Positions 1-64,000 of a DNA stretch of 64,000 nucleotides are shown one piece after another; position 1 is the first letter of the stretch; the number at the start of each line of letters is the position of its first letter. Origin of the DNA: Sphingobium fluviale. GTDB lineage: Bacteria > Pseudomonadota > Alphaproteobacteria > Sphingomonadales > Sphingomonadaceae. The stretch spans positions 1 to 64,000 of the forward strand of contig NZ_SBKP01000002.1 in the NCBI RefSeq assembly GCF_004122115.1, read 5' to 3'. The notes beneath the pieces are model-generated. The model was given only the letters and a program-made list of their open reading frames with translations, was not told where the DNA came from and made no database searches. Both the position numbers and the translations under genes were made by a program.

Positions 1-42
1 GCCCAGCAGGCAAAACCCAAAAAGGAGAAAGCACTATCTTGA
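1..42 (+). CDS. C-terminal tail of an IS21-family IstB-type helper ATPase (partial)
   Basis: The first 13 codons read as an open Lys-rich tail (A-Q-Q-A-K-P-K-K-E-K-A-L-S) ending in TGA at 40-42. It lies directly before a pair of terminal repeats of the IS21 type, where the istB gene normally ends. The identification rests on position and on the IS end beyond it, because only 13 residues are visible. It could be another IS-encoded protein. Confidence 0.4.
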   Translation, partial: AQQAKPKKEKALS

Positions 43-76
43 CCCACAGGAATTAATCGAAACATAATCACAAGAC

Positions 77-125
77 GGGTCACTTCTCAGTGAAAACACC
101 GGGTCAACTCTCAATGAAAATCAAC
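77..125. repeat. Two imperfect direct terminal repeats of the IS
   Basis: Positions 77-100 and 101-125 both begin GGGTCA and share the core CTCA(G/A)TGAAAA. By eye 17 of the first 20 positions match. Such tandem subterminal repeats are the expected transposase-binding sites of an IS21-type end. Confidence 0.7.
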
Positions 126-349
126 AAGATGCCTTTTCCAGGGTCCGACGTCGAATTTCGGCGTCCATTCTGTGCCCAGGCGTCCAGATCGGTAATGGCA
201 TAGACGATCCGGCGCCCCAGCTTGTGAAAGGCTGGCCCTGTGCCGTAGCACCGATGCTTTTCCAGGGTGCGCGCGGAAAGCCCAAGGTGAACGGCTGCGT
301 CAGGCGTTCGTACGTAGCGCGGAACGACGGGTATAAATTCACCATCCAT
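104..349 (-). CDS. AlpA/RdfS-like excisionase (HTH DNA-binding protein), 3' end replaced by IS
   Basis: About 81 residues with a MerR/AlpA-type helix-turn-helix: 'RTPDAAVHLGLSARTLEKHR' is the recognition part and 'GPAFHKLGRRIVYAITDLDAW' the typical wing. Family knowledge: such proteins are recombination directionality factors that push an integrase toward excision. The start at 349 is chosen over an upstream ATG because AGGAGG lies at 356-361, six bases away. The last codons (L-I-F-I-E-S-stop) are read from the IS tip, so the native C-terminus is missing; the HTH is intact. It lies downstream of the FseA-like gene on the same strand, the order expected if that activator drives it. Confidence 0.75.
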   Translation of the reverse strand: MDGEFIPVVPRYVRTPDAAVHLGLSARTLEKHRCYGTGPAFHKLGRRIVYAITDLDAWAQNGRRNSTSDPGKGILLIFIES

Positions 350-467
350 GATGATCCTCCTGTGAAGTGCCGGACACACGGGGGTGGACCGGCGAGCAGG
401 AGGCGAGAGATCGGATTTTCAGAGGATCGGGTGAACGGACATACCGAGACTGTCTGGAATGTCCCGA

Positions 468-1239
468 TCAGATGCCGTTCAACAGGCGACGGTAGCCGCC
501 GTCGCGTGCTGCGAGCGCTTGACGGTGCCAGCGGGCAATCCGCTTGCGTTCGCTTGAGCCATCCCATTCAGCTGCCGAGTAGTGGCGCGCATCGCGGGCA
601 ATCAGGTCAACTGCGAGTTCACGTGCGCTGACACCTTCAGGCAATGCATCGAGCAGCCTCAACCATTGTACCAAGCGCCAGCGTTCGGATGGCCCGGGGT
701 CGAGAGAAACTGGTCGCTGACGCAGCCGACCAAGATGAATATGTTCATGGAAGGCCGACATTGCGGCCCGGCGCAGTTCCCAGAAGGTATCCGCAGGCAA
801 CATATAGGTGAGCGGGTCAGTATCCGATGCTTCTGTTGGGATGGTTAGTCGATAGCGTCGTCCGCCCAACGTCAGCACCTGATGTGACGCTTGATCGGTG
901 ATATGGCAGGCGATCACTGTCGCACTTTTGCCAACGGTAAGCTTGTTGAAGCTGCCAGTCGTGGCTGGTTCCGGTTGCAGCCGGATGATGGTAGCGGAGG
1001 TGGAAGGGTCCCAGATGGCGGGGCTGTGCGTGGCGGTATGTTCAGGGTCGGCCGCGAAAGACCAACCCCCAGTGCTTGGCCAGACGTTTGCGCGCTATGG
1101 GCGCTGCGTCGATGGCACGAGCATATTGGTCGCGATAGTCAGGATTGCGGCGCAGGAATTCCTGCGCGAAGTCCGCACGGTCGTGTGCTTCAAAGGCTTT
1201 GGCGTAACTCTCCGAACGCCAGTCGGGCTTCTCCTCCAT
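468..1239 (-). CDS. FseA-like excision activator (DUF6499 + DUF2285) split by a +1 frameshift
   Basis: The gene is in two frames. Frame one runs from ATG at 1239 (AGGAGA seven bases upstream) for 65 codons, with the DUF6499 signature 'PDWRS...FAQEFLRRNPDYR', and stops at 1042-1044. Frame two carries the DUF2285 part, ending 'ARDGGYRRLL'. It is open well upstream of the GTG at 917, back past 1055, and continues the family sequence as 'ADPEHTATHSPAIWDP'. Skipping the single C at 1056 after the UUU codon (Phe61) joins them into a 256-residue protein of the usual fused architecture. In Mesorhizobium ICEs the FseA activator of rdfS is made by exactly such a +1 programmed frameshift. A real mutation or sequencing error remains possible. 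Confidence 0.75.
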
Positions 1240-1374
1240 CACAGCTCTCCTGTGAGGTTTTTTGGAGTCGGACGATCATGTTACTGGCAAGGTCCGAGAA
1301 GTGCCGGAGTCAGTGGCGCGTTATCAGGGATACCAGCACAATCGATTGCCCCGGACTGATGGATTGTCCGGAGC

Positions 1375-1638
1375 TTAATTCGTGCGGCTGTCTAGCAGGT
1401 GACGGTATCCGCTCTCTGTCATCCATTTGGCACGGGCGAGGTGGCCATCGTAGACCAGCTTTGCGCGCTCGGGCTCCCTTGTGGGATCGATAGAGAAGAT
1501 GATCGCCACCGCCTCTTCCCAATGCGCACCGTCTTTCTCTGCGTCCAGCAAACGCAAATAGGTGACGAGGTGTCGCTCGTCATAAGCGCTAAGCCGGTCC
1601 GTCTGCGGTGGTTGATCTTCGAAGTCAGGAGCCGTCAT
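1375..1638 (-). CDS. Small DUF2285 protein, QseM-like antiactivator candidate
   Basis: 87 residues made almost only of a DUF2285-type domain, with the core 'YLRLLDAEKDGAHWEEA' and the ending 'ARAKWMTESGYRHLL', which parallels the end of the neighbouring FseA-like protein. AGGAGG sits just before the ATG at 1638. In Mesorhizobium, the short DUF2285 protein QseM binds and inhibits FseA and the TraR regulator; a free-standing short DUF2285 next to an FseA-like gene is the basis for this call. The order XRE - small DUF2285 - split DUF2285 - AlpA-like is frequent in alphaproteobacterial integrative elements. The function is inferred from context, not shown. Confidence 0.7.
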   Translation of the reverse strand: MTAPDFEDQPPQTDRLSAYDERHLVTYLRLLDAEKDGAHWEEAVAIIFSIDPTREPERAKLVYDGHLARAKWMTESGYRHLLDSRTN

Positions 1639-1864
1639 GGGTCCCTCCTAAGCGTTGAGCGATAATACTCGCAGTAACTCCGCAACACGAGCGGTGAAGT
1701 AGTCCACACTTCCCCCTAAATCCGCAGAGCATTATGCGCTTAGCCGCATAAGCTGAGACGGACTGTGGTCGGGAAACCACCTCGAAGTAACAAGCATCTG
1801 ATTGCTGTCGTTGAAAAATTGTAAAGTTGGAGTGTCGAATCTGCGAACGGGCGCTAGATTGCGG

Positions 1865-2083
1865 TCACTGTTCGCCAGCCTTGTCGAAAAATCGGGCAGG
1901 GTCGACGACGAGTTCCTCTGCGAGTCGCTCAACCGTGTCGAGCGTGGGCGAATTCGCTGCGCGTTCAAGCAGACCGACATAGTTGCGGTTAAGCCCAGCA
2001 CGGTGCGCTAGTTCCTCCTGCGAAAGCCCACTGGCGTGACGCATTCGCCTTAAATTCGTCGCAAAAATCTCCCGAAGCTTCAT
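1865..2083 (-). CDS. XRE-family helix-turn-helix regulator (QseC-like)
   Basis: 72 residues, essentially one Cro/CI-type HTH: 'NLRRMRHASGLSQEELAHRAGLNRNYVGLLERAANSPTLDTVERLAEEL'. Single-domain XRE proteins of this size commonly autoregulate and set the switch state of mobile elements; QseC of the Mesorhizobium islands is of this kind. A repeated and partly palindromic sequence lies 20-50 bases upstream of the start (2103-2133) and is the obvious operator candidate. No strong Shine-Dalgarno precedes the ATG at 2083. It points the same way as the DUF2285 genes, unlike the divergent qseC/qseM pair of Mesorhizobium. Confidence 0.85.
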   Translation of the reverse strand: MKLREIFATNLRRMRHASGLSQEELAHRAGLNRNYVGLLERAANSPTLDTVERLAEELVVDPARFFDKAGEQ

Positions 2084-2102
2084 GCTTCGTGGGTCGGCGG
2101 AA

Positions 2103-2133
2103 CCCTAATATACTGCCACCCAATATACTAGGG
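2103..2133. promoter_or_regulatory. Repeated operator-like sequence upstream of the XRE gene
   Basis: AATATACT occurs at 2107-2114 and again at 2122-2129, a 15-base period, and the block is bounded by CCCTA (2103-2107) and TAGGG (2129-2133) as an inverted pair. It is AT-rich in GC-rich surroundings and lies 20-50 bases upstream of the XRE start codon. It could also contain the -10 region. Confidence 0.55.
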
Positions 2134-2176
2134 ATTCGTCATCGCCCGGTTTTACCCAGGCGATGACTTTGCTTGG

Positions 2177-2494
2177 TCAGCTTTCGCTGCGTCGTGCGGG
2201 GCGGCTCCAGATCAGATCGTAGCTGCCGTCTTCGGCTTCGAAGAGCTGGGCGAAGATGGGAGCTACAAAGCTCGGATCGTCGAGCTTGATCGAGAGATAA
2301 GGCCGGTCATCCTGGGTGCGTTTTTCCCATGCCGCGCCGATTTCGACATCGCCGACGAATACGCGGTGGCTGGGGGCATTCGAGCTGGCGCTTTCTTCTG
2401 CTGCGATACGGACTGATTTGGCTTGCAGTGCAAGAGTGGCGATCTGGCCACGGAATTCTCCCGAAACCTTCTTGAAGTTGCCGATCTTTGCCAT
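2177..2494 (-). CDS. DUF736 family protein
   Basis: 105 residues starting 'MAKIGNFKKVSGEFRGQI' with 'KSVRI' and 'HRVFVGDVEIGAAWEK' blocks and the ending 'IWSRPARR', all hallmarks of DUF736. AAGGAAA stands before the ATG. The family is almost always carried on plasmids and integrative conjugative elements of Alphaproteobacteria. Its biochemical role is unknown; the fold is predicted to be a small beta-rich domain. It marks this segment as mobile-element DNA. Confidence 0.9.
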   Translation of the reverse strand: MAKIGNFKKVSGEFRGQIATLALQAKSVRIAAEESASSNAPSHRVFVGDVEIGAAWEKRTQDDRPYLSIKLDDPSFVAPIFAQLFEAEDGSYDLIWSRPARRSES

Positions 2495-2871
2495 TGGTGT
2501 TTCCTTTCCGTTGGTCGGACCGCTCCAGTGCGGCCTCGATGCGCGGATGAAGGTCAGCCAGTGGCAGGCGCCGCAGCTTTAGCCCGCAGCTTTAGCGGAG
2601 GACGGTGTGGCCGGACTTTCTTGTCTCGCGAGGAACGGCGGTACGCCGGGGGAAGAAAGTTCGGCAGGCACCGTTGCGGCAAGCCTTCCAAGCGAAGCGT
2701 CTTGCTGACATGGGCGCGGATCGAAAGAGGCCGCACTGGTCGGTTCTGCCGGAATGGATGCCAGATGCTGATCGCATGCAAATGTTTGGGTGTCCGCTGA
2801 CCGGAATCTGCAAACCAAGCTGGGCAACGAAGAACGATTTCCAGGACCAGCGGGATTGCCCCCTCACGCGA
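2495..2871. other. 377-base stretch without a recognisable gene
   Basis: Several open frames cross this stretch on both strands, but none has a recognisable motif, a good ribosome-binding site or convincing codon use. The one ordered feature is a perfect tandem duplication of CCGCAGCTTTAGC (2571-2583 and 2584-2596). It may be degraded element DNA between the DUF736 gene and the membrane-protein gene. Confidence 0.5.
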
Positions 2872-3351
2872 TCATTCGGTCGACATCGATCGGCCTGCAT
2901 AAGCATGCCCACTCACCGAATCGTCGGTATTCGCTGGAACGGGCGTATCATGCCTAGGCATCGTTACGCTGCGCCATGCCGAGAAGGATGTGGCCAAGGC
3001 AGCAATGGATCCGAAAACTGCCAGCAGCGCGCCGTCGTCCGTTGCCAGCGATCCAAGGGCATGTGCCGCTTGAAAACCTGCAATGGCTGCCGGAATGGCA
3101 AAGAGAAGCGCGATCCCGGAACGCAGCAAGGGAGAACGAACAAGGGCAATGAGGTATTGGCCGAGCAGTAGGGTGGAAATGCCGGCCGACAGACCGCCAG
3201 CAATGGCGGCGAGATGCCCATAGTCATGGCGAAGCAGCAAGAATGCACAACCGATGCCGGTATAGACTGGCAGTGCATAGCTCGCGAGGCGGAAAAGCAG
3301 CGCAAGCATGTAGAGACCGGCGACGGCCCCGAGGATGAGGAGAAAGGTCAT
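2872..3351 (-). CDS. Small integral membrane protein of unknown function
   Basis: 159 residues from the ATG at 3351 (AGGGAC upstream; a longer frame has an upstream start without a site). It is strongly hydrophobic, with about five membrane segments, beginning 'MTFLLILGAVAGLYMLALLF' and followed by a 'LLLRHDYGHLAAIAGGLSAG' segment and a hydrophilic tail after about residue 130. I do not recognise the family. Its position next to DUF736 and the HTH genes makes it an element-borne accessory protein, perhaps linked to conjugation or surface exclusion, which is a guess. Confidence 0.6.
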   Translation of the reverse strand: MTFLLILGAVAGLYMLALLFRLASYALPVYTGIGCAFLLLRHDYGHLAAIAGGLSAGISTLLLGQYLIALVRSPLLRSGIALLFAIPAAIAGFQAAHALGSLATDDGALLAVFGSIAALATSFSAWRSVTMPRHDTPVPANTDDSVSGHAYAGRSMSTE

Positions 3352-3456
3352 AAGCGTCCCTTGTCTGGACGCGCTCGCCACCACCACCTCAGCGCATTCT
3401 GCGGTGCAAGAATAGCACGGCGGAGTGCAGACCGAAAAGGCGGAATTCGCCGGAGA

Positions 3457-3621
3457 CTAGCGGGCGAAGGGATCATATTCGCGAACCACCTGTTCGGGGT
3501 CGCCATCAAATTCGTCAGCGGGGATCACGAAGTAGCCTTGGTTGGTTTCGATGAGGACGATAACCGTCATCAGCGTTCGGGAGAGGTTCCAGCCAAGCGA
3601 TTGTGCGGTTGCCAGTGGCAT
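3457..3621 (-). CDS. Small hypothetical protein (54 aa)
   Basis: The frame starts 'MPLATAQSLGWNLSRTLMTVIVLIET' and ends 'EFDGDPEQVVREYDPFAR'. The start at 3621 is supported by AGGAG ten bases upstream; an internal ATG before 'TVIVLIET' could also be used. The composition looks protein-like and acidic at the end, but I recognise no domain. It is the last probable gene of the mobile segment before the tRNA-Gly gene. Confidence 0.5.
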   Translation of the reverse strand: MPLATAQSLGWNLSRTLMTVIVLIETNQGYFVIPADEFDGDPEQVVREYDPFAR

Positions 3622-4005
3622 GTTGCGGCTCCTGCCTTGGAGCGGGACCACCCCGCTCGACAGTCGCCCCACAGGCCGGGGGCTGGCCGCAATCACCGCA
3701 GCACCGCTGCGGCCGCACGCGGATGCGTAGCGGACCCTTCACGGGTTGATTGAAAGAGGACAGGCTTCGCGCCTAGGGATCAGCGGCTTATGCGAGCGAG
3801 TGGTTCTGCGGCGGCAAGCCCGCTAGCCGTTGCTGACATGAGTTTGTTGGTCTGGAATGAACCGAACGGCGATCCACGCCAAAGTCACCGAGCCAGTGGG
3901 AATGAAGCGCCATTGCGCTGCCGCTTCATCGAAGCCCGAAATGATGCGGAAATTTTCAACCTCTCGCCGGGAGTTTCCCCGAGATGCCCGGAGCAGTCTT
4001 CGCAC

Positions 4006-4052
4006 TGGTGACAATGTGGTGACAATGATCAACAGCGAGAGCTTTGTCACCA
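4006..4052. repeat. TGGTGACAA arm-like repeats (two direct, one inverted)
   Basis: TGGTGACAATG occurs twice in immediate tandem (4006-4016 and 4017-4027), and the inverted core TTGTCACCA follows at 4044-4052. This is the pattern expected of arm-type sites for an integrase or directionality factor, 50-100 bases from the tRNA 3' end. Confidence 0.6.
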
Positions 4053-4055
4053 GGT

Positions 4056-4074
4056 CCTCGCGAGCTTCGCGAGG
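4056..4074. repeat. Perfect 8-base inverted repeat near the tRNA 3' end
   Basis: CCTCGCGA and TCGCGAGG flank a three-base GCT loop, 30 bases beyond the tRNA-Gly 3' end. No T-run follows on the tRNA strand, so it is a poor intrinsic terminator; it could aid tRNA 3' processing or belong to the attachment site. Confidence 0.5.
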
Positions 4075-4103
4075 TTCAAACCGTTGGTTTTCTGGGAGAA
4101 AAC

Positions 4104-4178
4104 TGGAGCGGGCGAAGGGATTCGAACCCTCGACCCCAACCTTGGCAAGGTTGTGCTCTACCCCTGAGCTACGCCCGC
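4104..4178 (-). tRNA. tRNA-Gly (anticodon GCC)
   Basis: The minus strand begins GCGGGCGTAGCTCAGGGGTA, with acceptor arms GCGGGCG/CGCCCGC, anticodon loop TTGCCAA, T-arm GGTTCGAATCC and an encoded CCA at 4104-4106. The 3' end faces the mobile segment, making this the likely integration target. Confidence 0.97.
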
Positions 4179-4385
4179 TCTGGCGGCCGGATGCGGAAGG
4201 TGAAGCCTCGCGATCCCGGCGGGTGAGCGGCGCACCTAGCATCGGTCCGCCCGCCCGGCAAGCCCCTTTCGCATGGACGGCCAAACATTGTATCGGGTGC
4301 TTGCGTCGGGCGCGTTCGCACCCCAAATAGACGGGCGAGACGGCAGCGTGCGCTCGCGCGCACAGAATATTTCGGAGGTGAGGGC

Positions 4386-5297
4386 GTGGCGACGCTGGGA
4401 CTGAGCGAGGCGGACCGCAAGGCGGTTGAGGATTTCAAACGTGACGTGGTCGATCCCTCGCGCACGGCGCTGGTGGTGGTCGATTTCTGGGCTGAGTGGT
4501 GCGGCCCGTGCAAACAGCTTGCGCCGGTGATCGAGAAGGTGTGCGCCGATTATGCGCCAAAGGGCGTGAAGCTCGTGAAGATCGATGTCGACGAGAACAA
4601 GTTCATTGCTGCCCAGTTCCGCGTGCAGAGCATCCCGACTGTTTATGCCGTTTTTCAGGGTCAGCCGGTGGCCGATCTGACGCAGGCGCGCACAGAAGGC
4701 CAGCTGAAGCAGATGCTGGACCAGATTCTGGCGCAGCTTCCCATCCAGTCCGATGAAAAGGCGCTGGAGGCTCAGATAGAACCGCTGATCGCTATGGGTG
4801 AACAGGTGCTGGACGAGGGCGACGCAGAGCGCGCGCTGTCCATCTTTGCCCAGATCGCGGACATGGCGCCGGACCATCCGGCGGTCATCGCGGGCCAGGC
4901 GCGCGCGCTGGTGGCGCTGGGTCAGCTGGACGAGGCGCAGGCCGTGCTCGATGCCGCACCTGCCGAGGCCGCCAAGGATGCGCGGATTGAGCGGGCGCGC
5001 GCAGCGCTGTCTCTCGCACGCGACGCGAAGCCGGTGGCCGATCTCTCTGCGGTCGAAGCGCGCGTGGCCGCGAACCCGGATGATCATGCCGCCCGGTTCG
5101 AGCTGGCTGGCGGGTTGATGGCAAACGGTGCGCGCGACGCGGCTGCTGATGCGCTGCTGGAAATTATCGCGCGCGACCGCGATTGGGATGGCGGCGCGGC
5201 GCGCTCCCAGCTGTTGAAGCTGTTCGAGGCGGTCGGGCTGGAAGACCCGTGGGTGTCGGCTCAGCGCCGCCGCCTGTCGGCAATATTGTTCACCTGA
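4386..5297 (+). CDS. cnoX: Thioredoxin-TPR co-chaperone, CnoX (YbbN) type
   Basis: 303 residues. Residues 25-115 form a thioredoxin fold with an intact W-C-G-P-C active site (Cys39, Cys42) and the cis-proline 'SIPTVY'. Residues from about 120 onward are TPR-like helices ('DEGDAERALSIFAQIADMAPDHPAVIAGQARALVALG'). CnoX proteins hold stressed proteins and pass them to GroEL or DnaK; many carry a degenerate active site, so the intact CxxC suggests retained redox activity. The start is GTG at 4386 behind GGAGGTGAG. The Lon-like domain gene follows after 22 bases, probably in the same transcript. Confidence 0.9.
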   Translation: MATLGLSEADRKAVEDFKRDVVDPSRTALVVVDFWAEWCGPCKQLAPVIEKVCADYAPKGVKLVKIDVDENKFIAAQFRVQSIPTVYAVFQGQPVADLTQARTEGQLKQMLDQILAQLPIQSDEKALEAQIEPLIAMGEQVLDEGDAERALSIFAQIADMAPDHPAVIAGQARALVALGQLDEAQAVLDAAPAEAAKDARIERARAALSLARDAKPVADLSAVEARVAANPDDHAARFELAGGLMANGARDAAADALLEIIARDRDWDGGAARSQLLKLFEAVGLEDPWVSAQRRRLSAILFT

Positions 5298-5319
5298 GCG
5301 GACGAGGAGAGGCGCGCGG

Positions 5320-5937
5320 ATGACCGGACAGCGTATCTCGATCTTTCCCCTCGCCGGCGCATTGCTGTTTCCGGGTGCGCATCTGCCGCTGCATATCTTC
5401 GAGCCGCGCTATCGGGCGTTGGTGAGCGATGCGCTGGCGAGAGACCGGTTGATCGGCATGGTTCAACCGGTCGAGGAGGGCGTGAAGCCGCGCCTCTACG
5501 ATGTCGGGTGTCTGGGCCGCATTGCCGAGTGCGAGGCGCTGGATGACGGGCGCTTCAATATCATTCTTGCCGGGCTGGCGCGTTTTCGCATTGTCAGGGA
5601 GCTGGACGTTGCCACGCCCTTTCGCCAGGTCGAAGCCGAAGTTGAGCCGGAGGGGCGCGAGGAAGGCGAGGCGCTAAGCGCAGTGGCGCGGGCAGCGCTG
5701 GAGCAGGAGGCGCGGCGCTTTGCCGAGCATCTGGGTTATATGGTCGATTGGTCGGCGGTGGGGCGGCTGGACGATACCACCTTTGTAAACAGTGTCGCGC
5801 AGGTAGCCCCCTTCGATGTTGCGGCAAAGCAGGCTCTGCTTGAGGCCAATACCCTTGCCGAGCGGGCCGAGCGTGCGATGCAGCTCATGCAGTTCTTTGG
5901 ACACACAGACACGGACAAGCCCGCCACCTTGCAGTAA
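5320..5937 (+). CDS. Lon substrate-binding-domain (LON-SB) protein
   Basis: 205 residues matching only the N-terminal substrate-binding domain of Lon protease: 'ISIFPLAGALLFPGAHLPLHIFEPRYRALV' at the start and a helical C-terminal half. There is no AAA or protease domain. Stand-alone LON-SB proteins are common in Alphaproteobacteria next to a thioredoxin gene, as here; their role is not settled. GAGGAGAG precedes the ATG. Confidence 0.88.
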   Translation: MTGQRISIFPLAGALLFPGAHLPLHIFEPRYRALVSDALARDRLIGMVQPVEEGVKPRLYDVGCLGRIAECEALDDGRFNIILAGLARFRIVRELDVATPFRQVEAEVEPEGREEGEALSAVARAALEQEARRFAEHLGYMVDWSAVGRLDDTTFVNSVAQVAPFDVAAKQALLEANTLAERAERAMQLMQFFGHTDTDKPATLQ

Positions 5938-5971
5938 GCGGGCCGCCCGTGTCTGGCGGAACCGTGAATGG

Positions 5972-6415
5972 TCAGGCCAGGGCCGCGCGCAGTGCGTTCA
6001 CCGCCAGCACGATCAGCACGATACTGGAAATGAAGAAGATGCTCGCGCGCACAGGAATGGTGTTGACCTTGATCTGCCAGATGCTGTGCACGATGCGCAG
6101 CCCCACATAAGCCCATGCGAGCATGATGTTCGTCTGGCTTGACGCGCCGAGCAGCGCGAGCAGGATCACGATAGGATAGAATAGTGTCGGCTGCTCAAGA
6201 AGATGTGAGTAGTTGTGTGACGGCCAGCTCGCTGGCTTCGGCAGGATGCTCTCCAGATCCTGCCCGCGCCCTCCGGGTGGAGCCTTTGCGAGGTCGATGT
6301 TGGCGGTCTTGAATGCTCCGAAGCGCACCACGACCATGTAAAGCATGACGATGAGCGTCCACAGCGCCAGCGCCGCTGCGGGCGCCAACATCTCGTGCGA
6401 AATAGGTGATATCAT
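5972..6415 (-). CDS. MAPEG family membrane protein
   Basis: 147 residues with four membrane segments and the MAPEG pattern (membrane-associated proteins in eicosanoid and glutathione metabolism): 'LWTLIVMLYMVVVRFGAFKTANIDL', 'HNYSHLLEQPTLFYPIVILLA' and 'AWAYVGLRIVHSIWQ'. Bacterial members are thought to be glutathione-linked detoxifying enzymes of the inner membrane, but the substrate cannot be told. Its start is preceded by GGAGGGAC. It stands downstream of the ornithine decarboxylase gene, separated by a terminator-like hairpin, so it is probably transcribed alone. Confidence 0.88.
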   Translation of the reverse strand: MISPISHEMLAPAAALALWTLIVMLYMVVVRFGAFKTANIDLAKAPPGGRGQDLESILPKPASWPSHNYSHLLEQPTLFYPIVILLALLGASSQTNIMLAWAYVGLRIVHSIWQIKVNTIPVRASIFFISSIVLIVLAVNALRAALA

Positions 6416-6489
6416 TATTGTCCCTCCTGCCGTTTCCGGTGGGAAGGAGACTGATCCTGCACACGGGCAAAGTCAACCACAGCAGAGGA

Positions 6490-6521
6490 AGGGGGGGGCG
6501 AGCGCGAGCCCGACACCCCCT
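6490..6521 (-). terminator. Terminator-like hairpin between the decarboxylase and MAPEG genes
   Basis: On the minus strand AGGGGG and CCCCCT pair around a GC-rich loop, eight bases after the decarboxylase stop codon, followed by a short pyrimidine run (CCCTTCCTC). The run of eight G on the plus strand (6491-6498) makes the exact pairing uncertain. Confidence 0.45.
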
Positions 6522-6528
6522 GTCCGTT

Positions 6529-7731
6529 TTATTTGCCGATTTTCACCACATTGGCGCGGAGCGGCGCGGCTTCGCGTGCATCGTCATAGAGGCTCGCCAT
6601 CGGCGCGTCATCGACCACCACCAGCGTCTCTGCGGTGAAACCGTTAAAGCCGGTGCGCATCGCGCAGCCATAGGCGCCTAGCATGCCGACCTCGATATAG
6701 TCACCGGTCTGAACATCGGCAGGCAGCAGGAACGGCCCCGCCATATGATCCATATCGTCGCAGGTCGGACCATAGAAGCTGAACGGGATCAGATCCTCGC
6801 CATCATTGTCATGACCGTCGCGGAGCAGCTTCACCGGGAAGCGCCAGCCGATATGCGCCGCATCGAACAGCGCGCCATAGGCACCGTCATTGATATAGAG
6901 TTCATCGCCCCGGCGTCGCTCCACCCGAACGATCAGCGAACTATATTCGGCGGAGAGCGCACGGCCTGGCTCGCACCACAGCTCGGACGAGTAGGACACC
7001 GGCAGGCTCTCGAACGCGCGGTGGATCGCGTCGAAATAATGCTCCAGCGCGGGCGGCTCCATGCCGGGATAGACGGAGGGAAACCCGCCGCCCACGTCAA
7101 TGATGTCGACCGTCACCGCCGCATCGACAATGGCGGCGCGCACACGCTCGATCGCCTGCGTATAGGCATGGGGGCTCATTGCCTGGCTGCCGACATGAAA
7201 ACATATGCCCAGCGCGTCCGCCGCCTGGCGGGTGGCCATCAGCAATTCACGCGCATCGCTGAGGTCAATGCCGAACTTGGACGCGAGGCTCAATTGCGCG
7301 TGGTCGGACGATACGCGCAGACGCACGCACAGCTCCAGATCCTGCGCTGCGTCTGTCGCGCGCACGATCTTGTCCAGCTCTTCCATCGTATCGAGCGAGA
7401 ATGTGCGTACGCCATGCACATAATAGGCCTCTGCAATCGCTTCCTCAGCCTTCACAGGATGCATGAAGCACAGCTTTGCCTCAGGCAGTGTCTCTGCGAC
7501 CAACCGCACCTCGGCAATGGACGCGACATCATAATGGGTGATGCCGTTGTCCCACAGCGTGAGCAGCAGGGCGGGGGAGGGGTTCGCCTTAACGGCATAA
7601 AGCGAGCGCCCCGGAAACTTCTCAGCGAAGAACCGTGCGGCGCGGGCTGCTGCCTGCGGGCGAATAAGCGTTACCGGTGCTGCCGGTTTGAGGGCGGTTG
7701 CTACCCCCAGCGCGCTAGGATGCTTGTGCAA
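6529..7731 (-). CDS. Ornithine/lysine decarboxylase, fold type III PLP enzyme
   Basis: 400 residues of the alanine-racemase-fold decarboxylases. The PLP lysine is in 'LYAVKANPSP' (Lys48), the glycine loop in 'VDIIDVGGGFPSVYPG', and the second-subunit cysteine motif in 'YGPTCDDMD'. It makes putrescine (or cadaverine) for polyamine synthesis, in line with the two polyamine genes just upstream. I choose a TTG start at 7731, nine bases after GGAGG. An in-frame ATG at 7788 would add 19 residues but has no site before it and lies inside a possible hairpin. Ornithine versus lysine preference cannot be read from sequence. Confidence 0.93.
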   Translation of the reverse strand: MHKHPSALGVATALKPAAPVTLIRPQAAARAARFFAEKFPGRSLYAVKANPSPALLLTLWDNGITHYDVASIAEVRLVAETLPEAKLCFMHPVKAEEAIAEAYYVHGVRTFSLDTMEELDKIVRATDAAQDLELCVRLRVSSDHAQLSLASKFGIDLSDARELLMATRQAADALGICFHVGSQAMSPHAYTQAIERVRAAIVDAAVTVDIIDVGGGFPSVYPGMEPPALEHYFDAIHRAFESLPVSYSSELWCEPGRALSAEYSSLIVRVERRRGDELYINDGAYGALFDAAHIGWRFPVKLLRDGHDNDGEDLIPFSFYGPTCDDMDHMAGPFLLPADVQTGDYIEVGMLGAYGCAMRTGFNGFTAETLVVVDDAPMASLYDDAREAAPLRANVVKIGK

Positions 7732-7866
7732 TTCAAGGGACCTCCAGGGTATTAGCCAAAACAAGCTGCCTTGCGGTGGAAGTCCCATGGGGCAGCGGAC
7801 GCTCGATATATGGCGAAGGGGGGTCCGTGTAAAGTGGCAGACTTAAGATTTCGTGTCACAGAATTG
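7732..7866 (-). promoter_or_regulatory. 135-base leader of the decarboxylase gene with a possible hairpin
   Basis: On the minus strand GCTGCC and GGCAGC flank a 20-base loop that contains the upstream in-frame ATG (7788). The leader is long for an intra-operon gap. Polyamine decarboxylase genes of other Alphaproteobacteria carry structured leaders (speF motif), but I cannot match this one to that motif. Confidence 0.3.
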
Positions 7867-9039
7867 TCATGAAAGGCGGCGCTTGAATTCGTCGTAATTA
7901 AACGTCCGTATAGCCCGCAAATCATTGGTTTCGCTGTTCCACAGCCAGATCGCAGGCAGGGGGACGCCGTTGAAGGTGTTGGTCTTGACCATCGAATAAT
8001 GCGCCTGGTCGAGGAAGGCGAAGCGTTGGCCGACCGTTGGCAGGCCGCCGAATCGATAGTCGCCGATGATATCGCCCGCAAGGCAGGAGGGGCCGCCGAG
8101 TCGAGTCGCGGGGCCATCTGTTGCCTCGTGGAGCATGGCGGGGCGATAGGGCGCCTCGATTACGTCCGGCATGTGGCAGGTGGCGGATATGTCGGTGATC
8201 GCGACGGGCATGCCGTTGTCGATCACATCGAGAATCTCGCCAACAAGAATACCCGCATCGAGCGCAACTGCCTCACCCGGTTCCAGATACAGTTCGCAAC
8301 CCGTGTTTGCCTTCACATCGCGCAAAAACGCGATCAGGTCCTCGCGCTGATAATCCGCGCGGGTAATGTGATGCCCGCCGCCGAAGTTCAGCCATTTGAG
8401 GCGCGGAAAATAGGGTGTGATGCGCGGCTCCAGAGCCTCCCATGTGCGCCTGAGCGGCACGAAATCCTGCTCGCACAAGGAGTGGAAATGCAGGCCGTCA
8501 ACGCCTTCCAGATGGTCTGATGTGAGCTGGTCCACCGGAAAGCCGAGGCGGCTGTGCGGCTGGCACGGATCATATTTCGCAACCTCGCCCTCGGCATGGA
8601 GCGGGTTGATGCGTAGGCCGACGTCAAAGCTGTGGCCTGCGGTACGCGCGGCATCGAGGATCGGGCGAAAGCGTGCATGCTGGCCCGGCGAGTTGAAGAT
8701 GATGTGATCAGACAGCGCACAGATTTCCGGCAGATCTTCGGCCTTGTATCCCGCGCAATAGGTGGCAATCTCGCCGCGATACTCTTCCTTGCCCAGCCGC
8801 GCCTCATAAAGCCCGGAAGCGCACACGCCGTCGAGATATTCCGCGATGACCGGCGCGAGCGACCACATCGAGAAGGCCTTCAGCGCGGAGAGCAGCTTGA
8901 TACCCGCCCGATCTCGCACATCGGCAAGGATCGCCAGATTACGCCGCACCGCCGCTTCATCGACCACGAAGGCGGGCGAGGGGACGGATGTCAGATCGAA
9001 GCGCGCAAAGGCGCCGGGATCGCCCGCCCTAGTCTCCAT
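7867..9039 (-). CDS. nspC: Carboxynorspermidine/carboxyspermidine decarboxylase
   Basis: 390 residues of PLP fold type III. The lysine is in 'LLSALKAFSMW' (Lys54), with 'GLRINPLHAEGEVAKYDPC', 'WLNFGGGHHITRADY', 'YLEPGEAVALDAG' and the cysteine motif 'GPSCLAGD'. It removes the carboxyl group from carboxyspermidine (or carboxynorspermidine) in the S-adenosylmethionine-independent route to spermidine. It follows the carboxynorspermidine synthase gene by 15 bases on the same strand, so the two steps are co-transcribed. Confidence 0.94.
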   Translation of the reverse strand: METRAGDPGAFARFDLTSVPSPAFVVDEAAVRRNLAILADVRDRAGIKLLSALKAFSMWSLAPVIAEYLDGVCASGLYEARLGKEEYRGEIATYCAGYKAEDLPEICALSDHIIFNSPGQHARFRPILDAARTAGHSFDVGLRINPLHAEGEVAKYDPCQPHSRLGFPVDQLTSDHLEGVDGLHFHSLCEQDFVPLRRTWEALEPRITPYFPRLKWLNFGGGHHITRADYQREDLIAFLRDVKANTGCELYLEPGEAVALDAGILVGEILDVIDNGMPVAITDISATCHMPDVIEAPYRPAMLHEATDGPATRLGGPSCLAGDIIGDYRFGGLPTVGQRFAFLDQAHYSMVKTNTFNGVPLPAIWLWNSETNDLRAIRTFNYDEFKRRLS

Positions 9040-9054
9040 CGAAAGCGCTTTCCA

Positions 9055-10263
<1,209 letters not shown>

Positions 10264-10351
10264 TCGCGCGCTCCTATGGGGGACTCTTCTGTAGTCCGCC
10301 CATATAGGCCCGCCAGATGACAGTGCAATGGCGCTCTGGGCCGCTAAAGGC

Positions 10352-11458
10352 TCAGCGCCGCAGCGGCGGCATCTCTATCGTGACGCGCAGGCTTGAGATC
10401 AGGGCGGCCTGCGCGCCCGCCACCCCGCCGGGATTGCCGACGATCTGGATGTCGGGCTGGAGCATCAGGAACGGCGCGATTCGGTCCGCATAGGTCAGCT
10501 CAAGGCCGTATTCGTGGCGGCTGGGCGTCTCTCCGGCAGCGCGCATCGCATCCCGGAAAGGCGCGCTGGTGCGGGCATAGCGCAAGCCGAGGGAAAGCGT
10601 GCTGTCGTCCCGCCCCGACCACACCGGGCCATAGAGCAGGCCGGTATGCGCCGCCCAGGAAAAATTGCTCGTCCGCCCGTCAGACGCGCCGCCACGCAGG
10701 AAGGCATCAAGGAGCGGGCCGTCTTCGCTGCCGGATACGCGAGCCTCCATCATGCCGTAGACGCCCCATGCCCTGCGCATCAGCGGATCGCCCGCCGCGT
10801 CGGTGGCGAAGCCATCCTCCTGGCGCTTGGTATAGGTCCATGCGCCGAGGCTGACACGCGCCGGGCCGATCGCATGCCCTGCCTCGCCGATCAGCAGTAC
10901 GCCGTCATCAAAGCTGGTGTCGATCCCGCCACGGTCGCCCCATGTCTGCGCGCGGGCGTTGAAGGCGGCCGTCTGCACATAGCCATTGCCGCTGTTGACA
11001 TCCGCGCGCAGACGAACGGCAAGTGCGGAGGAGGGGAAGATCGACGGGCCATTCGCCCCGGTCGCCGCCAGCTCGGAGCCGATGCCGAACGGCGGCGCGA
11101 TCAGCAGACCAGCGCTGTCGGTCGCGTAGAACTCGCTGTTGAGGTCATAGAGACCGGCGCGCAGGCTTACCCCGCCAAAGTCCTGCTCGACCCATGCCTC
11201 GAACAGGCGCCCGGCGGATTTGCCGACCTCGATATTGTTGACACCCTCCAGCGTGCCCGCGCTGTCGTTGGGGCGCTTGCCGAAATTGCCGAGACCATAG
11301 ATGAACGCCCGCCCGCCACGCCAGCCAAACAGCCGGTCCAGATCAACATCGGCGGTCAGGTCTACATTGCCGAGGTAGCGTGCTTTCGCGGATGCGGGGG
11401 AGGGTGCGGCGAGGGCCAGGGTAAAAGCCAACAGGGAAACGCTCCGGGCGGCTTTCAT
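10352..11458 (-). CDS. Carbohydrate porin, OprB family
   Basis: 368 residues. A signal peptide (cleavage expected after A-S-A near residue 24) is followed by beta-barrel sequence: 'WRGGRAFIYGLGNFGKRPNDSAGTLEGVNNIE', 'LFEAWVEQDFGGVSLRAGLYDLNSEF', 'LELTYADRIAPFLMLQPDIQIVGNPGG'. This is the OprB outer-membrane sugar porin pattern, although the protein is shorter than Pseudomonas OprB. Its ATG overlaps the stop codon of the upstream chemoreceptor by four bases (ATGA), so translation is coupled. This pairing suggests that it admits the ligand, or a related sugar, sensed by the receptor; that is inference. Confidence 0.9.
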   Translation of the reverse strand: MKAARSVSLLAFTLALAAPSPASAKARYLGNVDLTADVDLDRLFGWRGGRAFIYGLGNFGKRPNDSAGTLEGVNNIEVGKSAGRLFEAWVEQDFGGVSLRAGLYDLNSEFYATDSAGLLIAPPFGIGSELAATGANGPSIFPSSALAVRLRADVNSGNGYVQTAAFNARAQTWGDRGGIDTSFDDGVLLIGEAGHAIGPARVSLGAWTYTKRQEDGFATDAAGDPLMRRAWGVYGMMEARVSGSEDGPLLDAFLRGGASDGRTSNFSWAAHTGLLYGPVWSGRDDSTLSLGLRYARTSAPFRDAMRAAGETPSRHEYGLELTYADRIAPFLMLQPDIQIVGNPGGVAGAQAALISSLRVTIEMPPLRR

Positions 11459-13203
11459 GCAGCAAGGCTCCTGCTCTGTTCATAAGTATTTGATTTTGCT
11501 TCCAAAGTAAAGGTCGACAGCTGATTCACAACGTCGCGCGTCACATCCACCACCATGCGGGTGACGGCAGTGACCTGCTCTGTCGCGGCGGCGTTTTGCT
11601 GGGTGATACCCTGAATATTGTGCGCGCTGCTGTCAATGGAGCTGAGCGTCCCGGCCTGCTCGGTCGCGCTGCGGGTCACGCCTTCCATCACGGAGGAAAT
11701 CTCCGTCACCTTATCCAGAATCGCATGGAGCGAATCCCCCGCCGCGCGCACGAGCTGCACCCCCGCCTCCACCTGAGATGAACTGGTGGAAATGAGCTTC
11801 TTGATCTCGTTCGCCGCATCGGCGGACCGCTGGGCCAGCGCGCGCACCTCGCTGGCAACGACATTGAAGCCCTTGCCCGCCTCGCCCGCGCGCACCGCCT
11901 CCACCCCAGCATTGAGCGCCAGCAGATTGGTCTGGAAGGCGATGCCGTCGATCACGGAGATGATACTGTCTATCGCGCGGGATGAGGTCTCGATCTTGTC
12001 CATCGCCTCGACCGCGCTCTGGATCACGGTGCCGCCCTGCGCCACCGCCCCGTTCACGTCGTTCACCGCCGATTGTGCCGCGCGCACCGCATCTGCGGAG
12101 GCCGCCACTTTCTCCGAAACGTCCGAGATAGCATCGGCAATGGTCTTGAGGCTGCCTGCCTGTTGCTCGTTGCGCTGGGCAAGATCGTCAGCCGAACGAT
12201 TGATCTCCTCCGCACCGATCAGCATCTTGTCGGTCGACTCGTGCACAGTGCCTAGCACCGAAGAAAGCTGATGCACCGCCTGGTTGAAATTATCCTTGAG
12301 GCTGGCGAACGCGCCCTTCAGCTCTGTCTCGATGCGGCTGGACAAATCGCCGCTTGCGAGGCGGGCCAGCGCGCTGCCGATAGTGTGGACGATCTCTTCC
12401 TCCTGATGCTTGCGCGCGGCAACAGCTTCGGCGATCTGATCGCGCATACCATAGACGGCGTGGCTCAGTTCGCCAAGTTCGTCCGCGCGCCCTGCCGCCT
12501 CGATCTCTATATTGAGGTCGCGCCGGGTCAGCTGCTCCACCGCGCCCTTGATCTCGAAGATCGGGCGCAGAAAATGCTTTATGAAGCTGCGCCAGACCAT
12601 CAATATGGTCCCGACGATCAGCAACAGGCAGCCAAGCGTGACATAGGTGCCATGCCGCGCGGCGTCTCCCGCAATAATGCGCGTTTCGGCCACATGCTTC
12701 TCAATCGTGTCGGATACCCCGGCAAGGCTGCCCTCCAGCGCCTCGAACTTGGCGTTGAACTGGGCCAGAGCCTCTGGCGAAACCGGCTGGCCGCTCAATG
12801 TCGCATCTGCAACCTGATCGGCACTGGCGAGATACATCTCGACATCGGGCTTCACCACCGCCGCGCTCTCTTTCACGGCCTTGGAATGTTCATAGGCCAG
12901 CGTGGCATCGTAAAGCTCACGAAAATTGGCGGTGCGGTCTTTCAGCGATGTCGCCAGTTCCTGCGCGTTAAGGCTCGGTTCGGTCTGCGCCGCAAGGATG
13001 CCGAGCATATCACCGCGAATCGCATCATGCTCCATATCGGTGTCGGTCTGGTTGCGCAGCAGGGCAGAGGCCTGAACCATCTGGCGCATGGCCTGCGTGA
13101 TCTGATAATTGACGACATAGCTGGCCAGCGCCCAACTGGTGGCAACCGCCAACAGTATCGCAAAGGCAATCTGAACCTTGAACCTGATGGACGAGCGTTT
13201 CAT
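11455..13203 (-). CDS. Methyl-accepting chemotaxis protein
   Basis: 582 residues. TM1 is about residues 10-30, a periplasmic helical sensor of about 160 residues (4HB-type) follows, then TM2 near 190-210, a HAMP domain ('RPIFEIKGAVEQLTRRDLNIEIE') and a second HAMP-like stretch. The cytoplasmic signalling hairpin has its tip at 'GIAFQTNLLALNAGVEAVRAGEAGKGFNVVASEVR'. There is no C-terminal CheR-tethering pentapeptide. It senses an unknown ligand and controls CheA. The OprB porin gene begins inside its stop codon. The promoter must lie in the 340-base gap shared with thiC. Confidence 0.95.
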   Translation of the reverse strand: MKRSSIRFKVQIAFAILLAVATSWALASYVVNYQITQAMRQMVQASALLRNQTDTDMEHDAIRGDMLGILAAQTEPSLNAQELATSLKDRTANFRELYDATLAYEHSKAVKESAAVVKPDVEMYLASADQVADATLSGQPVSPEALAQFNAKFEALEGSLAGVSDTIEKHVAETRIIAGDAARHGTYVTLGCLLLIVGTILMVWRSFIKHFLRPIFEIKGAVEQLTRRDLNIEIEAAGRADELGELSHAVYGMRDQIAEAVAARKHQEEEIVHTIGSALARLASGDLSSRIETELKGAFASLKDNFNQAVHQLSSVLGTVHESTDKMLIGAEEINRSADDLAQRNEQQAGSLKTIADAISDVSEKVAASADAVRAAQSAVNDVNGAVAQGGTVIQSAVEAMDKIETSSRAIDSIISVIDGIAFQTNLLALNAGVEAVRAGEAGKGFNVVASEVRALAQRSADAANEIKKLISTSSSQVEAGVQLVRAAGDSLHAILDKVTEISSVMEGVTRSATEQAGTLSSIDSSAHNIQGITQQNAAATEQVTAVTRMVVDVTRDVVNQLSTFTLEAKSNTYEQSRSLAA

Positions 13204-13394
13204 TATTCTCTCCAGGCGGTTTTTATGATTTTCGAAAAATATGCGGTGTCTTGGTTAATATTACATTATCCATAGAAAACTTTGCCTTCTATTATCGGGA
13301 CTTGGTATATATTCGCCATGCCTGCGCTCAGGACCATCCCCAGGCTTCGGTTAAGGTTATGGCTGGACATTCCCCCCACCGGGGCATAGAAAAT

Positions 13395-15399
<2,005 letters not shown>

Positions 15400-15485
15400 A
15401 GAAACGGAGGCGCACAGCCCTCAGGTCGGATCCACATTCAGCCCTTCTGTTACATCGAGCAGTCAGGAAGCCCCGTCAGAACCCG

Positions 15486-15509
15486 CTGGCTTGCGGTGAG
15501 GCAAGCCAG
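15486..15509 (+). terminator. Strong hairpin downstream of thiC without a T-run
   Basis: CTGGCTTGC and GCAAGCCAG, nine bases each, flank GGTGAG, 87 bases after the thiC stop. No T-run follows, so it may be a 3'-end stabilising structure or a Rho-assisted stop rather than an intrinsic terminator. Confidence 0.4.
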
Positions 15510-15583
15510 TGGTAGCTAATGCACAATGCCCAGAGCTTGAGGAGGCGCCAGCCACCTGAATTCGGCGCCGCCTGCCGCAGATA

Positions 15584-15618
15584 CAAAAAACGCCGGCCAG
15601 TCTTGCGACCGCCGGCGT
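15584..15618 (-). terminator. Intrinsic terminator of the cytochrome c gene
   Basis: On the minus strand CGCCGGC and GCCGGCG pair around a 13-base loop and are followed by TTTTTT (complement of 15585-15590). The plus strand also has TCTTT after the stem, so it may act in both directions between the convergent thiC and cytochrome genes. Confidence 0.85.
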
Positions 15619-15646
15619 CTTTATGCTGGACCGACGCCCCGCTGGC

Positions 15647-16267
15647 TTACTTGGCCGGAGCAGCCGCGTTGGCGGAGGCGGCGGCGTTGTCCGCGCCTTC
15701 TGCTGCGTTGGCGGCATTGCCAGCACCCTCGGCCGCAGCGGGCGCATCGGCAGCGGGCAGCGGCAGGTTGGAGCCTTGGGTGTTGAGCCACGCGATCAGG
15801 TTGGCGCGGTCTTCGGGGTTGCCGAGGCCGGCAAAGGTCATCTTGGTGCCGGGCGCATAATCACGCGGGCTGGTGAGCCACTTGTCCATTGCCTCAAAGG
15901 TCCAGTTGCCCGGCACCTTCTTCAGCGCATCGGAATAGGCGAAGCCGGGAACATGGCCATGCGCCTTGCCCATTGTGGCATAGAGGTTGGGGCCGATGCC
16001 GTTCGCTCCGCCCTGGTTGACGGTGTGGCACGCGGCGCACTTGGCGAAGACCTTCTCGCCCTTCGCGACATCCGCCTTGGCGAGCAATGTGTTGAGCGAC
16101 GGGCCGGCGGCGGCGCCTTCACCCTCGGCCTCAACGCCCGCAATGGCATAGCCCATTTCTTCCGGGCGCTCGGTATGGAACATCTTGCTGGCAACGATGC
16201 CGCCGCCCAGCGCGATGATGCCCGCGAACAATGCCCATCCCGCAAATGTATTGAAACGATCGTCCAT
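15647..16267 (-). CDS. Membrane-anchored class I cytochrome c (CycM type)
   Basis: 206 residues from the ATG at 16267 (AAGAAGGA upstream). One N-terminal membrane segment (about residues 10-28) acts as an anchor; a single haem site C-A-A-C-H lies at 77-81, the axial methionine in 'APGTKMTFAGL', and a C-terminal tail of about 40 residues is mostly Ala, Glu and Asn. This is the layout of the CycM/cytochrome c552 proteins that carry electrons from the bc1 complex to the terminal oxidase. It ends facing thiC and has its own terminator. Confidence 0.92.
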   Translation of the reverse strand: MDDRFNTFAGWALFAGIIALGGGIVASKMFHTERPEEMGYAIAGVEAEGEGAAAGPSLNTLLAKADVAKGEKVFAKCAACHTVNQGGANGIGPNLYATMGKAHGHVPGFAYSDALKKVPGNWTFEAMDKWLTSPRDYAPGTKMTFAGLGNPEDRANLIAWLNTQGSNLPLPAADAPAAAEGAGNAANAAEGADNAAASANAAAPAK

Positions 16268-16487
16268 GCGCCCGCAATCCTTCTTCAAGCCCTGGCCGCC
16301 CCCGTGCCCCCTGTTATGTGGCGTGGCGGAGCCGTATTCGGTGTCAGTCGTGCCAGAGGGACGCGCGCCGGGCATGGCGCACCCCCCTCATATGCGGGTT
16401 GCCATAATGGGAGGATCGCTCCGGCGCAAGCTATGCTTGCATGGATTCTCGACTGTCCCTAAGCGCCAGAGGCAGGAGCACAGGATT

Positions 16488-17381
16488 ATGGAAAGCTACC
16501 CCCTACCCGCCCGAAAACTGGTCGAGCAGATGAGCGCCGCCGCGCTGGCCGCGCCTGCACGCGCCATCGCTTTTCAGGGCGCGCCGGGCGCGAATTCCCA
16601 CCGCGCTGCGCTGGAATATCGCGCCGATTGCGCGCCCTTGCCGTGCTTTTCATTCGAGGATGCGCTCGACGCGGTGATTGAAGCTAAGGCGGACCGGGCG
16701 ATGATCCCGATCGAGAACTCGCTGCATGGCCGCGTGGCGGATATGCATCATCTGCTGCCCGAATCCGGCCTCGCCATCGTCGATGAACTGTTTCTGCCCA
16801 TCCACCACCAGCTGATGGCGCCAGACGATTCGCCGGTGCGCGATGCGCTGAGCCATGTGCAGGCGCTGGGGCAATGCCGCCATTATCTGCGCAAGCGCGG
16901 CATCCGCGCGCTGTCTTATGCCGATACGGCGGGCGCGGCGGCGCTGGTGGCGGAAAGCCGCGAGCCGGGCGTGGCCGCAATCGCGCCCGCGCTGGCGGCG
17001 GAGCTGTATGGCCTCCGGATCATCACGCGCGATATCGAGGACAGTCCCGACAACATGACCCGCTTCGTGGTGCTGGCGCGCGAGGCCACCGTGCCACCGC
17101 CAGGCGTGCCGACGATGACGAGCTTCCTGTTCGAGGTGCGCAACATTCCCGCCGCGCTCTACAAGGCGCTGGGTTGCTTTGCCACCAACGGCGTCAACAT
17201 GACCAAGCTGGAAAGCTATCAGCGCGGCGCAAGCTTCGCCGCGACCGAATTTTATGCCGATATCGAGGGTATGCCCGGCGACGAAGCGGTTGATCGCGCG
17301 CTGGAAGAGCTGGGCTTTCAGGCGAAATGGGTGCGCATCCTCGGCAGCTATGCGCAGGCCCGCCCGCGCACTGCGCGCTGA
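16488..17381 (+). CDS. pheA: Prephenate dehydratase
   Basis: 297 residues. The prephenate dehydratase domain covers about 22-200 ('IAFQGAPGANSHRAA', 'IPIENSLHGRVADMHHLL', and the catalytic 'DSPDNMTRFVVLA' block near the T-R-F motif). The C-terminal ACT domain ('TSFLFEVRNIPAALYKALGCFATNGVNMTKLES', including an E-S-R/Y-like effector site) gives feedback inhibition by phenylalanine. There is no chorismate mutase part. A longer open frame extends upstream, but GGAG sits before the ATG at 16488. Confidence 0.96.
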   Translation: MESYPLPARKLVEQMSAAALAAPARAIAFQGAPGANSHRAALEYRADCAPLPCFSFEDALDAVIEAKADRAMIPIENSLHGRVADMHHLLPESGLAIVDELFLPIHHQLMAPDDSPVRDALSHVQALGQCRHYLRKRGIRALSYADTAGAAALVAESREPGVAAIAPALAAELYGLRIITRDIEDSPDNMTRFVVLAREATVPPPGVPTMTSFLFEVRNIPAALYKALGCFATNGVNMTKLESYQRGASFAATEFYADIEGMPGDEAVDRALEELGFQAKWVRILGSYAQARPRTAR

Positions 17382-17504
17382 TCACCATCGCGTATCTTAT
17401 TTCGTTGCCCAGGTGCGCAGCCGCATTGCCAAGCGCCGGGACGCTCGCTATAGCCGCTCTCGTTCAGCCCGCCACATAATTTAAGCCTAAGGCGAATTCA
17501 GTGC

Positions 17505-17596
17505 GGAGACGTGGGTGAGTGGCTGAAACCAGCGGTTTGCTAAACCGTCGTAGCCTTAAGGGGCTACCGAGGGTTCGAATCCCTCCGTCTCCGCCA
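17505..17596 (+). tRNA. tRNA-Ser (anticodon GCT)
   Basis: Acceptor arms GGAGACG/CGTCTCC, anticodon stem-loop CGGTTTGCTAAACCG, a long variable arm (GTAGCCTTAAGGGGCTAC), T-arm GGGTTCGAATCCC, discriminator G and an encoded CCA at 17594-17596. The long variable arm marks it as a class II tRNA. Confidence 0.98.
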
Positions 17597-17790
17597 CCAT
17601 TTGTCTGCGCGATGCCGCCCGCCAATCCATCGCCCGTGGCTCCGGGTTCGGACTGCGTCCTTCACCCTCCGCCAACTTCCTGCACGAACGCCAGAGACAG
17701 ATCCCGCCGGGAGTTTCCACGGGCGCTTAACCGGGCCAGAGCACGCTGCCTGAAATCTGGCGCAGGTTGCGCGCACTCAGTTTTGGTATC

Positions 17791-17835
17791 GCATCGTTCT
17801 GGCGCAAAACCGGTTCACACTTTTGCGCACGATGC
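17791..17835. repeat. Dispersed intergenic hairpin repeat, copy 1
   Basis: GCATCGT (17791-17797) pairs with ACGATGC (17829-17835), and inside it GCGCAAAA (17802-17809) pairs with TTTTGCGC (17821-17828) around the loop CCGGTTCACAC. A second copy lies at 29749-29794. Both are followed by TCTAGGA and sit 15-19 bases before a start codon. Confidence 0.85.
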
Positions 17836-17849
17836 TCTAGGATAGGCCT

Positions 17850-18203
17850 ATGATCCGTTCTGCTCTCGTCACCCTCCTCAGCACGCTGGCCCTGTCTGCC
17901 TGCGTCGCGCCTGACCAAGCCGATGTCGCGCCTCTGCCCGCGCCGCCGCCAATGGCCGGCGCTTATGGCCCGCCCAAACCGCTCATCGGGCTGGATGCGA
18001 AGCGCCTGATCGCGCGCTTTGGCGAGCCGAGGCTGGACATTATCGATCGCACAGTGCGCAAGCTGCAATTTCTGACTGGAGGCTGCGTGGTGGATGCCTA
18101 TCTCTACACCACGGCGCGCGGCAAGGAGCCGACGGTTACGCATGTCGATGCGCGCTGGCCGGATGGCAAGGATGCCAATCTGGCCGCTTGCGGGATCAGC
18201 TGA
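17850..18203 (+). CDS. Small lipoprotein of unknown function
   Basis: 117 residues. It has a lipoprotein signal peptide with lipobox L-S-A-C (Cys18), a Pro/Ala-rich linker, then a compact domain '[40 protein letters not shown]'. The 'L...RFG.P....E/D...W/LQ' pattern resembles the SmpA/OmlA (BamE-like) fold, a suggestion only. It sits in the periplasm on a lipid anchor. The last eight bases overlap the end of queG on the opposite strand. Confidence 0.75.
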
Positions 18204-19236
18204 GCCGCGAAAGCGCCCAGTGCGCAGCGTCCTGTATCACCGGGTCTTCATCCTCGATCAGCGCAGTTAGCGCGGGCACCAGCGATCCGTCCCCACTGTT
18301 GCCCGCCGCAATCGCCGCATTGCGCACCATCCGCCCGCGCCCGATCCGCTTGATGGGTGAGCCTGAAAAAATCTCGCGGAAGCTGGCATCATCGAGCCGT
18401 AGCAGATCATCGAGCCTCGGCGCGGCCAGCTCTGCGCGGGGCAGGAAGGCGCGATGCGCCTGTGCCGCCTGCGCAAACTTGTTCCACGGGCAGACGGCCA
18501 GGCAATCATCGCAGCCATAGACATGATTACCGATGCCAGGGCGCAGCTCCTCCGGTATCGGGCCTTTATGCTCGATAGTGAGGTAGGAGATGCAGCGCCG
18601 CGCATCGAGCCGATAGGGCGCGGGGAAGGCATCGGTCGGGCAGGCGCTCTGGCATGCGGAGCAGGAGCCGCAACGGTCCTGCGTCGGCGCATCGGGCATC
18701 AGCGCCGCATCGACATAGATCGCGCCCAGAAACAGCCAGTTGCCGTGGCTGCGGCTGATGATATTGGTGTGCTTGCCCTGCCAGCCGATGCCTGCCGCTG
18801 CGCTGAGCGGCTTTTCCATCACCGGCGCGGTATCGACGAAGACCTTGAGCGCACCCGCCCCCTCTTGCTCCACCATCCAGCGGGCGAGGGCCTTGAGCGC
18901 GGATTTGACGACATCGTGATAATCCCGCCCCTGCGCATAGGCGGAGATGCGCCCGCGTTCCGGCTGCGCGGCAAGCGCCATAGGATCGGTCGCAGGGGCA
19001 TAGCTCATCCCCAGCACGATGACAGAGCGCACTTCGGGCCATAGCCCCTTGGGCGAGGCGCGCTGATCGGCGCGGGCCTCCATCCACAGCATGTCGCCAT
19101 GATGCCCTTGCTCCAGCCACGCGCGCAGCCGTTCGCCCGCCTCAGGCGCGGCATCGGCATCGCATATGCCACAGGCGGCAAAGCCCAGCTCGGCGGCTTT
19201 GGCCTTCAGACGTTGTTCAAAACCGGGGGAGGTCAT
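18196..19236 (-). CDS. queG: Epoxyqueuosine reductase QueG
   Basis: 346 residues. It reduces epoxyqueuosine to queuosine in tRNA, using cobalamin and two [4Fe-4S] clusters. The cluster ligands are in '[16 protein letters not shown]' and '[14 protein letters not shown]'; the conserved '[26 protein letters not shown]' block is present, as is a C-terminal HEAT-like helical part that binds tRNA. Length is normal. It is transcribed leftward toward the lipoprotein gene. Confidence 0.97.
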
Positions 19237-19277
19237 GCTGCCCAGCCTTATCGGAGGCGGCGCGTGCGTAAAAGCGA

Positions 19278-21116
19278 TTATGCGGGGCGCGGCCGCACGA
19301 TGCGATAGATCAGCGTCTTGCCTTCGCCCGGCACATGGATGCGCACCAGCCAGTCTGGCGTCTGGCCGCGCAGCAAACGGGCGGCGAGGCCATCGGGCGC
19401 CTTGCCCTTATAGCGGCTGATCTCGTTAAGATCGGGGAAGATGACAAGATATTGGGCGGGCGTATCGAGGACGATTGCCTTCGCCTTGTCCGGTGATGCT
19501 GTGAAGGCGTGGATAACCTCGGTCATGCCGACGATATTGCGGTGATGGCCGGTGGAAATCACCTGATGCCCGGTGCGCAGCAATATTTCCGGGCCGACAT
19601 CGAGCGAGGCGAAGAGCACCGCGGGCGGCAGCGCGCGTAAAGCCTCGACCTGAGCATAAAGCGGCGTGGCTTTCGTGCCCTTTTCCATGTCGTTGGGTGT
19701 ATTCGTGACCGAAGAAATGATCACGCTGGAGAGCGCCGCGCTGCCGAAGGGCGTCAATATACAGAGCGAGGCGGTAAGCCCCACGCGCGCCATCATGTGC
19801 CCCATCGCGGCGATTCGGGGGTAAAGCCGCCCGATGATCCACATATTGCCGATCAGCATCAGCAGATGCGCCACGCCCATCGCGCGCAGCACCATCAGGC
19901 ATACCGCAAATGCGCCGAGCGCCATGCCGAGGACAGAAAGCCAGCCGAAGCGTTTGTCCGCATCAGTCTCGGACAGCACCGCACCGATAATCCCGCCCAG
20001 CCCCAGCAGTGCGGGCAATATGATGATTGCGGCCGTCGACAAATCTTGCCGCCAGACGGGTTGCCCCTCCGCGATGGCGAGATACCAATAGTCATAGACC
20101 AAGGGATCGAGCGCCTGAAACGGGCCGGAAAGGCACTGTGGGGCCATGGCTGCGAGCACAGCCGCACCCGCTGCTGCCGCAAGGCCGAGCGGTGCAAGGC
20201 GGCGGGTCAGCGTCGCATCGCCCAATATCCTGTGCCCAGACCACAACAGCGCCGCCACGGCGAACAGCGGCAGCAGATAGGGCGGCGACATCGAATCACA
20301 ATGCGTCTCAAGGCTGGCGGCCCAGCCATGGGTGCCGATAAGCAGAAGCGCCGATCCCGCCGCAAGCACGGCAACGAAGCGAATGAACCGCGGCCACTCC
20401 TGTTGCGGGCGCGCCGCATAGCGCAGGCCCAGCACCGCGCCATTGATCGCGACATAGGGCAGCGCCTCGCCGGAAATATGCAGCCATAGCGCCATCGAGG
20501 CGCCGGCAATCCAGCCGCCCGTGCGCGGATCACGCGCCAGAACACCGCCCAACACACCGACAGAGGCAACCACCTGCCAGGCATGATGATCTATCCGCAA
20601 CGGCGCCATCTGTGTGAGAATGGGGAAGGACGTGACCAACAGCGCCACCACCAGCACGGCACGGTGCGCCCCCAGAAACTGCTTCAGCGCCGTATAGACC
20701 GAGACGCACATCGCAAGCAAAGTCAGCGGCGGCACCGAGACGCAGGCAATGATCTCTGCCAGCCGCTCGCCCACCAGCGGGCGCATAGCGACGATAATCC
20801 CGGCAATGGGCAGATCGAGCAGGCGTGACCAGTGCATCGGGCCGCCCAGCGGCGGGTTCACATCATGCAGGCTGACATCGAACCAGCTCTGCCCGGCAAG
20901 AAAATTGCGCACCTGCACGAGGCGCAGCGCGTCGTCTGGATCGCGGAATTCGAGATGGGCAAAGCTGCCCCAGTGCCAGACCAGCCAGACGATCGTACAT
21001 TCCAGCCACAGCGCGCCGACGAGCCACAGCGCATTGTGCCCGCGCTCTATCCACGGGCGGCGCGCGTCTATTGCTGTCGCGACCGCGAAATCGTCAGGAA
21101 AGAGGGGCCGGTTCAC
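19278..21116 (-). CDS. Polytopic GT-C-type membrane glycosyltransferase candidate
   Basis: 612 residues with about a dozen membrane segments and a soluble C-terminal domain (from about residue 480). The first large loop carries '[27 protein letters not shown]' with '[17 protein letters not shown]', the acidic D-P-D-D motif and layout of GT-C enzymes related to STT3/PglB and ArnT. The start is GTG at 21116, overlapping the stop of the GtrA gene (GTGA). With GtrA and the FAD oxidoreductase upstream it forms a three-gene leftward unit, probably for lipid-linked sugar transfer to envelope components. Donor and acceptor are unknown. Confidence 0.7.
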
Positions 21117-21514
21117 GCAAAGACCACGGACCGGCGAAGCAGATAGGTGGTCTGGAAACTGATGGCGACGGCAATCAGCTTGGCAAGGCGCGGGTCCAGC
21201 CCGAAATGGCTGCCTGTGCCGACGATCAGGGTGGTGAGCGCAAGGCCGATGAGAGTGGAAACAACGAACAGAGCCTTCTGCCGGTTGCGCTGAGGCCCAC
21301 GCATCGCCTGTTCGGCAAACACGAGGCGCGATGAGATGATCCAGTGCACGACAAGGCCCGCGCAATATCCCGCCATCGAGGCAGGAATAGGCTTCAGCCC
21401 AAATTCCAGCAGCATCATGAACAGGCTGAGATCAGCCGCCAGCGCCAGAGCGCTCGCCATGATATAGCGAGCGTAGGTTATGCGCCAGACGAGGGTTGCT
21501 GCACGAGCGATCAT
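21113..21514 (-). CDS. GtrA family membrane protein
   Basis: 133 residues with four membrane segments. The GtrA pattern is visible: 'RYIMASALALAADLSLFMMLLEFG' at the start, 'AGYCAGLVVHWIISSRLVFAE' in the middle and 'KLIAVAISFQTTYLLRRSVVF' at the end. GtrA proteins are thought to flip or hold undecaprenyl-phosphate-linked sugars. It is flanked by the oxidoreductase gene 16 bases upstream and the overlapping GT-C gene downstream. Confidence 0.92.
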   Translation of the reverse strand: MIARAATLVWRITYARYIMASALALAADLSLFMMLLEFGLKPIPASMAGYCAGLVVHWIISSRLVFAEQAMRGPQRNRQKALFVVSTLIGLALTTLIVGTGSHFGLDPRLAKLIAVAISFQTTYLLRRSVVFA

Positions 21515-21530
21515 ACCGCCAAGCTACTTC

Positions 21531-23087
21531 CTAAGACGTTACCGCTTCGTTAATTCGACCGGGCACATCGCGCACGCTGGCAAGCGCCGCGCGTTCGCCC
21601 GGCGTAAGGGCGCTGTTGCTCACTTCGCCCTCATCGCCCGACTCATGATACTCGGCGTCTTCGTTGACCTGCCAGGTGTCATAGACGCGGCTGCCCGCCT
21701 CGATGTTGCGGACAGTAAGCATCGCCGTCATCATCGCGTGGTCCTGATTATTATAGCGGTGCATACCGTTGCGACCGACGAGGTGGAGCGTCGGATATTT
21801 CGTCTCCAGCTCCGCGCGCATCGCGGCGACATTGTCGGCATAACCGTCGTCATAGACCGGGTAGGCCTTTTCCTGCCGCACGACCGCGCCGCCGATCACA
21901 TCCTCAGGCTTGCACAGGCCGAGGATCGCCATTTCCTTTTTCGCCCGTTCGACCAGATCAGCGTCGGACGAGGCCCAGAGCGAGTCACCCTCAAAGCAGA
22001 AATATTCAAGACCGACGCAGGCGATATTCGGGTCTGGTACCATTTCGGGCGACCAGCTGCGGAAATTCTGCACCCGACCGACCAGCACCTTGCTGTCGTG
22101 GATATAAATCCAGTTGTCCGGGAACAGATCCTCTGAGCGGATCATCAGCGCCACGGTGAGGAAGTCGCGATAGTTGAGCTTGTTCGCCTCTACGATCGTC
22201 TGCGGCTTGGGGTCGATCCGGTCCGCCAGCTCACGCATGGGAACAGAGCTGATGACGTGGGCCGCATTGATAGTGATGACTGAACCATCCGCCTGCCGCG
22301 CCTTGACGTTCCAGCGGTTTCCGCCGTCCTGGCTCAGGCTTTCGAGCGCGTGGCTCATCAACACATGGTTGCCCTTGGCGCGCACATGATCGCGCGCCGC
22401 ATCCCACATCATGCCGGGGCCGAGGCGCGGATAGCGGAACGTCTCCAGCAGGGTCTTGGTTTCCATGCCGTCATTGGGCTTCTTGTTGAGGCCGAGGCTG
22501 CGCTTCAGGCCATCCATCACCGCCGCGCCGAGGCTCAAGCCCTTGATGCGCTGGGCCGCCCAGTCCGCCGACATCTCGTCGCACGGCATGCCCCACACCT
22601 TTTCGGTATAGGTCTTAAAGAAGATCGAGAACAAGCGGAAGCCGAACTGGTTTACCACCCAATCCTGAAAGCTGCGCACGTCCTTTTTGGGAAATGCCTT
22701 GGCCTTGGCAAAGCTCAGCATGCACAATGTGGAACGGAAAATGCCGAGGTTCCACAGCGCCTCGAAGGCGCGCAAGGGATAGCTGTAGAACTTGCCTTCG
22801 TAATAGATGCGGCTCATGCGCGGGCGCTGGATGAAGTCGTTCGGCAGAATCTCGTTCCAGAGGTCCACCACTTCCTTCGATTTCGAGAAGAATCGGTGCC
22901 CGCCAATATCAAAGCGAAAGCCTTCATGCTCGACCGTGCGGCTGATGCCGCCGACATACCGGTCATCCTTTTCAATGACCGAGACCTTGTAGCCGCCCTT
23001 TGAAAGCAGATAGGCAGCGGTGAGGCCCGCCGGCCCTGCGCCGATAATTGCTACGTCCGTGCTATGGTCGCCCAGCGACATCTTCAT
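21531..23087 (-). CDS. NAD(P)/FAD-dependent oxidoreductase (UDP-galactopyranose mutase / HemY-like)
   Basis: 518 residues. The N-terminal dinucleotide-binding motif is '[21 protein letters not shown]', followed by '[26 protein letters not shown]', the signature of a family related to UDP-galactopyranose mutase and protoporphyrinogen oxidase. '[26 protein letters not shown]' is also typical. The substrate is unknown. Its grouping with GtrA and a GT-C enzyme points to a lipid-linked or nucleotide sugar rather than haem. Start at 23087 or the in-frame ATG six bases later. Confidence 0.85.
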
Positions 23088-23325
23088 CCCCCAATGGTGC
23101 GGTTTCCCGCATAACCGAATGCCGCAAATTGGCTAAGGAAAGCTTAATCCTGTTTGACGCGCGCGGCGCGCACCCCTTTGTTAGTGCTATTACCGGCGGC
23201 GAGACATCGCAGAATATTTCTTGCGCTGCAACATGAAATCAAATCCAGTTATGGCTGTGGTCATGGGAACGCGAGCGCCTTCACTGTGTTTATACCATCA
23301 CGACACATCTTACAGGAGCATAATC

Positions 23326-23454
23326 ATGAGCAAACTGACTATTCTGGTACTTGCTGCCGCATCATTAGTTGTCAGCGCGTGCAATACCGTAAAAGGAGCA
23401 GGCAGGGACATCGAGTCCGTAGGCCGGGAAGGTGAAAAGATCATCCAGCAATAG
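23326..23454 (+). CDS. Entericidin A/B family lipoprotein
   Basis: 42 residues: a signal peptide with lipobox V-S-A-C (Cys19), then 'NTVKGAGRDIESVGREGEKII', the entericidin core. ACAGGAG precedes the ATG. In Enterobacteria the ecnA/ecnB pair is an antidote/toxin lipoprotein module. Single copies in Alphaproteobacteria are widespread and their role is unclear. Confidence 0.93.
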   Translation: MSKLTILVLAAASLVVSACNTVKGAGRDIESVGREGEKIIQQ

Positions 23455-23510
23455 GGGTTCTTGGCCCCCTACTGAGGCATTACACGGAAAATTTACGGTT
23501 GCCGCATATT

Positions 23511-23526
23511 AAGTCTGGTCAGACTT
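23511..23526. promoter_or_regulatory. Palindromic operator candidate before the GGDEF-EAL gene
   Basis: AAGTCTG and CAGACTT, perfect seven-base arms with a GT spacer, end 19 bases before the start codon at 23546. No T-run follows, and the spacer is too short for an RNA hairpin loop, so a protein-binding site is the better reading. Confidence 0.5.
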
Positions 23527-23545
23527 CGTTTTAGGCACCGTACAG

Positions 23546-25738
23546 ATGAAAACAGAGAAGCGCGCCAACGAACTTTTCCGACCGCTAATAATGCTTTCGG
23601 TCGTAGCCACGATTCTGCTTCTTATCGGTGGTTATAATCTTGCCCTGCGCATGAACGAATCGGCGAAGGAGCGCGAGCAGCAGCTTGTGGCCAATGGCAT
23701 CGCCAACAAGATTATCGAGGTTGACAAAGGTGCTGTGCCGCAAACGGTTTGGGACGATGCCCTCGCCAATCTTGAAGCACGCAACGTTGAGTGGGCGACC
23801 AACAATATTGGCCAGTTCCTCTACGACACCGCATTTTTCCAGTACAGTTTCGTGCTGGATCATGAGGACAAGCTGTTTTTCGCGGCGGATACCGGCGAGC
23901 AGGCTCCTCTCTCGATATATGAGCCGTTCGCACATGCCATGCACAAGGCAATCAAGGCCGCACGCACAAAGGAGGCCTTACGGCGCAGCAAGGGCATCCA
24001 GCTCGGTTCGCTCAAGGATCCAGTCCAGTACCACAACCTCGTCAAGGTCAATGGCCGGGTTTTCTTGGTCGTTGTGTCGTTGGTGGAGCCGGATTTCGGC
24101 ACCGTGAAGCAGCGTTATGCGCGCGCGCCAATCGTGATTGCCGCCACGCAGATGAACGATCAGTTCCTCGAATCCTTTGCGCAGCGATATCTGCTCCCCG
24201 ACCTCAAGCTGCGTCAGGTTCAATTGCATGACACGAGCGGCGTCGCCCAGGTCGACCTCAACGACGATAAGGGCCGCTATGTCGCCACGCTGGAATGGAC
24301 GCCGGGTAAACCTGGAACCGATCTTGGCCTCAAATTGCTAGCCCCTACTCTCATCATCATCCTGCTGTTCTTCGGTGTGATGGCGCTGTTCCACCGGCGC
24401 AGCTGGCGCGCGGCGCAGCAGCTGATCGCCAGCGAGGCGCGCGCTTCGCATCTGGCCTATCATGATCCGCTGACCGGCCTGCCCAACCGCGTGATGTTCT
24501 TCGACCGGCTCGGCGTCGCGCTGGATCAGCTACGGCGCAACGGCACGCAGATTGCGGTACACTGCCTCGATCTGGACCGTTTCAAGGAGGTGAACGACAC
24601 CTTCGGCCACCAGATTGGCGACGAGCTGATCGTTGCGGCCTCGCGCCGCATAGCCGAGGTCTGCCGCCGGTCTGACACATTTGCCCGCTTGTCGGGAGAT
24701 GAGTTCGCCATCGTCCAGCTCGATGCAACCCCCAATGCCGCAGCCCGGCTGGCCGAGCGCATCGTTGAAGCGATATCCAAGCCGATGGAGCTTTCGAGCG
24801 GGCGCGTGCATATTTCCTGCTCGATCGGCGTCAACCTGCTCTCCGAGGGCGAAGTCGCCGCCGCCGACGCACTGCGCCATGCCGACCTTGCGCTCTACCG
24901 CTCCAAGAACAATGGCCGCGCGCAATATAGCTTCTTCGAGCCGGAAATGGACGCAGCGATGCGCATGCGCCGCGAGATCGAGGGAGAGCTGCGCGAGGCG
25001 CTGCACAATGGCGGCCTCAACATGGTCTATCAGCCGCAGTCCGATAGAACGGGCCGCATCGCCGGCGTAGAGGCGCTGTTGCGCTGGAAGCACCCGGAGC
25101 GGGGTGACATCTCGCCCGCCATGTTCGTTCCCATTGCGGAAGAATGCGGCCTTATCAGTGAACTGGGCATCTATACCCTGAGGGAGTCGTTCATCGCCAG
25201 CCGCCAGTGGCCGGGCCTCAAGGTAGCGGTCAATATTTCCGCAGCGCAATTGCGTATGCGCGATTTCCCTGAGAAGGTTGCGGATCTGATCAAGGAATGT
25301 GCGGTTGACCCGCGCACGTTCGAGCTGGAAATCACCGAAGGTCTGCTATTGGGCGATGACCCTGTCACGCATGGCGTGCTGCGCGAACTGCGCCAGATGG
25401 GTTTCTCGATCGCGCTCGACGATTTCGGCACGGGCTATTCCAGCCTCAGCTACCTGCAACGCTATCCTATCGACAAGATAAAGATCGACCGGTCTTTCGT
25501 TGCCAACCTCGGCATAGAAAAGGAATCGGCCGCCGTGATCCAGGCGATCGTGAAGCTCGCGCGTGCCCTGAAGCTGGATGTCATCGCGGAAGGCGTGGAA
25601 ACCATCGAGCAGCGCGACCAGCTTGTCGAGATCGGCTGCGAGGAAATTCAGGGCTATTTTTATAGCCGGCCGGTAGAAGCCGCTCGTATTGGCGAAATGT
25701 GTAGCAAGCAGGAAGAGTTCATCGGCAGACGCGCTTGA
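23546..25738 (+). CDS. Membrane GGDEF-EAL protein with CHASE4-like sensor
   Basis: 730 residues. TM1 is near 12-32; a periplasmic domain of about 230 residues has the CHASE4-like 'VDKGAVPQTVWDDALANL'; TM2 is near 268-290. The GGDEF domain has the variant 'RLSGDEFAIV' and a product-inhibition I-site (R-R-S-D five residues before SGDEF). The EAL domain is intact: 'GVEALLRW', 'EITEGLLL', 'DDFGTGYSS', 'KIDRSFV', 'AEGVE'. It may make or break cyclic di-GMP in response to an external signal; the EAL half looks catalytically complete. Confidence 0.95.
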   Translation: MKTEKRANELFRPLIMLSVVATILLLIGGYNLALRMNESAKEREQQLVANGIANKIIEVDKGAVPQTVWDDALANLEARNVEWATNNIGQFLYDTAFFQYSFVLDHEDKLFFAADTGEQAPLSIYEPFAHAMHKAIKAARTKEALRRSKGIQLGSLKDPVQYHNLVKVNGRVFLVVVSLVEPDFGTVKQRYARAPIVIAATQMNDQFLESFAQRYLLPDLKLRQVQLHDTSGVAQVDLNDDKGRYVATLEWTPGKPGTDLGLKLLAPTLIIILLFFGVMALFHRRSWRAAQQLIASEARASHLAYHDPLTGLPNRVMFFDRLGVALDQLRRNGTQIAVHCLDLDRFKEVNDTFGHQIGDELIVAASRRIAEVCRRSDTFARLSGDEFAIVQLDATPNAAARLAERIVEAISKPMELSSGRVHISCSIGVNLLSEGEVAAADALRHADLALYRSKNNGRAQYSFFEPEMDAAMRMRREIEGELREALHNGGLNMVYQPQSDRTGRIAGVEALLRWKHPERGDISPAMFVPIAEECGLISELGIYTLRESFIASRQWPGLKVAVNISAAQLRMRDFPEKVADLIKECAVDPRTFELEITEGLLLGDDPVTHGVLRELRQMGFSIALDDFGTGYSSLSYLQRYPIDKIKIDRSFVANLGIEKESAAVIQAIVKLARALKLDVIAEGVETIEQRDQLVEIGCEEIQGYFYSRPVEAARIGEMCSKQEEFIGRRA

Positions 25739-25772
25739 CGTAAAGCGCCGCCGCGCCTAGCCGAAAGCTGGG

Positions 25773-27821
25773 ATGCGCCGATTTTCTAGCCTTTTGTTGT
25801 TACTGATCGCGCTTATATCTGCGCCCGCCGCTGTGTGGGCACAGGGCGCTTTTTCCAACAGCGGCACACCTCATATTACTGCAAAGCTGGAGGCCGAGAC
25901 GCTGCGCCCCGCGCCGGGCAGCGTGGTGACGCTGGCTTTCGTGATGACGCCGGAGCCGGGCTGGCACGGCTATTGGCTCAACCCTGGCGACGCGGGCAAA
26001 CCGATAGAACCACGCTGGAGCCTGCCCGAAGGCGCGACCATCGGCCCCCTGCGCTACCCCGTGCCGCAGACGCTGCTGGTGGCGGGGCTGATGAACCATG
26101 TGTACGAAGGGCGCTACGCAGTGTTGGCGGACCTGCGTGTGCCGCCCGGCCTCACACCGGGCACAGTCATGCCGATAAAGGTGCATCTGGACTGGCTGGC
26201 CTGCACAGACGCCATCTGTGTGCCAGAACAGGCGAATCTCGCGCTCAGCCTGACGATAGGGGCGGCACAGCCCTCCCCAGAACATCAGGCGCGGTTTGAT
26301 GACTATCGCCGGAAGCTGCCAAGGCCGCTTGGCGGAGCAGCTCTGTTTGCGGCGCAGGAAAACGGCAGCTTGCGCCTCTCGATCCCCTATCCCGCCGCCG
26401 CGCCGCTCGAAGCGCCACATTTCTTCAGCGCCGATGCTGGCGCGAAGAGCTATGCCGGCGCACAGACATTTACGCGCGATGGCGACCGCCTGATCGTGGC
26501 GATCGAGGGGCTTGCCCTGTCGGATAGCGACGCAGTGCGCGGAGTACTCAAGATCGGGCCGGATACGGGGCTGGATATCGTGGCGCGCAAGGGTGCGGTG
26601 CCGCAGCCCAGCGACTCAGGGAAGGGCTGGCGTGGGGTGCTCCTCGCGCTCATTGGCGCAATTGCGGGCGGGCTGATCCTCAACATCATGCCCTGTGTGT
26701 TTCCGGTGCTGAGCCTCAAAGCCATGAGCCTGCTGCGCGGCGCGTCTTCGCCCGCAGCTGCCCGCAAGGAGGCATGGGCCTATGCGGCGGGGGTCATGAG
26801 CGCGTGCATGGCTCTGGGCGGCGCAGTGATGGCATTGCGCGCGGGCGGCGCGAGCATCGGCTGGGCGTTTCAGCTGCAAAGCCCCGCAGTGGTGCTGATG
26901 CTGCTGGCCTTGAGCCTCGCCATCGCGCTGGAGCTGGCGGGCGTGTGGCGGATGGCGGCGCTCTCGATCGGCGAAGGCCTAGCCACCCGGCGCGGGCTGA
27001 TCGGCGATTTCTGGAGCGGGGTACTGGTGGCGTTTGTGGCCACGCCCTGCACCGGGCCATTCATGGCGGGCGCTTTGGGCGCGGCGCTAGTGCTGCCGAC
27101 CGGGGCGGCGCTGGCAATCTTTGCCGGGCTGGGGCTGGGCATTGCGCTGCCGTTTCTGCTGCTCGGCCATATCCCCGCGCTGCGCCGCGCCCTGCCGCGC
27201 CCCGGCCCGTGGATGGAGCGGGTGCAGCGCTGGCTGAGTATCCCAATGGCGCTGACCGTGCTGGGCCTGCTCTGGCTGCTATGGCGACAGGCGGGCGGTG
27301 CGGGGCTTGGCATTGGAGTTGCCGTGGCGACCGTACTAACGGCGCTGCTCTGGTGGCTGGGCCGGGCGCAGGCGCGCGAGCGGCGCTTTGCGGGACTGAC
27401 TGCGCTGCTGGTCGCCGCAGCTGTTCTGGCGGGCGGCGGGGTGGCACTCAACAGCGCGCAGCCATCGGCGCAGGCGCTTGCCGCAAACAGCTTTAACCCT
27501 GCGGCGCTGGAGCGGGCACGCGCATCGGGCAAGCCGGTGTTCCTCTATTTCACGGCCGACTGGTGCTTGAGCTGCAAGGTCAATGAAGCAGGCGCGATCA
27601 ACCGGGCGGAGGTGCAGGCGGCCTTTGAAAAGGCAGGCGTGCAGGTGATCGTGGGAGACTGGACCAATGGCGATCCCGCCATCACTCGCTTCCTCGAAAG
27701 CCGCCAACGCTCCGGCGTGCCGCTCTATCTCTGGTATCCGCCAAATGGGGGCGAGCCGAAAGAACTGCCGCAGATCCTGACGCCCGCGATGCTGGTAGCA
27801 TTGGCACAGGGCGAGGGCTGA
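25773..27821 (+). CDS. dsbD: Thiol:disulfide interchange protein DsbD
   Basis: 682 residues. After a signal peptide comes an N-terminal periplasmic domain ('PEPGWHGYWLNPGDAGKP', 'LDWLACTDAICVPEQANL' with its cysteine pair). Eight or so membrane helices follow, with the redox cysteines in 'NIMPCVFPVLSLK' and 'VATPCTGPFMAG'. The C-terminal thioredoxin domain has C-L-S-C in 'ADWCLSCKVNE'. It moves electrons from cytoplasmic thioredoxin to periplasmic thiol proteins. tlyA starts three bases after its stop codon. Confidence 0.95.
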   Translation: MRRFSSLLLLLIALISAPAAVWAQGAFSNSGTPHITAKLEAETLRPAPGSVVTLAFVMTPEPGWHGYWLNPGDAGKPIEPRWSLPEGATIGPLRYPVPQTLLVAGLMNHVYEGRYAVLADLRVPPGLTPGTVMPIKVHLDWLACTDAICVPEQANLALSLTIGAAQPSPEHQARFDDYRRKLPRPLGGAALFAAQENGSLRLSIPYPAAAPLEAPHFFSADAGAKSYAGAQTFTRDGDRLIVAIEGLALSDSDAVRGVLKIGPDTGLDIVARKGAVPQPSDSGKGWRGVLLALIGAIAGGLILNIMPCVFPVLSLKAMSLLRGASSPAAARKEAWAYAAGVMSACMALGGAVMALRAGGASIGWAFQLQSPAVVLMLLALSLAIALELAGVWRMAALSIGEGLATRRGLIGDFWSGVLVAFVATPCTGPFMAGALGAALVLPTGAALAIFAGLGLGIALPFLLLGHIPALRRALPRPGPWMERVQRWLSIPMALTVLGLLWLLWRQAGGAGLGIGVAVATVLTALLWWLGRAQARERRFAGLTALLVAAAVLAGGGVALNSAQPSAQALAANSFNPAALERARASGKPVFLYFTADWCLSCKVNEAGAINRAEVQAAFEKAGVQVIVGDWTNGDPAITRFLESRQRSGVPLYLWYPPNGGEPKELPQILTPAMLVALAQGEG

Positions 27822-27823
27822 GC

Positions 27824-28564
27824 ATGGCCAAGGCGCGGGTCGATCAGTTGCTTGTCGAGCGTGGTCTGGTGGAGAGCCGCGCACGGGCGCAGGCGCTGAT
27901 CCTCGCGGGGCTGGTCTATAGCAATGAGCGCAAGATCGAGAAGGCAGGGCAGGCGCTGGCAGAAGACGCGCCGCTGGAGGTGCGCGGGCGCGATCATCCC
28001 TGGGTGTCACGCGGCGGCATCAAGCTTGCGCATGGATTGGCGCAGTTCGGCTGGGATGTGGGGCAAGCGGTGGCGATGGATGTCGGCAGCTCGACCGGGG
28101 GCTTCACCGATGTATTGCTCACCAATGGCGCGGCGCGGGTTTATGCGGTCGACAGCGGCACCAACCAGCTCGCATGGAAGCTGCGTTCGGACCCGCGGGT
28201 CATTGTGCACGAGCAAACCAGCGCGCGCATATTGACGCCCCAGCACATTCCTGAACCCATTGACATCATCGTGTGCGACGCGAGCTTCATTTCACTCGCC
28301 AAGGTGCTGGAACGCCCGCTGGAGTTCGCGGCTCCACACGCCCGGCTGATGGCGCTGATCAAGCCACAGTTCGAGGCGGGGCGCGAGGAAGTGGGCAAGG
28401 GCGGCGTGGTGCGCGACCCCGCCGTGCATACGCGCGTATGCCACGAAGTGCGCGGCTGGCTGGAAGGCAAGGGCTGGCGCGTGGAAGGCATAGACCCCAG
28501 CCCGATCACCGGGCCTGAGGGGAATATTGAGTTCCTGATCGCCGCACATCGGAGCGAAACCTGA
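27824..28564 (+). CDS. tlyA: TlyA-type rRNA 2'-O-methyltransferase (hemolysin A family)
   Basis: 246 residues: an S4 RNA-binding domain at 4-65 ('RVDQLLVERGLVESRARAQALILAGLV') then an FtsJ-like Rossmann methyltransferase ('AMDVGSSTGGFTDVLLTNGAARVYAVDSG', 'DIIVCDASFISL'). The hydrolytic 'hemolysin' name is historical. Actinobacterial members methylate 16S and 23S rRNA; the substrate in Alphaproteobacteria is less certain. It is co-transcribed with dsbD. Confidence 0.94.
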   Translation: MAKARVDQLLVERGLVESRARAQALILAGLVYSNERKIEKAGQALAEDAPLEVRGRDHPWVSRGGIKLAHGLAQFGWDVGQAVAMDVGSSTGGFTDVLLTNGAARVYAVDSGTNQLAWKLRSDPRVIVHEQTSARILTPQHIPEPIDIIVCDASFISLAKVLERPLEFAAPHARLMALIKPQFEAGREEVGKGGVVRDPAVHTRVCHEVRGWLEGKGWRVEGIDPSPITGPEGNIEFLIAAHRSET

Positions 28565-28629
28565 CCCAAAACAGCCCACAGCCTATCGGAGCGCTTGACG
28601 CAGCGCGTCCACGCAAGCATCTTGCGATG

Positions 28630-28657
28630 CAGCGAGACTATCACCAAAGTCTCGCTG
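28630..28657. repeat. Perfect 10-base-pair hairpin between tlyA and tspO
   Basis: CAGCGAGACT and AGTCTCGCTG flank the eight-base loop ATCACCAA. There is no T-run on either side, so it is not a standard intrinsic terminator. It lies in a 168-base gap with no gene. Confidence 0.6.
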
Positions 28658-28732
28658 TGGGCGACAGGGATTCGGCAATGCGGGATTTCGCGCGCGCGCA
28701 ACAGGGTCACGCAGGCGGAAAGACTGAGTGGA

Positions 28733-29281
28733 ATGAATGAGATAGCTTCGCAAGGCCAGCTTCGCATGTCCTATGTGCGCTGGGCCTTGTTCACGGTCCC
28801 CACCATAGTGTTTCTCGGCTATCTCTCTGGCCAGATCGCCAACAGCGGCTATCAGAACAACTGGTTCGCCGGCCTGGTGAAGCCGGATTTCATGCCGGAG
28901 GGCTGGGTTTTTGGGGCAGCGTGGACCATACTCTACACGCTGATGGGCCTGGCGGTCGCGGTGATCCTCCATGCGCGGGGGGCGCGGATGCGCGGCCTCG
29001 CCATCCTGTTCTTTCTGGTACAATTGATCGTCAACTATGCCTGGTCATTCGTCTTTTTCCGGCTCCATCTGGTGCCCGAAGCGCTGTGGATGATCGTGGC
29101 GATCTTCGTTTTGGCGGCACTGACGACTATATTGTTCGCGCGTATCCGCATCATCGCGGCGGTGCTGATGTTGCCCTATCTCGGCTGGCTGGTGTTCGCC
29201 GGTGTGCTGACGCTGAGCATCGACAAACTCAACCCCAACGCCAAGAACCTTGTCGCGCCGGGGCTGAGCACCCATATCTGA
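28733..29281 (+). CDS. tspO: TspO/MBR family tryptophan-rich sensory protein
   Basis: 182 residues with five membrane helices. Family landmarks are 'NWFAGLVKPDFMPEGWVFGAAWTILYTLMGLA', 'LIVNYAWSFVFFRLHLV' and 'LPYLGWLVFAGVLTLSIDKLN'. TspO binds tetrapyrroles and is linked to porphyrin-dependent regulation and stress. The start is ATG at 28733 (GTG GAATG context, weak site). The ubiK gene follows by 26 bases. Confidence 0.93.
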   Translation: MNEIASQGQLRMSYVRWALFTVPTIVFLGYLSGQIANSGYQNNWFAGLVKPDFMPEGWVFGAAWTILYTLMGLAVAVILHARGARMRGLAILFFLVQLIVNYAWSFVFFRLHLVPEALWMIVAIFVLAALTTILFARIRIIAAVLMLPYLGWLVFAGVLTLSIDKLNPNAKNLVAPGLSTHI

Positions 29282-29307
29282 AGCCAACGCGCTTTAACGA
29301 GGACATC

Positions 29308-29598
29308 ATGCAGAGCGAGAACCGCTTTTTCGACGATCTGAGCCGTATCATCAACGGCGCGGCGGGGACGCTGGCCGGAGTGGGCCGCGAGGTGGAGGCC
29401 AATGCGCGCGAAAAAGCCAAGGCCTGGATGAGCGGCATGGATTTCGTGAGCCGCGAGGAGTTCGAGGCGGTGAAGGCGATGGCCGCCACTGCGCGCGCGG
29501 AGGCCGAAGCGCTTAAAGTCCGGCTCGATGCGCTGGAGGGCAAAGCCGCCGCTCCAAAGAAGGCCAGAGTAACACGTAAAACACCCATAGCTGACTGA
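29308..29598 (+). CDS. ubiK: Ubiquinone biosynthesis accessory factor UbiK
   Basis: 96 residues: an N-terminal helical part 'FDDLSRIINGAAGTLAGVGREVE', then the BMFP coiled coil 'MDFVSREEFEAVKAMAATARAEAEALKVRLDALEG' and a basic tail. UbiK helps UbiJ organise the ubiquinone-synthesis complex. GAGGA stands nine bases before the ATG. The same transcript as tspO is likely. Confidence 0.92.
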   Translation: MQSENRFFDDLSRIINGAAGTLAGVGREVEANAREKAKAWMSGMDFVSREEFEAVKAMAATARAEAEALKVRLDALEGKAAAPKKARVTRKTPIAD

Positions 29599-29748
29599 GC
29601 GCACACCTACTTACCAACAGCTTGTCCACAGCTTTGTTCACCAAAAGCTGGTATTCTTGCCGTGCCGGTGATGCTATGCTTGGCGTGAGAGCCTGGAGCG
29701 CGCTGCGTTAAATCTGACGCATGATGCGCGCTCTATCTTTGTGTTGTC

Positions 29749-29794
29749 GCATCGTTTTTTGCCAAAAACCGGTTCCCACTTTTTGGCACGATGC
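29749..29794. repeat. Dispersed intergenic hairpin repeat, copy 2
   Basis: GCATCGT (29749-29755) pairs with ACGATGC (29788-29794), and GCCAAAAA (29761-29768) with TTTTTGGC (29780-29787), around the loop CCGGTTCCCAC. Compared with copy 1, the inner stem differs but its pairing is kept. TCTAGGA follows, then the start codon of the YbjN gene. Confidence 0.85.
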
Positions 29795-29812
29795 TCTAGG
29801 ACCAAGCGCAAT

Positions 29813-30319
29813 ATGATGGAAAATGACGACTTCGAGCAGCATGGTCACGAGGCCGAGCCGCTGGATATGCTGGCCAGCTATTTCGAGGCGAACGGCTGGG
29901 CCTATGAGCATAATGGCGAGGACGAGATCTCCGCGACCATGCAGGGAAGCTGGACGCAGTATGAGCTGCGCGCAATCTGGCGCGAGGAAGACCAGGTGCT
30001 GCAACTGCTTGCCCTGCCAGACATCAGGGTAACGGACGAGAAGCGTAGCGCGATCTATGAGACCATCGGCCTTATCAACGAGCAGCTCTGGCTCGGCCAT
30101 TTCGAGTTGTGGTCCAACAGCGGCGTAGTGTTGTTCCGCCATGGCGCGCTGCTGAGCGGAGGGGATGTGCTGACACTGGATCAGACCCAGTTGCTGGTTG
30201 AAGCCGCGCTGGACGAGTGCGAGCGCTTCTATCCCGTGTTCCAGTTTGTGCTATGGGGCGGCAAGACCCCTGCCGAGGCCCTCGCCGCGAGCATGATCGA
30301 AACGCGCGGCGAAGCGTGA
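29813..30319 (+). CDS. YbjN domain-containing protein
   Basis: 168 residues; soluble and acidic. The YbjN features are 'MLASYFEANGWAYEHNGEDEISATMQGSWTQYELRAIWRE' and 'YETIGLINEQLWLGHFELWSNSGVVLFRHGALLSGG'. The fold resembles type III secretion chaperones; the cellular role is unknown. Start at 29813, or the adjacent ATG at 29816, behind AGGA that is part of the conserved tail of the upstream repeat. proC follows after ten bases. Confidence 0.88.
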   Translation: MMENDDFEQHGHEAEPLDMLASYFEANGWAYEHNGEDEISATMQGSWTQYELRAIWREEDQVLQLLALPDIRVTDEKRSAIYETIGLINEQLWLGHFELWSNSGVVLFRHGALLSGGDVLTLDQTQLLVEAALDECERFYPVFQFVLWGGKTPAEALAASMIETRGEA

Positions 30320-30329
30320 GGGTATCGCG

Positions 30330-31157
30330 ATGCCGCTGAACGGGCTCGACCGCCCTGTGCTGATGATCGGCTGTGGCACTATGGCCGGTGCGATACTTGC
30401 GCGCTGGCTGGAGACAGGGCTGGACCCCGCGCGCGTCACCGTTGTCGATCCGGGCCGGAGCGCACCGCCTGCACAGGGTGTAAGCCTGCTCTCCGCTCTA
30501 CCCGCCGCGCTGCCTCCACGCGCGGTGATCATGCTGGGTATCAAGCCGCAATCGCTACCTGATGTAGCGCCCTTGCTCTCGCCCCTGCTTGCCAACGGGC
30601 AAATTATTATCTCTATCCTCGCCGGCGTCACCGTGGCGGGGCTGCGCGCCGCGCTGGGCGAGAAGACCGATATCGTGCGCATCATGCCCAATACGCCGGT
30701 GGCGCTGGGCAAAGGGGTGTGCGCGCTTTATGCCGATGCGCATACGGATGCCGGACTGGTGGACGAGGCCCAGCGCCTCCTCGCGCCGCTGGGGCTGGTG
30801 GAGCGCATTGGAGCCGAGGCGCAGTTCAACCTCATCACGGCCCTCACCGGGTGCGGCCCGGCCTTTGTGTTCCGCTTTATCGACGCGCTGGCACACGCTG
30901 CCACGACGCTGGGGCTCGATGCAGATCAGGCTGCGCGGCTCGCAATGGCGACGGTAGAAGGTGCAAGCGCTCTTGCCGTGCAAGCGGGCGAGCCCCCCGC
31001 TATCCTTGCCGACAAGGTGGCGAGCAAAGGTGGCATGACCCGCGAGGGGCTGGATGTGCTGGATGAAGGCGGACGCTTTTTCGCCCTCCTTACCGAGATG
31101 ATGCGCGCGGCGCGAGACCGCGGCGAGGAACTGGAGCGACTGGCCTCGGCGGGATGA
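30330..31157 (+). CDS. proC: Pyrroline-5-carboxylate reductase
   Basis: 275 residues. The Rossmann N-terminus is 'VLMIGCGTMAGAILARWLETGL', then 'VIIMLGIKPQ'-type sequence, 'RIMPNTPVALGKGVCALYAD', and the helical dimer domain 'NLITALTGCGPAFVFRFIDAL' and 'KVASKGGMTREGLDVLDEGG'. It performs the last step of proline synthesis. It is co-transcribed with the YbjN gene. Its TGA abuts the stop of the convergent MarR gene (TGATCA). Confidence 0.97.
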   Translation: MPLNGLDRPVLMIGCGTMAGAILARWLETGLDPARVTVVDPGRSAPPAQGVSLLSALPAALPPRAVIMLGIKPQSLPDVAPLLSPLLANGQIIISILAGVTVAGLRAALGEKTDIVRIMPNTPVALGKGVCALYADAHTDAGLVDEAQRLLAPLGLVERIGAEAQFNLITALTGCGPAFVFRFIDALAHAATTLGLDADQAARLAMATVEGASALAVQAGEPPAILADKVASKGGMTREGLDVLDEGGRFFALLTEMMRAARDRGEELERLASAG

Positions 31158-31646
31158 TCAACCCCGCAACCCGAATACCATCGTGCGGTCTTCGGGCGGG
31201 ATCAACCCTTCCAGCACCTGCCAGAAGCCGCTGACGGAGCCTTGCCCCGCCTGTACATAGGCTGCCGCCATTTTGGTGCGCAGAGCCTCGAACAATGCGG
31301 CTTCCATCCGGCTGCCCTCCGCTGTGAGGCGAAGCTGTTTTTGCCGACGGTCACGGTTGCCGGGGCGGGTTTCCACCAGCCCGCGCTCGATCAGATCGTT
31401 GAGCACACGCCCCAGCGACTGCTTGGTGATCGCCAGTAGCGACAGCAGCTCGCTCACAATCAGATCCGGCTGGCGCGCAATGAAATAGAGTGCGCGATGA
31501 TGCGCACGGCCCAGCCCCTGCTTGCCAAGATCGGCATCGATCGCGCGGGTCATGTGGCTGTATCCGAAATAGAGCAGCTCAATTCCCCGGCGGATTTCAT
31601 CCTCACGCAGGAACAGGGGCGACGCGGTTGATCCAGTGGAAGCCAT
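31158..31646 (-). CDS. MarR family transcriptional regulator
   Basis: 162 residues from the ATG at 31646 (a longer frame has no good site). A winged-helix domain: 'HHRALYFIARQPDLIVSELLSLLAITKQSLGRVLNDLIERGLVETRPGNRDRRQKQLRLTAEG' is the MarR core, with dimer helices at both ends. Ligand and targets are unknown. It runs alone, converging on proC. No adjacent gene is an obvious target. Confidence 0.92.
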   Translation of the reverse strand: MASTGSTASPLFLREDEIRRGIELLYFGYSHMTRAIDADLGKQGLGRAHHRALYFIARQPDLIVSELLSLLAITKQSLGRVLNDLIERGLVETRPGNRDRRQKQLRLTAEGSRMEAALFEALRTKMAAAYVQAGQGSVSGFWQVLEGLIPPEDRTMVFGLRG

Positions 31647-31790
31647 GGCCTTGTGTTGGCGGCTTTGCTTGGCATTGGCAAGAGGGATGCACCGCAAAGC
31701 ACATGGGTGACACGAGGTGGGAAAAGACTATTCCCTTTCCTGTCTCAGCCGCTATATGCCGCTGTCTCTAGCCGGGTGATGCCCGGTTCT

Positions 31791-31865
31791 TGGGGCGTCG
31801 CCAAGCGGTAAGGCAGCGGCTTTTGATGCCGCCATGCGCAGGTTCGAATCCTGCCGCCCCAGCCA
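31791..31865 (+). tRNA. tRNA-Gln (anticodon TTG)
   Basis: Begins TGGGGCGTCGCCAAGCGGTA; acceptor arms TGGGGCG/CGCCCCA, anticodon TTG in the loop CTTTTGATG, T-arm GGTTCGAATCC, discriminator G and encoded CCA at 31863-31865. The U1-A72 first pair is typical of bacterial tRNA-Gln. Confidence 0.97.
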
Positions 31866-31964
31866 ATCTCTCCACACATGCCCGTCGCCCAGTGCCCGCA
31901 CTGGATGTGGCCAGCATACGGCTCCGGGCGGCGGCCTGATCGGCCCGCCCGGAGCCTGTTCAAA

Positions 31965-33542
31965 TCAGAATTTCAATGCTTTGGCGCGCTTCACACCGGG
32001 CAGCTTGCATATGGTGTCGAGCACATTCTGCGGAATGGCGTCGTCCACAGAGAGCAGCAGCACCGCCTCGCCCCCCGCAGAGCGGCGGCCAAGGTTGAAG
32101 GTGCCGATGTTGATTCCTGCCTCGCCCAGCGCGGTGCCGACCCGGCCGATGAAGCCCGGCGTATCCTCATTGACGATATAGAGCATATGGCCCTCCAGCT
32201 CCGCCTCCACGCCGATGCCGAACATCTCGACCAGGCGGGCCGCGCTGTTGCCGAACAATGTACCCGCAACGGAGCGCGCGCCCTGGCTGGTGTTGACGGT
32301 AACGCGCACGAGCGTGTGATAATCGCCCTCGCGGTCGTGCCGCACTTCGCGCACATCAAGACCACGCTCGCGCGCCAGATAGGGCGCGTTGACCATGTTC
32401 ACCGTGTCGGAATAGCGGCGCATGAAGCCCGACAGCACCGCGCCGGTGATCGGCTTGATGTTCAGCTCCGCCGCCGCGCCCTCAACCTCGATGGCAATAT
32501 TGTCGAGATCATCCGCCGCGAGCTGGCCCACGAGGCTGCCCAGCTTTTCCGCCAGCGCCATATAGGGCTTGAGTTTCGGGGCTTCCTCGGCAGAGAGCGA
32601 AGGCATGTTGAGCGCATTGGTGACGCCACCGGTCATCAGATAGTCTGACAGCTGCTCCGCCACCTGAAGCGCGACATTGACCTGCGCCTCGCTGGTCGAT
32701 GCGCCGAGATGGGGCGTCGAGATGAAGTTGGGCGTGCCGAACAGCGGGCTGTCCTTGGCCGGTTCCACCGCGAACACATCCAATGCCGCGCCCGCGACAT
32801 GGCCGCTATCGAGCGCGTCCTTGAGAGCCACCTCGTCAATCAGCCCACCGCGCGCGCAGTTGATGATGCGCACGCCCTTCTTGGTCTTGGCGAGGTTTTC
32901 GCGAGAGAGGATGTTGCGCGTCTGATCGGTCAGCGGCGTGTGCAGCGTGATGAAGTCCGCGCGGGCGAGCAGCGTGTCGAGATCCGCTTTCTCCACGCCC
33001 ATTTCGACAGCGCGTTCAGGCGTGAGGAACGGATCGAACGCGACGACCTTCATCTTGAGGCCTAGCGCACGGGAGGCGACGATGGAGCCGATATTGCCCG
33101 CGCCGATGAGGCCCAGCGTCTTGCCGGTGACTTCGACGCCCATGAAATCGTTCTTGGGCCATTTGCCCGCCTGCGTCTGCGCATTAGCCTCAGGAAGCTG
33201 GCGCGCGAGCGCGAACATCAGCGCGATGGCGTGCTCTGCCGTAGTGATCGAGTTGCCGAACGGCGTGTTCATCACCACCACGCCCTTGGATGAGGCATAA
33301 GGGATGTCGACATTATCCACGCCAATGCCGGCGCGGCCAATCACCTTGAGGTTGGTGGCGGCATCGAGAATTTCCTTCGTCACCTTGGTAGAGCTGCGGA
33401 TGGCGAGGCCGTCATACTGGCCGATCATCGCTTTCAGTTCTTCCGGGGTCTTGCCGGTGATAACATCCACTTCAACGCCGCGATCCTTGAAGATCTGCGC
33501 GGCTTGCGGGTCCATCTGATCGGAAATAAGTACCTTGGGCAT
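31965..33542 (-). CDS. serA: D-3-phosphoglycerate dehydrogenase
   Basis: 525 residues, the long form. A substrate domain, an NAD-binding Rossmann domain ('GKTLGLIGAGNIGSIVASRALGLKMKVVAFDP'), catalytic 'NCARGGLIDE' and 'ISTPHLGASTSEAQ' blocks, an intervening ASB domain, and a C-terminal ACT domain ('GHMLYIVNEDTPGFIGRVGTALGEAGINIGTFNLGR') for serine feedback. It is the first step of serine synthesis. It lies 110 bases after serC on the same strand, with a double palindromic repeat between them. Confidence 0.98.
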   Translation of the reverse strand: MPKVLISDQMDPQAAQIFKDRGVEVDVITGKTPEELKAMIGQYDGLAIRSSTKVTKEILDAATNLKVIGRAGIGVDNVDIPYASSKGVVVMNTPFGNSITTAEHAIALMFALARQLPEANAQTQAGKWPKNDFMGVEVTGKTLGLIGAGNIGSIVASRALGLKMKVVAFDPFLTPERAVEMGVEKADLDTLLARADFITLHTPLTDQTRNILSRENLAKTKKGVRIINCARGGLIDEVALKDALDSGHVAGAALDVFAVEPAKDSPLFGTPNFISTPHLGASTSEAQVNVALQVAEQLSDYLMTGGVTNALNMPSLSAEEAPKLKPYMALAEKLGSLVGQLAADDLDNIAIEVEGAAAELNIKPITGAVLSGFMRRYSDTVNMVNAPYLARERGLDVREVRHDREGDYHTLVRVTVNTSQGARSVAGTLFGNSAARLVEMFGIGVEAELEGHMLYIVNEDTPGFIGRVGTALGEAGINIGTFNLGRRSAGGEAVLLLSVDDAIPQNVLDTICKLPGVKRAKALKF

Positions 33543-33563
33543 GGGAATGATCCTTTGCTATTC

Positions 33564-33646
33564 GTCACCCCGGACTTGATCCGGGGTCCCGCTTTTCTCT
33601 GCGGGCAATGATTGCAGCTGGACCCCGGCTCATCGGCCGGGGTGAC
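33564..33646. repeat. Double palindromic intergenic repeat between serC and serA
   Basis: GTCACCCCGG (33564-33573) is mirrored by CCGGGGTGAC (33637-33646), and CCGGGGTCC (33581-33589) by GGACCCCGG (33620-33628). Each half is a hairpin with a seven-base stem and the halves can pair with each other. The CACCCCGGACTTGATCCGGGGTCC type is a widespread intergenic repeat of Sphingomonadales and relatives (from memory). Confidence 0.9.
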
Positions 33647-33652
33647 GCCGGT

Positions 33653-34786
33653 TCAGGCAGCGACCTTGGTGGACGCATAGGCCCAGTCGAGCCAGGGGCC
33701 GAGCGCCTCGATATCGGCGGTGTCCACCGTCGCGCCGCACCAGATGCGCAGGCCTGCCGGGGCATCGCGATACCCCGCGATGTCATAGGCCGCGCCTTCC
33801 TTTTCCAGCGCGCCCGCCATCGCCTTGATGAAGGCTTCATCCGCGCCCTCGACCGTGAGGCAGACGGACGTGGTGGAGCGGGTGGCGGGATCGGGTGCGA
33901 GATGACCGAGCCAGCTGCGCTCCTCGACGATCTTGCCCAGTGCCGCCGCATTGGCGTTGCTGCGGGCTTTCAGGCCTTCGAGTCCGCCGACAGACTTCGC
34001 CCATTCGAGCGCAAAGATCACGTCTTCCACAGCCAGCATGGATGGGGTGTTGATCGTCTCGCCCTTGAACACGCCCTCGGCGAGCTTGCCCTTGGACACG
34101 AGGCGGAACACCTTGGGCAGCGGCCATGCGGGAGTGTAATTCTCCAGCCGCTCCACCGCGCGGGGGCCGAGGATGATGACGCCATGGCCGCCTTCGCCGC
34201 CCAGCACCTTCTGCCACGAAAATGTCGTTACATCGAGCTTGTCCCACGGCATGTCGTAAGCGAACACCGCCGAAGTCGCGTCACAGAAGCTGAGGCCTTC
34301 GCGATTGTCAGCGATCCAGTCGCCGTTCGGCACGCGCGCGCCGGATGTGGTGCCGTTCCAGGTGAACAGCACGTCGTTCGACCAATCGACGGCGCCGAGA
34401 TCGGGGATGCTGCCATAATCGGCGCGCAGGATCGTGGGATCGAGCTTCAGCTGCTTCGCCGCATCCGTGACCCAACCCTCACCAAAGCTCTCCCAAGCCA
34501 GCGTCGTGACAAGTTTCGCGCCCAGCATCGTCCACATCGCCATCTCGAACGCGCCGGTATCGGAACCGGGCACGATGCCGATGCGGTGCGTATCGGGCAC
34601 CTGCAAAACCTCGCGCATCAGATCGATCGAAAGGCCGAGGCGCGCCTTGCCGATCTTCGCGCGATGCGAGCGGCCCAGCGATTCGGTAGCGAGTTTGGAG
34701 GCTTCCCAGCCCGGCGGCTTTGCGCAGGGGCCAGAGGAAAAATAGGGGCGGTTCGGCTTTCCAGCCGGCTTGGTAACGTCAGTCAT
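33653..34786 (-). CDS. serC: Phosphoserine transaminase
   Basis: 377 residues of the alphaproteobacterial/archaeal-type SerC: 'RPYFSSGPCAKPPGWEASKLATESLGRSHRAKIGKARL' at the start and the PLP lysine in 'TFSWQKVLGGEGGHGVIILGPRAVERLE'. It turns 3-phosphohydroxypyruvate into phosphoserine, the step after SerA. The start at 34786 is fixed by AAGGAGA nine bases upstream, part of a structured leader. It forms an operon with serA. Confidence 0.97.
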   Translation of the reverse strand: MTDVTKPAGKPNRPYFSSGPCAKPPGWEASKLATESLGRSHRAKIGKARLGLSIDLMREVLQVPDTHRIGIVPGSDTGAFEMAMWTMLGAKLVTTLAWESFGEGWVTDAAKQLKLDPTILRADYGSIPDLGAVDWSNDVLFTWNGTTSGARVPNGDWIADNREGLSFCDATSAVFAYDMPWDKLDVTTFSWQKVLGGEGGHGVIILGPRAVERLENYTPAWPLPKVFRLVSKGKLAEGVFKGETINTPSMLAVEDVIFALEWAKSVGGLEGLKARSNANAAALGKIVEERSWLGHLAPDPATRSTTSVCLTVEGADEAFIKAMAGALEKEGAAYDIAGYRDAPAGLRIWCGATVDTADIEALGPWLDWAYASTKVAA

Positions 34787-34845
34787 GGTATGCGTCTCCT
34801 TGCAGAGAGCACGCGCGGCGTTGGGACCGCGTGGCCCGTCGGCGG
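34787..34845 (-). promoter_or_regulatory. Probable serC RNA leader
   Basis: On the minus strand CACGCG and CGCGTG (34828-34833 and 34810-34815) form a hairpin. The following TCTCTGCAAGGAGACGCA lets TCTC pair with the GAGA of the ribosome-binding site. A conserved 'serC' RNA motif is known directly upstream of serC in Alphaproteobacteria; position, GC-rich hairpin and the AAGGAGACGCA end fit it from memory. Confidence 0.55.
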
Positions 34846-34873
34846 CTCTAGCGTCTGGAAGGTTAATGTCAAA

Positions 34874-34902
34874 TGAAAAGAGGCGCCCGTAAGGACGCCT
34901 CT
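34874..34902 (-). terminator. Intrinsic terminator of the PepSY gene
   Basis: On the minus strand AGAGGCG and CGCCTCT pair around a ten-base loop and are followed by TTTTC. It lies about 35 bases after the PepSY stop codon and separates that operon from serC. Confidence 0.85.
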
Positions 34903-34936
34903 GTTTCAATATATTGTAATATAATGATAAACTGGC

Positions 34937-35254
34937 TTATGGCGCCTTGTAAAGCACCTGCCCACGCCGCAGGACGAGCCGCTTTTCCAGCGTCACCGGG
35001 TGCCAGAAGGACTCCACCTTGTCCCCCTCAGGCGTGATGCCATAGACCTCGTAGCAATCCTTGCTGGGATGCGCCTTGGTGATCTTCCATCCCTCGGCGG
35101 TCATCTTGGCCTTGAGCGCATCCAGCGATTTCCACTGGTCCTTCGGCCCGCTGTTGCAGGTGACGTTGCCATGCGCAAAGGCTGTGCCGGATGCACCGGC
35201 GAGCCCTGCTACCGCCAGTGCAACAGCCAGTTTGAGTGAATTGGAACGTGTCAT
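34937..35254 (-). CDS. PepSY-like periplasmic protein
   Basis: 105 residues with a signal peptide (cleavage expected near 'GTAFAHG', residue 27) and a single PepSY-like domain: 'LDALKAKMTAEGWKITKAHPSKDCYEVYGITPEGDKVESFWHPVTLE'. PepSY domains often accompany membrane haem or iron reductases and may act as periplasmic partners or inhibitors. The ATG overlaps the stop of the ferric-reductase-like gene by four bases (ATGA), so the two are a coupled pair. Confidence 0.85.
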   Translation of the reverse strand: MTRSNSLKLAVALAVAGLAGASGTAFAHGNVTCNSGPKDQWKSLDALKAKMTAEGWKITKAHPSKDCYEVYGITPEGDKVESFWHPVTLEKRLVLRRGQVLYKAP

Positions 35255-35844
35255 GGAGTGGTCCTTTTCCTGAGTAACATGTATCGAATCGCCGCCGCAC
35301 CATAAAGCAGCAACATGGGCGCTGCATGAACAAGCGGCTCGGTCCAGCCATACATCAGCAAAGCCCAGTGAATGATCGTCAGCGCGACAACGCCGTAGAG
35401 CAACCGCTGCACCAGCTTCCATCGGCGGCGCAGCAGACGCATAGACCAGTCGTTGCTGGCCGCGGCAGGCAAGGCCATGAGGAAAAAGGCGAACCAGCCG
35501 GTCCAGATACCAGGCGCGCCAATCTCTGCCAGAATGAAATCCAACGATCCCATGTCCGCCAGATAGAAACCGAGGTGCAGCACCGCATAACAAAAGGCCG
35601 CAACGCCGATATTGCGCCGCCTGCGCATCAGCCATTGCAGAAACGGGCGGCGCAGCCCGAACAGACGCACGAACGGGCCAATCGCCATCGCCGCGAACAT
35701 CAGTAGCGCCGCCGCCTCGCCGCTGGGTGGTATCGCATCGGCCAAAACCCATTCTGCCGACCGCATATCGGCATAAAGCCTCAGCAGAGGCAGCATCAGG
35801 AATAGATATAGGGTAGCGTCAGCAAACCTGGTGCGGGTCATCAT
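35251..35844 (-). CDS. Ferric-reductase-like transmembrane protein (MsrQ/YedZ type)
   Basis: 197 residues with six membrane helices. The haem-ligand histidines are probably in 'CYAVLHLGFYLADMG' and 'LTIIHWALLMYG'; 'RRRRNIGVAAFCYAVLH' and 'WKLVQRLLYGV' are family landmarks. MsrQ gives electrons to periplasmic MsrP, but no msrP is nearby and the partner here is a PepSY protein. It may be a quinol-dependent haem b reductase for iron or another acceptor. A perfect palindrome lies 41-55 bases upstream. Confidence 0.85.
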   Translation of the reverse strand: MMTRTRFADATLYLFLMLPLLRLYADMRSAEWVLADAIPPSGEAAALLMFAAMAIGPFVRLFGLRRPFLQWLMRRRRNIGVAAFCYAVLHLGFYLADMGSLDFILAEIGAPGIWTGWFAFFLMALPAAASNDWSMRLLRRRWKLVQRLLYGVVALTIIHWALLMYGWTEPLVHAAPMLLLYGAAAIRYMLLRKRTTP

Positions 35845-35884
35845 GCGGCCACCATATAGCTTGCCCTGTCTTTCTCAATGCTAT

Positions 35885-35899
35885 TGATATACAATATCA
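35885..35899. promoter_or_regulatory. Perfect palindrome upstream of the reductase/PepSY operon
   Basis: TGATAT and ATATCA flank ACA, in an AT-rich stretch between the divergent reductase and extensin genes. Size and place fit an operator of a dimeric regulator or part of a promoter. Confidence 0.5.
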
Positions 35900-36022
35900 T
35901 TAATACCCCCTCGTGCGACCAGACTCCCGCCCTGCCCTGTTCATCGCATGTTCAATGCGCTTGGTGCGAACTATGGTTATTGTCATAGTGCAGAGGAATG
36001 GGGGAAGGCGGCAATTTCCGCA

Positions 36023-36706
36023 ATGGGCGTGATGGTGTGTCTGAAATGGGGCCGTGAGCTGGGGCTGGCGTTGATAGCGGCGCTCATGCTTTCGGCCTGC
36101 GCGGGTGACATGATCCCCGCTGGCAAACGCGCGCAGGCCCGAAAGCCATCGACACCCCCCCGCTATGGCGTGAACAGCGCCGAGTTCCGCCAATGCGCTG
36201 CCAAGCTCTCCAGCCTCGGCGCGCGCTTCACGCCTTTGCCAGACCGCAGCTTCGGCGGCGGCTGCACCGCCTATGGCGCCGTGCAACTCGATCAGATCAA
36301 CGTGCCGGTGCAGGGGCTGGGCGTGATGACCTGCCCTGTGGCGCAGAATTTCGCGGCTTGGGCGCTCTACGGCGTCGCACCCGCTGCGCGCATCTATTTC
36401 GGCGTCGAGCTTGTGCGGATAGACACCTTCGGCACTTACAACTGCCGCGTCATAGCGGGCAGCAGCCGCCTTTCGGAGCATGGCCGCGCCAATGCGATCG
36501 ACATTTCTGGCTTCCTGCTGGCCGACGGGCGACGCATTTCGGTGCAGAACGGCTGGAACGGCGACGCGGCTTCCCAAGCCTTTCTGCGCGCCGTGCGCAC
36601 CAGCGCGTGCAGGCGGTTCCGCACCGTGCTCAGCCCGGATTACAATGCCGCCCATCACGACCATCTGCATTTCGATATGGGCGGGCGCGGCGGATATTGT
36701 CGCTGA
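36023..36706 (+). CDS. Extensin-like domain lipoprotein
   Basis: About 227 residues. A signal segment 'LGLALIAALMLSACAG' with lipobox L-S-A-C; then the extensin-like C-terminal domain: 'CTAYGAVQLDQINVPVQGLGVMTCPVAQNFAAWAL', 'NCRVIAGSSRLSEHGRANAIDISGF' and 'HHDHLHFDMGGRGGYC'. The H/D pattern S-E-H-G...A-x-D and H-x-H resembles LAS-type zinc peptidases (VanY/MepA-like), so a cell-wall role is likely. An upstream in-frame ATG at 35948 would lengthen it by 25 residues; the start is uncertain. Confidence 0.88.
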   Translation: MGVMVCLKWGRELGLALIAALMLSACAGDMIPAGKRAQARKPSTPPRYGVNSAEFRQCAAKLSSLGARFTPLPDRSFGGGCTAYGAVQLDQINVPVQGLGVMTCPVAQNFAAWALYGVAPAARIYFGVELVRIDTFGTYNCRVIAGSSRLSEHGRANAIDISGFLLADGRRISVQNGWNGDAASQAFLRAVRTSACRRFRTVLSPDYNAAHHDHLHFDMGGRGGYCR

Positions 36707-36754
36707 ACCACACCCTTTCTTCCGATCTTAACCAAAACCCGCTAGGCTCATTCC

Positions 36755-37630
36755 ATGACACAGAAAAATATCGGAGAGCGCATCTTCCGCCCAGCCCGGC
36801 AGGAGGCGCGAGACGCCAAGGTCACCGTCGATACGCCTCAGACGCAGAGCGCATCCTACCGCCTCGCCTTTCAGGATACCGAATTTCTGCTGCGCGAGGA
36901 TCTGCGCCCGGTGCGCTTTCAGCTGGAGCTGATGAAGCCAGAGGTGCTGCTGGATGAGGCAAATATCGTCTCCACCTTCGTGTTCTATGGCTCGGCCCGC
37001 ATCCCCTCGCCGGAAAAGGCACAGGCGCTCATTGATGCAGCGCGATCGGACCGAGACAGGCGCATCGCCAATAATCTCGCCGCCAAGGCGAAATATTATG
37101 ACGAGGCGCGCAAACTGGCCCGCCTTGCTGCCGCCTGCCCGACCGATTCGGCCGGCTGCCGCCATTTCGTCGTCTGCTCCGGCGGTGGCCCCTCGATCAT
37201 GGAAGCCGCCAATCGCGGCGCGCACGATGTCGGCGCGCGCAGTATCGGTCTCAACATCGTGCTGCCTCACGAGCAGGCGCCCAACGAATATGTGACGCCG
37301 GAGCTGAGCTTTCAGTTTCACTATTTCGCGCTGCGCAAGATGCATTTCCTGATCCGCGCCCGCGCGCTGGCGGTGTTTCCCGGCGGCTTTGGCACCTTCG
37401 ATGAGATGTTCGAGCTGTTGACCCTGGTGCAGACCGGCAAGATTAAGCCGATCCCCATATTGTTGTTCGGGCGCGATTTCTGGAACCGTGTCGTCGATTT
37501 CGAGGCGCTGGTGGAAGAAGGCGTGATCGCGCCGTCTGACCTCAACCTTATCACCTGGGTCGAGACGGCTGAAGAGGCCTGGGCTGCGGTCAACGCCTTT
37601 TATGAGGAGCGCGACGCCCCGGCAAACTGA
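36755..37630 (+). CDS. LOG family protein (TIGR00730; nucleotide phosphoribohydrolase-like)
   Basis: 291 residues. A Rossmann-like fold with 'FYGSARIPSPEKA', 'VVCSGGGPSIMEAANRGAHDVGARSIGLNI' and the catalytic 'FPGGFGTFDEMFE' (PGGxGTxxE). Plant and bacterial LOG enzymes release cytokinin bases from their nucleotides; bacterial members of this longer subclass (about 290 residues) may clean up nucleoside monophosphates. It is followed by the TyrA-like gene after 50 bases. Confidence 0.92.
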   Translation: MTQKNIGERIFRPARQEARDAKVTVDTPQTQSASYRLAFQDTEFLLREDLRPVRFQLELMKPEVLLDEANIVSTFVFYGSARIPSPEKAQALIDAARSDRDRRIANNLAAKAKYYDEARKLARLAAACPTDSAGCRHFVVCSGGGPSIMEAANRGAHDVGARSIGLNIVLPHEQAPNEYVTPELSFQFHYFALRKMHFLIRARALAVFPGGFGTFDEMFELLTLVQTGKIKPIPILLFGRDFWNRVVDFEALVEEGVIAPSDLNLITWVETAEEAWAAVNAFYEERDAPAN

Positions 37631-37680
37631 CAGCCGGGCGTGCTGGACTTTCGCGCCAATATCGTTACGCGCTTGTGCAC

Positions 37681-38421
37681 ATGAAGAGCCTCGGCATCAT
37701 CGGTTTTGGCGATTTCGGCAGGCTGGCCGCAGCGCATCTCGGCGCGCGGTTCGATACTGGCGCGTTTGACGCGCATGTCCCCGCCGATGAGATAGCCGCC
37801 AACGGCGCGCGCCCTCTCACCTTTGCTCAGGCTGCCGCGTGTGAGGTGGTGATGATCGCCGTGCCTGTGCAGGATATGGAGCGGGTGATCGAGGCCCTTG
37901 CCCCGCTGGTGAAACCGGGTGCGACCGTGCTTGATATCGCTTCTGTCAAGGTGCTGCCGAGCCAGTGGCTGGCCAAACATCTGCCCGAAACCGTCCACAT
38001 CGTACCCACGCACCCGCTGTTCGGTCCGCAGAGCGTGGCGCGCGACGGGCTGGCCGGGCGGCAGCTCGTCATCTGCCCCTTGCGCGGCGAACAGCACCTC
38101 AAGGTTGCGGCTTTGGGCGAGGAAATGGGCCTGCGCATCCAGATCACCACCGCAGAAGAGCATGACCGCGAGATGGCCTATGTGCAGGCGCTGACGCATC
38201 TGGTCGGGCGGACCCTCTCGGCAATGAATATCCCGGACGAGATGCTGAAAACCCAGAGCTACCAGCATTTGCTCGATCTATGCGACCTGCTGAAGCGTGA
38301 CAGCTTCGCACTGTTCAGCGCCATCCAGACGCTAAACCCCTATGCCGACGAGATCACGCAGGAGTTTGTGGCCCGCGCCAGCGATCTGCTGACGCAGGCG
38401 CACCAATCTTCTCAACGATAG
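37681..38421 (+). CDS. Prephenate/arogenate dehydrogenase (short TyrA)
   Basis: 246 residues, shorter than enteric TyrA. N-terminal 'SLGIIGFGDFGRLAAAHLGARF' (GxGxFG), 'IVPTHPLFGPQS' and 'HDREMAYVQALTHLVGRTLS' resemble the plant-type arogenate dehydrogenases. It makes tyrosine precursors, complementing pheA elsewhere in the window. The start is ATG at 37681; a GTG two codons earlier is also in frame and there is no clear ribosome site. The last ten bases overlap the end of the convergent hydrolase gene. Confidence 0.88.
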   Translation: MKSLGIIGFGDFGRLAAAHLGARFDTGAFDAHVPADEIAANGARPLTFAQAAACEVVMIAVPVQDMERVIEALAPLVKPGATVLDIASVKVLPSQWLAKHLPETVHIVPTHPLFGPQSVARDGLAGRQLVICPLRGEQHLKVAALGEEMGLRIQITTAEEHDREMAYVQALTHLVGRTLSAMNIPDEMLKTQSYQHLLDLCDLLKRDSFALFSAIQTLNPYADEITQEFVARASDLLTQAHQSSQR

Positions 38422-39077
38422 AAGATGTGATTGTCGATCACGGCAACGCGCGGGCGCGCCCAGCCGGGGTTTACCCGGCGCGCATGGAAATAGAGAGCGC
38501 CCTCAGCGGGGCTGACCCATTTATTATCGAGCGCGATGCGCGATATGGCCACTGCTCTCTTCCAGTGCGGATGGTTTGTATCGGGCTGGGGGATGACTCC
38601 ACCCCGCACAAAGCTGAACTGGCCGGGCTGACGCACCACGCCGCATAGACTGTTGCCAAAACGGCTGGATTTCCCGCGGTTGATCACGACACGAGCGACA
38701 GCCAGCTGGCCCAGTGGCGTTTCACTGCGCGCTTCATAGAAGACAGCGCTGGCGAGGCAGCGCTCCTCCTCGTTAAGCGGTGCATCGACATCTGTGTCGG
38801 CAACCAATGCAGTGAGCGAGGTGTAGGATTTTTCTGACTGGGATGGCGATGCAGCCTGATCTTCAGGAGCAGCAGGCTGGGAAAGGATGGGCAGGCTGTC
38901 CTGCAATACGGCATAAGCTACCGGGACAGGCTCTGAAATCGGCGCACTCTTTGCGGCCGTCTGGGTCGAGCCTTGGGGGATGGTGTCATCCGCCCGTGAG
39001 ATGCCACCGATAAAGGCGGCAGTAAGCGAAAACATGGCAATTGCCGCACCGGATGCGGTCTTGGAATAAATCGTCAT
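38412..39077 (-). CDS. Cell wall hydrolase, SleB type
   Basis: 221 residues with an N-terminal signal or anchor ('AIAMFSLTAAFIGGI'), a disordered stretch to about residue 95, then the SleB hydrolase_2 domain: 'EERCLASAVFYEARSETPLGQLAVARVVINRGKSSRFGNSLCGVVRQPGQFSFVRGG', whose first glutamate after 'AVFY' is the expected catalytic residue, ending 'GALYFHARRVNPGW'. It cleaves peptidoglycan glycan strands. In Alphaproteobacteria it works in growth or division rather than spore germination. Confidence 0.92.
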   Translation of the reverse strand: MTIYSKTASGAAIAMFSLTAAFIGGISRADDTIPQGSTQTAAKSAPISEPVPVAYAVLQDSLPILSQPAAPEDQAASPSQSEKSYTSLTALVADTDVDAPLNEEERCLASAVFYEARSETPLGQLAVARVVINRGKSSRFGNSLCGVVRQPGQFSFVRGGVIPQPDTNHPHWKRAVAISRIALDNKWVSPAEGALYFHARRVNPGWARPRVAVIDNHIFYR

Positions 39078-39249
39078 ATAACTTCAAAATATGCGGTTGG
39101 TCGGTCGCGCGCGTCACATCCTCTTATGTTATCAGACGCCGGACCGCCCCCCGTCTGCGTGTTTACCGCGTTCCGTCCCCTGTTGAACGGTAATCGGCAA
39201 CCTGCGCATGGAGTTGTGGGCGGGCCTATGCTTCGGTTCGTCGCAGAAG

Positions 39250-39591
39250 TCAACCTTGGGTCATAATAGCAGCGGCAAGGCGTTCCGCGTTTGCGCTATC
39301 GAGTTCAATTATCCATAGATCAGGGTCAGAGCGGCGGCGGCGTTCAATATATTGTGCCAGCTCGATCTCATTGCCCCAAGATTGTGTGGCTATAGGGGTT
39401 AATGTGTAACCCTTTGAAAAATCCGGCTGGCGCTCGAACAACTTGAGCTCCGCGCCAGGATTTCGGCTCTGCACAAGAATGGCCCCGGCATTGTCGTCGC
39501 CCTTGTGCAAAACCGCCGCAAAGCCGCCATCCGCCTGCGTCGCGCGGATCAGCGCCTGAATGAGAAGGCGGCTGGTCGCCCGCGCGGTCAT
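39250..39591 (-). CDS. DUF1491 family protein
   Basis: 113 residues: 'SRLLIQALIRATQADGGFAAVLHKGDDNAGAILVQ' and 'ELAQYIERRRRSDPDLWIIELDSANAERL' fit DUF1491, a family confined to Alphaproteobacteria with no known function. It lies 18 bases after the thioesterase gene and overlaps nothing. No signal peptide or membrane segment. Confidence 0.9.
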   Translation of the reverse strand: MTARATSRLLIQALIRATQADGGFAAVLHKGDDNAGAILVQSRNPGAELKLFERQPDFSKGYTLTPIATQSWGNEIELAQYIERRRRSDPDLWIIELDSANAERLAAAIMTQG

Positions 39592-39609
39592 CGGGTGAAG
39601 CGAGTCAGA

Positions 39610-40110
39610 TCAGGCCGCGGCATAGCCGGGCAGCGATGACAGCGCATATTGCGAGCGCATGAAGGTGCCGGTGCCGCGCCCCACCTCCTCGCCGTCGGAA
39701 TCAAACAATGTAGCTTCTGCTACATAAACCCGCCGCCGACCGCTGAGCCAGCGCCCTTCCGCCCGCGCCATGCCAGCGCGCAGCGGCCGCGTAAAGAGCA
39801 GGTTGAAGCCAGTCGTTAGCAAAAAACGATCGCTCACCAGGCTGTTCGCGGCATAAAAGGCCGCGTCATCGAGCATCTTGAAATATACGGTGCCATGCAC
39901 AGCACCTGCGGCATGATAGACTGTCTCGTCCACATTGAACTCGATCACTGAGCGCCCCGCATCCGGTATGCTGAGCCGCGAGGGGAACATCCGGTTGATC
40001 GGCGCAGAGGCATAGAGCCGCTCCAGCGCGCGAAAATGGGCGGTCTCGCCACTCAGACCGGCGAGAGGGGAAAGCGCCGGATCGCCCTCAGGCGGCGTCA
40101 CGCGCCTCAT
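39610..40110 (-). CDS. PaaI-type hotdog thioesterase
   Basis: 166 residues from ATG at 40110. A hotdog fold: 'GRSVIEFNVDETVYHAAGAVHGTVYFKMLDDAAFYAANSLV' holds the helix with the H-G and D-D motif; 'FLLTTGFNLLFTRPLRAGMARAEGRWLSGRRRVYVAEATLFDSDGEEVGRGTGTF' is the typical second half. It probably hydrolyses an acyl-CoA. Its start overlaps the end of ptsN by about 20 bases, so translation may be coupled. Confidence 0.88.
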   Translation of the reverse strand: MRRVTPPEGDPALSPLAGLSGETAHFRALERLYASAPINRMFPSRLSIPDAGRSVIEFNVDETVYHAAGAVHGTVYFKMLDDAAFYAANSLVSDRFLLTTGFNLLFTRPLRAGMARAEGRWLSGRRRVYVAEATLFDSDGEEVGRGTGTFMRSQYALSSLPGYAAA

Positions 40111-40558
40111 CCCCGACCAGCAATGCATGCAACGCTTCGCTCGATCCCGCGCCCCTGATCCGGGCTGCGTTCTGGCCGCTACGCAGATAGCGCGAGACGC
40201 GCGCCAGCATCTTCAGGTGCTCTGCCCCGCTATCGGTAGGGGAAAGCAGCGAAAAAATGATGTCAACGGGCACCTCATCGACGGAATCGAATGCGATCGG
40301 TGTTTCCAGCCGAACGACGAGGCCGCAGACATGGGCAAGTCCGGGAATCTTCGCGTGAGGAATCGCAATGCCATTGCCGAATCCGGTCGAGCCGAGGCGC
40401 TCACGCTCGTTCAGACGATCATACACCTCATCGGCACTGAGCCCATAGGCGCGGGCAGCCATATCAGCAAGCTGTTGAAAAAGCTGCTTTTTATTGCCTG
40501 CCGTCACTCCTGATACAACTGTTTCAGGAACCACGAGATCATGGAAATCCGTCATCAC
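40088..40558 (-). CDS. ptsN: Nitrogen-regulatory PTS IIA protein (EIIANtr)
   Basis: 156 residues. A PTS EIIA type 2 domain with the phosphorylated histidine in 'GNGIAIPHAKIPGL' (His68) and 'VRLETPIAFDSVDEVPVDIIFSLLSPTDSGAEHLKMLARVSRYLR'. It regulates potassium uptake, phosphate sensing or (p)ppGpp in Proteobacteria via the PTSNtr chain. It lies downstream of hpf, the usual partner, though rpoN is not here. Confidence 0.95.
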   Translation of the reverse strand: MMTDFHDLVVPETVVSGVTAGNKKQLFQQLADMAARAYGLSADEVYDRLNERERLGSTGFGNGIAIPHAKIPGLAHVCGLVVRLETPIAFDSVDEVPVDIIFSLLSPTDSGAEHLKMLARVSRYLRSGQNAARIRGAGSSEALHALLVGDEARDAA

Positions 40559-40715
40559 AATGCTCTAATCCCGCGGCAGCTTTTTTGCTGCCGGCGGCAT
40601 CTCGCTCTCACCCGCGAATGCCACGCTTATTCCCAAAGCCCGCGGCCATAGGCGCACGGGTGCGCCACGTCAACCGCGCGGCTGCCCCGATAGCATGATC
40701 CGGGTTAATATCGCG

Positions 40716-41309
40716 TCAAGCACGCGGCTCAACCCAGCCTATCGAGCCATCGTGCCGACGATAGACCATGTTATACGCTGCCGTGCCGGCGTTGATGAAC
40801 AACAATGCGTTGGTATTGCGCAGATCGAGCATCATTACCGCATCGGACACGCTGGCTTCGGGGATATCGACCCGCGTTTCGGCGATGATGAGCGGCGCTT
40901 CGGCAGGCTCCTCCTCCTCTGGCGGGGCGGCGAACACGGTGTAGGCGGCGTTGTCCAGCCCATCCAAACCATTCTCCGGGTCGCGCGCGGCCTCGGCGGC
41001 GGCGGCCTGAACATGCCGATCCTTAAGGCGGCGCATATAGCGGCGGAGCTGCTTTTCGATCCGGTCTGCGGCTTGGTCGAAGCAGATGTGCGCATCCTGC
41101 GCTTCACCCGCGCCTTTCAGGATCAAGCCCGCCATAACATGAGAGATAATGTCGCAGTGAAACGCCCCATGCGGCGCGCGACGAAAGGTGACGTGCGAGG
41201 ATATGGCGCGGGAGAAATATTTGTCGGCAATCGCGGAAAGGCGCGTGTTTACATGCTCCTGCAACGCCTCACCAGTATCGACCTGATGCCCCGAAATCCG
41301 AATATCCAT
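40716..41309 (-). CDS. hpf: Long ribosome hibernation promoting factor
   Basis: 197 residues from the ATG at 41309 (AAAGGAG nine bases upstream). The N-terminal S30AE domain, 'MDIRISGHQVDTGEALQEHVNTRLSAIADKYF', binds the 30S decoding centre. A charged linker follows, then the C-terminal dimerisation domain 'DAVMMLDLRNTNALLFINAGTAAYNMVYRRHDGSIGWVEP'. The long form alone forms 100S ribosome dimers in starved cells. ptsN follows after 150 bases. Confidence 0.95.
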   Translation of the reverse strand: MDIRISGHQVDTGEALQEHVNTRLSAIADKYFSRAISSHVTFRRAPHGAFHCDIISHVMAGLILKGAGEAQDAHICFDQAADRIEKQLRRYMRRLKDRHVQAAAAEAARDPENGLDGLDNAAYTVFAAPPEEEEPAEAPLIIAETRVDIPEASVSDAVMMLDLRNTNALLFINAGTAAYNMVYRRHDGSIGWVEPRA

Positions 41310-41365
41310 ACCATAATCTCCTTTGCTTTTGCAGAGCCGGTCGCCCGGCCCTGTGGACAACCTTT

Positions 41366-42073
41366 TCAGGCTGTTTCCTTTCCATGCAGATGCCAGAGCG
41401 GATTGGTCAGCCCCGCCACAAAGGCGGTATGACGGTCCTTTTCCTCATCTGTAGGACTGAATAGACGCGGAGCGCGGCTCGCTCTTTGCGGCGCGTCAAA
41501 TGAGGGAGCAATCGTGACGATTTCGGGGCTTGCCGCGTCTTCGCCCAGCCCCAGACCAATCTGCCTGCCGCCGGTCAGCTCGATATAGACCTGCGCCAGT
41601 AGCTCGGCATCGAGCAGCGCGCCGTGTTTCACACGATGGCTGCGGTCAATGCCGTAACGGGTGCAGAGCGCATCAAGGCTGTGCTTGGCGCCGGGATGAG
41701 CGGCGCGGGCCATAGCGACCGTATCGATCATGCGATCGAGCGATATATCGGGCCGGGCGCACAGTTTCAGTTCATGATTGAGAAAGCCGAAATCGAACCG
41801 CGCATTGTGCGCTACCAGCATCGAATCACCGAGGAATTCCAGCAGTGCCTCTACCTCTGTGCCGAAAATCGGTTTGTCCGCCAGAAATGCGTCTGACAGG
41901 CCATGCACTGCCTGAGCGGAGGCGGGCATAGGGCGCTTGGGGTTGAAATATCGGTGAAACGTTGCCCCCGTCGGCACCCGATTGATCAGCTCGATGCAAC
42001 CAATTTCCACCATCCTGTCCCCGGTCAGGGGATCGAACCCGGTCGTTTCGGTGTCGAAGATAATCTCGCGCAT
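41366..42073 (-). CDS. dnaQ: DNA polymerase III epsilon subunit (3'-5' exonuclease)
   Basis: 235 residues from the ATG at 42073. Exo I 'IIFDTETTGFDP', Exo II 'LVAHNARFDFGFLNHEL' and Exo III-epsilon 'HGALLDAELLAQVYIEL' are all intact, as is the C-terminal clamp-binding stretch with a hydrophobic end. It proofreads for the replicative polymerase. It is the last gene of the origin-proximal leftward run ppsR-maf-aroE-coaE-dnaQ, an order also found at the Caulobacter origin. Confidence 0.96.
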   Translation of the reverse strand: MREIIFDTETTGFDPLTGDRMVEIGCIELINRVPTGATFHRYFNPKRPMPASAQAVHGLSDAFLADKPIFGTEVEALLEFLGDSMLVAHNARFDFGFLNHELKLCARPDISLDRMIDTVAMARAAHPGAKHSLDALCTRYGIDRSHRVKHGALLDAELLAQVYIELTGGRQIGLGLGEDAASPEIVTIAPSFDAPQRASRAPRLFSPTDEEKDRHTAFVAGLTNPLWHLHGKETA

Positions 42074-42102
42074 CAGACTCAGTAACTCTGCCTTGATGCT
42101 TA

Positions 42103-42699
42103 CTATCTGCCTGCTTTGCCGAGAAGGCAAGCGATGAGCGCACGAACTTGCGCGCGGGTGCGATGATAGGTGGTGCCGGTGTGGACGATATGATCGGCGC
42201 GGAGGCGCTTTTGCGCATCGGGCATTTGCAATGCAAGGATACGGCGGAACTTCGCCTCTGTCATGCCAGGGCGGGCAAGCACCCGCTTGCGCTGTTTCCA
42301 AGCGGGTGCGGTAACGACGATCACGCCATCCACGCGCTTTTCGCCGTGAGTTTCAAACAGAAGCGGAATATCGAGGATGACGAGCGGGTGCGCGATATGC
42401 CGTTGCAGAAACTTTTGCCGCGCGGCGAACACCAAGGGGTGCATGATCGCTTCCAGCGCTTTGCGCTCATGCGGATGCGCAAGGATGATCGCTGCCAGTT
42501 TTGCACGGTCCAGCCCCTGCGGCCCGGTAGTGCCGGGAAAGCGCGCCTCGATATGGGCCAAGGCCTTGCCGCCCGGCGCTTGCAACCGATGCACCTCGGC
42601 GTCGGCATCGAACAAGGGCACGCCCAGCTTGCGGATCATGCCCGTAACTGCGCTCTTGCCCATACCAATCGAGCCAGTGAGAGCATAGATCTTCGCCAC
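42103..42699 (-). CDS. coaE: Dephospho-CoA kinase
   Basis: 198 residues. The P-loop is 'YALTGSIGMGKSAVTGMI', followed by 'PLFDADAEVHRLQAPGG' and 'HPLVILDIPLLFETHGEKRVDGVIVVTAPAWKQRKRVLAR'. It phosphorylates dephospho-CoA in the final step of coenzyme A synthesis. It begins six bases after aroE and runs toward dnaQ. Confidence 0.97.
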   Translation of the reverse strand: MAKIYALTGSIGMGKSAVTGMIRKLGVPLFDADAEVHRLQAPGGKALAHIEARFPGTTGPQGLDRAKLAAIILAHPHERKALEAIMHPLVFAARQKFLQRHIAHPLVILDIPLLFETHGEKRVDGVIVVTAPAWKQRKRVLARPGMTEAKFRRILALQMPDAQKRLRADHIVHTGTTYHRTRAQVRALIACLLGKAGR

Positions 42700-42705
42700 T
42701 GCGCC

Positions 42706-43533
42706 CTAACCCTCTGCCGCCATTAACAGCGCGCGCAGTTCCGCATCATGTTCGCGCGGGGGTTGGGCATCAAAGAAGATATCAAAGGCGAGCGCAGCCT
42801 GACCGATGAGCATCTCCAGCCCGTCGATTGCCGCCAATCCGCGCGCGCGCGCGGCCAACAACAGCGGTGTATCCAGCGGCGCATACACTATATCATAGAC
42901 TACAGAATGTGCGGGAAGCGGCGCCAAATCCACCTGCAAAGGCGGTTTTCCTGCCATGCCCAGCGGACTGCTGTTCACCAGCAGATCAACCGGCGGCAAA
43001 GGCGCATCCATGCCGATCACCCGCCCCTTTACTCCGGCTCGATCCAGCAATGCATGCCCTTTCGATGCGTCGCGCGCCATGATGACGATGTCCGTCACCC
43101 CGATGGCATCAAGCGCATAAAGGATCGCCCGCGCTGCGCCGCCCGCGCCGATGATGCAGGCGCTCTTGCCTTTCCAGCCGACAGCCTGCAACGGCGCGAG
43201 GAACCCGCCCGCGTCTGTATTGGTGCCAATGAGCGGCCCGCCGGTCTCGCAAGCGATGGTGTTCATCGCGCCGATGACCTCACCGACCTTTCCGGGGTCG
43301 CTCACATAGTCCATCACGGCCACTTTATGCGGGATGGTGACGTTGCACCCCAGCCAGTCCGGGTCCGCCCGGCGTTTCAGAAAATAGGCAGCCAGCTCGT
43401 CCGGCTTCACATGGGTTTTGCGGTATTCCGCCTCGATCCCCAGCTTACCCAGCCAGAAATTATGGATGGCGGGAGATTTGCTGTGGGCGATGGGATCGCC
43501 GATGACTTCGGCATAAGGTAATGTTGCGCTCAT
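42706..43533 (-). CDS. aroE: Shikimate dehydrogenase
   Basis: 275 residues. The substrate domain has 'AEVIGDPIAHSKSPAIHNFWL' and 'GCNVTIPHKVAVMDYV' (catalytic Lys), 'GTNTDAGGFLAPL' (Asp), and the NADP-binding 'ACIIGAGGAARAILYALDAIG'. It reduces dehydroshikimate. It overlaps maf by four bases at its start (ATGA), so translation is coupled. Confidence 0.97.
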   Translation of the reverse strand: MSATLPYAEVIGDPIAHSKSPAIHNFWLGKLGIEAEYRKTHVKPDELAAYFLKRRADPDWLGCNVTIPHKVAVMDYVSDPGKVGEVIGAMNTIACETGGPLIGTNTDAGGFLAPLQAVGWKGKSACIIGAGGAARAILYALDAIGVTDIVIMARDASKGHALLDRAGVKGRVIGMDAPLPPVDLLVNSSPLGMAGKPPLQVDLAPLPAHSVVYDIVYAPLDTPLLLAARARGLAAIDGLEMLIGQAALAFDIFFDAQPPREHDAELRALLMAAEG

Positions 43534-44135
43534 GCCGCCACAACGCCGCGAACGCGCAGAAAGTCAAGCAGGCCCAGCAACGGCAGGCCCTGTATCGCGA
43601 AATGGGTGCCCTTGATCGCGCTGAAAAGCTGGGCTCCCGGCCCTTCGATGCGATAACAGCCGACGCACCAGCGACATTGCTCCCACTCATCCTCCAGATA
43701 GCGCGCGATAAATGCGTCGGACAGAGGCCGGACCGTCAGGCTCGCGCTTTCTATTGCGCGCCACACCGGTACGCCATTCTCGCAGACCACCGCCGCGCTA
43801 TGAAGCTTGTGCGTGGTGCCAGACAAGCGACGAAGGATTGCGGCGGCATCTTCTCTGTCCACCGCTTTATCGAGCATCGCGCCATCATCCAGCTCCAGCG
43901 TCTGGTCACAGCCCAACACCAAGGCACCCGGCATACGGATTGAAAGTTTCAGCGCCTTTGCTTCCGCCAGTGCATCCGCAAGCTGGCGCGCGCCATGCCC
44001 TTCCGCGCGCAAGGCTTCCTTCAGCGTTTCCTCGTCAATCGCGGGCGACACAGCGTGATGAGGAACTTGTGCCGCGCTGAGCATCGCGCGGCGGCTGGCG
44101 CTTTGTGAGGCAAGTACCAGTTCGGGAGCACTCAT
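43530..44135 (-). CDS. maf: Maf-type nucleotide pyrophosphatase
   Basis: 201 residues. The Maf signature is 'LVLASQSASRRAMLSAAQV', then 'VLGCDQTLELDDGAMLDKAVDREDA' with the catalytic D and 'EQCRWCVGCYRIEGPGAQLFSAIKGTHFAIQGLPLLGLLDFLR'. Maf enzymes hydrolyse modified or canonical NTPs and affect division. It starts inside the end of the ppsR gene (four-base overlap) and its own end overlaps the aroE start. Confidence 0.95.
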   Translation of the reverse strand: MSAPELVLASQSASRRAMLSAAQVPHHAVSPAIDEETLKEALRAEGHGARQLADALAEAKALKLSIRMPGALVLGCDQTLELDDGAMLDKAVDREDAAAILRRLSGTTHKLHSAAVVCENGVPVWRAIESASLTVRPLSDAFIARYLEDEWEQCRWCVGCYRIEGPGAQLFSAIKGTHFAIQGLPLLGLLDFLRVRGVVAA

Positions 44136-44989
44136 GATTGCTGAGCTTGGGCGGCTGCCTGCGCATGTTCCTGCTCCCGCGCCATCAGCCTGTCGTTGAA
44201 CAGCGTTATGATTGCCGCAGCGGCCTCCTCGATCGAACGGCGGGTCACATCGATATGTGGCCAGTCATTATCCGCTATCAGGCGACGGGCAAACGCCATT
44301 TCCTCCTGCACCTTGTCAATATCGACATAGGCCGTTTCTGGCGACTGATTGAGTGAGAGCAGGCGGTTGCGCCGGATTTGCACCAGCCGCTCCGGGTTAA
44401 TAGTGAGCCCCACCACCATGGGATGCTGGAGCTGATATAGCTCGGCTGGGGGCGGGGATTCAGGCACCAGCGGCACATTGGCGGTCTTGTATCCCCGATT
44501 GGCGAGGTAGATAGAGGTCGGCGTCTTCGAGGTGCGCGAAACGCCGACAAGCACGATATCCGCATCCTCCCAGTTTTCCGGGCCGACGCCGTCATCATGG
44601 GCAATAGTAAATTGAATGGCGCCGATCCGTGCGAAATACGCCTCATCGAGCACATGCTTGCGGCCCGGCCGGGTACGTGTCTCTTGCCCCAATATGTTTG
44701 ACATCGCATCGGTAGCGCTATCAAGCGGGGCAACATAGGGTAAACCGAGCGCGCGACACTTGTGCTCCAGCTTGCGGCGCAGCTCTGGGTTGGCGAGGGT
44801 GAACAGCACGAGGCCGGGGTTGCTGGAAATCTCACCCAATATACGCTGGAGATGCTCCTCGGACCGAACCATCGGCCAGAAATGGCGGATTGCTTCCACG
44901 TCCTCGAACTGTCCGATCACCGCTTTGGCGATGCTTTCCAGGGTCTCGCCGGTAGAATCCGACAGCAGATGCAGGTGAATACGGCTCAT
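44132..44989 (-). CDS. ppsR: Pyruvate dikinase regulatory protein (DUF299 kinase/phosphorylase)
   Basis: 285 residues from the ATG at 44989. 'HLHLLSDSTGETLESIAKAVIGQF' at the start, the P-loop-like 'ADIVLVGVSRTSKTPTSIYLANRG', and 'NNP...VDIDKVQEEMAFARRLIADNDWPHIDVTRRSIEEAAAAII' are diagnostic. It phosphorylates and reactivates pyruvate-phosphate dikinase or PEP synthase. It is the first gene left of the origin, the position its orthologue holds in Caulobacter. Confidence 0.95.
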   Translation of the reverse strand: MSRIHLHLLSDSTGETLESIAKAVIGQFEDVEAIRHFWPMVRSEEHLQRILGEISSNPGLVLFTLANPELRRKLEHKCRALGLPYVAPLDSATDAMSNILGQETRTRPGRKHVLDEAYFARIGAIQFTIAHDDGVGPENWEDADIVLVGVSRTSKTPTSIYLANRGYKTANVPLVPESPPPAELYQLQHPMVVGLTINPERLVQIRRNRLLSLNQSPETAYVDIDKVQEEMAFARRLIADNDWPHIDVTRRSIEEAAAAIITLFNDRLMAREQEHAQAAAQAQQS

Positions 44990-45011
44990 GGGTACAACAG
45001 TGTTGGGGAGC

Positions 45012-45020
45012 TGTGGATAA
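45012..45020 (-). promoter_or_regulatory. DnaA box (perfect, TTATCCACA)
   Basis: TGTGGATAA on the plus strand, the exact reverse complement of TTATCCACA. Confidence 0.9.
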
Positions 45021-45080
45021 ATCAAGGGATAGAAATGCGGATAATCGCCTTACCCGCTTTTTTCCGTACTGTCAGGCTTC

Positions 45081-45089
45081 TTATCCACA
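45081..45089 (+). promoter_or_regulatory. DnaA box (perfect, TTATCCACA)
   Basis: TTATCCACA without mismatch, facing the AT-rich stretch next to hemE. Confidence 0.9.
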
Positions 45090-45110
45090 AGCTGTCCCAA
45101 CGGGATAATT

Positions 45111-45119
45111 TGATCCACA
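45111..45119 (+). promoter_or_regulatory. DnaA G-box (TGATCCACA)
   Basis: It differs from the consensus at one base and is identical to the moderate-affinity G-box of the Caulobacter origin. It lies 30 bases after the perfect box in the same orientation. Confidence 0.75.
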
Positions 45120-45280
45120 GGGGGTAGATAGCGGGGATAAGCCGGATTCAGCCAATAAAGTCAGTGCTGATTTTTTCGGCCTGCTGTTGGCAAAACCGGG
45201 GATGACGCATAAACCCCACCATCCACCATCTATCATCATCAACAATTTATTAATCTATATTAATAGGATATTAGGAATCC

Positions 45281-46330
45281 ATGTCTGTCCTGCCTGATAA
45301 AGCATTGCTCTCCGTCTTGCGCGGAGAACGGCAAACCATGGCTCCGCGCTGGATGATGCGGCAGGCAGGGCGCTATCTGCCGGAATATCGCGCACTAAGG
45401 GCCGACAAGGGCGGTTTCCTTGAGTTGGTCTATGACAGCGCGGCTGCGGCAGAGATCACGCTGCAACCGCTGCGGCGCTTTGGTACGGACAGGGATGGCC
45501 TGCACGCAGCAATCCTTTTTTCCGATATTCTTATTGTGCCTTATGCGATGGGGCAAAAGCTCTGGTTCGAGGCTGGAGAAGGGCCGCGCCTTGCTCCCAC
45601 GCTGTTGGACAGCACCCTTGATGCCTTGACGCCAGATTACAGCCGCTATGATGCGATCTATGAGACAGTGCGTCAGGTTAAGGCACAGCTTGCGCCGGAA
45701 ACCACTTTTCTAGGCTTTGCAGGCAGCCCCTGGACGATCGCGACCTATATGGTGGCGGGGCAGGGCAGCAAGGATCAGGCCGCGGCAAGGCGCATGGCCT
45801 ATGCCGAGCCGGAACGCTTTGGCGCGATCATAGACGCGATTGTCGCAGCGACTGTGCCCTATCTCATCGGCCAGATCGATGCCGGGGTCGATGCTGTGCA
45901 ATTGTTCGATAGCTGGGCGGGGAGCCTCTCACCCCAGCAGTTCACGCGTTGGGTGATTGCGCCCAACAAGGCTATTGTGGAACAAATCCGGGCCGCCCGT
46001 CCCGGTGTGCCGATCATAGGGTTCCCTAAAGGCGCCGGGGCTAAACTGGTTGATTATGCACGGGGAACGGGCGTGGATGCGCTGGGTCTGGATGAAACGA
46101 TTGACCCTGCATGGGCTGATGCGGCGCTGCCCAAAGGATTGCCAGTGCAGGGTAATCTTGATCCGCTGGTGCTGATTGCGGGAGGAAAGGCACTGGACGA
46201 TGCCGTGGATTCGATACTTGCGGCGTTCCGCGGACGACCCCATATCTTCAATCTGGGCCATGGGATCACCCCTGAAACTCCGATCGCGCATGTGGAGCAT
46301 ATGCTGAAACGGCTGGGGCAAGCAGCATGA
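45281..46330 (+). CDS. hemE: Uroporphyrinogen decarboxylase
   Basis: 349 residues. 'APRWMMRQAGRYLPEYRALRADKGGFLELVYDSAAAAEITLQPLRRFGTD' has the conserved RQAGR loop and the catalytic aspartate region 'AAILFSDILIVPYAMG'; 'FAGSPWTIATYMVAGQGSKD' and 'NLGHGITPETPIAHVEHMLKRL' complete the family pattern. It makes coproporphyrinogen III in haem synthesis. It is the first rightward gene from the origin; AGGA precedes the ATG. It overlaps hemJ by four bases. Confidence 0.98.
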   Translation: MSVLPDKALLSVLRGERQTMAPRWMMRQAGRYLPEYRALRADKGGFLELVYDSAAAAEITLQPLRRFGTDRDGLHAAILFSDILIVPYAMGQKLWFEAGEGPRLAPTLLDSTLDALTPDYSRYDAIYETVRQVKAQLAPETTFLGFAGSPWTIATYMVAGQGSKDQAAARRMAYAEPERFGAIIDAIVAATVPYLIGQIDAGVDAVQLFDSWAGSLSPQQFTRWVIAPNKAIVEQIRAARPGVPIIGFPKGAGAKLVDYARGTGVDALGLDETIDPAWADAALPKGLPVQGNLDPLVLIAGGKALDDAVDSILAAFRGRPHIFNLGHGITPETPIAHVEHMLKRLGQAA

Positions 46331-46770
46331 CGGGATTTTTGGGCAGCGCCTATCTCTGGGTTAAGGCGGGGCATATCATCTTCGTCATCTTCCTGATGGC
46401 CGGGCTGTTCATGATGCCACGCTTTTTCGTTTATCATCAGGAGTGTGCGCCGGAATCGGACGAGGAATCCAAATGGATTGACCGTGAAGACAAGCTCCGC
46501 CGTATCATCCTCAATCCGTCGCTTATCATTGTCTGGATATTTGGCATCGCGCTGATGATCGATATCGGTGCATGGTCTTATGGCTGGTTTCAGCTCAAGT
46601 TTTTGGCGGTATTCGGTCTGTCAGCCTATCATGGCTGGATGATCGGCTATGCGAAAAAGCTGAAACGCGGCGAGCGTCCGCTCACTGGCAAGCAATTGCG
46701 ATTGCTGAATGAGGTGCCCGGCCTGGTGGCGGTTCTGGTGGTGATACTTGCGGTAGTAAAGCCGTTCTGA
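46327..46770 (+). CDS. hemJ: Protoporphyrinogen IX oxidase HemJ
   Basis: 147 residues with four membrane helices. The first helix has 'YLWVKAGHIIFVIFLMAGLFMMPRFFVYH' with the conserved histidine; 'LKFLAVFGLSAYHGWMIGYAKKLKRGERPLTGKQLRLLNEVPGL' is the second signature. HemJ replaces HemG/HemY in most Alphaproteobacteria and works in the inner membrane. Start overlaps the end of hemE, so the two haem steps are coupled. Confidence 0.95.
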   Translation: MTGFLGSAYLWVKAGHIIFVIFLMAGLFMMPRFFVYHQECAPESDEESKWIDREDKLRRIILNPSLIIVWIFGIALMIDIGAWSYGWFQLKFLAVFGLSAYHGWMIGYAKKLKRGERPLTGKQLRLLNEVPGLVAVLVVILAVVKPF

Positions 46771-46794
46771 CAACGGGCCTTCAGCCAAGATTGC

Positions 46795-46823
46795 TTGACT
46801 TGGCGCAGGCGGAGTCCTAATTC
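46795..46823 (+). promoter_or_regulatory. Possible rho promoter
   Basis: TTGACT (46795-46800) is followed at 17 bases by TAATTC (46818-46823). The -10 match is poor. A promoter here would give rho a leader of roughly 90 bases, in keeping with known rho autoregulation. Confidence 0.3.
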
Positions 46824-46920
46824 GGGCGTAGGCAGCCGCTTCATTCGCCGTTGCCCCGTCCTTTCTACAGCCGGAAGACCGGCATTTCCCCAAGATACCT
46901 TCCTTTTCCGGACAGACCCA

Positions 46921-48177
<1,257 letters not shown>

Positions 48178-48197
48178 GCCGGAAAGAGCGTTAGCCT

Positions 48198-48920
48198 GTG
48201 ATGATCGAAATCCTCTCTGCCGCCGCTGCTGCTGCTCCGTCTCTGGGTTCCCCCGCAGAAATCTGGGGGCATATCGTCAGCGATTTTTCCAATATTGGCT
48301 CCCCAGCCGCACTGGCTGCCTTTGCGCAGGTGCTGATGATCGATCTGGTGCTGGCGGGTGACAACGCGATCGTTGTCGGCGCGCTGGCAGCGGGTTTGCC
48401 GGCTGAGCAGCGCAAGCGTGTCATCCTGATCGGTATTATTGCCGCGCTGGTGCTGCGTATCGGTTTCGCTTTGATTGTCAGCCAGTTGTTGCAGATTGTC
48501 GGGTTGATTCTGGCAGGTGGTCTGCTGCTGCTTTGGGTTAGCTGGAAAATGTGGCGCGAGCTGCATCATAGCGGTGAGAGCGCCGGTTCACCAGAAATGT
48601 CGGGCGACGAGCATAGCGGTCTGCGCCCGGCCAAGAGCTTTGCCGGGGCCGCATGGGCCGTTGCGGTGGCTGACGTTTCGATGAGCCTCGACAACGTGTT
48701 GGCGGTGGCGGGTGCGGCCAAGGACCATCCAGGAATCCTCATTATTGGACTGATCTTGTCGGTTGCGCTGATGGGCGTGGCGGCGAATGTTATCGCGAAG
48801 TATATCGAGCGCTATCGCTGGATCGCCTATTTTGGCCTGATCGTTATCCTCTATGTCGCAGTCAAGATGGTATATGACGGCTTTGTCGACCATAATGTCG
48901 GCCTCTTGACGTTGTTCTAA
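48198..48920 (+). CDS. TerC family membrane protein (YjbE-like metal exporter)
   Basis: 240 residues with about seven membrane helices. The TerC signatures 'VLMIDLVLAGDNAIVVGALAAGLP' and 'VAVADVSMSLDNVLAVAGAAKDHPG' each hold the conserved D-N pair. Family knowledge links this subgroup to manganese or calcium export. It lies 20 bases after rho, so it is co-transcribed, and no separate yybP-ykoY riboswitch fits in the gap. Confidence 0.9.
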   Translation: MMIEILSAAAAAAPSLGSPAEIWGHIVSDFSNIGSPAALAAFAQVLMIDLVLAGDNAIVVGALAAGLPAEQRKRVILIGIIAALVLRIGFALIVSQLLQIVGLILAGGLLLLWVSWKMWRELHHSGESAGSPEMSGDEHSGLRPAKSFAGAAWAVAVADVSMSLDNVLAVAGAAKDHPGILIIGLILSVALMGVAANVIAKYIERYRWIAYFGLIVILYVAVKMVYDGFVDHNVGLLTLF

Positions 48921-48964
48921 AGCAGGGTCACTCTGCACTGCCACAAGCCAGAGAAGTTCAGCCG

Positions 48965-49216
48965 ATGAAGTTCACCGTCAATTGTGATTGCACTCCTGAA
49001 GAAGCGCGCAGTTTCCTGGGTTTGCCAGATCTCTCCCCGGTACATGACAAATATGTCCAGACGATGCTCTCCACCATGGATGGAGCGGGCAGTCTGGAGC
49101 AAATGGGCAAGATGCTGGGTGCCTTTGCTCCCATGGGCGACGCTAGCATGAAGCTGTTTTCCCAGATGATGGACATCGGCCTGAGCGGGGCCAAGGGCGC
49201 TTCCGGCAAGAGCTGA
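48965..49216 (+). CDS. DUF6489 family protein
   Basis: 83 residues: 'MKFTVNCDCTPEEARSFLGLPDLSPVHDKYVQTMLSTMDG' then a Met-rich helical end. The 'CTPEEARxFxGLPDxxPxH' pattern defines DUF6489, a small family seen in Alphaproteobacteria. No function is known. It stands between the TerC-like gene and mnmE in the same direction. Confidence 0.8.
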   Translation: MKFTVNCDCTPEEARSFLGLPDLSPVHDKYVQTMLSTMDGAGSLEQMGKMLGAFAPMGDASMKLFSQMMDIGLSGAKGASGKS

Positions 49217-49245
49217 ACTACTGGTCCGTTATTCAGGGGAGGCGC

Positions 49246-50559
49246 ATGGGCGACACCATCTATGCTCTTTCCAGTGGCAGGCCGCCAGCGGGTATCGCGG
49301 TGATCCGCATTTCCGGGCCAGGTGCATTTACTGTCAATACCAGCTTTGTTCGCAAAGCTGCGCAGTTGCAACCGCGCACGGCGCATCTGCGCGGCTTGCA
49401 CGATCCTGCGAATGATGATCTCCTCGATCAGGCGCTGGTGCTGTTGTTCCCCAGCCCCAAAAGCGTGACCGGCGAGGATATGGCGGAGTGGCACTGTCAC
49501 GGCGGGCAGGCGGTAGTGCGGGCAGTCCTCGGCGCGCTAGGGCGACTCTCAGTGGCAAGGCCGGAGCTTGGGTTGCGTGAAGCTGAGGCAGGCGAGTTTA
49601 CCCGCCGTGCATTCGAGAACGGACGGATTGACCTTAATGAGGCCGAAGGTCTCGCCGATCTGCTGTCGGCCGAGACAGAGAGCCAGCGCCGCGCCGCGTT
49701 GCTGATGGCTGAAGGGCATTTCTCGCGCAGATTGGGGGAGTGGCGGGCGGAGATATTGCGATGCTCGGCGCTCACGGAATCACTGCTCGATTTTTCGGAT
49801 GAGGATGATGTGCCCGATGCAGAAGCGGATGCAGCGTTGAGGCAGGGCATAGCCAGCCTTGCCCAGGACATGGGGCGCCAACTGGCTGCACCTACCGCAG
49901 AGCGAGTACGCGACGGGGTACGGATCGTACTCGGCGGGCCGCCGAATTCGGGTAAGTCCACGCTGATGAACGCGCTGCTGGGGCGTGAGGCTGCAATCGT
50001 TTCCAGCATCGCCGGGACGACGCGAGACCGGATCGAGGCACCGGTGGACCTTGGCGGCATCGCTTTTGTCCTCACGGATACGGCTGGTCTTGCGGAGCAG
50101 ACCGATGACGCCATAGAGCGCATCGGGATAGATCGCGCACAGCAGGCAATTGAATCATGCGATATCCTTTTGTGGTTAGGCAACCCCGCTGATCGCCCGC
50201 GAGAGGACGCTATCTGCGTTGCGGCACAGAGCGACCGGTCTGGCTGGACGATGCCGCATGGAGCGGATGTGGCGATCTCGGCTCAGACGGGCGAGAATAT
50301 GACAACGCTCATCGCCCTTATACTCGAACGCGCCCATATGCTTTTGCCCGCAGAGGGCGAGGTCGCGTTGCATCGGCGACAGCATGCCGGCGTTGCACAG
50401 ATGGCTGAGGCGCTTACCGCAGCGCTCGATGAAAATGATCTGTTGATTGTAGCCGAACATCTGCGAGGCGCGCGCCTTGCTATGGATCGGTTGGTTGGGC
50501 ATAGCGGGGTAGAGGATATGCTCGACAGCCTGTTCGCGCGCTTTTGCATAGGAAAATAG
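49246..50559 (+). CDS. mnmE: tRNA uridine-5-carboxymethylaminomethyl GTPase MnmE
   Basis: 437 residues. The N-terminal tetrahydrofolate-binding domain begins 'DTIYALSSGRPPAGIAVIRISGP'; the helical domain holds 'EFTRRAFENGRIDLNEAEGLADLL'; the G domain has G1 'GGPPNSGKS', 'AGTTRD' and 'DTAG'; the C-terminus is 'FARFCIGK' with the catalytic cysteine. With MnmG it modifies U34 of several tRNAs. Odd: at the expected G4 motif N-K-x-D the sequence reads A-Q-S-D. The stop codon abuts a parS site. Confidence 0.97.
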   Translation: MGDTIYALSSGRPPAGIAVIRISGPGAFTVNTSFVRKAAQLQPRTAHLRGLHDPANDDLLDQALVLLFPSPKSVTGEDMAEWHCHGGQAVVRAVLGALGRLSVARPELGLREAEAGEFTRRAFENGRIDLNEAEGLADLLSAETESQRRAALLMAEGHFSRRLGEWRAEILRCSALTESLLDFSDEDDVPDAEADAALRQGIASLAQDMGRQLAAPTAERVRDGVRIVLGGPPNSGKSTLMNALLGREAAIVSSIAGTTRDRIEAPVDLGGIAFVLTDTAGLAEQTDDAIERIGIDRAQQAIESCDILLWLGNPADRPREDAICVAAQSDRSGWTMPHGADVAISAQTGENMTTLIALILERAHMLLPAEGEVALHRRQHAGVAQMAEALTAALDENDLLIVAEHLRGARLAMDRLVGHSGVEDMLDSLFARFCIGK

Positions 50560-50575
50560 TGTTTCACGTGAAACA
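50560..50575. promoter_or_regulatory. parS site 1 (centromere)
   Basis: TGTTTCACGTGAAACA, a perfect 16-base match to the universal chromosomal parS palindrome, immediately after the mnmE stop codon and 57 bases before mnmG. Confidence 0.98.
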
Positions 50576-50631
50576 TTTTTCTTTATCCACTCCGCTTTGA
50601 CCCCACTCCTCAGCTCGACTATAGCCGCGAA

Positions 50632-52482
50632 ATGCAGGATGATTTTGATGTTGTCATAGTCGGCGGCGGCCATGCCGGATGCGAGGCTGCTGCGGCTGCA
50701 GCGCGTCGTGGCGCGCGTACGGCGCTAGTCACCTTCGACCAAGACCAGATCGGGGCGATGTCATGCAATCCTGCGATTGGCGGCTTGGGCAAGGGTCATC
50801 TGGTGCGAGAGGTTGATGCGCTGGATGGCATCATCGCGCGCGCGGCGGACGATGCCGCGATCCACCATCGCATGCTCAACGCCAGCAAGGGCCGGGCCGT
50901 GCAAGGGCCGCGTGTGCAGGCGGACCGGGCGTTGTTCCGCGCCTCGGTCCAACAGCAGATGCGAGCACAACAGGGCCTGACAGCTATTGCGGCTGAAGTG
51001 GTTGACCTATGGGTGCCTGATGGAAAGTTGTCTGGCGCAACTTTGGCCGACGGCAGTGTTATTCGCGCGCGGGCAGTGGTGCTTGCGACAGGCACGTTTC
51101 TGGGCGGCAAGCTGTTCCGTGGGGAAGAGAACTTCACTGGTGGCCGGATCGAGGAGCGCGCGGCGACGGATCTGGGACAACGTCTGCGTGCGTTGGGATT
51201 GCCATTGGGCCGGCTCAAAACTGGCACCCCGCCGCGTCTTGACGGGCGTAGTATCGACTGGGCCGCGTTGCAGGAGCAGCCGTCTGATGCAGAGGGTTGG
51301 ACGATGGGGGCGCTGAGCCGTGGGCGCATAAACCCCCAGCTTTCCTGTGCGATAACCCGGACGAATGAACAGACGCATGACATCATTCGAGGCGGTCTGG
51401 ATCGCTCGCCGTTATTTAGCGGGGCCATCGAGGGGCGTGGGCCGCGCTATTGCCCATCCATTGAAGACAAGATCCACCGCTTCGGCGATCGCGATGGGCA
51501 TCAGATTTTTCTGGAGCCGGAGGGTTTGTCGACCCATCTCGTCTACCCCAACGGTATCAGCACTTCGCTTCCTGCGGATGTGCAGCGCGCTATGGTGCGC
51601 TCTATGGCCGGGCTGGAGCGGGTGGAAATGGTCGTGCCGGGATATGCGGTGGAATATGACTATATTGATCCCCGCGCGCTTACTCGCGAGCTGGGCCTAA
51701 TGGCGATGCCGGGCCTGTTTTGCGCAGGGCAGTTGAATGGCACAACGGGTTATGAGGAGGCGGCGGCGCAGGGTCTTGTCGCAGGAGCGAACGCGGCGGC
51801 CTATGCGCTGGGCCTGGAATCTCTTCTGCCTGATCGGGCCGAAAGCTATATCGGAGTTATGATTGACGATCTCATCCTGCACGGAGTTACCGAACCATAC
51901 CGGATGCTGACTGCGCGCGCAGAGTATCGGTTACGACTAAGAGCCGATAATGCGTCATCACGGTTGACGGATCTGGGTGTGAGCCTGGGGCTGGTAAGTG
52001 ATGAGCGTCGCGCATGGTTCGATCAACGACAGAATATGCGGGTGGCGATTATGGCGGAATTGGCGGCTCCATACAGCTCAGCTCAGATTGCGAAAGCTGG
52101 CGGAGAAGTGCGACAGGATGGGTCGCGTCGGACCTTGTATGAATGGGCGCGTTTCCCGGAACTGGCTGAGGTGGTGGCAGGGCTTTCGCCCGCGCTGGCT
52201 GGTGCGGCTGTGGCACTGCGCGATGAGATATTGGAGGACGCGCGCTATGCGCCCTATCTTGAGCGGCAGGAGTCTGATGTGGCGGAGTTACGCCGTCATG
52301 AGAAGATACGAATCCCGCAGAATTTTGACTATGGTGCCGTAGGTGGCCTTTCTCTGGAAATGCGTGAGCGGCTGGGCTTGGCGCGGCCCGATACGCTGGC
52401 AGCGGCGGCGCGGGTTGGCGGCATCACCCCTGCTGCATTGGCCGCTATCATGGTTCATCTCAAACGCAAGCAGGCGGCATGA
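50632..52482 (+). CDS. mnmG: tRNA uridine modification enzyme MnmG (GidA)
   Basis: 616 residues. The FAD-binding N-terminus is '[61 protein letters not shown]'; '[31 protein letters not shown]' and '[29 protein letters not shown]' are diagnostic. It uses FAD, NADH and methylene-THF or ammonia donors with MnmE to modify tRNA wobble uridines. The rsmG gene overlaps its end by four bases. Confidence 0.98.
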
Positions 52483-53150
52483 CCGAGGAGGAGGCGCGTG
52501 CCTGGCTTCAGGACCGGTTCGATGTTTCACGTGAAACATGGGCACTGCTAGAGGCTTATGTCACTATGCTTCTGGATGAAAGCGAGCGGCAGAATCTAAT
52601 TGCCGACTCAACGCGCGATGAGGTTTGGGCGCGGCATGTTGTAGACAGCGCACAGCTCTTGCTCCACGCACCGCCTGGCAAGGCAGGTGATTTATGGGTG
52701 GACCTTGGTTCAGGTGCGGGGTTGCCGGCTATCATCGTCGCCGTCCTTTCAAGCTATGACGTGCTGATGATAGAGATGCGGCGCAGGCGCGCAGAGTTTC
52801 TGGAAGCAGTAATAGCGGCGCTGGGCCTCGGTAATGCACGGGTTTTCTGCGGCAAGGCAGAGCGGGCGAACGTGGTGCCTCCTGCCACCATCATCAGCGC
52901 TCGCGCTTATGCACCAATCGAGCGCTTGATCCCATCAGCGATACATCTTGCGGAGTTTTCCACAATTTGGTTGCTGCCCAAGGGACAAAATCATCAGAAT
53001 GAGTTGGCTATCGCCCAGAGCCTATGGCATTGTGAAGCAAGCGCGCAACCTAGTGTGACCGCGCCAGACAGCGCGATACTGAGGCTCAGCCATGTGCGGC
53101 AACAGCGGCGGCATGGCGTCAAAACCGGGAAGGCAGGCGGCAGGGCATGA
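52479..53150 (+). CDS. rsmG: 16S rRNA (guanine-527-N7)-methyltransferase RsmG
   Basis: 223 residues. The SAM motif is '[18 protein letters not shown]', with '[28 protein letters not shown]' before it and '[23 protein letters not shown]' after. It methylates G527 of 16S rRNA; loss causes low-level streptomycin resistance. Codons 16-20 ('VSRET') are part of a parS site. It overlaps mnmG and parA by four bases each. Confidence 0.97.
52523..52538. promoter_or_regulatory. parS site 2, inside rsmG
   Basis: A second perfect TGTTTCACGTGAAACA, within the rsmG reading frame, where it encodes part of 'DVSRET'. It lies 1,963 bases from site 1 and about 7.4 kb from the origin. Confidence 0.98.
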
Positions 53151-53938
53151 TTCGGATCGCAATCGCCAATCAAAAAGGTGGAGTGGGCAAAACCACGACC
53201 GCGATTAATCTGGCGACTGCGCTCGCCGCTACCGGCATGCGCACCCTGCTGATAGATCTTGATCCGCAAGGCAATGCTTCTACGGGCCTTGGCATTGGCC
53301 ATGCGGCGCGGGAATATTCGAGCTATGATCTGCTGTTAGGCGAGGCGACAGTGGCCGAGGCGGTCATTCATACCCGCGTGCCGCTGCTCGATATTATTGC
53401 CGCGACGCAGGATCTTTCGGGCGCGGAGATCGAGCTGATAGATGTGGCTGAGCGCACGCATCGCCTTAAAAATGCACTGGATGCTGCGCAGGAGCAATGG
53501 GACATCTGCCTTGTTGATTGCCCGCCGTCGCTTGGGCTGTTGACGGTCAATGCAATGGTCGCCGCCCAATCCCTGCTGGTGCCGCTGCAATGTGAATTTT
53601 TTGCGCTTGAAGGTCTGTCGCAACTGCTGACTACGGTGGAACGGATCAGGGGCCGGTTCAATTCTGATCTCTCGATCATGGGTGTTGCGCTGACGATGTA
53701 TGACAGGCGCAATCGCCTGACCGATCAGGTAGCGGATGATGTGCGCGCCTGCCTCGGCAAGCTGGTGTTCGAGACTGTGATTCCCCGCAATGTGCGGCTT
53801 TCCGAAGCGCCTAGCCATGGCTTGCCCGCGCTGATCTATGACCATCGTTGCTCCGGCTCTGAGGCCTATATGCAATTGGCGCGGGAGCTGATCGGCCGCC
53901 TGCCTCAGCCCGAACCCCGGCCGGAGATGGCGGCATGA
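53147..53938 (+). CDS. parA: Chromosome partitioning ATPase ParA
   Basis: 263 residues. The deviant Walker A 'IANQKGGVGKTTTAINLATALA', 'LLIDLDPQGNASTGLGI' and 'ICLVDCPPSLGLLTVNAMVAAQSLLVPLQCEFFALEGLSQL' are intact. ParA forms the DNA-bound gradient along which ParB-parS complexes move. It overlaps rsmG and parB by four bases, forming one translationally coupled string from mnmG to parB. Confidence 0.98.
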   Translation: MIRIAIANQKGGVGKTTTAINLATALAATGMRTLLIDLDPQGNASTGLGIGHAAREYSSYDLLLGEATVAEAVIHTRVPLLDIIAATQDLSGAEIELIDVAERTHRLKNALDAAQEQWDICLVDCPPSLGLLTVNAMVAAQSLLVPLQCEFFALEGLSQLLTTVERIRGRFNSDLSIMGVALTMYDRRNRLTDQVADDVRACLGKLVFETVIPRNVRLSEAPSHGLPALIYDHRCSGSEAYMQLARELIGRLPQPEPRPEMAA

Positions 53939-54939
53939 GTGGGGTGGAAGGGGAGGCCGGCCTAATGACGGATGGTAATGCGGGTGGTGCTGGAAACGAG
54001 AAGGCCAAGGCGCAAAGCCGCCCTCGCGGCCTTGGTCGAGGCCTGTCGGCCCTGCTGGGCGAGGCACATGGAGAAGAGTCTGCTGGCGGCGGACGCGTGG
54101 AGGGAGGTGTAGCGGTTCCTGCCGGAAGAACCGTATATCACCTTGATATCGCATCCATTTCCCCTCATCCAGATCAACCCCGCCGTACATTCGATGAGGC
54201 GGCATTGCAGGAGCTGACTGACAGCATCGCTCAGCGTGGGGTGATACAACCCATTCTCGTGCGCGAGATGGAGCCAGGGCGGTATCAACTCGTAGCGGGT
54301 GAACGCCGTTGGCGTGCGGCACAGCGGGCGCGACTGCATCAGATTCCGGCTATTGTTCGCGCCTTGTCTGATGCCGAAACGTTGGAAATCGCGCTTATCG
54401 AGAATATCCAGCGGCAGGATCTGAACCCGGTCGAGGAGGCGGAAGCCTGTTCCCGCCTCATTGCGCAGTTTGGCCATAGTCAGGAGGCGCTGGGCAAGCT
54501 GGTTGGTAAATCGCGCAGCCATGTGGCGAACCTTATGCGGTTGCTCGATCTGCCCGCTTCGGTGCTGGAGGCCGTGCGTGGGGGGCAACTGGGCATGGGG
54601 CATGCGCGCGCCCTGATTGGCGTGGAAGGAGCGGCGCAGCTTGCTCGCCAGATCATAGAGCGCGGGTTGTCCGTTCGGCAGGTCGAGAAGCTGGCGCAAC
54701 AGGCTAAGGGACGTGGCGCAGCGGCGGAAGAAGCGCGTGCGCAAAAATCGCGCGGCACTTCTGGTGGTGCCGGGCGCGATGCCGATATTGTGGCGCTGGA
54801 GCAGCATCTGGCCGATCTTATTGGCGTGAAAGTCTCGATCGATCATGCCGCTACAGGCTCAGGCGCGCTGACTCTCCGCTATTCGACACTCGATCAGCTT
54901 GATATGCTGTGTCAGCGCCTTTCTGGCGAGGCAATCTGA
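53935..54939 (+). CDS. parB: Chromosome partitioning protein ParB
   Basis: 334 residues. 'RPRGLGRGLSALLGE' is the N-terminal ParA-stimulating motif. The CTPase/N domain has 'QPRRTFDEAALQELTDSIAQRGVIQPILVRE' and 'YQLVAGERRWRAAQRARL' (box II GERRxRA), followed by 'EIALIENIQRQDLNPVEEA', the HTH 'SQEALGKLVGKSRSHVANLMRLLDLP' that binds parS, and a C-terminal dimer domain. Start at 53935; an internal ATG ten codons later (53965) is also possible. Confidence 0.98.
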   Translation: MSGVEGEAGLMTDGNAGGAGNEKAKAQSRPRGLGRGLSALLGEAHGEESAGGGRVEGGVAVPAGRTVYHLDIASISPHPDQPRRTFDEAALQELTDSIAQRGVIQPILVREMEPGRYQLVAGERRWRAAQRARLHQIPAIVRALSDAETLEIALIENIQRQDLNPVEEAEACSRLIAQFGHSQEALGKLVGKSRSHVANLMRLLDLPASVLEAVRGGQLGMGHARALIGVEGAAQLARQIIERGLSVRQVEKLAQQAKGRGAAAEEARAQKSRGTSGGAGRDADIVALEQHLADLIGVKVSIDHAATGSGALTLRYSTLDQLDMLCQRLSGEAI

Positions 54940-55005
54940 GCCATTACAGGGTCGTTCAGTGATGCGATCCACTCATCTTTTTCCTCCATCATACAAGGAC
55001 TGAAC

Positions 55006-55587
55006 ATGACAGATCGTAAGGCAGGCCATCCGATACTGCCAATGATGCTTGATCGCTGGTCGCCTCGTGCCTTTGACCCGCGGCCGATTGATGAGGAGGT
55101 TTTCTTCAGTGTGCTGGAGGCCGCGCGATGGGCGCCTTCCAGCTTTAATTATCAGCCCTGGCGCTTTGTTTATGCGCTGCGAGGCGATGCGCACTGGGAA
55201 GCGTTTTTGGGCGCGCTGATCCCGTTTAACCAGAGTTGGGCGTGCAATGCCTCTGCTCTCATTTTTATAGTATCCGATACGATTATGGAGGCTTATGGCG
55301 AAAAAAAGCCATCGCACAGCCATAGCTTCGATTGTGGCGCAGCATGGATGGCTATGGCGCTACAGGCACACAGTATGGGCCTCATTACGCATGGCATGAC
55401 AGGCTTAGATTTTGAGGCAGCGGCCAAAGCGGTTAATCTGCCTGAGGGCTTTCGTATGGAAGCGGCAATCGCTTTGGGTTATCCGGGAGATGCGGCACAG
55501 CTATCTGATGAGCTGCGCGAACGTGAGGTGCCCAGTGGTCGGCGGCTATTGACTGACAGCCTGTTTGCCGGCGAATTTCCGAGTTGA
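55006..55587 (+). CDS. Nitroreductase family protein
   Basis: 193 residues. An FMN-binding nitroreductase fold: 'LDRWSPRAFDPRPIDEEVFFSVLEAARWAPSSFNYQPWRFVYAL' at the start, 'DCGAAWMAMALQAHSMGLITHGMTGLD' in the middle and 'AIALGYPGDAAQL' near the end. It uses NAD(P)H; the substrate is unknown. AAGGA lies upstream of the ATG. It follows parB after 66 bases in the same direction but is functionally unrelated. Confidence 0.93.
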   Translation: MTDRKAGHPILPMMLDRWSPRAFDPRPIDEEVFFSVLEAARWAPSSFNYQPWRFVYALRGDAHWEAFLGALIPFNQSWACNASALIFIVSDTIMEAYGEKKPSHSHSFDCGAAWMAMALQAHSMGLITHGMTGLDFEAAAKAVNLPEGFRMEAAIALGYPGDAAQLSDELREREVPSGRRLLTDSLFAGEFPS

Positions 55588-55601
55588 AAGACAAAGTTCT
55601 T

Positions 55602-55625
55602 TATTCGTAGTCAATGCTACGAATA
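55602..55625. promoter_or_regulatory. Perfect inverted repeat upstream of the symporter gene
   Basis: TATTCGTAG and CTACGAATA, nine-base arms, flank TCAATG. It ends 61 bases before the symporter start. CCC follows rather than T's, so it reads as an operator rather than a terminator of the nitroreductase gene. Confidence 0.55.
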
Positions 55626-55685
55626 CCCATGTTATATGTAGCATGCGGTATAAAATATAGGAAATACGCGGCAGAAGGATGCAGT

Positions 55686-56978
55686 ATGGCGGAGAACGCA
55701 GTTCATGAAGCGACCGACAACCGCCTGCAATACTGGATGTTCGGCGGATTTGTTATCGGTCTCCTTGCCGGGCTTGTGGCCTATACGCTGGCAGGAGATG
55801 CGCCGTGGATCGGATGGATAGCGGCCAATGTGACAGGCCCGATCGGCCAGATCTTCCTGCGGCTGCTCTTCATGTTGGTCATCCCGCTGCTGGTTTCTGC
55901 GTTGATTGTTGGTGTGGCCGAGATGCAGCAGATACGGGCGCTGCGCTCCGTCGGGGTGCGCACCCTTGTCTATACCATTTTTGTTTCGGCGATTTCGGTG
56001 GCGATAAGCCTCGCAGTGGTGAATATTCTCCAGCCCGGTTCAGGTGTTGATCCCGCAACAGCGCAGGCATTGCTCGCCTCATCGGGTGATAATGCGAAGG
56101 CCATTGTCGAGCATGCGGGTGAATCGAAAACCGGAATTCAGGCGCTCGTCGAGATCGTGCCGAATAACTTCATCCACGCTATGAGCGAGAATGACATTCT
56201 TGCCGTAATGTTCTTCGCGCTGATGTTTGGGATCGGTTTTTTACTCACCGATTCCACGCGCACTCATGTGTTGAAATCCGGCATCGAAGGCGTGTTCGAG
56301 ATCGCGATGCGGCTGATTGGCCTTGTGATCCGCATGGCCCCGCTGGCGATCTTCTGTTTCATGTTCAATCTGGCTGCGCTGTTCGGCTGGGATCTGATTG
56401 TTCGGCTGTCGGCCTATGTCGGCGTGGTGCTTCTGGCGTTGTCACTTCAAATGTTTGGCGTGTTTCCTGCATTGCTTGCAATTTTGGGCCGCAAGAACCC
56501 GCTCGCATTCTTTCGCGAGACGCAGGAGGCGAGTGTCATGGCCTTCGCCACCGCGTCTTCCAACGCCACGCTGCCTACCTCGCTGAGGGTGGCAGACGAG
56601 AAGCTCAAATTGCCGCGCCCGATTGCGCGCTTCGTGCTTACCATCGGCGCCACGGCCAACCAGAACGGCACGGCGATGTTCGAGGGCGTCACCGTGATTT
56701 TCCTCGCGCAATTCTTCAGTGTAGACCTCACCCTCGGCCAGCAGCTTACCGTGATGTTGATCTGTATTCTGGGCGGCATTGGTACGGCGGGGGTTCCGGC
56801 AGGATCCTTGCCGGTTATCGCGCTGATACTGGGCACGATAGGTGTGCCGCCTGAAGGCATCGGGCTAGTCTTGGGTGTGGACAGGCTGCTCGATATGTGC
56901 CGCACCACATTGAATGTGGTGGGAGATCTGGTCGCCGCGCAAGTCATCAGCGCACACAGCGCCGACTCCTCCGCTTAG
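55686..56978 (+). CDS. Dicarboxylate/amino acid:cation symporter (DAACS family)
   Basis: 430 residues from the ATG at 55686 (AGAAGGA upstream). About eight membrane helices plus two hairpin loops; the serine-rich 'FATASSNATLPTSLRVADE' and the substrate motif 'GATANQNGTAMFEGVTVIFLAQ' (NMDGT-like) are typical of GltP/DctA transporters. It imports C4-dicarboxylates or glutamate/aspartate with H+ or Na+. A palindrome upstream is a likely regulatory site. Confidence 0.93.
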   Translation: MAENAVHEATDNRLQYWMFGGFVIGLLAGLVAYTLAGDAPWIGWIAANVTGPIGQIFLRLLFMLVIPLLVSALIVGVAEMQQIRALRSVGVRTLVYTIFVSAISVAISLAVVNILQPGSGVDPATAQALLASSGDNAKAIVEHAGESKTGIQALVEIVPNNFIHAMSENDILAVMFFALMFGIGFLLTDSTRTHVLKSGIEGVFEIAMRLIGLVIRMAPLAIFCFMFNLAALFGWDLIVRLSAYVGVVLLALSLQMFGVFPALLAILGRKNPLAFFRETQEASVMAFATASSNATLPTSLRVADEKLKLPRPIARFVLTIGATANQNGTAMFEGVTVIFLAQFFSVDLTLGQQLTVMLICILGGIGTAGVPAGSLPVIALILGTIGVPPEGIGLVLGVDRLLDMCRTTLNVVGDLVAAQVISAHSADSSA

Positions 56979-57040
56979 AGTATCCGTGATGGTCAAGCGA
57001 GGGATTTGACCCACAAGCGATCTGCCTTAAGCAGTGCGCT

Positions 57041-57511
57041 CTAGGCGACCTCGAACATCCCCTCTACCTCGACCGCGCAATCGAACGGTAATACCGCGAC
57101 GCCCACTGTGGAGCGCGCATGGCGGCCCGCCTCGCCAAATATCTCGACCATGAGGTCAGACGCGCCGTTCATGATCGCAGGTAGCGGTGTATAATCCGGC
57201 GCGGCGTTAATGAACCCGCCCAGCCGCACACAGCGTGTTATCGTGTCGAGATCACCCACCACGGCTTTCAGCTGTGCAATGAGGTTGAGGGCGCACAGCC
57301 GGGCTGCCTCCTTGCCCGCCTCGTCAGACATGCCAGCACCTAGCTTGCCCTTGTGCCGGTCCGCCAACATGCCATCCGCGCCAAAGCAGACCTGCCCGGA
57401 TATCACGACCAAATTGCCCGTGCGCACGGCGGGCACATAATTGGCGGCGGGCGCCGGCGCGGGCGGTAATGTAATGCCGAGGTGCGTCAGACGATCTTCA
57501 ATCAGGCTCAT
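57041..57511 (-). CDS. RidA family protein (reactive intermediate deaminase)
   Basis: 156 residues. 'NYVPAVRTGNLVVISGQVCFGADG' and 'DTITRCVRLGGFINAAPDYTPLPAIMNGASDLMVEIFGEAGRHARSTVGVAVLPFDCAVEVEGMFEV' fit the YjgF/RidA fold, including the arginine in 'HARSTVGV' that binds the carboxylate. True RidA enzymes hydrolyse enamines; this longer alphaproteobacterial subgroup (about 155 residues) may differ. AAGGA lies before the ATG. It is the second gene of a leftward pair with rppH. Confidence 0.9.
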   Translation of the reverse strand: MSLIEDRLTHLGITLPPAPAPAANYVPAVRTGNLVVISGQVCFGADGMLADRHKGKLGAGMSDEAGKEAARLCALNLIAQLKAVVGDLDTITRCVRLGGFINAAPDYTPLPAIMNGASDLMVEIFGEAGRHARSTVGVAVLPFDCAVEVEGMFEVA

Positions 57512-57544
57512 GCATGATTTTCCTTGGATGCGGGATGGGTTGGG

Positions 57545-58015
57545 TCAGATCAGGTGCGCGAACTCGGCGAGAATATCGCGGTAGAGCTTGCGTTTGAAGG
57601 GAACAATCAATTCCGGCAAGTCATCCGGCTTCACCCAGTTCCAGTCGCGGAACTCCTGATGTTTGGTTGCGATATTCACGTCACCATCGGTGCCGTGAAA
57701 GCGCATCAGGAACCAGGTCTGGCGCTGACCGCGATATTTCCCGCCCCAGATCTGGCCGATCAGTTCTTCGGGCAGGTCGTAATAATGCTCATCCTTGCTT
57801 TCCGCGATGATGCTGACCAGATCGGCAACGATACCGGTCTCCTCCGCCAGCTCGCGATAGGCTGTTTCACGCGGGTCTTCGCCATCGTCTATGCCGCCCT
57901 GTGGCATCTGCCACGCCTCGACCTTGCTATCGAGCCGCTGGCCCACGAATACAAGGCCGTCCATATTGACGAGCATCATCCCGACACAGGGGCGATAGGG
58001 GAGGGTGTGGGGCAT
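57545..58015 (-). CDS. rppH: RNA pyrophosphohydrolase RppH
   Basis: 156 residues from the ATG at 58015. It begins 'YRPCVGMMLVNMDGLVFVGQRLD' and holds the Nudix box 'GGIDDGEDPRETAYRELAEETGI' in full, followed by 'YRGQRQTWFLMRF'. It removes pyrophosphate from 5' ends of mRNA, starting decay. RidA lies 33 bases downstream on the same strand; prmA diverges on the other side. Confidence 0.95.
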   Translation of the reverse strand: MPHTLPYRPCVGMMLVNMDGLVFVGQRLDSKVEAWQMPQGGIDDGEDPRETAYRELAEETGIVADLVSIIAESKDEHYYDLPEELIGQIWGGKYRGQRQTWFLMRFHGTDGDVNIATKHQEFRDWNWVKPDDLPELIVPFKRKLYRDILAEFAHLI

Positions 58016-58161
58016 GAATTTAGTAATCCGCGATATAAAACAAAGCCGCACAACACGGCACGCCTATGTAGGTATGATACGGGGCAGCAGCAAGCGCGTC
58101 CATGCGTTTGTTGCGGTGCACACAGCTTGACGGGCAGACAATAGCATGGAATGCGGCTTGC

Positions 58162-59154
58162 ATGGCCCAAAGCTGGAAACTGACCCTGCCCTGCACCCGC
58201 GCCGAGGCGGAGGCGATCACCGACGACATGGGTGCGCTCGCGCTGCTTGAGCCGCCTCCCGCGCTAATGACAAGCGAAGCGGAGGAAGACAACCCATCGC
58301 GCTGGCAGCTGCACGCCTATTTCGAGGGAAAGCCAGCGCGCGCGACGATAAAGCTGGTGCAGTCTATGCTGCCGAGTGCTGCGGATGCCAAACCGCAGCT
58401 GGAGCGCCTGCCAGACGAGGATTGGGTGTCAATCAGCCAGCAGGGGATGGAGCCGGTCGTCGCGGGGCGCTTTCATGTGCGCAACCGGGCGGAAGATATG
58501 GTGCCGGGCGGGCTGGTGCCGTTACTCATCCCAGCTGGGCGGGCTTTTGGCACTGGCCAGCACCAGACGACAAGCGGCTGCCTCGCCATGCTCGATCGCT
58601 GCCGCAACATCGGCGAGCGCTTCGGCGCGATCGCGGACATCGGCACCGGCACCGGCTTGCTGGCCTTTGCCGCGCTGCATCTCTGGCCGCGCGCTTATGC
58701 CACCGCATCAGATATAGACCCGGCTGCGGTGGACGTCAGCGCGCAGAATGCCGCGCTTAACGGCGTAGCACTTGGCTTTGGGCGCGGGGAACTGGCGCTA
58801 TGTGCCGCGCCAGGGGTAGATCACCCCCTGATTCAGGCGCGCGCGCCCTATGAACTGGTGATCGCCAATATCCTTGCGGGTCCGTTGATCGAGTTGGCGC
58901 CAGCTTTATGCGCGATATTGGCCGAGGGCGGCACGCTTATCCTTGCAGGGCTGCTAGACGAACAGGCCGACGCCGTGACGTACGCGTACAGGGCACAGGG
59001 ACTGCGGCTGGTGGACCGTATCGAGGCCGACGACACCCAGGGGCGCCACTGGCCGACGCTGCGGTTGCGCAAGCGCCCTGCTATTGGCTGGAAGCGTCCG
59101 CGTCGCGCAGACTTTGGCGCACATGGCGAGGCGCCCGGCTTCGGTAGCTGGTAG
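58162..59154 (+). CDS. prmA: Ribosomal protein L11 methyltransferase
   Basis: 330 residues from the ATG at 58162. An N-terminal L11-binding part precedes '[23 protein letters not shown]', the SAM motif '[46 protein letters not shown]' and '[18 protein letters not shown]' (the NPPY-like N-I-L-A). It methylates L11. A longer frame starts 60 bases upstream but lacks a site. recF follows after 14 bases. Confidence 0.94.
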
Positions 59155-59168
59155 CGCGGGCAACGCGC

Positions 59169-60236
59169 ATGCTCTCCCGCCTGACTCTGCGTGATTTCCG
59201 CAATCATGAAGACGCGCTCATTGTGCCGAGCGCTCCGTTTGTGGTGCTCACAGGTGATAATGGCGCGGGCAAGACCAATATATTGGAGGCTGTGTCGCTA
59301 TTGGTGCCGGGCCGCGGGCTGCGTGGTGCGGCGCTTTCGCGTATGGCGCGGCAGGACGGACCCGGCGGGTTCGGCGTGGCCGGACAGGTCGATGGAGTCA
59401 CGCTGGGCACAGGAACGATTGCTGATGCGCCAGAGCGTCGACAGATACGGATCGGAGGCGTGGCGCATGCCGCCTCAGCACTGGCGGAACATCTTGCCAT
59501 TGTCTGGCTTACGCCCGCTATGGACCGCCTTTTTATGGACGGCGCAGGCGAGCGCCGGCGCTTTCTCGACCGGCTGACTCTGGCACTGGAGCCTGCCCAT
59601 GCAGTGCATTCAACCCGCTACGAGGCGGCCATGCGTGCACGCAACAAATTGCTGGCTGACCACAACCGCGCGTGGGATGAACAATGGCTCGGTGCGCTGG
59701 AGGCGCAGATGGCGGAGCATGGCGCGGCGGTGCATGCGGCCCGCTTTGCGCTGGTCGGGCGGCTAGCTGAGGCTTTGGCGGCGCAATCGGAAGGCGTATT
59801 CGCGCGGCCACTGCTGGCGCTGTCAGCTTGGGAGGGAGACGAGCGCCCGCTCGATACCGCCCTGCGCGAGAGCCGCCGCCGCGATTCCGCCGCCGGGCGC
59901 GCGCTTGTCGGTCCGCACCGCTCTGATCTCCTGGTAACTCATCAGGAGAAGGGTCAGGCCGCTGCGCTCTGTTCCACGGGGGAGCAGAAAGCACTGCTTC
60001 TTTCGATTATACTCGCCCATGCCGCTCTGGTTGGTGCGGAACGAGGCAGGCCACCGGTGTTATTACTCGATGAGGTTGCCGCGCATCTCGACCCGGCACG
60101 GCGGCTCGCGTTGTTCGGTTTACTTGGCGAGAAGGGCAGTCAGATCTGGATGACTGGGACCGAGGCAGCGCTGTTTGACGGTATCGGCGTGGCGAGCAGG
60201 CTCCATGTTGCCGAAGGACGTATCAGCCCTGTTTGA
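59169..60236 (+). CDS. recF: DNA replication and repair protein RecF
   Basis: 355 residues. '[17 protein letters not shown]' and Walker A '[20 protein letters not shown]', '[31 protein letters not shown]', '[11 protein letters not shown]' (D-loop type), signature '[18 protein letters not shown]' and Walker B '[12 protein letters not shown]' form a complete SMC-like ATPase head. It loads RecA at gaps. It lies about 14 kb from the origin, apart from dnaA and dnaN. Its end overlaps the convergent DUF3297 gene by 14 bases. Confidence 0.97.
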
Positions 60237-60504
60237 CGTCCTCGAACCACGCCTCGACCGGGCCGCTGAGCTTGATGGTCAGCGGATTGCCATGCCGATC
60301 CCTCGATTTTCCGGCGGCGACCCGTATCCAGCCTTCGGAAATGCAATATTCCTCGACATCATTGCGCACCCGGTCCTTAAAGCGGATACCGATGCCGCGT
60401 TTCAGCACCTCCACGTCGAAAAAGGGACTGTTGGCGTTGACGGAAAGCCGGTCTGGCGGGGTATCGCCCTGCGGCGCGGCTGTGGGGGTGTCTGTCTCAG
60501 TCAT
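60223..60504 (-). CDS. DUF3297 family protein
   Basis: 93 residues: '[74 protein letters not shown]' matches DUF3297, a conserved small family with no assigned function found in many Proteobacteria. It is transcribed against recF, with overlapping 3' ends. Confidence 0.92.
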
Positions 60505-60584
60505 GGCTTACGCGCCTAATATGCAAGCGCAGCTTTATCAACTCCCTATCGCGGGCTAAGGGAGCAGAGAGGAGTGCCGCATAC

Positions 60585-61379
60585 GTGAATGACAGGAGCC
60601 TGACGGCGATATTATTGGCAGGCAGCAGGCCTGGCGCCGATCCGCTGGCCAGCGCAGCAGGAATTGCATGGAAGGCATTGGTCCCGATTAGTGGGCGGCC
60701 GATGATCGATTATGTCGCGCGGGCTCTTATCGCCCATCCGCGCATCGGCCGTATCATCGTTATGGCGCAGCAGCCGGAGGAGCTTGTTGCTGATCCTCAA
60801 ACGGCCTGGATGGCAAAACACGCAGCCATCACTCTCTACGCCAGTGGAGCAGGGATCAGCCAGTCCCTGCTCGAATGGATGGAATCTGAGCCGGATTCGT
60901 TGCCCGTATTGGTGACGACGGCCGATAATGTTCTGCTTGATGCCAGGGTAATCGACGCCTTCTTGGCAGGGGTGGGGGATGCCGATATTGCCGCCGGAAT
61001 GGTGGAGCGGACCACCTTGATGCGTGCTTATCCCGAATCCCGCCGCACATGGTTGAAATCGCGCGGGGGAGCATGGTCTGGCGCCAATCTTTTCTGGCTG
61101 GGCGGAGTCAATGCCAAACATGCGCTACAGAAATGGCGCGCAATCGAGCAGGATCGAAAAAAGGGCTGGAAAATCGCTCTTGCGCTGGGGCCGCTGCTGC
61201 TGCTGGGCGCGGGGCTGCGGGTGTTGAGCATCCATGCGGGGATCGCGCGGGCAGGCAGGGCGCTGGGCGTGAACGCGCGGGTGGTGCCTCTGCCGTTCGC
61301 GGAAGCCTGTATTGACGCGGACAAGCCGGAAGATGTCACGCTGATCGAGCGGATACTGGCGCGCAGGGGCGGACCATGA
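60585..61379 (+). CDS. MobA-like nucleotidyltransferase family protein
   Basis: 264 residues. The N-terminus 'LTAILLAGSRPGADPLASAAGIAWKALVPISGRPMIDYVARALI' is the NTP-transferase signature (AGxRxG...K), with the metal aspartate in 'VLVTTADNVLLDARVID'. It resembles MobA-like enzymes acting on molybdopterin or sugar phosphates. A C-terminal hydrophobic segment 'WKIALALGPLLLLGAGLRVLSIHAGIARAGRALG' is unusual. The EamA transporter gene overlaps its end by four bases; the shared role is unknown. Confidence 0.85.
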   Translation: MNDRSLTAILLAGSRPGADPLASAAGIAWKALVPISGRPMIDYVARALIAHPRIGRIIVMAQQPEELVADPQTAWMAKHAAITLYASGAGISQSLLEWMESEPDSLPVLVTTADNVLLDARVIDAFLAGVGDADIAAGMVERTTLMRAYPESRRTWLKSRGGAWSGANLFWLGGVNAKHALQKWRAIEQDRKKGWKIALALGPLLLLGAGLRVLSIHAGIARAGRALGVNARVVPLPFAEACIDADKPEDVTLIERILARRGGP

Positions 61380-62308
61380 ATGTGACCTGTGGGGCAGAAC
61401 CCCGCACAGCGAAGCGCGCTGCATGGTTTGCCGTGGCATTGTGCCTGAGTGGGGTCGCCATGTTCGCGCTGATGGATGTGCTGATGAAAAGTGCGGCGCT
61501 GGCGCTGGGCACTTATGTAGCGCTATTGTGGCGCAGCCTGCTGGCGAGCGTGATTAGCGGTGCGGGCATGATAGTAACGCGCAACCGTTGGCCGCCCCGG
61601 AACGTAATGCGGCTGCATGTTTTGCGCGCATTACTGATCGCGCCGATGGCATGGTTGTTTTTCTGGGCCTTGACCAAGCTGCCGGTTGCTGAAGCGATAG
61701 GCCTCTCCTTCATCGCCCCGATCATAGCTTTGGCGCTGGTCCCGGTGCTTTTGGGCGAGCGGGTGAGCCGTCACGCCATCTGGGCCGCGATCATGGGTAC
61801 TATCGGCGTCGTTATCATAGTGAGTGGCCGCCTGAGCGCTGTGTACTCCGCAGATGCCCTGTGGGGAGCGGGGGCGGCGCTGGCTTCAGCGGTGCTGTTT
61901 GCCCTGAACCTGCTCATTCAGCGGCGGCAGGCGCAGGTGGCAGGCGTGATAGAGGTGGCATTTTTCCAGAATCTCTTGGTGCTGGCGCTGCTGCTGCCGT
62001 TCGCGCCATGGCTGGTCTCAGCGCCGATGGAGATAACGGATAGCGCGCTGACGATTACGGGTGCGGCAGTGCTGACGGTGTGTTCGCAGATTGCTCTTTC
62101 CGCTGCCTATGCCCGCGCCTCAGCAAGCAAGCTCATCCCGTTGGAATATAGCGCTTTCCTGTGGGCAACGCTATTTGGCTGGTTGATATTTTCCGAGGTG
62201 CCGACCGTGCCAGTGCTGGCGGGTGTAGCGCTAATCGTGATTGCATGCTTGATTGCGGCGCGCGAAAAGCCGGAGATTGCGCACCCAACTGAAGCGGAAT
62301 CGGCCTGA
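61376..62308 (+). CDS. EamA-family (DMT) exporter
   Basis: 310 residues with ten membrane helices in two EamA repeats: 'AMFALMDVLMKSAALALGTYVALLWRSLLASVISG' opens the first and 'LWGAGAALASAVLFALNLLIQRRQ' the second; 'LSFIAPIIALALVPVLLGERVS' and 'PLEYSAFLWATLFGWLIFSEVPT' are repeat ends. Such proteins export amino acids or metabolites. It is coupled to the nucleotidyltransferase gene by an ATGA overlap. Confidence 0.93.
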   Translation: MNVTCGAEPRTAKRAAWFAVALCLSGVAMFALMDVLMKSAALALGTYVALLWRSLLASVISGAGMIVTRNRWPPRNVMRLHVLRALLIAPMAWLFFWALTKLPVAEAIGLSFIAPIIALALVPVLLGERVSRHAIWAAIMGTIGVVIIVSGRLSAVYSADALWGAGAALASAVLFALNLLIQRRQAQVAGVIEVAFFQNLLVLALLLPFAPWLVSAPMEITDSALTITGAAVLTVCSQIALSAAYARASASKLIPLEYSAFLWATLFGWLIFSEVPTVPVLAGVALIVIACLIAAREKPEIAHPTEAESA

Positions 62309-62390
62309 CAGCCGAGTCGACTCTTGACGGAGAGTCCTGTGCCGGGGCATTGTCGCGCACGGAACAAATCGAGAAAAGCGGGGACGAACC

Positions 62391-64000
62391 ATGGCGAGCC
62401 GCGCTCCGGCAAAGCGCACTGCGGACTGGCGCATCATGCTGAAACGCAGCATGATGAGGGCGGCGGTGATTGTTGCCTCGATCTTGCTGGGGTTATTGAC
62501 GCTTTTTGTAGCGCTCGCTCTCCTAGGCTATCAGGAGAGTGATCCCTCGATGAATACCGCCGCAGGTGGCGCCGTGGGGAATGTTATGGGTCTGCCCGGT
62601 GCGCATATGGCCGGTTTTCTGTTGTGGCTTGGCGGGTTGGGAGTGGTTTTGCTGCTGCCACTGATCGCCACCTTCGCGCGCCGGTTGTGGATTGCCGATG
62701 CCATGGCAGGCTGGAGTACGCAAATTGGCCGCTGTCTGGGAGGCATCCTGTTGGTCGGCATCGGGCTGGAGCTGATGGCGCCCGGCGCGCCGGTCGGTCT
62801 GCCGGCCGGCCGGGGTGGTTTGCTGGCGCAATTGTTCGCCCGCCAGACTATGAACCTCACTGCGCTGATCCCCGGAGGGTGGAGCCGGGCGGCGGAATGG
62901 GTGTTACTCATCGCCTGCATAGGGGGCGGGATGGCGCTGTGCGTGCGTTCGTGGAAGCTGGAGCGGCCGCTGTTTGCTCTTGGCGGAATAAAGCTGCCCC
63001 GGCTGGGCTTTTCTCGTGCTGCCTCGCCGCCATGGGACGATGAAGCTGACGAGCCGCAGCGCCCCGCCGCTGGAGGCCCGCGCGCGCAGGTGTCTGCCGA
63101 TCCCAAGCCGCCGATCCGCATCCAGTCGCCAGAGCAGGCAGCGCCGCAACGCGCCGTTTCCGCCGCCAGCGCCGCGCCGCGCCAAGAGGATCTTTTCGGC
63201 AGTGCATCCGCCCGCCCCGCGATATTGCCCTCGCCGGAGCTGCTCGCCGAAGTGCCGCCCAGCACCGGCGGCAAGATCGACAAGGCCGCGCTGGAGCGCA
63301 ACGCGAGGCTGCTGGAATCTGTCCTCGACGATTTCCACGTTAAAGGGCATGTGACCGAGGTGCGTCCCGGCCCGGTTGTCACCATGTATGAGCTGGAGCC
63401 TGCGCCCGGCATCAAGGCGAGCCGTGTGATCCAGCTCGCGGACGATATCGCGCGCAATATGTCCGCGCTGTCGGCCCGCGTGGCTACCATTCCGGGCCGC
63501 ACGGTGATGGGAATCGAGCTGCCCAATGCCAAGCGGGAGGGGGTTTCTTTCCGCGAGCTGATCACCAGCGAGGCGTTTGCGGGTAACGGAGCGCAGCTGC
63601 CCATTATTCTGGGCAAGAACATCAGTGGTGAGCCGGTGGTGGCTGACCTTGCGCCGATGCCGCATCTGCTGATCGCGGGCACGACCGGGTCGGGCAAGTC
63701 CGTCGGCCTGAACGCCATGATCCTATCGCTGCTCTATCGCATGACGCCGGACGAGCTGCGCCTCATCATGATCGATCCGAAGATGCTGGAACTCAGCATC
63801 TATGATGACATTCCGCACCTTCTCTCCCCGGTAGTGACGGAGCCGGCCAAGGCGATCCGCGCGCTCAAATGGGCAGTGGAGCAGATGGAAGACCGCTATC
63901 GCATGATGGCGTCCATCTCCGTGCGCAATCTTGCGAATTATAACGAGAAAGTGCGCGCCGCCCGCGCCAAGGGCAAGCCGCTGGGCCGCAAGGTGCAGAC
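62391..64000 (+). CDS. ftsK: DNA translocase FtsK (5' part, cut by window end)
   Basis: 536 codons are visible. About four N-terminal membrane helices (residues 15-180) anchor it at the septum. A Pro/Ala-rich linker follows (about 205-290). The alpha and beta motor domains begin near 'LLESVLDDFHVKGHVTEVRPGPVVTMYELEPAPGIKASRVIQLADDIARNMSA', with Walker A 'LIAGTTGSGKSVGLN' at about 63670-63710 and Walker B 'LRLIMIDPKMLELS'. The gamma domain lies beyond the edge. The ATG at 62391 follows GGGGACG. Confidence 0.97.
   Translation, partial: MASRAPAKRTADWRIMLKRSMMRAAVIVASILLGLLTLFVALALLGYQESDPSMNTAAGGAVGNVMGLPGAHMAGFLLWLGGLGVVLLLPLIATFARRLWIADAMAGWSTQIGRCLGGILLVGIGLELMAPGAPVGLPAGRGGLLAQLFARQTMNLTALIPGGWSRAAEWVLLIACIGGGMALCVRSWKLERPLFALGGIKLPRLGFSRAASPPWDDEADEPQRPAAGGPRAQVSADPKPPIRIQSPEQAAPQRAVSAASAAPRQEDLFGSASARPAILPSPELLAEVPPSTGGKIDKAALERNARLLESVLDDFHVKGHVTEVRPGPVVTMYELEPAPGIKASRVIQLADDIARNMSALSARVATIPGRTVMGIELPNAKREGVSFRELITSEAFAGNGAQLPIILGKNISGEPVVADLAPMPHLLIAGTTGSGKSVGLNAMILSLLYRMTPDELRLIMIDPKMLELSIYDDIPHLLSPVVTEPAKAIRALKWAVEQMEDRYRMMASISVRNLANYNEKVRAARAKGKPLGRKVQ

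Follow-up and report, generated by a model that had tools for sequence, protein, structure and literature searches.

A split fseA-like gene with a conserved UUU-C site for a probable +1 ribosomal frameshift in Sphingobium fluviale

The activator FseA of the Mesorhizobium element ICEMlSymR7A is encoded by msi172 and msi171 together, through programmed +1 frameshifting at low frequency (PMC10359603), a system likewise treated in a 2016 review (PMC5009743) and in PMC5882170. According to PMC10359603, genes with the conserved +1 site are found throughout the alpha-, beta- and gamma-proteobacteria, and about 61% of 4709 FseA homologues are split with this site. The same source reports that the WGL motif beside the site is coded by the RBS-like sequence UGGGGG, which may stall translation, that QseM binds DUF6499 and inhibits R7A FseA, and that the FseA box consists of inverted hexamers 15–16 bp apart upstream of rdfS. 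Our literature search found no paper joining a sphingomonad with FseA, and none with DUF2285, Sphingo and "integrative and conjugative" together; DUF6499 came up in a single paper.

We analyzed a window of 64,000 nucleotides from Sphingobium fluviale (contig NZ_SBKP01000002.1), for which a first-pass annotation had proposed an FseA-like activator in two halves joined by a +1 shift. That annotation rightly took Mesorhizobium FseA to be a product of +1 frameshifting, but it derived the protein from two DUF2285-region genes, whereas the R7A genes carry DUF6499 and DUF2285. It also presented the architecture as a find in a sphingomonad-type element; the architecture is present, although its novelty is weakened by the distribution given in PMC10359603. 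The phenomenon is already in print, and the window gene, confirmed by sequence, is a further predicted FseA-type +1 frameshift gene. We propose, with a probability of roughly 0.93, that it is the fseA of an integrative element and that its halves are joined by a UUU-to-UUC +1 ribosomal slip into a DUF6499–DUF2285 activator, a reading for which the anatomy, conservation, coding constraint and synteny of the gene were observed directly.

Anatomy of the split gene

The first half lies in a minus-strand DUF6499 frame that spans 1242–1042 (66 aa if read from GTG 1242) and ends in ...TGG GGG TTG GTC TTT CGC GGC CGA CCC TGA; frame reading, together with the PF20109 match, bore out the earlier placement of its stop at 1044–1042. 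Omitting C1056 after TTT (1059–1057) gives TTT GCG GCC GAC CCT and a +1 frame that is open to 468, and this frame proved, as claimed, to continue the family for 195 aa, with a match to PF10074 (DUF2285, now named RovC_DNA-bd). Counted from ATG 1239, the slip residue is Phe61 and the next joined residue Ala62. The junction has the form of the FseA-type site, TGG GGG TTG GTC TTT C at 1071–1056, in which WGL is coded by TGGGGG beside the +1 slip. The earliest ATG, GTG or TTG of the +1 frame is GTG 917, 46 codons after the slip (Table 1).

Because the DNA is GC-rich and holds other long overlapping ORFs, the open +1 frame is by itself weak evidence. The +1 relation of the halves goes beyond chance, since both match the family and the same split recurs in 117 of 137 loci. 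Sequence comparison with solved structures brought no match better than chance (best E 0.4), and a search of NCBIfam at E 0.001 yielded no match for FseA, QseM or RdfS.

Table 1 Features of the fseA region and its surroundings in the window (minus strand throughout)
Feature	Position	Strand	Basis and remarks
rdfS-like excisionase (HTH_17), ATG 349	104..349	-	Pfam; last residues differ from relatives
FseA-box-like inverted repeat GGACAT-N16-ATGTCC, downstream of fseA and upstream of rdfS	437..464	-	published form, PMC10359603
fseA 3' half (DUF2285), +1 frame; first possible start GTG 917-915	468..1055	-	PF10074, E 3.2e-22
TGA stop of the unshifted frame	1042..1044	-	sequence reading
Proposed +1 slip site TTT-C (UUU to UUC re-pairing of tRNA-Phe)	1056..1059	-	TTTC in 111/115, TTT in 114/115 split loci
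fseA 5' half (DUF6499), ATG 1239 to slip codon TTT	1057..1239	-	PF20109, E 1.3e-19; 0 frame continues to stop 1044-1042
SD-like TGGGGG coding Trp-Gly, 6 nt upstream of the slip codon	1066..1071	-	GGG bias at the Gly codon; UGGGGG in PMC10359603
Predicted qseM-like antiactivator, lone DUF2285, 87 aa	1375..1638	-	PF10074, E 1.5e-6
XRE-type HTH regulator, upstream of the qseM-like gene	1865..2083	-	HTH_31, E 1.8e-12
DUF736 gene, part of the syntenic module	2177..2494	-	E 9.7e-33; same order on pCHQ1
3' part of tRNA-Gly (4104-4178), likely attachment-site repeat	4103..4148	-	identical 46 bp at G000:C17:3904-3949

Conservation of the split and of the slip codon

We searched 397 genomes of the window's family (DUF2285 half in 97, DUF6499 half in 91), together with seven genome contigs and four plasmid loci, taking most matches and leaving out, for example, weak or partial ones in G031, G253, G297, G007, G129 and G257:C41. 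Home-made profiles gave 164 DUF6499 matches in 172 sequences, or 137 distinct loci once exact repeats were removed, nearly all of them from the window's family; two of the 137, L068 and L070, come from plasmids of Mesorhizobium and Gluconacetobacter. The gene was split with a +1 relation in 117 loci, fused in frame in 19 and without DUF2285 in one, so the split is not required for function everywhere.

An alignment on a W-G-L-x-F-type pattern, present in 115 of the 117 split loci (115 distinct 120-nt contexts), placed TTT at the slip codon in 114, as TTTC in 111 and TTTT in three, the sole exception being L158 with AGTC. This answers the question raised in the first-pass annotation of whether other sphingomonad elements carry the UUU-C split at the same codon. 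The two split loci outside the pattern have TTT-C two codons downstream (L026) or TTT-C but an earlier 0-frame stop (L056). Among 80 diverged representatives, split loci sharing <10% of 11-mers, TTT was present in 79 and TTTC in 77; across these genes just 31% of all Phe residues are coded by TTT. The base just 5' of TTT is seldom G (5/115 split loci).

When the search was widened to 398 genomes drawn from the phylum, 43 of them, and none of 14 control genomes, had the DUF6499 family; 58 distinct matches were analyzed (30 split, 23 fused and five without DUF2285). Five split loci already in the first set were left out of the slip comparison, as were four matches without an alignable WG, three fused and one split (L221, with TTTTG inside the overlap). 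TTTC occurred in 22 of the remaining 24 split loci, the exceptions being L180 (TTTT) and L185 (TGTC), and in none of the 20 fused loci. In the first set, TTTC stands at the aligned codon of 3 of 19 fused loci, where it is read in frame as TTT CAC; TTTC alone is therefore no mark of a split gene.

Seven named relatives come from separate assemblies. Six share the string TGGGGGTTGGTCTTTC unchanged with the window, and the seventh, L008, matches the 3' part of the gene only and hence lacks the junction. L008 is 94% identical and keeps fseA only from about window position 865 down, with different sequence upstream. The extra C might stem from faulty sequencing, or from a frameshift that arose recently as the gene decayed, and the setting would suit either: the assembly is a draft in 48 contigs, rdfS runs into a multicopy repeat, and core genes of the element were not found. 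Neither account fits the same string recurring in separate assemblies, a split in 117 of 137 loci, or the coding constraint in the +1 frame described below, and we regard both as extremely unlikely. The unsplit close relatives that the first-pass annotation had set against its own proposal did not appear, the junction being identical in the six.

The coding signal bears on a further alternative, that the halves are two separate proteins, with DUF2285 translated by coupling from a start inside the +1 frame, for example GTG 917. A comparable case, two separate genes without frameshift, has been argued for the Azorhizobium homologues rihF1b/rihF1a (PMC9601964); GTG 917 does precede the DUF2285 domain, and the plasmid annotations that we examined give two genes or the second only. 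The 46 codons from the slip to GTG 917, however, contain no ATG, GTG or TTG, and in the +1 frame they gave dN/dS of 0.26–0.58 against all six relatives (small counts). The same stretch read in frame 0 gave 0.79–1.7, above 1 in five of six relatives (ungapped comparison, small counts). Constraint in the +1 frame ahead of GTG 917 favours ribosome entry ahead of that codon, and separate translation of the halves therefore fits poorly. The +1 frame is also open through the slip in all 115 split loci, with a median of 28 codons to any start codon (minimum 0, a start following at once in some loci), and the TTT and WGL codons are conserved at the nucleotide level. Two separate products thus appear very unlikely, and the view that the split is regulatory rather than a mutation gains support from its conservation and from the +1-frame coding signal before any start.

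Transcriptional rather than ribosomal slippage would yield the same joined product. Polymerase slippage usually needs longer homopolymers, and the run here is of three T only, with TTTC in 111 of 115 loci; joining of the frames during transcription is accordingly most improbable.

A quick tree of 134 joined proteins, rough and with long branches, requires at least six changes of the split/fused label, three of them forced by starred branches, and groups the window with four split relatives (99%). L142, which is fused, sits on this tree next to an 11-row group in which the members listed are split. With TTC where the slip codon aligns and a changed G-run, it may represent a natural loss of the frameshift.

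Sequence context of the slip and a proposed mechanism

Synonymous codon choice upstream of the slip is biased in the split genes. GGG codes the Gly of WGL in 83 of the 115 split loci, a codon that these genes use for 15% of their glycines overall, and the Leu codon is TTG, TTA or CTT in 85 of the 113 with Leu (background 26%). In two split loci in which Gly is replaced by Arg, L162 and L185, the codon is AGG, so that GGGGG becomes GGAGG. GGG does not cleanly set split genes apart, for 10 of the 19 fused first-set loci share it.

CGA codes an Arg preceding the slip Phe in 31 of the 34 first-set split loci that have one (background 9%), in 11 of 14 further split loci and in none of 10 fused loci. 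Nine of these ten resemble one another (WYPTAAYLYxL or a close variant), so shared descent may account for the absence of CGA there. We did not meet this bias in the parts of the FseA frameshift literature covered here; one proposal, cited in the review PMC5009743, is that looser pairing in the E site promotes +1 frameshifting.

Two other candidate elements of the signal were rejected or unsupported. A stop adjoining the slip is not part of it, as the distance from slip codon to 0-frame stop in the 115 split loci ranges from 3 to 1029 nt (median 30). A rare A-site codon finds no support as a driver either: in 97 of 115 loci the 0 frame continues with CGC or CCC, and CGC makes up 48% of the Arg codons of these genes.

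From these patterns we tentatively suggest, at a little under even odds, that the shift signal forms a cassette of three parts on which selection acts at the nucleotide level, consisting of a G-run (GGGGG or GGAGG), a chosen E-site codon (CGA for Arg) and UUU-pyrimidine at fixed spacing, in which the E-site codon would tune the slip rate and hence the element's departure from the chromosome. The window's codon before TTT is GTC rather than CGA, so the window copy has two of the three parts.

In the mechanism that we propose, for which the slip, its rate, DNA binding and inhibition are taken over by analogy from the Mesorhizobium system, a ribosome on the DUF6499 frame would reach UUU with tRNA-Phe in the P site, and in a fraction of cases the tRNA would re-pair from UUU to UUC, skipping one base, so that reading would go on in the +1 frame and give the joined DUF6499–DUF2285 activator FseA. 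The upstream UGGGGG probably aids the slip, through 16S rRNA pairing or ribosome pausing. FseA would then bind the inverted repeat next to rdfS and switch on rdfS, leading to excision; the small QseM-like DUF2285 protein would inhibit FseA through its DUF6499 domain, and a low shift rate would brake excision.

The surrounding element and comparison with known systems

The window's neighbouring genes match the Mesorhizobium FseA system in their predicted functions, with QseM-like, XRE and RdfS-like genes and an FseA-box-type repeat. The GGACAT-N16-ATGTCC form is perfect in 5 of 114 split loci, the window included, and one base off in L010, with diverging spacers; all perfect or near copies fall within the window's own group, and none of 18 fused loci has a perfect copy, so a perfect window-type box in all loci was rejected. 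Of the 114 split loci, 12 had some perfect hexamer repeat at a spacing of 16 bp, where shuffles gave 3.1, and a second recurrent hexamer at this spacing, TGTCGA, was found in loci such as pCHQ1. This enrichment lends moderate support to the predicted FseA box, and only moderate because spacing 15 was at chance level (4 against 3.6 in shuffles) and spacings 14, 19 and 20 were also somewhat raised (10, 8 and 8).

Several features suggest damage to the element in this genome. Homology with relatives ends at window position 127, where the end of RdfS differs from theirs, its last residues being unlike because of a multicopy repeat at 1–126. Bases 1–110 recur nearly complete at 10 other places in the genome, all of them contig ends by coordinates, with a further 35-base match on C46. 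The repeat looks like an insertion-sequence end and resembles the IS21 type; no transposase was seen at window 1–126. A relative's rdfS is followed by RepA and relaxase, and the assembled sequence of this 99.99% complete draft (48 contigs) contained no close RepA or relaxase match for the window element. The best matches belong to another element that this contig carries (RepA 71% and relaxase 52% protein identity, DNA pieces 67–80%), and a further RepA match, of 44%, lies on C8. The intact rdfS and conjugation/replication core of a functional transferable ICE were thus not found.

The second module on this contig, L162 (G000:C22:104535-107441), has a split FseA with TGG AGG TTG CGA TTT C and, by eye, DUF736-like, XRE-like, QseM-like and RdfS-like ORFs, followed by RepA and relaxase (C22:106962-112217).

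The C17 copy of the tRNA-Gly repeat adjoins a tyrosine integrase (C17:4032-5411) and may mark the other end of the window element; a 95% match to the repeat also occurs at C3:78481-78535. Between the repeat end and the tRNA-Gly repeat on C17 lies a gene for a 1124-aa KAP-family P-loop NTPase (L258, G000:C17:384-3758). The conserved fseA gene may therefore sit in a crippled element, and with its surroundings looking damaged it may survive here only as a relic.

Judged from independent loci, the predicted FseA frameshift belongs to the regular make-up of sphingomonad-type elements, whose master regulator is liable to be cut in two or only partly listed by gene callers. To the known phenomenon we make a modest codon-level addition, the apparent strong preference for CGA before the slip, with repeated split/fused switching and the signs of a damaged element here. 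The survey yields natural split and fused alleles, along with a codon-level hypothesis (CGA in the E site, GGGGG/GGAGG upstream), and such alleles could show how bacterial +1 frameshifting is tuned without an A-site stop codon.

In ICEMlSymR7A, as in the window, DUF6499 and DUF2285 halves lie in two frames, joined by a +1 shift (msi172-msi171) that is predicted for the window. Going by the published descriptions of R7A, the two also agree in form in UGGGGG at WGL, in a QseM-type antiactivator, predicted in the window, and in an rdfS target, likewise predicted there, with inverted hexamers 16 bp apart. R7A fseA follows traI2 in a quorum-sensing operon (PMC5882170), whereas the window has the qseM-like gene upstream and rdfS directly downstream. 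Plasmid pCHQ1 of Sphingobium indicum UT26S (L069) shares with the window the order DUF736, XRE HTH, DUF2285, split FseA and HTH gene, and its fseA is likewise split +1 with TTTC. The second halves of the two genes are about 31% identical. The pCHQ1 module resides on a plasmid with RepA next in line, whereas no RepA comes after rdfS in the window. Schwartz and Curran reportedly described UUU-pyrimidine +1 frameshift sites in 1997; TTTC or TTTT in 114 of 115 loci here resembles these sites, with the difference that the upstream SD-like sequence and codon context are also conserved. In prfB (release factor 2), +1 frameshifting involves an SD-like G-run 3 nt from the slip codon. The window similarly has an SD-like G-run upstream of the predicted P-site slip, but without a stop codon in the A site and with the G-run 6 nt rather than 3 nt from the slip codon.
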